A stretch of 41,326 nt of DNA from an uncultured Planctomycetaceae bacterium (GTDB lineage: Bacteria; Planctomycetota; Planctomycetia; Gemmatales; Gemmataceae). The stretch lies in contig CALARU010000175.1 of NCBI GenBank assembly GCA_937888715.1, forward strand, positions 1 to 41,326, written 5' to 3'. A program made the translations under genes and the position numbers. The notes under the pieces are model-generated. The model was not told the origin of the DNA. It saw only the letters and a program-made list of their open reading frames with translations, and did no database searches. Shown in pieces: positions 1 to 41,326 of the stretch (its first letter is position 1; every line of letters starts with the position of its first letter).

Positions 1-10
1 ATAATTAGAG

Positions 11-499
11 CTATTTCTTCTTGGTCATTACTTGTGCTAAGGGATTGGGAAGAGTTTTGGTATCGTTTTCAAACTGCTCGATCTTTTCGATGCGCCTAGA
101 ATGCCGGCCTTTCTCGAAGGGTGTTTCCAACCATATTCTAACCATGCGTTCAATCAATTCCTCGCCCAACAAATCTGCGCTAAGGCATAAAACGTTAGCG
201 TCGTTATGTCGCCTGCTCATTTCTGCAGTGATGCTATCATGGCAGGGTGCAGCGCGAACACCAGCTACTTTATTAGCAGCGATGCACATTCCTATGCCAG
301 TGCCACAGATTAGAATACCGCGGTGAGCTTGTTTTTTGCTAACTGAGTTAGCAACATCAAAAGCAAAGTCGGGGTAATCCACGCAATCTTCGTTACTAGG
401 GCCCATATCAAGAACTTCATGGCCCATGCCCGAAAGAAAATTGAGGATGCGTTGTTTCACATTAAAACCACGATGGTCACTGCCAATTGCGATTACCAT
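11..499 (-). CDS. rpiB: Ribose-5-phosphate isomerase B (RpiB/LacAB family)
   Basis: Interconverts ribose 5-phosphate and ribulose 5-phosphate in the cytoplasmic pentose phosphate pathway. The protein opens with the family's N-terminal phosphate-binding signature IGSDHRG. It carries the active-site Cys region ILICGTGIGM and the following CHD...SRRHNDANVL segment typical of RpiB. I start it at the ATG at 499, giving 162 residues. An upstream in-frame ATG at 541 would add 14 residues before the conserved start and is less likely. It lies 60 bases after the stop of the phosphatase gene on the same strand, counted from the chosen start, so the two probably form an operon. The C-terminus is slightly extended and Lys-rich. 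Family assignment is secure. Confidence 0.93.
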   Translation of the reverse strand: MVIAIGSDHRGFNVKQRILNFLSGMGHEVLDMGPSNEDCVDYPDFAFDVANSVSKKQAHRGILICGTGIGMCIAANKVAGVRAAPCHDSITAEMSRRHNDANVLCLSADLLGEELIERMVRIWLETPFEKGRHSRRIEKIEQFENDTKTLPNPLAQVMTKKK

Positions 500-550
500 A
501 GTATGGTATCCTTGCTTTCCAAATAAATCTTGTTTCATCATTTTATCACC

Positions 551-562
551 TTAGTGCACTAA
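551..562. repeat. Perfect 12-bp palindrome at the phosphatase stop codon
   Basis: TTAGTGCACTAA is a perfect palindrome covering the stop codon of the phosphatase gene and lying between it and rpiB. It could be an operator-like site or chance. It is too short and lacks a U-tract, so it is not a terminator. Confidence 0.3.
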
Positions 563-1020
563 GAGAGTATCTTAAAAACTAAATGTTTGAGGTTTTCCTG
601 TATTTCGGACAAACATTGACTGTAAACATTTTCATCTCCACCGAATGGGTCACTGATATCCGAACCTGAAAAGCTCAACATATGAACGGGTAGATGTTGG
701 TCATGAAAACGATCTTGAAAAATATCCAAGTGGTTTTTCGTCATCACTAATACAGCATCTGAATGCTTAATTAAATCAATATCCACATATCTGCTCTGAT
801 GATCTTCCAAGCTAACCCCAAATTTTTGAACCACAATGGTTGCGTTTGGGGAAGCCGCCATGCCATCATAAGCTGCCAATCCGCCCGATAGAATTTCAAA
901 ACCTTTGTCGGGCAGTTCATGAATTTGACATCCGAGTTTTTCTGCAAGAAGCTTTTTGAACACAACTTCCGCCATCGGGCTTCTGCAGGTATTCCCGGTA
1001 CAAACGAAGACAATTTTCAT
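559..1020 (-). CDS. Low-molecular-weight phosphatase, probably protein-arginine phosphatase (YwlE type)
   Basis: A 153-residue LMW-PTP fold enzyme when started at the ATG at 1020 (an upstream in-frame ATG at 1041 is possible). The P-loop is CTGNTCRS: nucleophile Cys7, Arg13, and Thr11 inside the loop. The general-acid Asp is in SDISDPFGG near the C-terminus. In Bacillus subtilis YwlE, Thr11 in the same P-loop spelling favours phospho-arginine, whereas classical LMW tyrosine phosphatases have a bulkier Ile or Leu there. YwlE is also encoded next to an rpiB homologue (ywlF), as here. The phosphatase family is certain; arginine specificity is inference from one residue and gene context. A low-molecular-weight tyrosine phosphatase is the alternative. 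Confidence 0.85.
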   Translation of the reverse strand: MKIVFVCTGNTCRSPMAEVVFKKLLAEKLGCQIHELPDKGFEILSGGLAAYDGMAASPNATIVVQKFGVSLEDHQSRYVDIDLIKHSDAVLVMTKNHLDIFQDRFHDQHLPVHMLSFSGSDISDPFGGDENVYSQCLSEIQENLKHLVFKILS

Positions 1021-1041
1021 TCTTCGCTCGATGTTTTCCAC

Positions 1042-1342
1042 AGTAACTCCATGATTTTCAGATAATCTGCTTCACGCTTTTTTAGTACTAAAGCCTAAGA
1101 CCCATGAAATATTATTCGTAATCAAGTTAGAAATATTTCTTGCAACAAAGTAAGTCTAGGGCTGTCGATCTAGCAAACAATCACGATTGTTGATTCTTAA
1201 CAGATACTTAACACAGATGGGGTAGTTTAAACTAACTTCTTGTAATTATACCCCGATCCTTGGGGAACGCCTCAATTAATTAGAATAAAATGGCGGAGTT
1301 TAAGCAATAGGAGACTAAGGGGATTAGCCTAAGCTACGGAAA
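1042..1342. other. Intergenic region between mnmA and the phosphatase gene
   Basis: About 300 bases without a credible gene. It should hold the promoter of the phosphatase-rpiB pair and the 3' end of the mnmA transcript. A short CCCC/GGGG inverted repeat occurs near 1251-1264. I see no convincing terminator, RNA gene or promoter boxes. Confidence 0.4.
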
Positions 1343-2422
1343 TTAGAGAGCCTCATCGATCCAACCACCACCCAAAACCCTATTTCCATCGTAAAAAACC
1401 ACTGCCTGGCCCGGAGTTACTGCACTTTGGCTCGTTTCAAATTCAACTTCTGCTGCTTCTTCACTCAAACGAATCACCTTGGCGGGCGCAGCTTTATGGC
1501 GATAGCGAATTTGAGCATGGCAATTAATCTGCACATTCATCGGTATATTTGCCTGCCAATTAACCCCGGTAGATTTCAAGCCCTTTGCCAGCAATCCTTC
1601 CATTTCACCCACAACGACTTTATTTTCCTCTGCAACTATTTTAAGAACATACTTGCGCTGCCCCGTCGCAAAACCCAACCCTTTTCGTTGCCCAATCGTA
1701 AACCTCTCAATACCGTCATGCGTTGCCAGCGATTTTCCTGACTCATCAACAATCATCCCGGGCCTATTTAAATCGGGCATACGCTGCTTGATCATTTTGG
1801 CATGATCCCCATCCGGTACGAAACAAATTTCAACACTATCGGGTTTATCCGCTACGCTAAGGTTGGCAGCAAACGCCAACTCCCGCACTTGCTCTTTTTT
1901 CATATCCCCAAGGGGAAACATGATTTTTTCCAGTATCTTTCTTTTCAAACCATGCAGCACATACGATTGATCTTTATCAGGATCTACGGCCCTGTGCAGC
2001 TCTGCCCCATCGGTACCATGCACTATTTTTGCGTAGTGCCCGGTTGCAATATGATCAACGCCCAGCATTTCTCCATAGGACCAGAGTTGTCCAAATTTGA
2101 GCCAGTTATTGCAAACAATACAAGGGTTTGGTGTACGCCCCGAAAGGTATTCATGGGCGAAATAATCCATGATCTTGCCAAATTCAGCTTCAAAATCGAG
2201 CGCATAAAAAGGTATGTCAAATTTATCTGCTACCCGACGGGCATCGCCCGCATCAAGTGCGCTGCAGCAGCCTTTTTTTCTTTCCGCACGAGCATCTTCT
2301 GTGCCATGCACTCCTGTGCGCATGAATACTCCGATAACCTCATAGCCTTGATCTATGAGTAATTGTGCGCAAACCGAGCTGTCAACTCCCCCCGACATGG
2401 CAAGGAGGACTTTATTTCCCAT
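1343..2422 (-). CDS. mnmA: tRNA-specific 2-thiouridylase MnmA
   Basis: Makes the 2-thio group of wobble uridine-34 in tRNA for Lys, Glu and Gln, using ATP and relayed sulfur. The 359-residue length is typical. The N-terminal PP-loop SGGVDSS (residues 10-16) binds ATP. The catalytic pair is Cys104 (in NPCIVCNNWLKF) and Cys200 (in SVEICFVPDG), and GHYAKI and the DKDQSYVL motif are present. The residue three before the first catalytic Cys is Cys101, where Escherichia coli has Asp99, so three Cys line the site. Variants of this kind have been discussed in connection with iron-sulfur binding, which I infer only as a possibility. It is transcribed alone; the next gene upstream is divergent. Confidence 0.95.
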   Translation of the reverse strand: MGNKVLLAMSGGVDSSVCAQLLIDQGYEVIGVFMRTGVHGTEDARAERKKGCCSALDAGDARRVADKFDIPFYALDFEAEFGKIMDYFAHEYLSGRTPNPCIVCNNWLKFGQLWSYGEMLGVDHIATGHYAKIVHGTDGAELHRAVDPDKDQSYVLHGLKRKILEKIMFPLGDMKKEQVRELAFAANLSVADKPDSVEICFVPDGDHAKMIKQRMPDLNRPGMIVDESGKSLATHDGIERFTIGQRKGLGFATGQRKYVLKIVAEENKVVVGEMEGLLAKGLKSTGVNWQANIPMNVQINCHAQIRYRHKAAPAKVIRLSEEAAEVEFETSQSAVTPGQAVVFYDGNRVLGGGWIDEAL

Positions 2423-2725
2423 GGCAACCTCGTAATTGGATGGACATCTATGCTAAGAATATCTTAGCAACCAATGGCAAAAGGGCATGAATTATCTTAA
2501 ATTTAGATTAAATAAAGGCATGCAGAAGTAAGGAATCGATGGGAATATCGGCCGGCTGTAACGAAATTTCCGGATTAGCAGTTTGCGTAAGAGGAAACCT
2601 GATTTCTTCATATAACAAATACTTCTGAAGCATCAATTAGAACCGTAAGCTCAACTATAGGGTATTATTAACCATACAAAAATGATTTTGAGGCATTTAT
2701 ACATGCCTTATGAAGGGTTAAAGCG
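2423..2725. other. Divergent intergenic region between mnmA and glgA
   Basis: It must contain the promoters of both divergent genes. On the plus strand, AT-rich text around 2660-2672 (TATAGGGTATTATTAACC) could supply a -10 box, but no clear -35 partner is visible. A perfect 6-bp inverted repeat with a 6-base loop (2691-2708, AGGCAT/ATGCCT) sits just before the glgA ribosome-binding site AAGGG (about 2713). Confidence 0.4.
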
Positions 2726-4246
2726 ATGCGGATCGCATTGGTATCATCGGAAGTGGTCGGATTTGCCAAGACTGGTGGCTTGGCTGATGTTGCGGGAGCC
2801 CTACCCCCAGCACTGGAAAACCTTGGCGAAGAGGTTATTGTTTTCCTACCGATGTACCATTGCATCCGAAAAACAGGAAACTTTGAAAGCACCAAGGTGC
2901 GATTTCAAATTCCGCTAGGCCCTAAATTAGTTCCAGGTTCGCTTGCAAAATCAAAAATACCAGGCTCCAACGTTACTGTTTATCTGGTAGAAAATCCTGA
3001 TCTATTCGAACGCGACAACCCCGCTTTTGGCAGAGGCTTCTACCAATTTGCAGGCTCTGAGGGCACGAAAAAAGATTACCCGGATAATTCTGCCCGATTT
3101 TATTTCTTCAATCAGGCTGTTCTTGCTTCTTTCCCCCAACTTGGTTTCTGGCCCGATGTTGTTCATTGGAATGATTGGCAATCAGGCCTTGGCCCCGTCC
3201 TCTTACGAGAAAAATACGACAAAAGCGAAGATCGATCCCTCGCAGAAAAATACCAAAAAGTTCGCAGCCTGATGACCATCCACAACATTGCCTATCAAGG
3301 CAATTTCTGGAAAGAAGATATGAATATGGCCCATCTTAATTGGAGCCTATTTAATCTCAACCAACTCGAGTTCCACGATACCCTCAGCTTCCTTAAAGCG
3401 GGAATTGTTTTCGCTGATCGCATCAGCACCGTCAGCCCTACTTATGCCCGCGAAATCCAGACCCCATATTACGGGTATGGCTTGCAAGGCGTGCTTACCG
3501 TGCTTGCAAGCAAACTTACTGGCATCGTCAATGGCATCGATTACAAAGTCTGGGACCCAGCAAACGACCCATTGATTGCAGGAAAATTTGACGCAGGCAA
3601 CATCCAACCCGGTAAAGCACTCTGCAAAAAAAAACTCCAGCACGAACTCGGACTCGAAGTAAATCCTACTATCCCCATCGTCGGACTTGTCGCAAGGCTT
3701 GTTCAACAAAAAGGTATTGATCTGGTGATTGAAAGCGCATGGCGCATGATGGATTTGGGAATTCAGTTTGTTGTTTTGGGTGAAGGAGATTCTTACTACC
3801 AAAATGCATTAGTTCAATTACAAGCCACCTACCCAGGCAGAGTCGCACTCAATTTCGCTTTCAGTGAATCCATGGCACACAAAATTGAAGCTGGATCGGA
3901 TTGCTTCCTTATGCCTAGCCTTTATGAACCCTCGGGCCTCAACCAACTTTACAGCATGCGCTATGGCACTCTGCCCATTGTACGCGCCACGGGCGGCCTT
4001 GCTGATACTGTCACCGATGCCAATGCTGGTTCCCTTGCAAACAATTCTGCAACGGGATTCAGTTTCAATGCCTACAGTTCCGCTGCTCTTTATGATTGCC
4101 TTTACAGGGCAATTGATTGTTATCGAAATCATCCTCTGGATTGGGCTCAAATTCAACGCAACGCCATGACTCAAGATTGGTCCTGGAACCGCAGTGCCAA
4201 AAATTATCAACAACTTTATAATACAATAATATCTAGTCAAGCTTAG
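2726..4246 (+). CDS. glgA: Glycogen synthase (GT5, ADP/UDP-glucose starch synthase)
   Basis: Elongates alpha-1,4-glucan from a nucleotide-glucose donor. The 506-residue length is normal for a GT-B fold GT5 enzyme. The N-terminal KTGGLADV loop (from residue 15) is the ADP-glucose-binding signature. The second Rossmann domain has VARLVQQKG and the EPSGLNQLYSMRYG loop near residue 400, with the catalytic Glu pattern of the family, followed by RATGGLADTV. The start is supported by AAGGG eight bases upstream of the ATG. It is the first gene of a plus-strand operon with a GH57 glycosidase 28 bases downstream and a GalT-like enzyme after that, pointing to alpha-glucan storage or turnover. Confidence 0.95.
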   Translation: MRIALVSSEVVGFAKTGGLADVAGALPPALENLGEEVIVFLPMYHCIRKTGNFESTKVRFQIPLGPKLVPGSLAKSKIPGSNVTVYLVENPDLFERDNPAFGRGFYQFAGSEGTKKDYPDNSARFYFFNQAVLASFPQLGFWPDVVHWNDWQSGLGPVLLREKYDKSEDRSLAEKYQKVRSLMTIHNIAYQGNFWKEDMNMAHLNWSLFNLNQLEFHDTLSFLKAGIVFADRISTVSPTYAREIQTPYYGYGLQGVLTVLASKLTGIVNGIDYKVWDPANDPLIAGKFDAGNIQPGKALCKKKLQHELGLEVNPTIPIVGLVARLVQQKGIDLVIESAWRMMDLGIQFVVLGEGDSYYQNALVQLQATYPGRVALNFAFSESMAHKIEAGSDCFLMPSLYEPSGLNQLYSMRYGTLPIVRATGGLADTVTDANAGSLANNSATGFSFNAYSSAALYDCLYRAIDCYRNHPLDWAQIQRNAMTQDWSWNRSAKNYQQLYNTIISSQA

Positions 4247-4274
4247 TGCTTTCATTACTGAGGCATGATCCACC

Positions 4275-6449
4275 ATGGCGGATGTTTCCTTAGCTTTTTT
4301 ATGGCATCAACATCAGCCATATTATCCTGATGATTTAACAGGCGAAAACCCCATGCCTTGGGTTCGTCTTCATGGGGTCAAAGATTACTACGGAATGCTT
4401 TTGCATCTCATGGAATTTCCCGCCATGCGTTGTTCCATCAATTTGGTCCCTAGCCTTATCGAACAAATTCTGCAATACACCGAAGAAGGCAGATCCGATC
4501 GATTCCTAGATGTTTCCAGAATCAACGCAGACAATCTCGAAGAAGCCGAGGCTGTTTTTTTGCTCGACAATTTCTTCATGGCCAATCCCCACCACATGAT
4601 TCTAGCTTTTCCACGCTATGGTGAGTTATACCAGCGAAGGGGGTTGGGACGATGTTCGGGGCAAGAGGCGCTGCGTCGTTTTAATTCCAGAGACCTCAGA
4701 GATTTGCAAGTATGGTTTAATCTTGCCTGGGTGCATCCCATTGCAGTTGCCCAAGATCCTTTTCTTTCCGGTCTTGTTACCAAAGGAAAACAATTTACAG
4801 AGGAAGAAAAACATCTTCTTTTAGACAAGCACCTAGAGATTCTAAAAAAGATCCTGCCTCTGCATAAAAAATTACAGGATGATGGGCAGATTGAGATCAC
4901 CACCACTCCTTATTTTCATCCCATAGTACCCTTGTTGTTGGATAAGAAGTTTGCCCGCGAGGCTCTTCCGCAAATTCAATTACCTTCGTATCAGGCCAGC
5001 TATTTGGATGATGCTAAAGTTCATTTCCAAAAAGCAATTGATCAGTATAAATCTATTTTTGGTGTTGCTCCCACAGGGATGTGGCCTTCCGAAGGCAGTG
5101 TCTGCCAGCCTTTTATCTCGCTTGCTGAAAGTTTTGGATTTCGCTGGATTGCAACCGATGAAGAAATACTATCTGCATCAACCCATGGCGATGTAAGTAG
5201 AGATTCCCATGGGTATGTTCGCAACCCCCACAAACTTTATTCCGCTTACAGGGTTCATGATTCAGGCAAGGGTATCAACATTGTTTTCCGTGATCATGCC
5301 CTTAGCGATTTAATTGGTTTTCGTTATCAACATAACGAACCTGAGGCCGCTGCGCAGGATTTTCTTCACACCCTTTCGGAAATTGGTAAGTCCATCAACT
5401 CGGATAAACCTGCATTGGTTACTGTCATTTTGGATGGGGAAAATTGCTGGGAACATTACCCAGGCGGGGGCGTCGACTTTATCCGTGCGCTTTATCGCAA
5501 GTGCACCTCAACGCCTAATGTTCATTCTGTTCGTCTGGGCGATTACCTTGCGCATAATCCGCCTACGAATAATCTGGATCACCTTTTTGCAGGGTCATGG
5601 ATCAATCATAATTTTGCAATCTGGGTCGGGCATGAAGAAGATAACACCGCATGGGATCTACTTCATAAAGCACGCGAGTATCTCAAAACCAAGGATGCTT
5701 TCTCCTTTAACGAATTATTACAAAAAGCCTGGCGCGAAATTTACATCGCCCAAGGAAGCGATTGGTTCTGGTGGTATGGGGACGACCATTCCTGCGCACA
5801 AGACGAGCTCTTCGATGAACTCTTTCGCAGACATCTGAAAAATGTTTATGCTTTTCTGGGTGATATTCCACCCATCGAGCTCGATAGGCCCATTCGCAAA
5901 AAAGGGGCACGCAATATCCATACCCTGCCCCGCTCTTTCCTCGAAATTCGTATCGATGGCCTGCCCCGATTTTTTGAATGGCTCACCGCAGGGCATTATG
6001 CTTGTCAGGGTGAACGAGGCACCATGGCTATGACCACCCGAGGCCCGCTTCGTGACATCTACTTTGGTTTTAATCTCAAAAAATTATTCATCCGCATTGA
6101 TTGCACCGCAGATGCCAAGCAAGCACTCAAGCAGTTTCATCAGATTAAAATCGGGTTTCTAGAACCTGCAGGGCACCAAGTGATCATTGATATATCTAAC
6201 CAAGAAAAAATTTCTTTTACTCATCTGCTTGCAGGAAAAGAAGTAGCTGCATCCATAGAAATTGCATTGCAAAAAGTAGTGGAGTTATCTATTCCTTTTG
6301 AAATACTTGATGTGAATGAAAATCAAATTATTTCTTTTTATGTCGAGATTTTGGAAAATGGCCTGGGTAGAGATCGGGCACCCAGAGAAGGATTAATTAG
6401 CTTTAGCAGGCCCACCCGAGATTTTGAACAAATCATGTGGGATGTCTGA
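4275..6449 (+). CDS. Glycoside hydrolase family 57 (alpha-amylase / glucanotransferase type)
   Basis: A 724-residue cytoplasmic GH57 enzyme (no signal peptide) acting on alpha-glucans. The N-terminus has the family's first motif, LWHQHQPYY. GMWPSEGSV carries the catalytic nucleophile Glu273 and TVILDGENCWEHYPGGG carries the second catalytic Asp387. WFWWYGDDH at about residue 500 is another GH57-typical motif. The C-terminal third (about residues 560-724) looks like a beta-rich accessory domain. Whether it hydrolyses, debranches or transfers glucan cannot be told from motifs. It lies between glgA and a GalT-like gene, so it probably trims or remodels glycogen. A GAGG ribosome site lies about 11 bases before the ATG. 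Confidence 0.9.
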   Translation: MADVSLAFLWHQHQPYYPDDLTGENPMPWVRLHGVKDYYGMLLHLMEFPAMRCSINLVPSLIEQILQYTEEGRSDRFLDVSRINADNLEEAEAVFLLDNFFMANPHHMILAFPRYGELYQRRGLGRCSGQEALRRFNSRDLRDLQVWFNLAWVHPIAVAQDPFLSGLVTKGKQFTEEEKHLLLDKHLEILKKILPLHKKLQDDGQIEITTTPYFHPIVPLLLDKKFAREALPQIQLPSYQASYLDDAKVHFQKAIDQYKSIFGVAPTGMWPSEGSVCQPFISLAESFGFRWIATDEEILSASTHGDVSRDSHGYVRNPHKLYSAYRVHDSGKGINIVFRDHALSDLIGFRYQHNEPEAAAQDFLHTLSEIGKSINSDKPALVTVILDGENCWEHYPGGGVDFIRALYRKCTSTPNVHSVRLGDYLAHNPPTNNLDHLFAGSWINHNFAIWVGHEEDNTAWDLLHKAREYLKTKDAFSFNELLQKAWREIYIAQGSDWFWWYGDDHSCAQDELFDELFRRHLKNVYAFLGDIPPIELDRPIRKKGARNIHTLPRSFLEIRIDGLPRFFEWLTAGHYACQGERGTMAMTTRGPLRDIYFGFNLKKLFIRIDCTADAKQALKQFHQIKIGFLEPAGHQVIIDISNQEKISFTHLLAGKEVAASIEIALQKVVELSIPFEILDVNENQIISFYVEILENGLGRDRAPREGLISFSRPTRDFEQIMWDV

Positions 6450-6500
6450 TTGTAAAAACAGGTATGAACTTAAATAACACTATGTCGGGGATTTAAAATA

Positions 6501-7508
6501 ATGCCAGAGCTTCGTAAAGATCCGATTGTTGGTCGATGGGTGATTATTGCAACCGAAAGGGCACGCAGGCCCATGCCCCAATCTGCGGAACCCCTGCTAG
6601 CACCTGGGGGATACTGCCCTTTTTGCGAGGGTAACGAAGATAAAACCCCCAACGAAATTTATTCTTTTAGGGAACCAGACACCCATGCAGATCAACCCGG
6701 CTGGCGGGTCAGAGTGGTGCCCAACAAATTTCCCGCTCTTCAAATCGAAGGCGATCTGCAAAAAAAAGGCGATGGCATTTACGATTGCATGAATGGTATC
6801 GGGGCCCATGAAGTCATCCTCGAATGCCCCTTCCACGAAACGAGCATGGCTCGACTTCCCGAAAGCTACATCCGCGAAATCCTCTGGACTTATCACGAAA
6901 GGCTTGCGGATTTGAAAATGGACTCCAGGATGGTTTATGGCATGATTTTCAAGAATGTAGGCGCTGCTGCTGGTGCTTCTTTAGAACATTCCCACAGCCA
7001 GCTTATTGTTACACCCATCCTCCCCGTCAATGTTTTCGAAGAAATGAATGGCGCTCTCGAATTTTACAAGTACCGAGGGCGATGCATTTATTGCGATATC
7101 ATCTCTCAAGAACTTGGAGCAGATAAAAGAGTCATCTTTGATTCACCCAGTTTTTTAGTGATTGCTCCTTATGCCAGCAGATTTCCTTTTGAAACTTGGA
7201 TCATCCCCAAGCAGCATAACAGCCATTATGAAAACGCATCGAAGAGCGAACTGGATGAATTGGCCGGCGTTCTAAAAACAATATTGTTAAAATTAGAAAT
7301 CGCTCTGGATAACCCTGCCTACAACTACATGATCCATACGGGGGCCTTGAACACATCGCAATTGCCACACTATCACTGGCATATGGAAATTATTCCAAGG
7401 TTAACCCGAGTTGCTGGATTTGAATGGGGCACTGGTTTCTACATCAACCATGTACCGCCCGAGCAGGCTGCATTGGTTTTACGAAACACCGAAGTGGATA
7501 CTCTTTGA
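6501..7508 (+). CDS. GalT-like nucleotidylyltransferase / nucleotide-sugar phosphorylase (HIT superfamily)
   Basis: 335 residues with the full GalT fold. A zinc Cys pair is in CPFCEG (Cys39, Cys42). The active-site motif is HSHSQ (His163, His165, Gln167) and a C-terminal metal triad is in HYHWH (His290, 292, 294). Classical GalT transfers UMP between UDP-glucose and galactose 1-phosphate through a His-Pro-His motif. Here the middle residue is Ser, as I recall for plant ADP-glucose phosphorylase-type relatives. Position directly behind glgA and the GH57 gene, with no galactose genes nearby, makes a role in nucleotide-glucose metabolism for glycogen plausible. The substrate is not settled. The ribosome site (GGGGA) is weak. 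Confidence 0.85.
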
Positions 7509-7512
7509 AAGA

Positions 7513-8124
7513 TTAACGGGCGCCAAAATAGTACAGGCTTAAAAAGAGTGATGCGTGCCTAAGCCAGCTAGGCAGCCCTTCTGGCCCATGGATAAAAAAG
7601 ATTGCTGCAGTGCTTGCAACGGTAATCAGAACCAGCATGGCTTGCATGTCTTGCCAGCGGGCCAGCAAAGAATTTACACCAGGCCGCATGACCCATTTTG
7701 CAAAATAGGCGATAAACATACCAGAGATATAAGCTCCTACAGCGCCAAAGATAGGCAACACTTTGGGATCAAACAACCTGCCTTGTTTCTGTAGAAAAAA
7801 CCCAGCAACACCAAAAGTTAAAAGAATCAGTGCCCGGATAACTCCTGTGGGGAGGTAAAGAGGCCTGGTTTCTGGAGGCAGAAGGCCTTCTTTTTGCAAT
7901 CGTGGAACAGCTTCGGGTGGAATATTTAGAAATCTGCGCCTGGAAAAGTAATGCGCAAGTGCAATCAATAGGGTTTCGTTCCACAAAATATCTATATCTC
8001 GGCCCGCCATCATTTCATTGATGACAACTCCAAGAATCAACAGGGTTAATAATGCACGAACACTGCCTTGCGGAAGCCCCAACGGCGGCCTGACTGGGTT
8101 ATCTGAATCTGTTATTTGTGACAT
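7513..8124 (-). CDS. Planctomycete-type integral membrane protein with duplicated LPxGxxRAL motif
   Basis: 203 residues of unknown function with about five or six hydrophobic segments. Two halves begin with the same element: LPQGSVRALLTLLILG near residue 18 and LPTGVIRALILLTFGV near residue 92, each leading into a membrane helix. This suggests an internal duplication. Between the halves is a soluble stretch (RRRFLNIPPEAVPRLQKEG). I do not recognise a named family. Its ATG follows the stop codon of the decayed sigma-factor remnant with no bases between, so the two were once translationally coupled. It converges on the galT-like gene with a 4-base gap. Confidence 0.75.
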   Translation of the reverse strand: MSQITDSDNPVRPPLGLPQGSVRALLTLLILGVVINEMMAGRDIDILWNETLLIALAHYFSRRRFLNIPPEAVPRLQKEGLLPPETRPLYLPTGVIRALILLTFGVAGFFLQKQGRLFDPKVLPIFGAVGAYISGMFIAYFAKWVMRPGVNSLLARWQDMQAMLVLITVASTAAIFFIHGPEGLPSWLRHASLFLSLYYFGAR

Positions 8125-8565
8125 TTATTTCTTTGGAAGCCCCTGATTAATTTGCAGGGTAAGAATTTCTTTGATATTGTTTTTGAATCTTTCACTTGTT
8201 CTTTTAGAAACCCCTAACTTCTCTGCAATTTCGACAAGGGAATAACCCTGAAGAATTAAACAAAACACCTTCTTTCTAATTTCATTTTCAAGCCTGATCA
8301 TTACTAAGTCAAGAGATTCTTCAAGTATTAATTTTTCGTCGATTTATTGGCGCTTGTAATTGCATTTCCAGATGGTCATTTTCGCAAGCAGGTACCAGAT
8401 TTCTTCACAGCTACCGGGTTTTAAGGTTCCTTTTTGCAACGCTTCTTAGGAATTCCAAAAACCGGTCGAACAATATCATCTGGGTCTAACTTGAACACTA
8501 AAAGTTTGCCGATTTTTGATCAATGCAAAGGGGATTAATCTTTTCAGAAGGCTGATAATTTATAA
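8125..8565 (-). pseudogene. Decayed ECF-type sigma factor (sigma-70 family) remnant
   Basis: Read in pieces on the minus strand, this stretch spells an ECF sigma factor broken by stops and frame changes. A region-2 fragment reads KLDPDDIVRPVFGIP (about 8475-8450). In another frame follows GSCEEIWYLLAKMTIWKC, then an in-frame TAA (8344-8346). Next comes a helix-turn-helix region 4, GYSLVEIAEKLGVSKRTSER, running to a TAA at 8125-8127 that abuts the ATG of the membrane-protein gene. The order and spacing match planctomycete ECF factors with a DPxD region 2. At least two stops and one frameshift make it non-functional as a whole. The region-4 part alone (about 70 codons) is open but I see no good start. 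Confidence 0.75.
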
Positions 8566-9035
8566 GCTTGGGATAGGGCGATTCCTGACCCATCAATCAA
8601 ATCTTTAATTTATTCTTAACAAGGCAAAAACTAGTGTCTAAATTGCCTTAATTGACATTCCCAGAAAAGTTGAAAGATTACTATGTGCTAAGAATAGTTA
8701 GCTAAACTTGTGCGTTTTCTTGATTTCCAATTAATCGCAGCAGCACAATAGTTGCCAAGTTGTGAAAAATGGAACTCTAGGCAAGCAAAACACCCCTTTA
8801 AACCGGGTGTCGAGCATAATTTTCTTTTAATTATTGCAATCTTGATGAAATATTTTACTTCTGATGACGAATAATTAAAAGTAAGACTATTATGTATTTA
8901 GAGTGGGTTCCAATTAATCATTCTTTAAAATTGGTCTAGGAGTATAACTGAATCCTTGTTAATAAGCGTAAAGCAATTAATCGGGAAGTTTAACTAAATA
9001 GACATTTGAAGAAGTAAACAGGTAGGAGTTTAACA
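8566..9035. other. AT-rich region without a recognisable gene
   Basis: No coding or RNA signature is visible. A TTGACA at about 8653 lacks a well-spaced -10 partner. The 3' end must include the promoter and leader of the 81-residue protein gene, whose ribosome site GGTAGGAG lies about eight bases before the ATG at 9036. The stretch may be further decay from the sigma-factor locus. Confidence 0.4.
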
Positions 9036-9281
9036 ATGACCCAAGTAGAGATTCCAAAAATAAAAGTTCAACCCGAAAGCAGTTTGCTAGCCAACCTTTT
9101 CGCCAAAGTTGGCGAACCAGTAGACCCATTGAAAATTTCGGTGATCAATGTGTATGCAAATAAATGGCGTGTCAATGTTTGGAAAAGCTCGAACAATAAT
9201 TTCCTTCCCAGTGCTGGATTCATCGAAGCGAGCTACTTTGTTGAAGTTGGACCAGAAGACGAAATCAGAAGCGTCCGCTAA
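9036..9281 (+). CDS. Small hypothetical protein (81 residues)
   Basis: I do not recognise this family. The protein is soluble, with no signal peptide and no Cys. A short N-terminal segment (EIPKIKVQPESSLLANLF) is followed by alternating hydrophobic and aromatic residues (VINVYANKWRVNVWKS, ASYFVEVG), suggesting a small beta-sheet fold. Coding status is supported by a good ribosome site (GGTAGGAG) and isolation: no longer frame competes convincingly. It is monocistronic, flanked by the decayed region upstream and the convergent metal-exporter gene downstream. Confidence 0.65.
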   Translation: MTQVEIPKIKVQPESSLLANLFAKVGEPVDPLKISVINVYANKWRVNVWKSSNNNFLPSAGFIEASYFVEVGPEDEIRSVR

Positions 9282-9345
9282 GTAAGGCATTGGCTATTTC
9301 TAGCTAAGTGTACTTTAAGTGAATTAACTGATTTTGTAGATCATC

Positions 9346-10776
9346 CTAATGAGGTGTCTGGCCTTTGAGGCTTTCCGAGCAAAGCCAGACACCAATTACA
9401 ATTACGAACACTGCGCTGATGATGGGCAGAAGTTTCGAAATTCTTTCAAGCCATATTCCTGATGGCCCATGCTTTTTGATTATGTCGCGTGTTTTAACCA
9501 CTGCAATTCCCACTGCGACCAAAACCCCAGCCATGCCGGTGCTAAAAGCCAAAAGTAAAGGTACCGCAATACTTGCTAATCCTGCACTTAATGCAAAAAG
9601 AAGCATTGCAACTGCATCCCAGCAAGGAACAATCCCGCCAGCAATTCCAAGAATTACTATACCTTTCCACCCTGCATCCTGAGTATTGATGGAAATAGAG
9701 CCATCGGCGTTATGTTGGTGAGAAGAACCGGGGCCATGAGAATGATCAGCTTGGCCCAGAATGCGACGAAGTAGCAACCAAGCGCCAAGTGCAGCAATGG
9801 TGATGCCGCCAAAGAAACCAAGCACAGTTTGCACATCTGCTGGGGCAGCATTGGGAAAAAAGCTGGGGAGCAAAAGTGCGAGAAGAATTACACCACCTGT
9901 ATGAGAAATCGTGGTAACTGCACCAAGCAAAAAAGCATGGGCTAGGGTGCCTTTTTCACCAACGAGGTAAGCTGCTGCCAAAGTTTTGCCATGCCCGGGT
10001 GTTAATGCATGTGCAGCCCCAAAGAACAGAGCGAAGAGAAAAAGTAGCCAGCGGTTGCTCTTGTTATCAAGCAAGAGATTTAGCATGGAATCATCAGCAT
10101 GTTTATTGGGGTCTGCGGGTAAAGGGGAAAAGCCAATGGAATCAGAGGGGTTGCCATTTGCTTCCAAGGAAAAATTAAAACTTGCAAGGCGAAGCTTTTC
10201 CGCTTCACCGGGTCCCCGATCAAGGGGGTTTTTAGCAACAATATCCGGGCTAGGTAGGTTGAGATTACTTAAAGTTGAGGCGTCTGTTGGAGCGGTCAAG
10301 ATTTCCACTTTAGAAAAATCATCTTCTGCGTAATTGCCCTCACGGAATTGAAAAGAGTGGTTAGGTATGGGGGAAACTTCAAAAGGCGCTTCGAAACGAA
10401 AAAAACATTGCAGGTGATTATTAACTCTAATTGTTTTTTGAGTGCAGACAAAGGTTAGGGTTTTCCCATCCACCTTCGCAATTAAATTAACTCCCAGCAC
10501 CTCAGCCATATACCCTGAAAAAACAGAATGAAGCTGTTCCCGGGTGCGGATTTTCAAACGCTGTTCTTCGGGAAGGGAAGCAATATCTCTTGCAGCGCGT
10601 AATTCATCAACCTCCAGCAAGTAATCCATCTGTACCGTATTGTTAAGAATGCGGAGGATGATGGTACGGTCATGGTTTTCAGAAAGCAAAGGGTGTGCAA
10701 TCAAATGATCGGCTTTAATTAAAAAGCTAATCAGCAGCAACAGAACAAGAGAGAAGTTATTTTTTAGGTTTGGCAT
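9346..10776 (-). CDS. NicO-family nickel/cobalt exporter-like membrane protein
   Basis: 476 residues in two parts. A signal-like hydrophobic start (residues 8-22) and an exported domain of about 200 residues precede a six-helix NicO (RcnA/UreH-like) domain. The diagnostic HALTPGHGKT lies near residues 256-265. A His-rich loop (DHSHGPGSSHQHN) follows helix 3, and a second conserved motif, GGIVPCWDAV, is present. RcnA proteins export Ni2+ or Co2+ with the same PGHGKT motif and a His-rich loop, so metal efflux is the best guess. The start overlaps the 3' end of the prenyltransferase-repeat gene by 20 bases, implying co-translation. Nothing explains the N-terminal domain. Confidence 0.82.
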   Translation of the reverse strand: MPNLKNNFSLVLLLLISFLIKADHLIAHPLLSENHDRTIILRILNNTVQMDYLLEVDELRAARDIASLPEEQRLKIRTREQLHSVFSGYMAEVLGVNLIAKVDGKTLTFVCTQKTIRVNNHLQCFFRFEAPFEVSPIPNHSFQFREGNYAEDDFSKVEILTAPTDASTLSNLNLPSPDIVAKNPLDRGPGEAEKLRLASFNFSLEANGNPSDSIGFSPLPADPNKHADDSMLNLLLDNKSNRWLLFLFALFFGAAHALTPGHGKTLAAAYLVGEKGTLAHAFLLGAVTTISHTGGVILLALLLPSFFPNAAPADVQTVLGFFGGITIAALGAWLLLRRILGQADHSHGPGSSHQHNADGSISINTQDAGWKGIVILGIAGGIVPCWDAVAMLLFALSAGLASIAVPLLLAFSTGMAGVLVAVGIAVVKTRDIIKKHGPSGIWLERISKLLPIISAVFVIVIGVWLCSESLKGQTPH

Positions 10777-11884
10777 GACTTAGGGCCATGAGTGCAAAAC
10801 CTGTTACCAAGTTTGGATCGCCTTCCATCCAACGATCTTGGGGATTAGACCAAGAACCATCGGGAGATTGTTTTTTAGCAAGAGTAAGAGCAAGTTCATC
10901 TTTCCACATATGGGAAACGCCCTTGGCATCTTTTACTTCATTAATTTCGAGAGCATCCAATGCCTTTGCCATGGTGTTATAATAATAAAAAATGCCCCAT
11001 GCAGCGCGTTGAGGAGGCATACCCGGGTTGGATTCCAAACTATAGTTATTGCTAACCCATTCATAGGCTTTCTTAACTCTCGGGTCGTTTTTGGAAACTC
11101 CGCAATAAATCATGCTTTTAATACCCGCATAGGTCATGCTGGCATAACCGGGCATGGATCCATCTTTTTCTGGGCCATCCGCATTGCGCACGGCACCACC
11201 CGCTGCAGCAGAATAAATAAAGCTGCCATCATTTATCTTTCCAGCCCAAGGTTGATCATTATTTTCGCTTTTAAGATTTTGGCACCTACTGACAAAGATC
11301 ATTGCTTTTTTGAATGCAGGGTCATCTTTGGCGACTCCCGCAGCAACCAGTGCCTCAAGGTAAAAAGCAGTGTTGGAAAGATCTGGGCGAGATTTACTAT
11401 CGTATCCTGCGCCGCCGTAATAATCATCCTTCGGGTTTTTCCCTTCCGGTTCATCCCATTGCAACTGTTTTAAAAACTTTGCAGCATTACCAACCACAGC
11501 TTTGTAGGAATCTTTATTAGCAGCGCTAAGCGCCATCACATTTACCGAGGTAACATAATTTTGCAGTTGAACGCGTGGGTCGAGGCCCGCAATGTGTCCG
11601 GATTTAGTATTGATAAGCCCTTCGATATAGGTAAGGCCTTTGGCAATCATAGGATCATCTGAGGGAAGTTTTCCTGTTTTTAGAAGGCCAGTAATAATAA
11701 TGCCTGTAATCCCAGGGCTGGCTTTAGAGCTCCAAGAACCATCTTCGGCTTGGTTTTTCCTGAGGTAGGAAATCGCTTTATCCACAGAAGAATTCCAAGA
11801 ATCTGCAGGGGTGGGTTGGGCATTTGCAATGCTTAAGAAAAAAATGATACCGATCAAAACTAGGCCCAAATACTTAGATTTCAT
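10757..11884 (-). CDS. Secreted prenyltransferase / squalene-cyclase-repeat protein
   Basis: 375 residues when started at the ATG at 11884, which has AAGGGG about six bases upstream and opens directly on a signal peptide (hydrophobic core LGLVLIGIIFFLSIANA). An earlier start at 11914 would spoil the signal. The mature part is an alpha-alpha toroid with QW-like repeats: QAEDGSWSS near the start and QSPDGSWSN near the end, with GxA-rich helices between. The fold is that of squalene-hopene cyclase and prenyltransferase. However, the DxDD cyclase motif is not evident and the protein is exported, so cyclase activity is unlikely. This family is frequent in planctomycetes and has no assigned role. 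It is co-transcribed with the metal exporter. Confidence 0.8.
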   Translation of the reverse strand: MKSKYLGLVLIGIIFFLSIANAQPTPADSWNSSVDKAISYLRKNQAEDGSWSSKASPGITGIIITGLLKTGKLPSDDPMIAKGLTYIEGLINTKSGHIAGLDPRVQLQNYVTSVNVMALSAANKDSYKAVVGNAAKFLKQLQWDEPEGKNPKDDYYGGAGYDSKSRPDLSNTAFYLEALVAAGVAKDDPAFKKAMIFVSRCQNLKSENNDQPWAGKINDGSFIYSAAAGGAVRNADGPEKDGSMPGYASMTYAGIKSMIYCGVSKNDPRVKKAYEWVSNNYSLESNPGMPPQRAAWGIFYYYNTMAKALDALEINEVKDAKGVSHMWKDELALTLAKKQSPDGSWSNPQDRWMEGDPNLVTGFALMALSHAKPKK

Positions 11885-11964
11885 GATTGAACCCCTTTGT
11901 AAAGGCATGACCACTTAATTTTACCGTTGATTTTATTGTAAACGAAAGTAAAGGAAGTGAAATG

Positions 11965-12000
11965 AAAAAAGGCACGGACTGTAATAAACAGTTCGTGCCC
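11965..12000 (-). terminator. Rho-independent terminator downstream of groES
   Basis: GGCACGGACTGT (11971-11982) pairs with ACAGTTCGTGCC (11988-11999) with one G-U pair and a 5-base loop. On the minus strand the hairpin is followed by a run of six U, so it ends the response regulator-groES transcript. Confidence 0.9.
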
Positions 12001-12021
12001 AGAATAGGTTGGCCTGCCTTC

Positions 12022-12309
12022 TTAGCCTACAATTGCAAGAATATCATCTTCGCTCATGATGAGGTATTCATTGCCATCAACAGTAACTTCACTGCCTGCA
12101 TAAGAGGTAAAGAGAACGCGATCGCCTTCCTTGATTTGGAAAGGGGCGCGTTTGCCGTTATCCAAAACGGTGCCTTCGCCTACGGAAAGGACTTTGCCTT
12201 GTCTGGGTTTTTCCCGGGCACTATCAGGAAGAAGAATGCCACCAGAAGATTTATCTTCTGCTTCAAGTCGTTTAACAACAATTTTATCATTCAGGGGTTT
12301 CAAAGCCAT
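12022..12309 (-). CDS. groES: Co-chaperonin GroES (Hsp10)
   Basis: A 95-residue Hsp10 starting MALKPLNDKIVV at the ATG at 12309. GAGGAG lies about ten bases upstream, so a possible TTG start at 12327 is rejected. The mobile loop (EDKSSGGILLPDSAREKP, about residues 15-32), the roof-loop region and the C-terminal GNEYLIMSEDDILAIV are all typical. It caps GroEL during folding. No groEL gene follows: a terminator lies immediately downstream, and upstream is a response regulator 54 bases away on the same strand. It is therefore a separated groES copy, or groEL is elsewhere. No CIRCE heat-shock operator is visible. Confidence 0.95.
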   Translation of the reverse strand: MALKPLNDKIVVKRLEAEDKSSGGILLPDSAREKPRQGKVLSVGEGTVLDNGKRAPFQIKEGDRVLFTSYAGSEVTVDGNEYLIMSEDDILAIVG

Positions 12310-12363
12310 TGCAACAACACTCCTCAAAATACCAACAACAAAAAAGGGAACAAAAAAGAAGAA

Positions 12364-12768
12364 TCAGTCACCACTTTTTAACCGGCCATAAAACCGGGTT
12401 AATGCCTTCATTACTGTATATAACACCATGCCACGATTTACAGGCTTGGGTATGACGCTGTAGACCGATGCTTGATGAGCCTGCCTCATCACGGTTTCTG
12501 TTGGATCACCGGTGACAAGGATCGCTGGTAACATTGTATGAATCTGACGAACAAGATGCAGAGTTTCCAAACCAGTAAGGTTCGGCATATGCATATCAAT
12601 CAGGACTAAATGAACTTGAACTTCTTGAATAAGGTCAACCGCTTCTACGCCTGAAGAAGCTAGAATCGTGCGATATCCTTCTTGCTCGACGATGTCTCTC
12701 AGTGCCTCTCGGGCCGGAGTATCATCGTCTGCAATCAAGATCGAATAATTCTGGTTGGTGGCAAGCAT
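12364..12768 (-). CDS. Stand-alone CheY-like response regulator
   Basis: 134 residues, a single receiver domain with no output domain. The acidic pocket is LIADDD (Asp14-16), the phosphoacceptor is Asp58 in LVLIDMHMP, the Thr is in ILVTGDP, and the conserved Lys is in VIPKPV near residue 107. The start at 12768 has a plausible AGGTC about seven bases upstream; a longer reading from 12825 adds 19 unconserved residues. It lies 54 bases before groES on the same strand and shares its terminator. No partner kinase is nearby, so its input and target are unknown. It is distant from the chemotaxis operon in this window. Confidence 0.88.
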   Translation of the reverse strand: MLATNQNYSILIADDDTPAREALRDIVEQEGYRTILASSGVEAVDLIQEVQVHLVLIDMHMPNLTGLETLHLVRQIHTMLPAILVTGDPTETVMRQAHQASVYSVIPKPVNRGMVLYTVMKALTRFYGRLKSGD

Positions 12769-13075
12769 GCCACTGACCTCATAAGAAAAGAAAATTGTAA
12801 GACCCCGTCTGAATAAAGACGGCAAGCCAGAAACCCAAGTTTCTAGTAGTCATTATGTGCAAATTATGTACCGCACACCATAGGAACTTCACAGATAAAT
12901 CATAACTCTATATACAGTAAAAGGATAGCCCAATTCACAGGGGTATGTTTAGGGTGATCCTAAGTCTGCCAACGGTGGTGGTTTATGTCAGATTGGCAGA
13001 AAAAATGCTAAACAAAGTGGCAACAAAAAAGGCGCCCGAGAGAGCGCCTTTAAGACAATAAAGGGGCCCGAATGC
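12769..13075. other. Intergenic region upstream of the response regulator
   Basis: It contains the DUF1571 gene terminator (13028-13051) and, on the minus strand, the likely promoter of the response regulator-groES unit. A TATATA at about 12908-12913 could be a -10 box without a convincing -35 partner. No gene is seen. Confidence 0.4.
13025..13051 (-). terminator. Rho-independent terminator of the DUF1571 gene
   Basis: AAAGGCGC (13028-13035) pairs perfectly with GCGCCTTT (13044-13051) around an 8-base loop. On the minus strand the stem runs into UUUUUU, just downstream of the DUF1571 stop codon. Confidence 0.88.
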
Positions 13076-14230
13076 TTAAAGTTTCGAGCCACTTGCCAAT
13101 TTAGGCTTCGACCACAAATAATCTGGATTAAAATCATTTTCATCCAAACGGGTCGGGAACTGGAAGCGATCGTACTTGTAATATTCAACTTCCTGGTTGT
13201 TTTCATCAAATGTGATGATCAGCATGGGCAGGGAAGATTGAGGATCAAAACAAACGACCCTTCGGCCACCCTTGGGCAATTCCTTTTCAACACCAACTGG
13301 GATGAAGTGTTCTAAAGATTCGACAGGAAAGCCAAACTCTGGCCTTCTGTTCGCTGCTGTGTATTTGACCGTACCAAAACGCATATCGCCTTTGGATTGG
13401 CCAATGATTGCACGACCCAAACCTTCGACTAAAGGTACAAATCCTGCATCTTTAATATTATGCCTACTGGCACTCCTTACCAAAATACTATCGGGTGCAA
13501 ATGCCATCCGTTTTCCTGCGGGCATGAAAGGCACATCCCCACCGGCCAAAAGTGTATGAATTTTATTTTCGTACATGCCTTCAACATAAACAACTTCTCG
13601 GCCAATGCCTTCGCTATCGAGCCATTTAAAATAAATACTTAAAGGCGCTTTACGATACTTAAGCAGCAAAGTTTCTTGTGGCTTCTTCTTGTTATTGATG
13701 ACTTCCTTACGCACCAGTCTTACAACATAAGAGTCCAAAGTTGCAAGCCTTGCCATGGTTTTATGGTAAAGATTGCGAGTTGGATCTGTAGACATCTCGG
13801 CAGGTTTTGGATTGGTATTATTGTTTTCAGTTACTCCCAAAACACCAAAAGGTGATACCAAGTTATTGGCCTTCGCAATATTAGAAGAGCCAAGTGCAAC
13901 TTGATTAGTGGGGTTTTCAGGAATGTTATTGGCCACAGCATTATTGGTTCGTACCACATTTAAAGTATTTTGATTATACTTTGGAATCGGAGGAAGAGGA
14001 ACTAAAGCAACCTCGGTTGGTGCAGGTGCACCTGTGTTTTGATTGGATGCTGCAGGAATGCGTAATTCAGGACCGGGTTCTGCACTCACTGCTCTCATGC
14101 GCACTGCAGGCCGTTGCATTGCAACATTGCTGCCTGTGCCATTGCGCTGTGCCATCATCTGGCCGCAACCATTGATGAATAAAATACCGAGCATTGCAGA
14201 AGCGATTTGCCATTTGTTTCCAACAACCAT
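13076..14230 (-). CDS. DUF1571 putative lipoprotein
   Basis: 384 residues from the ATG at 14230, which has AAGGGA about seven bases upstream; the frame extends to 14329 but without a signal sequence. The N-terminus MVVGNKWQIASAMLGILFINGCGQ looks like a lipoprotein signal with Cys after ING, a slightly irregular lipobox. Next comes a low-complexity Asn/Pro/Ala-rich linker to about residue 150. The C-terminal 230 residues are a DUF1571 domain: MARLATLDSYVVRLVRKE, PLSIYFKWLDSEGIGREVVYV, HNIKDAGFVPLVEG. DUF1571 is largely planctomycetal and resembles LolA-like lipid-binding folds, but its function is unknown. It is monocistronic with its own terminator. Confidence 0.82.
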   Translation of the reverse strand: MVVGNKWQIASAMLGILFINGCGQMMAQRNGTGSNVAMQRPAVRMRAVSAEPGPELRIPAASNQNTGAPAPTEVALVPLPPIPKYNQNTLNVVRTNNAVANNIPENPTNQVALGSSNIAKANNLVSPFGVLGVTENNNTNPKPAEMSTDPTRNLYHKTMARLATLDSYVVRLVRKEVINNKKKPQETLLLKYRKAPLSIYFKWLDSEGIGREVVYVEGMYENKIHTLLAGGDVPFMPAGKRMAFAPDSILVRSASRHNIKDAGFVPLVEGLGRAIIGQSKGDMRFGTVKYTAANRRPEFGFPVESLEHFIPVGVEKELPKGGRRVVCFDPQSSLPMLIITFDENNQEVEYYKYDRFQFPTRLDENDFNPDYLWSKPKLASGSKL

Positions 14231-14597
14231 ACAGATTCCCTTCCGTTCACTAGCTCTTGGCTTTATTTGCCATTTAACAAGGAGCTTCCTGCACCTTGAT
14301 GGGGCGGGACCATACCTTATAATATTCACAAAATACAGACGAACATTTCCAAATTTTTAGGAGTATAGGAAGCCTTGGTGGAATAGGTGGCCTCTTTTCA
14401 CCTTCTTTTTATAAAACTTTTCTTATTTTCTTAAGAAACATTAAAGTTCCACCTATAGAAGTCGTACCTAACTATAGCAGTTTTGCAACCCTATGGAAGT
14501 TCCTAAATCCCGAATTATTTGCAAAGAGTTTAAAAAGAAATGAGTACAACACGAGCCTTATCTAACAAGAAAGGTGCAACTCTGGCTCTTGAAGCTT
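14231..14597. other. Intergenic region between the ALDH7 and DUF1571 genes
   Basis: About 370 bases without a gene. It should hold the 3' end of the aminotransferase-dehydrogenase transcript and the promoter of the DUF1571 gene. On the minus strand TATAAG near 14316 is a possible -10 box with a poor -35. TCTTAAGA near 14427 is a small palindrome. Nothing else is recognised. Confidence 0.35.
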
Positions 14598-16115
14598 TTA
14601 TAAATCAAAGTGAATCCCCTGTGCTAAGGGAAGTTGATCGCCTCCATTAATGGTACAGGTTTGCCTGCGCATATAAGCTTTCCAGCAATCACTACCAGAC
14701 TCTCTGCCACCGCCTGTTTCTTTCTCGCCCCCAAAGGCACCCCCAATTTCTGCACCAGAGGTTCCTATATTAACATTCGCAATTCCGCAATCACTGCCCC
14801 GATAACTTAAGAACTGCTCAGCCTCGCCCACCTTATCAGTGAAAATTGCTGAGGATAGCCCCTGTGGGACTTCATTGTTAAATTGGATGGCATCCGCCAA
14901 ATGATGATAAGGCATTACATAAAGAATGGGAGCAAAGGTTTCCTGTTGGATGATTGGCATTTCAGGACTGGCAAGTATGATTGTCGGTTCAACAAAGTTC
15001 CCATTTCCAAGAATTCTGTTACCTCCCGCCAAAACTTTTGCGCCCTGCATCTTTGCTTCTTCAATGGCAAGCATCATTTTTTCAACCGCATCCGCCGATA
15101 TCAGCGGGCCCATCAACACCCCTTCTTGCCATGGGTTCCCAATTGTTACGCTACCATAGGCATTGCACAGCTTTTCCAGAAACATGTTTTCGATGGAGTT
15201 ATGTACAAACAACCTTCGTAGCGTGGTACACCTCTGCCCTGCAGTACCCACCGCAGCGAACACAACACCCTTAAGTGCGAGATCCACATTCGCACTCGGC
15301 GAAATAATTGCAGCATTGTTCCCGCCCAACTCCAGTAAGCTTCGTCCTAGCCTCTGACCCACTTTTGCACCAATAACCTTACCCATCTCACAACTTCCTG
15401 TCGCGCTTACCAGAGGGATTCTTTTATCGTCGGCAATCCATTCTGCTGCATGATGCCACTCACTTATGCACAACGAGAAAACACTCCCATAACCGTTTGA
15501 TTTCATGACTGATGCAACAATGTTAATAACAGCAATAGAAGTAATTGGCGAATGATTCGAGGGTTTCCAAACAGATGTATCGCCACATATTGCTGCAAGA
15601 ATTGCATTCCAAGCCCATACAGCGGCGGGGAAATTAAATGCGCTGATAATTCCAACAACGCCCAGTGGGTGCCATTGTTCAAAAAGCCTGTGATCCCTTC
15701 TTTCACTTGCAATGGTAAGTCCATGCAATTGCCTAGAAAGGCCGGTAGCAAAGTCGCACATGTCGATCATTTCCTGAACTTCGCCCTGCCCCTCGCAAAG
15801 GATTTTTCCCGTTTCTAAAGTGATGAGCAAACCTAGATCTTTTTTGTTTTTTCGCAGTGCTATTCCAATCTGCCTAATGATCTCCCCTCTCTCGGGTGCA
15901 GGAACGCCACGCCATTTCTTAAATCCTTCCTCTGCCATCCCCATCACTTGTTCATAATTATTTTTCGTACCACTCATAATAGTGGCAATACATTTTCCAT
16001 CTGAAGGATTTACCGAATCAAATTCCACCCCTTCAGGCTTGGTGATCCAATCACCTGCATAAACACCACTATGAGTGTGATGAATACAAAATTTTTCCAG
16101 CAGCTCTGTGATCAT
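14598..16115 (-). CDS. ALDH7-type aldehyde dehydrogenase (alpha-aminoadipate semialdehyde dehydrogenase)
   Basis: Predicted to oxidise alpha-aminoadipate-6-semialdehyde to 2-aminoadipate with NAD(P)+. The 505-residue enzyme has the general base Glu262 in LLELGGNNAAI and the nucleophile Cys296 in AGQRCTTLRRL. It also has the ALDH7 (antiquitin) C-terminal signature GGEKETGGGRESGSDCWKAYMRR and the following CTIN...LPLAQGI. GGNNA and TTLRRL distinguish ALDH7 from succinate-semialdehyde or betaine-aldehyde enzymes. Its start is four bases after the stop of the class III aminotransferase, so they are one operon. The divergent 2-oxoadipate decarboxylase gene supports lysine catabolism. Confidence 0.9.
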   Translation of the reverse strand: MITELLEKFCIHHTHSGVYAGDWITKPEGVEFDSVNPSDGKCIATIMSGTKNNYEQVMGMAEEGFKKWRGVPAPERGEIIRQIGIALRKNKKDLGLLITLETGKILCEGQGEVQEMIDMCDFATGLSRQLHGLTIASERRDHRLFEQWHPLGVVGIISAFNFPAAVWAWNAILAAICGDTSVWKPSNHSPITSIAVINIVASVMKSNGYGSVFSLCISEWHHAAEWIADDKRIPLVSATGSCEMGKVIGAKVGQRLGRSLLELGGNNAAIISPSANVDLALKGVVFAAVGTAGQRCTTLRRLFVHNSIENMFLEKLCNAYGSVTIGNPWQEGVLMGPLISADAVEKMMLAIEEAKMQGAKVLAGGNRILGNGNFVEPTIILASPEMPIIQQETFAPILYVMPYHHLADAIQFNNEVPQGLSSAIFTDKVGEAEQFLSYRGSDCGIANVNIGTSGAEIGGAFGGEKETGGGRESGSDCWKAYMRRQTCTINGGDQLPLAQGIHFDL

Positions 16116-16119
16116 TAAT

Positions 16120-17463
16120 CTATCCTTTTAATTCAGACAAAACTTCATCAAGAATTTTAACCGCAGTAGCTGCTTCATGATCTTTGATTATCAAAGGCGG
16201 ACAGAAGCGAATGCCACTCAACCCGCATCCCAATAACAACAAACCTTTTTTAAAGCAGGCCTGAACAATCGCATCTCTTTCCACGCCTGCTGGTTCTTTG
16301 CTTTCGCGGTTTTTTACCAAATCAATAGCAAGCATCAAGCCTTTGCCCCGCACATCCCCTATCAACCCATGTTTATCTTTAAGGGCAAGCAATAATTCAA
16401 ACAAGAATTCTCCCACGTGTTGAGCGTTATCCATTAACCCCTCTTCCAATAACGTAATGGTTTCTAACGCAGCAACGCATGCCACGGGGTTGCCTCCAAA
16501 AGTACTTGCATGCGAACCTTTGGGCCAATCCATTATTTCCGACTTTGCAATCATTGCGCCCAAAGGCAAGCCCGAGGCTATCCCCTTTGCCAGGCAGATG
16601 ATGTCTGGCTCGATCCCAAAATGCTCTATGGCAAACATTTTTCCCGTGCGACCCATCCCCGATTGCACCTCATCGGCGATATAAAGTATGCCATGTTTCT
16701 CTGCAAGGGCCTTCAAATCACGATGAAACTCCAACGGAGGCACCACATAACCGCCCTCTCCTTGGATAGGTTCAACAACAAATGCAGCTACTTCATCAGG
16801 CGACACCGTGTGCCTGAACAATTGTTTTTCAATGCTTTCGACACAAGCAATTCCGCAAGTTCCAAACGTCATGTTCACCGGGCATCGGTAACAATTTCCA
16901 AAAGGTGCATGGCTAACGCCAGGTATCAGGGGACCAAACCCCTTGCGTTGAATAGTCTTGCTTGCTGTCAGCGAAAGCGAGCCCATAGTTCTGCCATGGA
17001 ATCCACCAAAGAACGAAATAATTTGTTTTCGTTTGGTGTGATAGCGTGCAAGTTTAAAAGCTGCTTCCACACTTTCGGTACCTGAGTTTGCGAAGAATAC
17101 TTTTTTCGGGGAAGTTCCAGGAGCTAAAAGAGCAAGCTTTTTCGCAAGGTCTGCCTGGGGGGCGTAATAAAAATCTGTTCCGGACATATGCAACAGAAGT
17201 TCTGATTGCTTTTTAATAGCATCCACAATTCGTGGATGACAATGGCCCGTAGAACAAACCGCAATTCCAGAGGTGAAGTCAAGGAACAAGTTCCCATCCA
17301 CATCTTCTATGATTGCGCCCTTTCCGCGCCTAACTACAAGGGGATAAAATCTTGTGTAGGAAGGCGAGGTGTATTCCTCATCCTGAGCAATAATCCGACT
17401 TGCAATCGGCCCCGGAAGCATAGTTTTTATCATCGGAATTTGAACCAACTCTTGGTAAGTCAT
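16120..17463 (-). CDS. Class III omega-aminotransferase, probably lysine 6-aminotransferase
   Basis: A 447-residue PLP enzyme of fold type I. NSGTESVEAAFKLAR binds cofactor phosphate, FFGGFHGRTMGSLSLT is family-typical, DEVQSGMGRTG carries the Asp that contacts the PLP nitrogen, and Lys293 in LAKGIASGLPLGA forms the Schiff base. By overall sequence it belongs to the 4-aminobutyrate / acetylornithine aminotransferase group. The ALDH7 gene four bases downstream suggests that the product is aminoadipate semialdehyde, so the donor would be the 6-amino group of L-lysine. That substrate is inferred from context; GABA or ornithine are alternatives. AAGGAG lies upstream of the ATG. Confidence 0.85.
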   Translation of the reverse strand: MTYQELVQIPMIKTMLPGPIASRIIAQDEEYTSPSYTRFYPLVVRRGKGAIIEDVDGNLFLDFTSGIAVCSTGHCHPRIVDAIKKQSELLLHMSGTDFYYAPQADLAKKLALLAPGTSPKKVFFANSGTESVEAAFKLARYHTKRKQIISFFGGFHGRTMGSLSLTASKTIQRKGFGPLIPGVSHAPFGNCYRCPVNMTFGTCGIACVESIEKQLFRHTVSPDEVAAFVVEPIQGEGGYVVPPLEFHRDLKALAEKHGILYIADEVQSGMGRTGKMFAIEHFGIEPDIICLAKGIASGLPLGAMIAKSEIMDWPKGSHASTFGGNPVACVAALETITLLEEGLMDNAQHVGEFLFELLLALKDKHGLIGDVRGKGLMLAIDLVKNRESKEPAGVERDAIVQACFKKGLLLLGCGLSGIRFCPPLIIKDHEAATAVKILDEVLSELKG

Positions 17464-17610
17464 GGCGGGGTCTCCTTGGGGGGACTTACATCAAGCATTA
17501 ATTTGTCTGATTAATTCTATACTTCATTGCACCTATTGAGTCTGAAAAGGTGTAAAATAAATTAGAGAGCCACAGCGACTAGCCCAATTTCTAAGATTCT
17601 CGGAGGCCCC
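17464..17610. promoter_or_regulatory. Divergent promoter region of the lysine-degradation genes
   Basis: 147 bases separate the minus-strand aminotransferase start from the plus-strand decarboxylase start, so both promoters must lie here. GGAGG stands seven bases before the plus-strand ATG. A weak plus-strand box pair (TTGAGT about 17537, TAAATT 17559) is possible. No clear operator is visible. Confidence 0.5.
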
Positions 17611-18564
17611 ATGACACAAATTCCTCTAGGTCCACACCATGCCCTACATTCTAAAAATGCTTCAGAGCGATTTATTTTGAACCTCTTCGATCGGTTGTGG
17701 GAAAAGTTCCGATCCCGGGTTAGCTATGTGAATAACTACGAAACATTAATTCACGAAGCTGGCGCATCGTTCTTTAACGATCATATTGCCCTCCGAACTT
17801 TCTGCAGCCAAAACCCCCTTGCGGGTATCTCCTCAATCTCGCGCATTTTTGAAGCTTTGGGCTACCGAGGGGCGGATTGTTATAACTTTGAAGACAAACA
17901 CTTAAGTGCTATTTATTTCCAACACCCGCAACCCTCTTTCCCCAAAGTTTTCATCTCCGAATTACGCACTTGGGAATTGAAACCCTCCTCCAAGCACATC
18001 ATCCATGGCGCACTTAAAACACATCGCACCAACCTTCCAGAATCTTTCCTCACAGACCTTCATCACCTTAAAACAAAATCGGAATCCTCGAGAGCTTCTC
18101 TTTTAGAGGAAGCGGTTGAATTCTTCCACGAACTGCCCTGGCATATACCCGAAAAATCCGACCTACTCGAACTTAATCTCGATTCCCAGTACGCTGCATG
18201 GGTTTTGGTGCATGGCTACAATGTGAATCATTTTACTTCGTTGATCAACTCGCATAAGGTGCCCGCATTGGATGACATAGAAAAAACTACCGATGCGCTT
18301 TTGAAAGCGGGTGTTCCAATGAAAAAAGAAATCGAAGGGGTAAGGGGCAGCAAGCTAAGGCAGACTGCGACTGAAGCTGTTTTAATTGATGTACCTGTTT
18401 TGGAAAATGGGAAGATGACAAAGATCCCGTGGACTTACGCCTACTTCGAGTTGGCACAACGGGATACATTCAAGGATTTAGGAACGGGAAAACTATTGCG
18501 CTACGAAGGATTCCTAGGGCCGCAAGCTACCAACCTTTTCGACATGACAAAAATTGCAACCTAG
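17611..18564 (+). CDS. DUF1338 2-oxoadipate dioxygenase/decarboxylase (HglS/YdcJ family)
   Basis: Family members such as Pseudomonas putida HglS use Fe(II) and O2 to convert 2-oxoadipate to D-2-hydroxyglutarate in lysine breakdown. The 317-residue protein has the conserved DHIALRTF motif with metal ligand His58 and the nearby substrate Arg62. HGYNVNHFT holds the second ligand His207 and YFELAQR the third ligand Glu280, a vicinal-oxygen-chelate fold triad. It is divergent from the aminotransferase-ALDH7 operon with only 147 bases between. Its stop overlaps the stop of the downstream convergent selenoprotein gene (shared CTAG at 18561-18564). Family assignment is strong; the exact reaction follows from family and context. 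Confidence 0.9.
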   Translation: MTQIPLGPHHALHSKNASERFILNLFDRLWEKFRSRVSYVNNYETLIHEAGASFFNDHIALRTFCSQNPLAGISSISRIFEALGYRGADCYNFEDKHLSAIYFQHPQPSFPKVFISELRTWELKPSSKHIIHGALKTHRTNLPESFLTDLHHLKTKSESSRASLLEEAVEFFHELPWHIPEKSDLLELNLDSQYAAWVLVHGYNVNHFTSLINSHKVPALDDIEKTTDALLKAGVPMKKEIEGVRGSKLRQTATEAVLIDVPVLENGKMTKIPWTYAYFELAQRDTFKDLGTGKLLRYEGFLGPQATNLFDMTKIAT

Positions 18565-18911
18565 GAACAGAACTTCTTGTACGCTTCTTCATTAAATCCA
18601 ATGTAAAGGGTGCTACCTACCAAAAGGGTGGGCGCCCGTAAGTTGCCTGTTGGGCCCATCATTAACGCAGCAATATCTTCATTGCTTGGCTTATCTTTTT
18701 TCAAATCCAGAGTGGTAATTTTACTGCCCTTAGCAGCAATGATGGTGCTAGCTTTTTGGGCGAGGGCCAAAGCCTCTTTCAAACCGATTTTGGTTTTAGA
18801 GGCATCAATAGTTTCGGTAATGGTATGGCTGATAGGCTCAAGAAACTCCTGAGCTTTTTTACAGGTTGTTCACCCTTTGCGATGGTACTGCCAAGCGATT
18901 TTTACAGTCAT
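18561..18911 (-). CDS. ArsC/Spx-like thioredoxin-fold selenoprotein with in-frame UGA (UxxC)
   Basis: The reading starts at the ATG at 18909-18911, with AAGGAG six bases upstream. It encodes MTVKIAWQYHRKG, then TGA at 18870-18872 (codon 14), then TTCKKAQEFLEP and on to a TAG at 18561: 116 residues if TGA is read through. The TGA occupies the first Cys of the CxxC motif of ArsC/Spx/YffB-like proteins, giving Sec14-Thr-Thr-Cys17. The C-terminal half has the RAPTLLVG segment with the expected cis-Pro. A hairpin follows the TGA. The gene lies 60 bases downstream of a Rieske ferredoxin gene on the same strand. Its role is probably a small redox enzyme. Sequencing error or nonsense mutation is possible but less likely. 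Confidence 0.82.
18836..18854 (-). promoter_or_regulatory. Candidate bacterial SECIS hairpin
   Basis: Starting 15 bases after the UGA on the minus strand, GCUCAG (18854-18849) pairs with UUGAGC (18841-18836), including a G-U pair next to a 7-base loop GAGUUUC. Bacterial SECIS elements are short stem-loops just downstream of the UGA with a G at the start of the apical loop for SelB contact. Position and loop fit. Confidence 0.65.
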
Positions 18912-18971
18912 GATTTTCTCCTTATCAATATCATAGGTCGTTATCTAATGTTAATTCCAACTAAGTTCTTA

Positions 18972-19298
18972 CTATTTGGGTTGGTTGTTTGCGGGGGTCT
19001 CTAGAAAAATCTCATCATCCACCACAGACACATTGTAGCAACCAACTTTTAATCTTGGGTTATCGGCCCAAGCACCATCGCATAAGCGGAAACGCCAAGC
19101 ATGCCATGGGCAGGTAACCGTGCCATCTTCTACATGGCCACCACTAAGGGAAGCGCCCATGTGTGGGCAAAAATCATCGATTGCAAAGTATTTTCCTTGC
19201 TGATGATAGATTCCCACATACTTTTCTTCAACTTCGATGGTATGAACCTGGCCTTCGGGAAGTTCGCTGACTTTGCACACCTTGTGAAGTTTCGACAT
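18972..19298 (-). CDS. Rieske [2Fe-2S] ferredoxin (NirD/BphA3-like)
   Basis: A 108-residue soluble Rieske protein. The cluster ligands are Cys44 and His46 in CPHMGASLSGG, and Cys63 and His66 in CPWHAWRF. The N-terminus (KVCKVSELPEGQVHTIEVEEK) is typical of small Rieske ferredoxins serving oxygenases or nitrite reductase. It has no signal peptide, so it is cytoplasmic. It is the first gene of a minus-strand pair with the UxxC selenoprotein 60 bases downstream. An electron-transfer partnership is conceivable, as is service to an oxygenase elsewhere. No oxygenase or reductase component lies next to it. Confidence 0.92.
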   Translation of the reverse strand: MSKLHKVCKVSELPEGQVHTIEVEEKYVGIYHQQGKYFAIDDFCPHMGASLSGGHVEDGTVTCPWHAWRFRLCDGAWADNPRLKVGCYNVSVVDDEIFLETPANNQPK

Positions 19299-19395
19299 AA
19301 CTAGAACCTCTTATGAGTTACCTGGTTGCATAAAAAGACACTTTTATTGTACAAAGGAAAGAGTGAAATAACTCAGTAGTAAGGAAAATAAACCC

Positions 19396-19950
19396 ATGCT
19401 TGAAATTGAACAAAAGTTTGAAGTAACATCATTTCAAGAACTTGAGAAGAAATTAGCTTTAAGAAATGTGCAGTTAGCAAAAGAAGAGTACGAAGTGGAT
19501 CATTATCTAAATGCTCCCGATCGAGATTTTGCAAAGACTGGCGAAGCGTTTCGTATCCGAAGAATAGGTGATTCGAACTTTCTTACCTATAAGGGGCCAA
19601 AGCTAGATTCCAAAGTTAAAATGCGTGAAGAAATCGAAGTGCCCATCCCTGCGGGAGAGTTCGGGTTTCAGGATCACCTTAAAGTATTCCTAGCTTTGGG
19701 CTACAAGTTTGTTGCAAGGGTAAGCAAAAGAAGAAGAACCTATAGTTTAAACGTTGAGGGCTTTGACATCGCCTTCAGCCTTGATGAAGTGGAAACCCTC
19801 GGGCTACATGTAGAAGTTGAAATTGTGGCAGAAGAACAAGACTCTGCACGGGCGATTGCAGTAGTGCAAAAACTCTCAGAGGAATTGGGATTGAAACAAG
19901 TACAACCCAAATCCTACCTCAGGTTAGTTCTGGAGAAAATGAATGGCTGA
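19396..19950 (+). CDS. CYTH-domain protein (class IV adenylate cyclase-like)
   Basis: 184 residues, a single CYTH triphosphate-tunnel domain. The hallmark ExExK is Glu3-Ile-Glu5-Gln-Lys7. Basic and acidic strands follow, with RIRRIGDSNFLTYKGP and MREEIEV, then FDIAFSLDEVETLGLHVEVEI. Members include CyaB class IV adenylate cyclases, thiamine triphosphatases and inorganic triphosphatases, and the sequence does not decide between them. The length and the CyaB-like EVDHYLNAPDRDF region slightly favour the CyaB branch. It overlaps the start of panC by 8 bases, so the two are co-translated. Confidence 0.87.
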   Translation: MLEIEQKFEVTSFQELEKKLALRNVQLAKEEYEVDHYLNAPDRDFAKTGEAFRIRRIGDSNFLTYKGPKLDSKVKMREEIEVPIPAGEFGFQDHLKVFLALGYKFVARVSKRRRTYSLNVEGFDIAFSLDEVETLGLHVEVEIVAEEQDSARAIAVVQKLSEELGLKQVQPKSYLRLVLEKMNG

Positions 19951-20806
19951 GATGCAAACTGCGACCACAATTGAACAATTACGAACTCTCGTGTCTTGCG
20001 CCAAGAAATCGGGTAGCAAAATTGGATTTGTCCCTACTATGGGTGCCCTCCATGAAGGGCATATCAGCTTGGTCCACGAAGCTAAAAAGCACTGCGATTT
20101 TGTTGTGTTTTCAATCTTTGTCAACCCGATGCAGTTCGGCCCTAACGAAGATTTTCACCGCTATCCACGGCCTTTGCAGGATGACCTCAAACTTTGCACC
20201 GATGCCGGGGTGAACCTTGTCTTTATTCCTTCTGTCGAAGAAATGTATCCCACAGGTTTTTCAACTGTTGTAGAGGTGAATGGGCTTACCAACAACTTGT
20301 GTGGCAAAAGTAGGCCGGGCCATTTCAAAGGTGTTACCACGGTGGTAATGAAATTATTCGGCCAGGTACAACCCGATGCTGCCTATCTGGGCCAAAAAGA
20401 TGCCCAGCAGGCATTGGTGATCAAAAGAATGGCTCGTGATCTTGATTTACCTATCGAAGTGGTGATTTGCCCAACACTAAGGGAAGCTGATGGCTTAGCG
20501 ATGAGTTCGCGCAATCGCTATCTTTCAAACGAACAAAGGTCCGTTGCACCTTTGATCTACAAAGGTTTATGTTTATTAAAGGAAGATGTAGCTTTAAGAA
20601 AACATGAATCAAGTGCACAATATCGCCTAGATTTGTTAAAGCGACTTGAAGCCATACCAAATGGCGTGGTCGATTATGTAGAAATAGTGAATGCAGATTC
20701 GCTGGAAGTTCTGGAAAAAATGAACGGTATAGTTTTAATTGCTGTTGCATTAAAGTTGGGTAATACCAGATTGATTGATAACATAATTATAAATACCTCC
20801 GCCTGA
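19943..20806 (+). CDS. panC: Pantothenate synthetase
   Basis: Joins pantoate and beta-alanine using ATP in vitamin B5 / coenzyme A synthesis. The 287-residue enzyme has the HIGH-like ATP motif PTMGALHEGHISLV (about residues 30-43), the FVNPMQFGPNEDF pantoate region, GKSRPGHFKGV, GQKDAQQ, and the KMSKS-like SSRNRYLS loop. All catalytic motifs are intact. The start ATG overlaps the end of the CYTH gene. No panB or panD is adjacent. Confidence 0.96.
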   Translation: MAEMQTATTIEQLRTLVSCAKKSGSKIGFVPTMGALHEGHISLVHEAKKHCDFVVFSIFVNPMQFGPNEDFHRYPRPLQDDLKLCTDAGVNLVFIPSVEEMYPTGFSTVVEVNGLTNNLCGKSRPGHFKGVTTVVMKLFGQVQPDAAYLGQKDAQQALVIKRMARDLDLPIEVVICPTLREADGLAMSSRNRYLSNEQRSVAPLIYKGLCLLKEDVALRKHESSAQYRLDLLKRLEAIPNGVVDYVEIVNADSLEVLEKMNGIVLIAVALKLGNTRLIDNIIINTSA

Positions 20807-20836
20807 AAAGGCCGTCATAATAAACGGGAATAAAAT

Positions 20837-22444
20837 ATGCCTCACCCCCTTTTTACTCCTGAAATAGAGCATTGCATCAGAAGCAATGACCCCGAAACCA
20901 TGCGGGAATTTTCCGAAGCTTTGCACCCTGCAACCATTGCAGAGGCTTTGGATGGGAACTTCAAGGTTGAAGATACTTGGCGCTTTCTTCAAGAAACCCC
21001 GATCGACAACCAAGCCGAGATTTTTTCATACCTCCCCACCGAAGAACAAGTTCGACTAGTGAAGGGAGTGGGCAGGCCTCATATGGCAAAACTTATCGAG
21101 CGCATGTCGCATGATGATCGCGCTGCTCTTCTTAGGCACTTAGATCCTGCGGTAACCGAGGCCATTTTAAGGTTGATCGATGATGCAGAACGCAGAGATA
21201 TCGCTTCTCTAGTAAATTTCCCCGAAGATACCGCGGGCGCTATCATGACCACAGATTATGCTTGGCTTCCCGCCAACATTACTGTGGAAGAATCTTTAGA
21301 GCGATTAAGATTGCAGGCCCCTGATCGCGAGACGATTTATTATGTTTATCTCGTTGATGAAAATCGCAGGCTGCAAGGTGTGGTTTCTTTAAGAACCCTA
21401 ATCCTCGCCCCCAGAAAAGATATTCTTGCAGATATCATGGAAACCCAGATCGTTACTGTCAAAGTAACCGATCCCAAAGATAGGGTTGCCCAATCGATGG
21501 CGCGTTATGATCTTCTTGCCATCCCCGTCGTCGACAAGGAGGCCAAGCTGGTAGGTATTGTGACGCATGATGATGCAATGGATGCTGTGGTTTCTGCTGC
21601 GACTGAAGATGTGCATCGTATGGGTGGTATGGAACCCATGAAAGATAGCTACCTAGATGCAAGCTTCACTCTTGTTTGGCGAAAAAGATCTGTCTGGCTT
21701 TCTTGCTTGTTCCTTGCAGAATTATTCACCTTTACAGCATTGGCTTATTTTGAAGATGCCATTGCCCAAGTGGTGGTGTTGAGTTTATTTGTTCCCCTTT
21801 GCATTTCCACGGGTGGAAACTCTGGGTCGCAAGCAGCGACTTTGATCACCCGAGCCATGGCGCTTAATGAAGTGAACCGTAAGAACTGGTTTCGCATTTT
21901 CAAACATGAACTTCTAATGGGCCTAGCACTGGGCCTGACCCTTGGGGGCATTGGTTTCATCAGGGCTGCCCTAACCCCCGACCATATCCGCGGAAGTTCT
22001 CACCCTAGGCATGAATCCTTCAAGGTAAAGGTTGCACCAAGTACACCTTTGGCCCTTAATAAAGAGGGCATCTATGAGATCATCCCAGATACCGAACAAG
22101 TCATTCATAGCCATAAGTCCGAAAAAATCCGACTGCCTGAAGCTTCAAAATTAAAGGAACCCACCCTCCAAGATGGGCAGCTTGTTTACGAATTCCCCAA
22201 GGGTTGTTCGTTGATCACGCCCTCCGTTGATCGCTGGAAACTTGCAGCAGTGATTGGTTTTTCGGTGGCAGGAATATGCTTGTGGGGAACCGTGGTTGGT
22301 TCCATGTTACCACTTGTATTTGACCGCTTTGGTGTTGACCCGGGCATTGCATCAAGCCCTTTCGTTGCAACTTTTGTCGATGTTACAGGAATCGTTATTT
22401 ACTTTTCCATCGCTGGAATCTTCCTAGGCGACTTGTTACATTAA
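20837..22444 (+). CDS. mgtE: MgtE-family magnesium transporter with an extra loop in the membrane domain
   Basis: 535 residues, against about 450 for the typical family member. Order: an N-terminal superhelical domain (about 1-130), a CBS pair (about 135-265), then the five-helix channel domain. Channel motifs GGNSGSQAATLITRAMA and SPFVATFVDVTGIVIYF are intact, the latter with the selectivity Asp. Unusually, about 87 hydrophilic residues (about 378-464) sit between the third and fourth membrane helices, where relatives have a short loop. MgtE channels close when cytosolic Mg2+ binds the N and CBS domains. It lies 30 bases after panC and is followed by a strong terminator. Confidence 0.93.
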   Translation: MPHPLFTPEIEHCIRSNDPETMREFSEALHPATIAEALDGNFKVEDTWRFLQETPIDNQAEIFSYLPTEEQVRLVKGVGRPHMAKLIERMSHDDRAALLRHLDPAVTEAILRLIDDAERRDIASLVNFPEDTAGAIMTTDYAWLPANITVEESLERLRLQAPDRETIYYVYLVDENRRLQGVVSLRTLILAPRKDILADIMETQIVTVKVTDPKDRVAQSMARYDLLAIPVVDKEAKLVGIVTHDDAMDAVVSAATEDVHRMGGMEPMKDSYLDASFTLVWRKRSVWLSCLFLAELFTFTALAYFEDAIAQVVVLSLFVPLCISTGGNSGSQAATLITRAMALNEVNRKNWFRIFKHELLMGLALGLTLGGIGFIRAALTPDHIRGSSHPRHESFKVKVAPSTPLALNKEGIYEIIPDTEQVIHSHKSEKIRLPEASKLKEPTLQDGQLVYEFPKGCSLITPSVDRWKLAAVIGFSVAGICLWGTVVGSMLPLVFDRFGVDPGIASSPFVATFVDVTGIVIYFSIAGIFLGDLLH

Positions 22445-22458
22445 CCTCACAAATAGAA

Positions 22459-22496
22459 AAAAAGCCTTTGCAAGGATCACCCTGCAAAGGCTTTTT
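22459..22496. terminator. Bidirectional Rho-independent terminator
   Basis: AAAAAGCCTTTGCA (22459-22472) and its exact complement TGCAAAGGCTTTTT (22483-22496) flank a 10-base loop. The A and T runs on both sides let it serve mgtE on the plus strand and the convergent DUF2203 gene on the minus strand. Confidence 0.93.
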
Positions 22497-22515
22497 GTTT
22501 GCGTCTCACGCAGAA

Positions 22516-22971
22516 TCAAGTAGTGCCTTTATGCTTTGGCAATATAGACCTGCGGGTATCCAGTGGATCGGATTGATAGCGCCATCCTACCACATGATCT
22601 TCATGATAAAGTTCCAAGATAAACCAAGCCAGTTGTTCCTCCTCGATGAAAGGGATCGCAACCACTCCATTTGCAGGCGAAGCCACAAACATGCCCATAC
22701 TCTCGAGCTCCGCAACATCCTGATTGCATTTTGAGCTCGCAGTTTCAGAATCCATCTGGGCTTCTTGCTTTGCGATGAACGCAGATCGATCTGGGCGCCC
22801 TAGGCGCTGACCAATCTTGTTTAAACGGTGGTTGGCAAACTGCATTGCCAAGTAGTTTTCTCGCAGCGAGCGTATAACTTCAAGAAGGTAAGGCAGAGCT
22901 TTTATAGTTTGATCATAAGACCAAACTTGAATTAGCTGCTGCTTCCGTTTTTTTCCTGGATTGCGCTTCAT
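22516..22971 (-). CDS. DUF2203 family protein
   Basis: 151 residues, cytoplasmic. The N-terminus is basic, followed by a helical segment (ALPYLLEVIRSLRENYLAMQ). The C-terminal motif region is ELESMGMFVASPANGVVAIPF then FILELYHEDHVVGWRYQ, matching DUF2203, whose members have a Leu-Glu-x-x-Gly stretch followed by a conserved Trp-His/Tyr region. No biochemical function is known. It converges on mgtE across a shared terminator and is not in an obvious operon. The call rests on the pattern only. Confidence 0.7.
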   Translation of the reverse strand: MKRNPGKKRKQQLIQVWSYDQTIKALPYLLEVIRSLRENYLAMQFANHRLNKIGQRLGRPDRSAFIAKQEAQMDSETASSKCNQDVAELESMGMFVASPANGVVAIPFIEEEQLAWFILELYHEDHVVGWRYQSDPLDTRRSILPKHKGTT

Positions 22972-23266
22972 GACTAGGCCCTCCCTAATGTTAAAGGAAG
23001 AGAGAACGGCCAGAACTTCCCTTTTGGGTACCGCCTCCTAGATTTTAAGCTTTAAGCTATTGATGTACCCCTGTTAGCCACCTAAGTTGGTGATCTACCA
23101 GAAATAGAACTTAAGCAGGGTTCCGGACCTGCACAAGCCTTGCATCTTTGCTTACACATAATCTTATTAGTCTGAGAGGAGAAAAAGTTCACATAAAAAC
23201 GATATTTCTGATGGTTTTTTTAAAAATTATTCCGCCTGTACGCTGTAGTTTTGCAATAATAATATC
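22972..23266. other. Divergent intergenic region before the site-2 protease gene
   Basis: About 295 bases holding the promoters of the DUF2203 gene (minus) and the protease gene (plus). No gene, hairpin or clear promoter pair stands out. No strong ribosome site is visible before the ATG at 23267. Confidence 0.35.
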
Positions 23267-24115
23267 ATGTTTACCTCTATCAAACTCGGATCACCATTTG
23301 GCATAAGTGTTTACATCCATCCAGCCTTTTGGTTGCTACCTATTTTTTATCTCTTTTCGAATCTTAAAGAGGCATCTTTATTTCATAGTATTTTAGAAGT
23401 TCTGCTACTTTTTGCGGTTTTTTTCTGTGTCATCCTTCATGAATTTGGACATGCTTTTGCTGCCCGAATTTTTGGTATCCAAACCCGTGATATAACTATT
23501 TATCCCATGGGAGGAGTCGCACGCCTTGAAAGAATGAGTGAAGATCCTTTTGAAGAACTGGTGATCTCTCTCGCAGGGCCTGCAGTTAATTTGCTAATCT
23601 TTCTTCTGCTTTTACCCATCTGCTTTAATTTTTCTGCAGCTCCTTTTGATTTCGAAAATCTTACTCCCCCTAACTCTCTTTCAGGCAGCTTAAATCATTA
23701 CTTGAAAATGCTCATGATTTCTAACCTCGGACTCTTAATTTTTAATCTACTTCCCATTTTCCCCATGGATGGCGGGCGGGTGCTCAGGGCTTTGCTTAAC
23801 CTTGCGGTAGGCTTTTCCAATGCTACGGTAATTTCTGTAACCCTGGGCAATTTGGGCGCCATCTTTCTCGTCTTCCTTGGGCTCTTTTCCTCCAACTACA
23901 TTCTTATTTTACTCGCATTCTTTGTCTTTATTGCAGGCAGGCAAGAACTCATGATGTTAAAGAATAAGCGCAACTTCCATGGAAACTTTACTTCCACACC
24001 TTCCGGAACCTCCAACCCCGCTAACTTCTCCGGATTGGCCTGGGATCCACAACGAAAAATCTGGGTCCAGTTTGGCGCTGGCAACACACCCCCTTTTTCT
24101 AACAACCCAGAATAA
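23267..24115 (+). CDS. Site-2 protease (M50 family) membrane metalloprotease
   Basis: 282 residues with about six membrane segments. The zinc site is HEFGH (His58, Glu59, His62) inside a membrane helix, and the third ligand Asp168 is in NLLPIFPMDGGRVLRALL. The start, KLGSPFGISVYIHPAFWLL, is typical of SpoIVFB/Rip3-like M50 enzymes. The C-terminal 40 residues are a Ser/Thr/Pro/Asn-rich cytosolic tail instead of the CBS pair often found. Such proteases cut membrane-bound regulators inside the bilayer; the substrate is unknown. It lies upstream of the Mla genes on the same strand, with about 140 bases between, so operon membership is uncertain. Confidence 0.9.
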   Translation: MFTSIKLGSPFGISVYIHPAFWLLPIFYLFSNLKEASLFHSILEVLLLFAVFFCVILHEFGHAFAARIFGIQTRDITIYPMGGVARLERMSEDPFEELVISLAGPAVNLLIFLLLLPICFNFSAAPFDFENLTPPNSLSGSLNHYLKMLMISNLGLLIFNLLPIFPMDGGRVLRALLNLAVGFSNATVISVTLGNLGAIFLVFLGLFSSNYILILLAFFVFIAGRQELMMLKNKRNFHGNFTSTPSGTSNPANFSGLAWDPQRKIWVQFGAGNTPPFSNNPE

Positions 24116-24259
24116 CCAGCATAACCCCTACAACCTTCACCTTCTTCGTCCTGCTTTTTCCTCTCCCTCTTTTTCTACGCTTAGACAAGCCCTGACTGTG
24201 CCGATCTTCTAGATACGATAGTATTTCGGCATGGATTGCCGGAGCTTTTGGGAGGCAGG

Positions 24260-25093
24260 ATGTCTGAACCTTTAAGAAAAGAAATTAAATCCGCTCTAAA
24301 TAAAGTCTCACAGGCCTTTGCTGCCTTGGGAGATTTTACTACCTTTTCTGCTCTTTCCATTGCAACCATTATTAAAAAACCCTCAGCCGGTACCATGATT
24401 CCCATTTGCTTCAGAGTTGGTGTGCAAAGCGTTCCCGTGGTTGCTATTACCGGTATGTTCATTGGTATGGTGATGGCTATCCAAGTTTTTTCCCAGTTTC
24501 AATCATTAGGTATGGCTACCCAAATCGGACAGATCATCAATGTTTCCGTGATCAAAGAACTTGGCCCGGTGCTTGCTGCAACAATGCTTGCAGGAAGAAT
24601 TGGCAGTTCGATGGCTGCGGAGTTGGCGACCATGCGGGTCACTGAACAAGTAGATGCTTTGATTTGTCTGGGCGTTAATCCATTGCATTATCTGGTTTTA
24701 CCCAGGGTACTTGCATGCGTATTATTGATTCCCATATTAACGGTATTGGCAAATTTCATGGGAGTATTTGGGGGCAGCATGGTCTGCACGGAGATATTCA
24801 AGGTAGACCCATATCACTACTGGCAAAATTCGCGCGGACATATTCAAATTTGGGATCTCTCGGTTGGCTTGATCAAACCCATTTTCTTCGGGGCTGCAAT
24901 CTCTCTTATTTCTTGCCATCGCGGCATGAATTCGCGAGCAGGTGCTGAAGGCGTTGGCAAAGCTGCAACCTCGGCATTCGTCTGGTCGTTTATGTCGATA
25001 TTGGTGCTCGACTTTTTCTTGGCGCTTTTCTTCAATAACTTACATCAAGCCATTTGGCCTGATAATTCCATTAAAACATTTGGACCCAAATAA
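24260..25093 (+). CDS. mlaE: MlaE-family ABC transporter permease
   Basis: 277 residues from the ATG at 24260, which has GGGAGG about five bases upstream; a TTG start at 24236 is less likely. It is the membrane subunit of an MCE-type lipid transporter moving phospholipid between inner and outer membranes. Family hallmarks are GMFIGMVMAIQV, the ELGPVLAATMLAGRIGSSMAAEL stretch with the EQVDAL coupling segment after it, and five or so membrane helices. It is directly followed by the ATPase and MCE genes in the order mlaE-mlaF-mlaD. Confidence 0.93.
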   Translation: MSEPLRKEIKSALNKVSQAFAALGDFTTFSALSIATIIKKPSAGTMIPICFRVGVQSVPVVAITGMFIGMVMAIQVFSQFQSLGMATQIGQIINVSVIKELGPVLAATMLAGRIGSSMAAELATMRVTEQVDALICLGVNPLHYLVLPRVLACVLLIPILTVLANFMGVFGGSMVCTEIFKVDPYHYWQNSRGHIQIWDLSVGLIKPIFFGAAISLISCHRGMNSRAGAEGVGKAATSAFVWSFMSILVLDFFLALFFNNLHQAIWPDNSIKTFGPK

Positions 25094-25107
25094 GGATCGT
25101 GCTGCGA

Positions 25108-25938
25108 ATGGATTCTTCCTCCTCCAATCCGAATTTCCTCTCCTTGCAAAATGCAGGCATGGCATTTAATGGCGTGGATATTCTCCGAAACATCAACTTT
25201 AATATTCCCAAAGGACAGACTCTTGTGGTGATTGGGGAAAGCGGTTGTGGCAAAACAGTGCTCCTTAAACTTTTGATTTCACTGCTTCAGGCTTCAACAG
25301 GAAAAGTTCTTTTTGACGGCCAAGACTGGTGCGCCCTTGATGAAAAACGCACAAATGAACAACGGCTTCGATTCGGATTTTTATTCCAAGGCGCTGCCCT
25401 TTTTGACAGCCTTACTGTCTTTGATAATGTCGCATTTGGTTTAAGGGCTCATTCCAATTATAATGAAAAAGAAATCGAAAAGCTCGTACTGATGCGGGTC
25501 AAAGAAGTTGGCATGAAGGAAAGTGTTCTAGAAAAAAAACCTGCGGAACTTTCAGGTGGCATGAAAAAAAGAATAGGCCTTGCAAGGGCCCTTATCCTTA
25601 AACCTGAAGTCATGCTTTATGATGAACCTACTACCGGATTAGATCCCATCATGACCGATGTTATCAATGATCTGATTCTGCAAACACGCAAAAATATGCC
25701 TGTTACTAGCATTGTGGTTACACATGAAATGCGTACCGTCCACAAGGTTGCAGACCGGGTAATCATGTTTTATCCGCTCGCCAGATTGAAACCTAATGAA
25801 CCACAATTGATTTTTGATGGCACGACAGATGAACTTTTTAAGACCCCTGATCTCCGCGTGCAACAGTTCATTCATGGCGAAGCCAAGGAACGCACGTTAG
25901 AATCTGAAAACCATGAGCATAGGGATGAAATATCATGA
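25108..25938 (+). CDS. mlaF: MlaF-family ABC transporter ATPase
   Basis: 276 residues starting at the ATG at 25108, with AAGGA about eleven bases upstream (a GTG at 25099 is the alternative). Walker A is GESGCGKT (residues 43-50). The Q-loop is GFLFQGAALFDSLTV, the signature is LSGGMKKR, Walker B is VMLYDEP, and the switch His is in VVTHEM. GFLFQGAALFDS and LSGGMKKR are characteristic of MlaF-type ATPases. It lies 14 bases after mlaE, and its stop overlaps the mlaD start in ATGA. It powers lipid transport. The acidic His-containing tail is unremarkable. Confidence 0.93.
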   Translation: MDSSSSNPNFLSLQNAGMAFNGVDILRNINFNIPKGQTLVVIGESGCGKTVLLKLLISLLQASTGKVLFDGQDWCALDEKRTNEQRLRFGFLFQGAALFDSLTVFDNVAFGLRAHSNYNEKEIEKLVLMRVKEVGMKESVLEKKPAELSGGMKKRIGLARALILKPEVMLYDEPTTGLDPIMTDVINDLILQTRKNMPVTSIVVTHEMRTVHKVADRVIMFYPLARLKPNEPQLIFDGTTDELFKTPDLRVQQFIHGEAKERTLESENHEHRDEIS

Positions 25939-27212
25939 GCAATCAGACAATGAAAGTACAGATTGGACTTTTGGTGCTAGGTGGATTCCTTTTGCTGGGA
26001 ACGCTCGTCATTATGTTTGGCAGTATCCCTGGATTATTTAAATCGGTAAATCAATATCAGGTTAGTTTCAATGATGCGCCCGGGATTTCTGCAGGGGCCC
26101 CCGTTAGAAGATCCGGGGTTCGTATTGGGCAAGTCTCACACATCACCCTTGATGATAAAAACGGCCAAGTTATTGTTTATCTTACCATCGAACGATCGTA
26201 CAAAATCCGTAAATATGAACAACCTACTTTAGTGACAGGGCTTTTAGGGAACGATAGCAGCATCGATTTAATTCCCAAAGATGATGACATGATAGATCCT
26301 AATCGCGAGGAAGTCGCACTTGGAACAACGATTGAAGGGGTTCGAGCTGCGAATGTTGCAAGCCTTTTAAACCGGGCGTCCGATATCGTTCCTAGTACAC
26401 AAGAAACACTTAATGAGATGAGCAAGTCAATTCAAAAGCTCGAAAAAATCGCCCCAAAAGTAGAGGAAGCTCTAAAGGAATTCACTAACACTGCAAAGAA
26501 AATTCAAGATGTAGTTCCCGAAGTCAAAAAAACTCTGGACGAGTACAGTGCTGTTGCAAGGCAGTATAACCGCATTGGCGAGCGAGTCGACTTGTTGATT
26601 CAAGCGAACCAAGACAAAATTGTAAAAATTATTGAAGTAGCTGCAGATGATTTAAACAAACTGGGAAACATCTTAAATGATGAAAATCAAAAACAAGTGA
26701 GTTCAATCCTTAAGAATGTACGCAAAGGCACCGAAGACATCGACCAACTTGCCAAGAATACAGACGAAATGATGAAGGAATTAAAATCATTGGTGAAAAA
26801 AGTCAACGACCAATTCTCCGTGGTTGAAGAAATGATCAATGATATTTCCGTATTGATCAAGCCTTTTGCAAATAGAAGCGAATCGCTGGCAAAGAACATT
26901 GACGAAATTCTTGAGAAAAGCGTTTTCACTATTTCAGATATACGAGAACTTGTAAGAGTTATTGGCCAAGCAGATGGCACAATCAAAAGGTTTTTAACCG
27001 ACCCAGGGATTTACAACAATCTGGATAACGCTATCGGCGCAGTAACCCGCATGACACCAAAGATTGAACGCGTTTTAAAGGATGTTGAAATTTTCACAGA
27101 TAAGATTGCAAGGCATCCGGAATCAATCGGGCTGGGTGGAGTGGTCAGGCCTGGTAGCGGGTTGAAAGATAACCCCCCTAGTGCCAACCCCTATATTCTT
27201 CCTAACAAATAA
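25935..27212 (+). CDS. mlaD: MlaD-type MCE-domain protein
   Basis: 425 residues: one N-terminal membrane anchor (about 9-30), an MCE domain (about 38-118, with GAPVRRSGVRIGQVSHI), then a long helical, coiled-coil-like region (about 150-350) and a Pro-rich end. MCE proteins form rings or needles that shuttle lipid across the periplasm. The length and extended helical tail make it more like Mycobacterium Mce or PqiB/LetB-style proteins than the short MlaD of Escherichia coli. It could therefore span part of the periplasm by itself. It overlaps mlaF by 4 bases. Its stop is one base from the stop of the convergent LolA-like gene. Confidence 0.9.
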   Translation: MSNQTMKVQIGLLVLGGFLLLGTLVIMFGSIPGLFKSVNQYQVSFNDAPGISAGAPVRRSGVRIGQVSHITLDDKNGQVIVYLTIERSYKIRKYEQPTLVTGLLGNDSSIDLIPKDDDMIDPNREEVALGTTIEGVRAANVASLLNRASDIVPSTQETLNEMSKSIQKLEKIAPKVEEALKEFTNTAKKIQDVVPEVKKTLDEYSAVARQYNRIGERVDLLIQANQDKIVKIIEVAADDLNKLGNILNDENQKQVSSILKNVRKGTEDIDQLAKNTDEMMKELKSLVKKVNDQFSVVEEMINDISVLIKPFANRSESLAKNIDEILEKSVFTISDIRELVRVIGQADGTIKRFLTDPGIYNNLDNAIGAVTRMTPKIERVLKDVEIFTDKIARHPESIGLGGVVRPGSGLKDNPPSANPYILPNK

Positions 27213-27213
27213 C

Positions 27214-27954
27214 CTACTTCCCTGGTTTTTTGAAAACGGAAGCATCAACCTTTTCCAGGATTGTATAAGAGATGTTTTTATTCTCCACGAATTTGTTGCC
27301 CCCGAGAAAATGCGTTTCTTTTGTTGCAAACTTGACAGCCCCAAAAGTTTGATAGTCTGAATATTGCACTCCCTTGAGTATCTCGACCCCCGCTTGCTTT
27401 GCTTTTCGTTCCGCCTTGGTTAGAAGATTGGTTTCCTTATCAAAATACAATGAGACTTCGGACCCACCTGCAAGAGAAACCTTAACTCCCATGACCGATT
27501 TATTCATAAGTTTAGATTCCCCCAGCGAGGTCAGTGTCGAACTGGGCTCCAAAAGAGATACAAGATTAGTTACTTGAAGGAAATAAGATTCTTCCTTGAG
27601 TTCCACGATTTTTTCCTTCGATAGATCGATAGGAAATCCACTTGCAATGCTCCACCCGGCTTCCCCCTCCAGGCACATAAGAAGATTTTCCTTGGTATCA
27701 AGCTTTATATCTAGTTTGATTTTCCCGGGCAAAGCAGCAATCAATTCATCGGTAAAGTTTTGAGCTTGGCCAAAAAAAATGGTTCCAGAACTAGTGCGCT
27801 TGAATTGCTGAGCCTTGGTAAGCGCTTCTTTGCCCCCTTGGGCTTCAACAGCTTTCTTGATGATTTCCTGTACATCCTGTTGCGCAAAAACTACTGAGTT
27901 TAAAAACAGGGTTGCGCTAAATAGAACAGTTGCTGCAATCTTTAAATTAGCCAT
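27214..27954 (-). CDS. Secreted LolA-like protein of planctomycete type
   Basis: 246 residues from the ATG at 27954, which opens directly on a signal peptide (MANLKIAATVLFSATLF... cleaved near VFA-QQ). The mature part starts DVQEIIKKAVEAQGGKEAL. It then follows a beta-rich pattern with GEAGW, GVKVSLAGGSEVSLYFDKETNLLTKAE and a C-terminal YSDYQTFGAVKFA, a set I associate with LolA/LppX-like carrier folds in Gemmataceae. A periplasmic lipid-binding role is likely but unproven. It is convergent with the mlaEFD operon and ends one base from it, so neighbourhood also hints at lipid trafficking. The frame is open to 27993, but that start lacks support. Confidence 0.72.
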   Translation of the reverse strand: MANLKIAATVLFSATLFLNSVVFAQQDVQEIIKKAVEAQGGKEALTKAQQFKRTSSGTIFFGQAQNFTDELIAALPGKIKLDIKLDTKENLLMCLEGEAGWSIASGFPIDLSKEKIVELKEESYFLQVTNLVSLLEPSSTLTSLGESKLMNKSVMGVKVSLAGGSEVSLYFDKETNLLTKAERKAKQAGVEILKGVQYSDYQTFGAVKFATKETHFLGGNKFVENKNISYTILEKVDASVFKKPGK

Positions 27955-28058
27955 GATTTCTTTCTTTCTATCGAGTATTCTGTAACGCATCATCGTGTTA
28001 AAAACTTAGCATAAATCGTACCTTTACTTGTAGCCCAATTTAAGGATTATTAAAAGTG

Positions 28059-28877
28059 ATGAAATCAAGCGTAACCATAAGCCTTGTAAATGAAGCGCGG
28101 GGTGGGCCATTTGTTTATTGGGCAGATGTTCAAGGAGCTTGCAAAGAAGCCAAAACTCTTGGATTTACAGGCATCGAAATATTCGCACCAGGGCCAGAAG
28201 CCTTGGCTAAATCTGAAGCTGCGAAAATCGCTACCGATCATGGCTTAAAAATTGCAGCTTTAGGAACCGGAGGCGGGTGGGTCCTCCATAAATGGACTTT
28301 AACTTCTCCAGATGAAAAAATCCGCAACCAAGCCAAAGATTTTATCGCACGCATGATAGAAGCTGGCGCACCCCACGGAGCACCAGCAATTATTGGTTCG
28401 CTTCAAGGCAGGCATTGCGAATCAGTGGATCAGGTTCAGGCCCATGCTTATCTAGAGGAAGCATTGGTATACCTTTCGCAAAAAGCAAAAAGTGTGGGAA
28501 CAATTTTACTTTTTGAACCTCTCAACCGTTATGAATCCAATCTAATTCGAACAGTTGAAGAAGGAATGTCATTAATTTCCAAGGTGGGACAAAGTGATTC
28601 CCTTAAGCTTTTATGTGATTTGTTTCACATGAACATTGAAGAAACAAACATTGCTGACTCACTCAGAAAATGTTGGGCAATGATCGGGCATGTGCACCTT
28701 GCAGACTCCAACCGAAAACCTGCGGGGTTGGGCCACACTGATTTTAAACCTATCGCAGGGGTCTTAAAAGAAATTAACTACCAAGGGTTTGTATCAGCAG
28801 AGGCATTGCCTTGGCCCGATTCTTCCAAGGCTGCGAATCACACCATCGATTGTTTTAATCGTTACTTTAAAAGTTGA
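28059..28877 (+). CDS. Sugar-phosphate isomerase/epimerase family TIM barrel (AP endonuclease 2 superfamily)
   Basis: 272 residues from the ATG at 28059 (a GTG at 28056 is nearly as good; AAGGA lies at 28042). It is a xylose-isomerase-like barrel with metal ligands in the expected order: Glu in LLFEPLNRYE, Asp in LLCDLFHMNIEE, His in HVHLADSNR and Glu in VSAEALPWPD. It resembles hydroxypyruvate isomerase, tagatose epimerase and IolE/IolI-like proteins, so it probably isomerises a small sugar or keto acid. The substrate cannot be told. Its last 16 bases overlap the convergent TolC-like gene. Confidence 0.85.
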   Translation: MKSSVTISLVNEARGGPFVYWADVQGACKEAKTLGFTGIEIFAPGPEALAKSEAAKIATDHGLKIAALGTGGGWVLHKWTLTSPDEKIRNQAKDFIARMIEAGAPHGAPAIIGSLQGRHCESVDQVQAHAYLEEALVYLSQKAKSVGTILLFEPLNRYESNLIRTVEEGMSLISKVGQSDSLKLLCDLFHMNIEETNIADSLRKCWAMIGHVHLADSNRKPAGLGHTDFKPIAGVLKEINYQGFVSAEALPWPDSSKAANHTIDCFNRYFKS

Positions 28878-30763
28878 TCAGGTTTTTTATCTACAGGCTT
28901 TGGTGCAGGCAAGGGCTTAGTATTTAATGCTGGGATTGATTTCTCTTCTAAAGCCTTGCCTCCCATTTCTTTTTCAGACTTGGTTGCTGGTGCCCATTTT
29001 CCATCCACCCCAAGGTATTTCTGGTCACCGATTGGCGAACATTGGTGTTTGCATGGCAGCATGATCAATTGTTCCAAAGCTTCCGAACTATTGATCCATT
29101 CAGTAGAAACTTTTTCTCCTGCGATCTGAAAAAGATCATCTGTTTGCAATAAATTTGCGATATCCACCACAGATATCCACATGACCCCTAAAACTTGAAG
29201 ATACTGCACAACGCTTGCTGAAAGAATGTTCTGGGCGTTAACCACATCTGCAAAAGTAAGGGTATCGCTATCAGCCACTTTAATATCCGAATGAAATCTT
29301 TCAAACAAACCACGATAGGTTCGAATCTGATCAGGAAGTATTTGATCACGATAATATCCAAGCAAAACCCTGCTGTTTTCATAGCGTTCAAAAGCTTCCG
29401 CAAGATCTGAAGTGAGTTGATTGCGGGCTTTATGCTTAGCTTCAGAAGCTGAAACCATCTGACTTTCTGCCTGCAATATATTTCCCTGATTACGATTCCA
29501 GATGGGCACAGGCATGCCAACCTGCACAGAAGGCGACAACGGATAGGGTGGTGCGGTAAAATCTTTTTGCATCAGTATTCGCACTGTCACATCTGGAATT
29601 GGAGTTATCTGAGCAAGCTTTAATAATGCCTGAGCCTTTAACAAATCAAATTCTGCTGTTGCTACACTAGTATGCAACAAGGTAACCCGCTTGACACACT
29701 CATCATATTTATAAACCGGAATAGGAATATTAATATTACCTGCAAGTTGAGAAAGCGGAAGGCCTGGTACACCCATGGCTGCAGTCAACTGTTTCCAAGC
29801 ACTGGTATAACGATTTCTAGCTTGAACAAGCTGCCCATACGCTTGCAATGCCAGCACTCGAATTTGAAATGGTTCGTAAGGTGCTGCAAACCCACCTTTA
29901 TTAACTTGCTCGATTATTGTTTCGTACACCTCACCAGAAAGATTCGCCAAGGCTTTCGATACTCGAATATTCTGATCCGCAACTAAAACTGCAAAGTACC
30001 CATTGCGTACTTCTCTAGAAAGATCTGTTTCAGCTTTTCGCAGCGAAAGTTCAGTGATTCGAACATCCATCAAAGCAGCCTGCCTTGCAGTAGGCAACTT
30101 GCTTGCAGTAACAATGGTTTGCTGAATATAACCACCCTGGTATCCTGCAGTGCCCATGGTTTGCATGGTATCACCTTCGTAACCAAAATCCGGGTTAGGA
30201 TAAAGGCCTGCTTGAATAGCTGCGCCTCTTGCTGCTGCAACTGCTGCAACTGCCTGTTTGATTTTTGGACTTGAGGTAAGTGCAATTTTCTGCAGATCTG
30301 AAAGGGAGTAAGGTTTACCATCGGGCCCTAATGCCAATTCTGGTTCCGGAGACATAACAGGAAGGGGGGGATACAGCTTGGCGAGAATTTCTTTTCTCTG
30401 AGCCATATTTTCTTTGGTGAATTTAGGAAGTTTTATAGGTGATTCTTGAGCACCCGGAAGGTCGGCGGGTACAACTAAACGATCTTTTGAGGAATTCGGA
30501 CCTGCTTCGTATCTAGCAAATTCCAAACTTCCATCAATTTTATTATCAACTGCTTTTTCTTTGTTAGACTTAATTTCTGGGTTCGCTTTAGGCATCTCAG
30601 ATTTTTTTTCGAAATGAGTCAGCGGCTCTAAATCGATCACTTCTTTCGAGCGTTCGCAAATCGAATGATCCATCAATTCATGTACATTATAAAGGCAACC
30701 CGAGCCCGCTAGAATAAACAAGCAAAGGAAGAGACTTCGAAATATCGCTAAAGCCTTCAGCAT
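28862..30763 (-). CDS. TolC-like outer-membrane efflux lipoprotein
   Basis: 633 residues. The N-terminus has a signal ending LAGSGCLY, a probable lipoprotein Cys. About 130 residues of charged linker follow. Then two outer-membrane-efflux repeats occupy about 150-540: SLSDLQKIALTSSPKIKQAV begins the first, and the second has PSVQVGMPVPIWNRNQGNI. The CusC/CzcC group of metal or drug efflux channels shares this layout. The C-terminal tail (about 560-633) is Pro/Lys-rich with a Cys-His-Cys pocket (PCKHQCS) and is unusual. No inner-membrane pump or adaptor gene is adjacent, so the partner is elsewhere. Confidence 0.88.
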   Translation of the reverse strand: MLKALAIFRSLFLCLFILAGSGCLYNVHELMDHSICERSKEVIDLEPLTHFEKKSEMPKANPEIKSNKEKAVDNKIDGSLEFARYEAGPNSSKDRLVVPADLPGAQESPIKLPKFTKENMAQRKEILAKLYPPLPVMSPEPELALGPDGKPYSLSDLQKIALTSSPKIKQAVAAVAAARGAAIQAGLYPNPDFGYEGDTMQTMGTAGYQGGYIQQTIVTASKLPTARQAALMDVRITELSLRKAETDLSREVRNGYFAVLVADQNIRVSKALANLSGEVYETIIEQVNKGGFAAPYEPFQIRVLALQAYGQLVQARNRYTSAWKQLTAAMGVPGLPLSQLAGNINIPIPVYKYDECVKRVTLLHTSVATAEFDLLKAQALLKLAQITPIPDVTVRILMQKDFTAPPYPLSPSVQVGMPVPIWNRNQGNILQAESQMVSASEAKHKARNQLTSDLAEAFERYENSRVLLGYYRDQILPDQIRTYRGLFERFHSDIKVADSDTLTFADVVNAQNILSASVVQYLQVLGVMWISVVDIANLLQTDDLFQIAGEKVSTEWINSSEALEQLIMLPCKHQCSPIGDQKYLGVDGKWAPATKSEKEMGGKALEEKSIPALNTKPLPAPKPVDKKPDQLLK

Positions 30764-30912
30764 AAAAAACCTGAAAGGAAATAATCCAACGCAAAAGATA
30801 CATAAGATATATCGGTTAAAAGGGCTTAAGAACTGAATGATTTGAAAAACTAATTAAATTGGGTAAAGATGGGAAGTCTGGGTTTGAGTTTGGAGAAACT
30901 GGAGAAGCAAAC

Positions 30913-32751
30913 TTATTTGGTCATAGACCAAAGTATGGACGAAAACTCTCCCGAAGTTGATTCCAGACCTTCTAAAGATTTTCGGATCAATTTAAGCGAG
31001 GGGCTATCAATTAGCTTCCCTTGACCATGTTTTTCGATCAAAGGGGTCAGAGTTTTAATTGCGTGCCCAAAAGATTTAGCCTCAAAATGCTGCAGTGCTG
31101 TCTCGTAAAGGGTTTTATTTTCTTGCCATTCACTGCTTGCGGATAAATCCTTACATTCAAAAATTTCCACAGGCAAAGAAACGCCCGGGAACATCGCCTG
31201 CCCTAATCTTCGTGTGGGATAATTTTCTGGAAGTTTTGCTTTAGAAGCTGCACTGATAACCAAAGGCAAACCCAGTAATTTGGTGGAAGCTTCTAATCGG
31301 CTTGCAAGATTTACGGTAAGGCCCATAGGCCCGTATTTAAATTTTCTTTTGCTCCCCGTATTCCCAACCAATGCAACACCGGTATTAATACCAATTCCCA
31401 GTCCGATGGGGAAATCACCCAGCAGATGGCTCCATTTTTTACAGACATCAGGGAACCCCTTTTGCATTGCAAGTGCAGCTTTACAAGCCCTCTCCACATG
31501 ATCTGGTTGTTCAACAGGGGCATTCCACATTGCAAGAATTCCATCTCCTGCATAATCAACAATAACGCCACCTTCAATTTGAATTTGTTCGCTAAGATGC
31601 TCCATGATATCTTGAAGAAGCATGCAAATATCAGCGGGCTTTAGAATGTTAGAAAGGGCGGTAAACCCTCGCATATCAGAAAACATTGCGGTTATTTCCT
31701 GCTCTTTTCCAGCTAATAAGTTGGGGTTTCTATCCAATTCTTTAGCTAACTCAGAGCAAAAGAATTGTTCGAATTGAGCCTTGGATTTAGTAGCCTTATC
31801 CCGAACAATCCCTGCCCCCACAGTACTTGCAAGCATTTGCACCAATTGCGCATCGAGGCTTGTGATCCCACCTTTTGCAATAATATTTTTGCTGCGTGCG
31901 CCATACAGTGCACCAATGATATTGTCATGAAAATCCAAAATAGGCGAAATGACTGCCGCCTCAAGGTTTACCAAAGACTGACCTTTTTCTTCAAGGTTGG
32001 ATAAATCCTGATAGAAGGTTTTCTTTTGCTCCACCACATTTTTAACCAGCGTTGTGCTGTAGCGAACTGAAACATTTTCATTAGAGGTATAACATCCGGA
32101 AATAACCCACTTATCATTTGTAAGCAGCAGAACCATACCAATATCAAGGTCCGCCATTTCTACAAGCTGCTTGGCTATCTGATTGTTGTAATGCTCCCCC
32201 ACAGATAATTCAGCTTGCAATTTATTAATATTTTCGAGTGCCTTGAGAATTTTACCAATGACTACGGGGGCAGATTGATTTTCTAAATTTATGGGGTTGG
32301 ATTGATTATCAAGGAAACGCGAATTAGAAGGGAATTCAAAATTGATGACGGGGGGAGATTTCTGAATTTCTGGTTTGTTGGGGGAATAAAAGACGGTGGT
32401 GGCTTTTTTTTCTCTGCTGAAAAAATCTGAAGGATTACCATGGTTTCCAGACTGGATAAAAATACTGGTACCGCCAATAACAAAATGATTGGGGGTTGAA
32501 AACTCAGCAGTAGACCCGGGAGGCAAGCTTTTGCCATCTTCAAAAACAATGGTATTTCCCGAACTGATATTACTGAGCAGGAAATTACCACCCTGCCCAG
32601 CTTCAATACAAAAATGCGTACGGGAAACAGAAGGGTCTTTTATAATCAGGGCATTTCCCGCACCTGAAGGCGCTCGGCCTCCAAACAATTTACCTTCCAA
32701 ATGCTCGAATGAAGCATCTTGAGTGGTGTTTTTTATCTGGATTTTGAACAT
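30913..32751 (-). CDS. FHA-GAF-class III nucleotide cyclase
   Basis: 612 residues with three modules. An FHA domain (about 1-100, with GRAPSGAGN and SVSRTHFCIE) binds phospho-Thr peptides. A GAF domain lies at about 190-330. A class III cyclase catalytic domain (about 340-510) follows, then a helical C-terminus. The metal Asp359 is in MFSDMRGFT and the second Asp is in DYAGDGILAMW. Transition-state residues are in LTVNLASRLE. The usual adenine-recognition Lys and Asp are replaced (Asp in VDYAGD, Leu in GLTVN), so ATP specificity is unproven. It has no membrane segment and probably reads protein-phosphorylation signals. It is near the CaMKII-AD and chemotaxis genes on the same strand. Confidence 0.9.
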   Translation of the reverse strand: MFKIQIKNTTQDASFEHLEGKLFGGRAPSGAGNALIIKDPSVSRTHFCIEAGQGGNFLLSNISSGNTIVFEDGKSLPPGSTAEFSTPNHFVIGGTSIFIQSGNHGNPSDFFSREKKATTVFYSPNKPEIQKSPPVINFEFPSNSRFLDNQSNPINLENQSAPVVIGKILKALENINKLQAELSVGEHYNNQIAKQLVEMADLDIGMVLLLTNDKWVISGCYTSNENVSVRYSTTLVKNVVEQKKTFYQDLSNLEEKGQSLVNLEAAVISPILDFHDNIIGALYGARSKNIIAKGGITSLDAQLVQMLASTVGAGIVRDKATKSKAQFEQFFCSELAKELDRNPNLLAGKEQEITAMFSDMRGFTALSNILKPADICMLLQDIMEHLSEQIQIEGGVIVDYAGDGILAMWNAPVEQPDHVERACKAALAMQKGFPDVCKKWSHLLGDFPIGLGIGINTGVALVGNTGSKRKFKYGPMGLTVNLASRLEASTKLLGLPLVISAASKAKLPENYPTRRLGQAMFPGVSLPVEIFECKDLSASSEWQENKTLYETALQHFEAKSFGHAIKTLTPLIEKHGQGKLIDSPSLKLIRKSLEGLESTSGEFSSILWSMTK

Positions 32752-32788
32752 GACAGAACACCTTTAGATCCTTGAGAACCCCTGCTTA

Positions 32789-33184
32789 TCAAACAAGAGG
32801 AGTACGATGAAAATGCACATGCAGCCATTTCCCGTCCTTGCATTCCCAAACTCTGGTTTCCGCAGATGCTGCAGTTATGGGGGATCCATTTGCATTCAAT
32901 TTTTGCACCAATCGTACATAAGCAATCACTGCCATATCGCCCTTATGATGTACCACAGGGTGGCACATCGTGGTTTGCACTTTGGTTTTAGAAGACCCTA
33001 GATCAAAATAATATTTGTGAAAATCGAGGCCTTCAACCACCTGCCCTGGTGCTTCAGGTTCGATCGCTGTGATTTTTGCATCACACAGATTTTTGTAGGT
33101 TTTCCAGTCAGCGTTAGCGATGCTATCCAAAAGCTTCTGGTTCAATGCAATCAATTCGTCAGCAATTTTACTTTCGTTCATCAA
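32789..33184 (-). CDS. CaMKII association-domain (SnoaL/NTF2-like) protein
   Basis: 131 residues (a second ATG follows immediately, so it could be 130). The NTF2-like fold has the pattern of the oligomerisation domain of calcium/calmodulin kinase II: LNQKLLDSIANADWKTYKNLCD, EGLDFHKYYFD, HPVVHHKGDMAVIAYVRL, and the end TRVWECKDGKWLHVHFHR. Bacterial copies are stand-alone, form rings, and have unknown ligands. It lies 37 bases upstream of the FHA-cyclase gene on the same strand, so co-expression is likely. No kinase domain is present here. Confidence 0.87.
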   Translation of the reverse strand: MMNESKIADELIALNQKLLDSIANADWKTYKNLCDAKITAIEPEAPGQVVEGLDFHKYYFDLGSSKTKVQTTMCHPVVHHKGDMAVIAYVRLVQKLNANGSPITAASAETRVWECKDGKWLHVHFHRTPLV

Positions 33185-33209
33185 AATCTCCTTTTAGTTA
33201 TCTTTACAT

Positions 33210-33776
33210 CTACAGACCAAAAACACCAGTTTTTAATTGGGCGAATAACAATCCCAGTTCCTTGATTTGAAAATGTGCATTCAATCCGCTTGGATTGGGT
33301 AGCACCCAAAGCTTAGAGCCGTAAATTTTATCTTCTTGAAGCCCCAATTTAGCCTTGGGTTTCTTGAATGCAGTACGATAAGTGGTGATGCCAAGAATTG
33401 CAACAGCTTCCGGCTTATACCTTGCTATTTTTTCTGCAAGTAACTCTGCCCCTTTTAGAAGTTCGTTATCCCCGACTTCATCAGCTCGGGCAGTTGCACG
33501 GTTCACCAGGTTCGTAATACCGAGATTATCAATCAAAAGAAGGTGTTGTTCAAAGGGGGAATAAAGTCGAAGGGTAAAGCCCCCTGCAAATAGTGCGGGC
33601 CAGAACCTGTTTCCTGGCCTGCCAAAATGTTTTTCAATTGCAGCGGTATACAAACCCGGATTGATTCCACAAAACAACAGCTTGATTCCTGGCGCTATGA
33701 CATCAGGAATTTGTTTGTTGACAGCAAGTGCAATTTGCTCTTTGGAGGGCATCCAAAATCCGAAGGGCTTCTCCAT
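33210..33776 (-). CDS. mug: G/U(T) mismatch-specific DNA glycosylase (Mug/TDG family)
   Basis: 188 residues from the ATG at 33776. The frame extends upstream to 34205, but that part only shadows cheR. Motif A LLFCGINPGLYTA (Gly37-Ile-Asn39-Pro-Gly) carries the catalytic Asn, and motif B NPSGLN (161-166) is the family's minor-groove/insertion loop. GNRFWPALF and the central region fit Mug/TDG. It removes uracil or thymine from G mismatches and starts base-excision repair. It starts 16 bases after cheR stops, so it is transcribed with the chemotaxis operon, an unexpected place for a repair gene. Confidence 0.92.
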   Translation of the reverse strand: MEKPFGFWMPSKEQIALAVNKQIPDVIAPGIKLLFCGINPGLYTAAIEKHFGRPGNRFWPALFAGGFTLRLYSPFEQHLLLIDNLGITNLVNRATARADEVGDNELLKGAELLAEKIARYKPEAVAILGITTYRTAFKKPKAKLGLQEDKIYGSKLWVLPNPSGLNAHFQIKELGLLFAQLKTGVFGL

Positions 33777-33792
33777 TTCAAATCCCAAAGAA

Positions 33793-34638
33793 TTAGGGAA
33801 GTGGGGTGGGTGTAAAGTAATCCGTTCCTTCAATTGGAAGGTTGAACATGGTAGTTTTTCCCATGATGGATTCAGATTCGCCCAGAATGAGGAAACCGGT
33901 GTCCTTGATTGCGCCTCGGAGTTTCTGAAAAATCCCCGTGATGACTTCAGGGGCGAAATAAATAAGAGCATTTCGAAGAAGAATAATATCGAATGGGCCA
34001 CCAAGTGCATAGAATCCTTCCAGCAAATTGACCTGCTGAAACTTAATTTTTTGGCGCAAGCCATAACGAATTTGATACTGATTGTCCGGGGTTTCGAGAA
34101 AATATTTTTCTTTAAGGTCAGTGGAAAGCCCGCGAATGACTTCAAATCTGGAGTAGATTCCAGATCGCGCCTTGGTAAGCGCATTTTCAGAAACATCTGT
34201 CGCAAGAAGGGTGATGTTCCAATTTTCCAGTTGCGGAAAATCCTGCATCAGCAGCATCATGATTGAATAAGGTTCCTGGCCTGTGGAACAACATGCGCAC
34301 CAAATTTTAATGGTGTGGGAATAAACATTTTCGTTGATCAATTTTGGAATGATGTTTTTCCTCAAATTGTCAAAGACTCTGGGGCCCCTGAAAAAACTCG
34401 TTTCCTGGATGGTCATGTTCTCCACAACCAGATTCCCCAAGGCAGAATAAGGATTGATTTTTATTTCCCTTGCAAGCTCATTTACATTCGCAATTTTCTG
34501 AGCTTCACAAACCGGATTTAACCTATTTTCAATCAAATATTCCTTACCATCGCCCAAATCATGGCCAAGCTTGATTTTGAGAAAATCAACAAAAATACGA
34601 TAGTTTTCCTGGGTAATACCTGCGCTATCAAATTGCAT
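33793..34638 (-). CDS. cheR: Chemotaxis methyltransferase CheR
   Basis: 281 residues. CheR adds methyl groups from S-adenosylmethionine to Glu side chains of chemoreceptors. An N-terminal helical domain (1-75) precedes a Rossmann methyltransferase. TIQETSFFRG corresponds to the ThrxxTxFFR motif, CACCSTGQEPYSI binds AdoMet, LLATDVSENAL follows, and LLRNALIYF is the usual NVLIYF motif with Ala for Val. It comes 32 bases after cheB and before mug on the same strand. Confidence 0.95.
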   Translation of the reverse strand: MQFDSAGITQENYRIFVDFLKIKLGHDLGDGKEYLIENRLNPVCEAQKIANVNELAREIKINPYSALGNLVVENMTIQETSFFRGPRVFDNLRKNIIPKLINENVYSHTIKIWCACCSTGQEPYSIMMLLMQDFPQLENWNITLLATDVSENALTKARSGIYSRFEVIRGLSTDLKEKYFLETPDNQYQIRYGLRQKIKFQQVNLLEGFYALGGPFDIILLRNALIYFAPEVITGIFQKLRGAIKDTGFLILGESESIMGKTTMFNLPIEGTDYFTPTPLP

Positions 34639-34670
34639 TTAATGATCCAGATATTCAAATTTTAAAGAGT

Positions 34671-35726
34671 TTATTTTTGATTCAATCGAACCATGATTGC
34701 TGACGAAAGATCATGAATGGAAAGTGCTTCTTCTGCCAATCCTTCTTTATAAACACTGCCTGGCATTCCCCAAACAACGCTGGTGGCCTGATCTTGAACC
34801 AGAATTTTTCCACCCGCTTTATGAATTACCTTGCACCCCTCAAGGCCATCCTGCCCCATACCTGTTAAAATAACCGTCAGAGCAGAGGCTCCATAAATTT
34901 TAGCAACCGACCGTAACATCGGATCAACTGCGGGCCTGCAATAATTTTCTGGGGGGGTCTGATTTAATCGCACTTTATTTCCTGCTAGGCATGGTTCTAG
35001 CACCATGTGATAATCCCCGGGGGCAAGCAAAAACTTTCCTGCAACAAGGGTATCCCCATCTACGGCTTCGGTAACAGGATGCCTGGTTTGGCTGTTTAAA
35101 TGGTCGGCCAGGCTTTTGGTAAAACCTGCTGGCATATGTTGGGTGATGACCGCGGGAACTGGTAAAGGTGGCAGTGCCATCAGCAATACTTTAAGAGCTT
35201 CTGGGCCGCCCGCAGACACTCCAATTGCTAAGATTTTAGGCGTGACGGATTTTATACTTTCTTTGAGTACTTTTTTTGCAGCTTGAGGCAAATTATAAAC
35301 CCCACTGCTGGACTGGTTCTTTTTAAAAACAGCTTTCAGGCGAGGCAACAACTCTTTTTTCAACAGTTCAATGGTTTCTTCTGCTGACCCTGTGGAAGGT
35401 TTGCAGAAATAATCATCCGCACCCAGGGAAATTGCATCAAGGGTAATAAGGCTGCCTTTTTGCACCAAAGAACTAAACATAACGACAGGTAATTCGGGAT
35501 TTTTCTTTTTAAGTTCAGCGAGAACCTCAAGCCCATTCATCCTCGGCATATCCACATCAAGAATCACCAGGTCTGGATTTAATTTTAAAGCCAGCTCTAG
35601 TCCTTCTTTGCCATCAGAACCTGCACCCACTAGGGAAAAATCCGGATCAGATAAAAGCACTGTTTTTAATGTTCTGCGTACTACTGAAGAATCATCAACA
35701 ATGAGCACACGAATTAAAGGCATCAT
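34671..35726 (-). CDS. cheB: Chemotaxis methylesterase/deamidase CheB
   Basis: 351 residues. The receiver domain (1-125) has DDSSVVR and phosphoacceptor Asp57 in LVILDVDMP. A linker (about 125-160) leads to the esterase domain with the catalytic Ser in GVSAGGPEAL, His in TQHMPAGF and Asp in LTGMGQDGLEG. CheB removes receptor methyl groups in response to CheA phosphorylation, opposing CheR. A perfect 14-bp inverted repeat lies just upstream between cheB and the receptor gene. A second ATG lies next to the first. Confidence 0.95.
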   Translation of the reverse strand: MMPLIRVLIVDDSSVVRRTLKTVLLSDPDFSLVGAGSDGKEGLELALKLNPDLVILDVDMPRMNGLEVLAELKKKNPELPVVMFSSLVQKGSLITLDAISLGADDYFCKPSTGSAEETIELLKKELLPRLKAVFKKNQSSSGVYNLPQAAKKVLKESIKSVTPKILAIGVSAGGPEALKVLLMALPPLPVPAVITQHMPAGFTKSLADHLNSQTRHPVTEAVDGDTLVAGKFLLAPGDYHMVLEPCLAGNKVRLNQTPPENYCRPAVDPMLRSVAKIYGASALTVILTGMGQDGLEGCKVIHKAGGKILVQDQATSVVWGMPGSVYKEGLAEEALSIHDLSSAIMVRLNQK

Positions 35727-35744
35727 TTATTCCACTAATACAAG

Positions 35745-35784
35745 AATGTTAATTGCCAACATATAATTGATGGCAATTAACATT
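35745..35784. repeat. Perfect 14-bp inverted repeat upstream of cheB
   Basis: AATGTTAATTGCCA (35745-35758) and its exact complement TGGCAATTAACATT (35771-35784) surround a 12-base AT-rich loop in the gap between the receptor and cheB genes. It lacks a U-tract and is AT-rich, so it may be an operator, a processing hairpin or an attenuator. Confidence 0.6.
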
Positions 35785-35850
35785 ATAGGTTTAATAACAG
35801 CCATTACCAAAAAATTCATTAAAGCTTTATCAATCCTTATTCAGCAAAGA

Positions 35851-37851
35851 TTACAAAGCCTTGGTTTGAAATGTTTTTACCAATTGCTCCAACTCCGTGG
35901 CCATCGAATCTAAGCCCATTGCAGCTTTCTCTAACTCCGTTGCACCCTTAGAAGTGCTCTGGGCAGCTTCGGCAAGCCCTGTAATATTCTTGGCAATTTC
36001 GGTACTGCCGGTTGCTGCATCCGCAACATTTCTGGTTATCTCTCTCGTAGTAGCTGCCTGCTCTTCCACCGCTCCAGCAATCGTATTTTGAATCTCATAA
36101 ATTTTGCTAATGATATTTCGGGTCTTCTCGTTGGCGCTTACTGCTTCCCGGGTATCCGACTGAATCCCTTCAATTTTGGTTCGAATATCTTCAGTCGCCT
36201 TGGATGTTTCCTTGGCAAGTTCTTTTACTTCGCTAGCTACCACTGCAAAACCTTTGCCAAACTCGCCTGCTCGGGCAGCTTCGATACTCGCATTTAATGC
36301 AAGCAGATTCGTCTGCTCTGCAATCGAAGTGATAACTTTAATTACATTACCAATAATATTGCTATTTTCGCCCAACCTAAGCACTGCCTTATTTCCAGTT
36401 TCTGCAATGGTAACCGCTTCGTTTGCAACCTGAGCTGCTTGCTGCGCCTGCTTGGCGATTTCCCTGATGGTTGCGCCCATTTCCTCGGCTGCCCCTGCAA
36501 CTGATTGAATATTTACACTAACTTCCTCGGCGGCGGTAGCAATGGCATTGGCTTGGGCAGAAGTTTCGGTTGCATTGGAAACCATACTCCGACTGACCTG
36601 CCTTTGGTTGGTAGAGGAATGGATCAATTTTTGAGCATTGACTGAAATTAAAACGATGGCATTATTCATACCCGAAACCGCTTTGGAAAGGGATTGCGAC
36701 ATTGCTCCCAATTCTCCCTGCCCTAGGACATCAACGACTGAGGCAAGATCGCCCTTGGCAAGTTTATCGAGCCTTGCACTGCTGGTGCGAATAGGCACGG
36801 TAATCCCCTTGCCAATATACCAAACAAGAGCAAATGATACTGAAAGTGCAAGTGCCGAAAGCAATATCGAATAAAACCTATCGTACTTAAACTTCGCTAT
36901 TCTTTTGTTAAGTAATTCTTCAAGTTCAATAGAGCAGACATCCCAGAGGGTGAATGAATCCTCAAGGCAATCATTGCCCGCCTCCAGAATTTTTGGGTCG
37001 GCTTTGTTCAGTTGCTCGGGGCTGAGGCCAGAAAGCAATTTCACAAAGTTTTCTGTATTTTTCTTAAGCTTTTCGGTGGGGGCAGGTAGATTTTTTTGCA
37101 GGGATTCTGACTTCCCATAAAAATTATTATCTTCATTCAATGAAGTTTCAATACTTGTAAAAATTCTATCTAAATCACTCTGTGAAAAAAGAGTTAACTG
37201 AGCAGTCATTGCTGTTTTATCATCTTCATTCTTGGAACCGCTTTTAACATTTGCACCGTAGAGCGAAAGCAAAGTAGAAATTCTTTCTTGCGCTTGTGGT
37301 AAAGCAACCAAGCTAACATCCATCAGATAAAATGAATCCAAATCCGGATCTAAAATAAGATTGGAGGTATCGCCCAAATGGATGATCATGGTGCGAATTA
37401 TTTTAATTAGGTTATCATGTTCAGCCTTGCAAACATCCACCGACAATGTCTGCCAAGACTTTCGTAGTTGATCCCATTTTTTAGCAAGATTATCAATCTT
37501 AGCATCATCTCTTTTTCTCTTGGCAAGGCCATCCTGGGTGAACTGCAAAACCGAGGCTAGTTCCTTATCCATACCTTCCAATGTTCGTAGTGCAGAATCT
37601 AATACCCCTTGCTCTTTGGTAACAATTGCATTCGAAGCAACATCGCCGAGGAGAACTGTAACTGAAGCATTTTTGTGAATCAAAAGCGCTTTCAAGATTT
37701 TTTCCAGTGGCCTCTGGTAGATGTTCCCTTGCTTTTCAAGTTCTGCAAAATCAATCCGGTCCTGTATTCCATCGATTGCAAAATACAAAAGAACAGAAAT
37801 TGGAAGTAAAAAACTGGCAGAAATTAGAAGAAGCCTTTGCAGAATACTCAT
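35851..37851 (-). CDS. Methyl-accepting chemotaxis protein with HAMP domain (duplicate 1)
   Basis: 666 residues. The first membrane helix (about 7-26) and a large all-helical sensor (about 30-325, with [23 protein letters not shown]) are followed by a second membrane helix (about 330-350) ending WYIGKG. A HAMP domain starts [17 protein letters not shown] (about 355-400). The signalling domain has the hairpin tip [20 protein letters not shown] and [17 protein letters not shown]. It senses an unknown ligand and drives CheA through CheW. It lies directly downstream of a close paralogue that shares the start [19 protein letters not shown] and much of the signalling domain. Confidence 0.93.
36205..36300. 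repeat. 96-bp exact repeat in the signalling domain (copy 1)
   Basis: Identical base for base to 38269-38364 and covering the receptor hairpin-tip codons. The surrounding DNA is less similar between the two genes, so this looks like conserved coding sequence refreshed by recombination. Confidence 0.85.
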
Positions 37852-37917
37852 GATAATCCCTCGCTTTATCTTTCGTTATTTTTCAGGGTCGAACCCTATT
37901 TTTTTTCTGTTGAAATC

Positions 37918-39780
37918 CTACGCCTTTATCTGGAAAGTTTTTACGATTGTTTCCAACTCAGAAGCCATGGCATCCAATCCCAATGCTGCTGTTTCTAATT
38001 CAGTTGCGCCCTTGGAAGTACTTCGGGCAGCTTCTGCTAGCCCCGAAATATTCTTGGCGATTTCCGAACTGCCCGTGGCTGCATCCGCTGCATTTCTGGT
38101 GATCTCTCTCGTAGTAGCAGCTTGCTCTTCCACCGCTCCCGCAATCGTACTTTGAATCTCATGAATTTTGCTGATGATATTTCGGGTCTTCTCGTTGGAA
38201 CTTACCGCTTCCCGGGTGTCTGATTGAATCCCCTCTATTTTCGTTCGAATATCTTCCGTCGCCTTGGCTGTTTCCTTGGCAAGTTCTTTTACTTCGCTAG
38301 CTACCACTGCAAAACCTTTGCCAAACTCGCCTGCTCGGGCAGCTTCGATACTCGCATTTAATGCCAGCAGATTCGTCTGCTCTGCAATCGAGGTGATAAC
38401 TTTAATTACATTGCCAATGATATTACTATTTTCGCCCAACCTGAGAACCGCCTTGTTACCTGTTTCAGCAATGCTAACTGCTTCGTTTGCAACCTGGGCT
38501 GCTTGCTGCGATTGTTTCGCTATTTCTCGGATTGTTGCGCCTATTTCCTCTGCTGCGCTTGCAACGGATTGAATATTCACACTGACTTCTTCTGCAGCAC
38601 TTGCAATAGCATTCGCTTGGGCAGAAGTTTCGGTCGCATTGGCAACCATGCTCTTGCTAACCAATTTCTGATTATTAGAAGATGTGATCAATTTTTTAGA
38701 ATTGCCTGATATTTGAATAAACGAATTATTTAACCCTCGTCCTATGTACCAAACAAGAAAGAAAGAAATAACCAAGGCCAATGCTGAAAGCATTAAAGAA
38801 GAAAGCCTATCATTCTGAAACTTGAGAATTCTCAATTCCAACAACACTTGAAGTTCCGCAGAGCAGGTATCCCAAAGGCCAAAAGAATCTTCCAGAGCTT
38901 CATTGCTTGCTTCTAGAATTTTTGGGTCACCTTTATTAAGTTGTTCCGCCTTAAGTGATAAAAGAAGCTTGGTAAAGTTACCCGTAGACTTCTTAAATTT
39001 CTCCAAAGGCACACTGATGTTCTTTTGCAAAGACTCCGACTTACCGTAAAAATTATTGTCTTCATTAAGTGCGGTATCGATGCTCGAGAAAATCCTATCC
39101 AAATCACTTTGTTGGAATAGGGCGTTTTGGATCGCAAGAGCTAACTTGTCCTCCTGATCATTTGCACCATTTTTAATCAGAGAATTATAGATGGTAACCA
39201 AAGTTGAAATTCGTTCTTGGGCACTAGGCAACGCAACAACGCTTACATCCATCAAGTAAAAGGAATCCAGATCCGGATCAAGAATAAGATTGGAGGTATC
39301 GCCCAAATGAGTAATCATCATACGAACAATCTTGATCAGATTATCATGCTCGTTTTTGCAAGCCCCGGGGGTCATAGTCTGCCAAAACTTCCTGCATTGA
39401 TCCCATTTTCGCGAGAAATTATCAATCTTAGCTTCTTCTCTTTTTCTCTTAGCAAGGCCATCCTGGGTGAATTGCAAAATGGTGCCAAAAGATTTTTCAA
39501 GTACTTCAAGATTTCGAATAGCAGAATCCAAGCTTACCTCTTCCTTGGTTGCAGTTGTTAAGGCAGTAGGATCACCCTCAAGAACTGAAAGGGCAGCAGT
39601 CTTATGAACCAGCAAGGAGCGAAGTATTTTCTCCAGTGGTCTTTGAAAGCTATTCCCTTGTATTTCAAGGACTGCAAAATTAATCCGATCCTGAATGCCA
39701 TCGACTGTGAAATAGAGCAACACAGAAATCGGGAGCAGAAAACTTGCAGAAATAAGAAGAAGCCTTTGCAGAATGCTCAT
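37918..39780 (-). CDS. Methyl-accepting chemotaxis protein lacking HAMP (duplicate 2)
   Basis: 620 residues, a tandem paralogue of the downstream receptor with the same N-terminal membrane helix, a closely similar helical sensor ([23 protein letters not shown] again) and the same signalling tip. After the second membrane helix ending WYIGRGLNN it passes straight to [15 protein letters not shown], so the roughly 46-residue HAMP present in the paralogue is missing, which equals the length difference. The signalling domain is otherwise intact, so it is probably functional with altered signal transmission. It overlaps the upstream cheW by 4 bases (ATGA) and leaves 66 bases before the next receptor gene. 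Confidence 0.93.
38269..38364. repeat. 96-bp exact repeat in the signalling domain (copy 2)
   Basis: The second copy of the repeat at 36205-36300, in the same orientation, 2064 bases apart. Exact direct repeats of this length can support homologous deletion that would fuse the two receptor genes. Confidence 0.85.
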
Positions 39781-40241
39781 ACTACAATCTCACTTTGTTT
39801 TTCTTTAAGAGACAAAGATTTATCCTCAAGGATTTGCTCAATGTCCAAAATATGTAATAACTTGTTTTCAACCTTGTAGGTGCCAGTGATGAATCGCCTA
39901 ATTTCCATGGGGAGTGTTTCAGGCGGGATTTCAAAATCATCCTTTTGCACCACAACAACATCTGCCACCGAATCAACTTGCAAACTGTAAAATTCATCTC
40001 GAAGCTTAAGAATTATATTCATGCAAAACTTGGCCTCCATGGTAGGCAAACCAAGTTGTTGGCGCATCCTAACCGCAAGGACAATATTGCCTCGAAGATT
40101 AATAAGCCCGTTAAACGCCAAGGAAGCCAAAGGCACTTGAGTTACTTCAAGAGGGCGCAGTATTTCCTGCACATCCTCAATGAGAATTCCAAATAGTTTA
40201 CCATCAATGGTAAAGGTGGCGTAAGAAAGTTCCTTGCTCAA
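39777..40241 (-). CDS. cheW: Chemotaxis adaptor CheW
   Basis: 154 residues, a single CheW SH3-like double-barrel domain. [21 protein letters not shown] begins it, [29 protein letters not shown] is the central signature, and [22 protein letters not shown] and ILDIEQIL end it. It links CheA to receptors. It overlaps the end of cheA by 4 bases and the following receptor gene by 4 bases, so all are co-translated. The C-terminus ([13 protein letters not shown]) is slightly extended. Confidence 0.95.
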
Positions 40242-41326
40242 GAAACGACCTCCGATTTTTTAACTATATGGGCTAAAAGCACTCCAAGGTCAACAAATTC
40301 GGTGATTTTCCCGCTAACAACCCCTGTTTTTTTAATTCCCTGCCCCGTACTATCACCATTGATTTTTATCGATTCATAAACAGTATCGAGAATTTTCTCA
40401 ACTGCCAGGCCCACGTACTTTCCCGCAATCTTATGAACGACGACCTGAATTTTTTGGGTTGTATCCTGGATCTCTACGCTACTTTTGATACCCAAAATAT
40501 TTCCCAGATTGTAGATTGGTATGATGCCTTCCCGATATTGAACCAAATGCATTTCGCCTGTCTTTTCCAATTGATTAGGTCTGAATTCTTCCAGTCTGAC
40601 CACTTGCTCTAAGGGAATTGCAATCTGGCTTTCGCCCCCGGCACAGACCAAAAGAAGTCCCTCGCCTGCAGTTTGTTTATCAGCCTGAATTTCATCTTGT
40701 AATGAAAGATCTTTGATACCAAGATCGCGGATTTTTGGCAGAACTCTGCCCAACCTAGCAACCCCGGAAACATCAAGGATAAGTTGTACCAACCCATCGC
40801 CCATGATGGTCACCCCAGCAAAACAACCAACGCTTTTCAGCCTTGAAGGAAGAGGCTTAACCACAATTTCATTGGTATCCTTGACGGAATCCACCAAGAG
40901 GCCAAACTGCCGATCTTCCGCTTGCAAAATTACCAAATGATTGGGTTGCGATTGAGTCTCAGACTTTCCTTTGATTTGTAAAAGTTCAGCAAGGTTAATC
41001 AAGGGAATTAGTTTGCCACGAAATCTGAATACGGGAGTCTCATGCACATACTCGATGCCACCAATTTTACTATCATCCTTAATCCTGAGTAATTCGGTGA
41101 TATGGGTTTGTGGGATGGTAAAACTTTGGCCTGCAGCGGTAATGCTAAGAGCCTTGATAATAGCAAGAGTAAGAGGAATACGCAGGTGGATCGTTGTGCC
41201 TTTATTCACTTCGCTTTGAATATCAATCATGCCACCAATTTTTTCGATGTTGTTTTTTACAACATCCATGCCAACGCCTCTGCCTGAAACGCTGGTGATT
41301 TTTTCTGCAGTCGAAAATCCGGGAAG
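40238..41326 (-). CDS. cheA: Chemotaxis histidine kinase CheA, C-terminal part (cut by window end)
   Basis: The minus-strand frame runs from the window edge (41326) to 40238, 362 codons of the 3' end. It begins inside the ATPase domain with LPGFSTAEKITSVSGRGVG followed by MDVVKNNIEKIGG, the G-box region and PLTLAI that close the kinase. A first CheW-like domain follows (IKALSITAAGQSFTIPQTHITELLRI, about 41170-40760). A second one starts near 40660 (GLLLVCAGGESQIAIPLEQVVRLEEF) and runs to the end. CheA with two CheW-like domains is a known but less common arrangement. The phosphotransfer and dimerisation domains lie outside the window. Confidence 0.93.
   Translation of the reverse strand, partial: LPGFSTAEKITSVSGRGVGMDVVKNNIEKIGGMIDIQSEVNKGTTIHLRIPLTLAIIKALSITAAGQSFTIPQTHITELLRIKDDSKIGGIEYVHETPVFRFRGKLIPLINLAELLQIKGKSETQSQPNHLVILQAEDRQFGLLVDSVKDTNEIVVKPLPSRLKSVGCFAGVTIMGDGLVQLILDVSGVARLGRVLPKIRDLGIKDLSLQDEIQADKQTAGEGLLLVCAGGESQIAIPLEQVVRLEEFRPNQLEKTGEMHLVQYREGIIPIYNLGNILGIKSSVEIQDTTQKIQVVVHKIAGKYVGLAVEKILDTVYESIKINGDSTGQGIKKTGVVSGKITEFVDLGVLLAHIVKKSEVVS

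Follow-up and report, generated by a model that had tools for sequence, protein, structure and literature searches.

An in-frame UGA in a planctomycete ArsC/Spx-like gene almost certainly encodes selenocysteine within a previously described selenoprotein family

A minus-strand gene in the DNA of an uncultured Planctomycetaceae bacterium is interrupted by a single TGA at the position of a redox-active cysteine, which raises the question of whether this codon ends the protein or is read as selenocysteine (Sec). The window, which is the whole stretch of DNA analyzed here, comprises 41,326 nucleotides and contains the following features of the gene:

18561 to 18911, minus strand: ArsC/Spx-like gene of family NF041106, 116 amino acids when read through, with predicted Sec14 in the motif U-T-T-C
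18870 to 18872, minus strand: in-frame UGA, predicted Sec codon 14; the column holds TGA in 50, Cys in 10, and Asp in 1 of 61 aligned sequences
18861 to 18863, minus strand: codon (TGT) of Cys17, the putative resolving residue, which is Cys in 61 of 61 sequences
18915 to 18923, minus strand: ribosome-binding site region (AAGGAG), read from the sequence and preceding the ATG in each of the five close relatives inspected

The gene starts with the ATG at 18911-18909, with AAGGAG upstream in TATTGATAAGGAGAAAATCATG. After the TGA (18872-18870) the frame stays open until the TAG at 18563-18561, and there is no other in-frame stop, so that the initial annotation had read the gene exactly. The readthrough product of 116 residues is MTVKIAWQYHRKG-U-TTCKKAQEFLEP...NLRAPTLLVG...EEAYKKFCS. 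Both flanks of the TGA fit one protein, as had been proposed: the product matches Pfam ArsC (9.9e-11) and aligns with positions 1-107 of the 107 positions of the NCBIfam profile NF041106, 'ArsC family (seleno)protein', scoring 137 bits where the cut-off is 85. Membership in NF041106 calls for Sec or Cys as the opening residue of the U/CxxC motif, where the window gene has its TGA. When the window was scanned for frames of 100 codons or more that lie outside the major open reading frames and contain a single TGA, only this gene and a frame at 18610-18936 on the plus strand emerged, and the latter was rejected as the antisense shadow of the gene.

Most aligned homologs share the TGA. Of 392 genomes sampled from the phylum, 80 have matches to NF041106 above its cut-off. 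In an alignment of 61 sequences, which includes the window gene and some near-identical members, the codon at the TGA column is TGA in 50, TGC in 9, TGT in 1, and GAC in 1. The TGA falls where the initial annotation had put it, at the first position of the redox motif. Because the window scan yielded a unique frame and 50 of the 61 family sequences share the TGA, the interrupted frame is not a product of chance. The form of the gene also follows the Sec-specific elongation factor SelB: in the planctomycete sample, 68 of 70 TGA genes above the cut-off are in SelB-encoding genomes, and 8 of 11 stop-free genes above the cut-off come from genomes that lack a SelB match at E <= 1e-60 (Fisher p = 2.1e-7, with genes treated as independent, so that relatedness weakens the test). 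The two TGA genes in genomes without a SelB match come from assemblies that are 79% and 84% complete. Judged from these sequences, the distribution is the pattern expected of Sec/Cys exchange. Two SelB-encoding genomes (G150, locus L030, and G135, locus L040) have the Cys form as their sole form above the cut-off, so Sec loss here needs no loss of the machinery. Genome G045, which encodes SelB and has a Sec copy, carries a second copy (L069, around 2370-2414, minus strand) in which Asp (GAC) takes the place of Sec and the resolving Cys is retained; this copy is possibly an altered paralog.

A bacterial selenoprotein requires selA, selB, selC, and selD, and all four are present in the source assembly (99.6% complete, 414 contigs). 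The genes selB (405 bits) and selA (542 bits) adjoin on contig C287, selD (350 bits) is on contig C312, and a tRNA-Sec with anticodon UCA (68.8 bits) is on contig C124, in agreement with the earlier proposal that this cell uses selenocysteine. The selD gene (C312:74197-75126, minus strand) has an in-frame TGA of its own, in CAGUAGK, and its product, selenophosphate synthetase, is probably a second selenoprotein of the organism. The machinery sits on contigs other than that of the selenoprotein gene; nonetheless, its presence is borne out by six of seven genomes in the genus. All seven contain the TGA form of the gene and six contain SelB, the seventh genome being 88% complete, and the machinery therefore cannot be put down to contamination of a single assembly. 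Planctomycete metagenome-assembled genomes supply the nearest named contigs.

Could the UGA instead be a recent nonsense mutation in a decaying pseudogene? Plain open reading frame calling does show a broken gene, with no minus-strand frame of at least 80 amino acids listed at the locus, but the identical TGA recurs in sequences spanning many families of the phylum, and the gene has no other lesion. Over the 102 codons after the UGA, dN/dS is 0.07-0.11 (Nei-Gojobori script, five close relatives), and the 13 codons before it show no amino-acid change against the same five relatives. By this measure purifying selection acts on the part after the UGA, and translation beyond the UGA has therefore been maintained. 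Conservation of the TGA together with this selection leads us to reject decay, to which we give next to no credence. The suggestion that the UGA specifies an amino acid other than Sec, through reassignment or a suppressor, or that the TGA is a sequencing error for TGC, TGT, or TGG, draws on the relatives that have Cys at this position, but it is just as implausible. UGA is the normal terminator of 7 of the 29 ordinary genes in the window and so is not reassigned genome-wide, the TGA appears in the independent assemblies of relatives, and the genome holds the complete selA/B/C/D set; both reassignment and error were rejected. With the full Sec machinery in the cell and dozens of relatives carrying the same codon in the same place, the UGA almost certainly specifies Sec.

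Immediately downstream of the UGA there is a candidate for the RNA element that would direct this reading:

18836 to 18854, minus strand: putative bacterial SECIS, 8-bp stem GCUCAGGA/UCUUGAGC with a GUU loop, -10.2 kcal/mol

The putative element, GCUCAGGA-GUU-UCUUGAGC, begins 15 nt after the UGA, with 23 nt between the UGA and the loop. The bacterial SECIS model quoted in a recent review (PMC13188914) has a loop of 3-9 nt with a G in its first two positions, a stem of 4-16 bp, a spacing of 16-37 nt, and a minimum free energy of at most -7.5, and the window hairpin agrees with it in its 3-nt loop, stem, spacing, and energy. An Rfam scan of the window returned no matches. At least 6 of 7 pairs form in 31 of 44 unique Sec sequences compared with 0 of 11 Cys/Asp sequences, counting the better of two loop registers, and the maxima reached in controls were 20 with synonymous codons and 21 with shuffled arms. 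The stem also encodes the conserved stretch AQEFL, and for the window sequence alone 0.3% of synonymous recodings give eight pairs. Two-sided changes occur at 5 of the 7 pairs, and the covariation score exceeds that of all 500 shuffles in 29 distinct sequences chosen for register, with a slide-by-one control that is similar on some measures, owing to the two registers, and with relatedness not removed. The covariation is thus supportive of the hairpin, short of proof. The register does not fit 13 of the 44 unique Sec sequences, several of which fold other hairpins in the same stretch, and the folding z-score of the window hairpin alone is a modest -1.74.

Taken together, we have very little doubt that the gene encodes an NF041106 selenoprotein with a redox UxxC motif, in which SelB would insert Sec at UGA codon 14 with the aid of the downstream hairpin. 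For the window protein we infer the actual insertion of Sec, its redox chemistry, and its substrate from the sequence evidence. In this process, SelB would carry Sec-tRNA(Sec) to codon 14, with the hairpin just 3′ of the UGA directing insertion. Sec would form the first residue of the UxxC motif, facing the cis-Pro loop (LRAP), and its selenolate could attack an oxidized substrate such as a disulfide, a peroxide, or an oxyanion, after which Cys17 would resolve the intermediate. The protein is most likely a selenol/thiol oxidoreductase.

The genes around the locus were considered as a guide to function, including one on the same strand immediately upstream:

18972 to 19298, minus strand: Rieske [2Fe-2S] ferredoxin gene (Pfam Rieske, 7.6e-23), 60 nt from the selenoprotein gene

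The initial annotation had placed the selenoprotein in an operon with this ferredoxin. What the sequence gives is a same-strand adjacency, which close relatives retain but which occurs at none of the other homolog loci, so that a functional link between the two genes is conjectural. That the two proteins form a redox pair in the genus, with the ferredoxin donating electrons to the selenoenzyme or being repaired by it, strikes us as improbable. No neighbor shared across the phylum was found at the homolog loci, for which flanks of mostly 1.5 to 2 kb were available, and genome context therefore yields no function; shared gene clusters are limited to narrow groups of related loci, eight loci at most. 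On the other side, a 2-oxoadipate dioxygenase/decarboxylase gene (HGLS, PF07063; 17611-18564, plus strand) converges with the selenoprotein gene, and the two overlap by 4 bases at their 3′ ends; close relatives have the same arrangement. Elsewhere in the window, open reading frames at 7513-8124 (minus strand, 203 amino acids) and 27214-27993 (minus strand, 259 amino acids) have no Pfam match.

An AlphaFold2 model of the protein (pLDDT 90) has the thioredoxin-type ArsC/Spx arrangement that had been predicted. The closest solved structures, both by sequence and by Foldseek against the PDB, are Spx, YffB, and ArsC-related proteins, with Foldseek TM scores of about 0.5 and rmsd of 6-8 Å, and the model supports the predicted fold class and nothing beyond it. 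Invariant or near-invariant residues are W7, Y9, H10, R11, U14, C17, A37, K39, G62, G86, P87, G89-P94 (G-N-L-R-A-P), G99, and G105-F106. A Sec-containing member of the glutaredoxin-linked ArsC arsenate reductases would be compatible with the Pfam match and with the ArsC/Spx relatives in the PDB. However, the protein scores 16.6 bits against the TIGR00014 arsC cut-off of 106, and no arsenic-resistance genes were found among the Pfam-scanned neighbors. The classical ArsC active site has Arg directly before the conserved Pro, and this family instead has Ala, or Ser in one aligned member. We consider this function unlikely. There is a similarly slim chance that the Sec-containing protein works as an Spx-like transcription factor, sensing redox state and binding RNA polymerase: the top PDB matches by both sequence and fold include Spx chains, and TIGR01617 (Spx/MgsR) gives 41.3 bits, but this score is below its cut-off of 75, the other Spx families give 35.1 of 159, 32.6 of 123, and 24.6 of 152 bits, and identity to the Spx structures is ~20%. 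A selenol/thiol oxidoreductase remains our preferred reading.

The window gene is thus almost certainly a real selenocysteine gene, as indicated by the machinery, the TGA/Cys alternation, the selection, and the SECIS-like hairpin, and it belongs to a family that has been described before. A 2026 review tabulates NF041106 by name as a UxxC selenoprotein, 'Arsenate reductase-like protein, UxxC' (PMC13188914), ArsC-like UxxC selenoproteins are also tabulated in another review (PMC9312934), and selenoprotein use by Planctomycetes has been published (PMC4807772). The description of the gene as overlooked therefore stands for plain open reading frame calling, which missed it, and not for the family, which is catalogued. 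What the locus adds is a clean set for comparison, in which the Sec and Cys forms follow SelB throughout the phylum and which could help to refine SECIS models or guide the choice of a member for biochemistry.

Among known systems, NF041106 (ArsC_rel_Se_1) is the closest: the match is full-length and well above the cut-off, with UxxC and with either Sec or Cys in the corresponding column, and nothing essential sets the window gene apart as a planctomycete member beside a Rieske gene. The 'Arsenate reductase 2' group (cd03032) reported earlier from ocean metagenomes (GOS) is similar by description, being a UxxC selenoprotein of the ArsC superfamily (PMC2398784). Glutaredoxin-linked ArsC (TIGR00014) shares the Pfam superfamily and the position of the catalytic Cys/Sec, but differs in the residue before the cis-Pro position, where the window protein has Ala for Arg, in the invariant second Cys of the window family, and in a score that leaves the window protein far below the cut-off. 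Spx (1z3e, 3gfk, 6ghb) and YffB (1rw1) share the ArsC-type thioredoxin fold, and Spx has CxxC in the place of UxxC. In contrast to the window protein, which falls under the Spx cut-offs at about 20% identity, both have Cys at the position of the predicted Sec.
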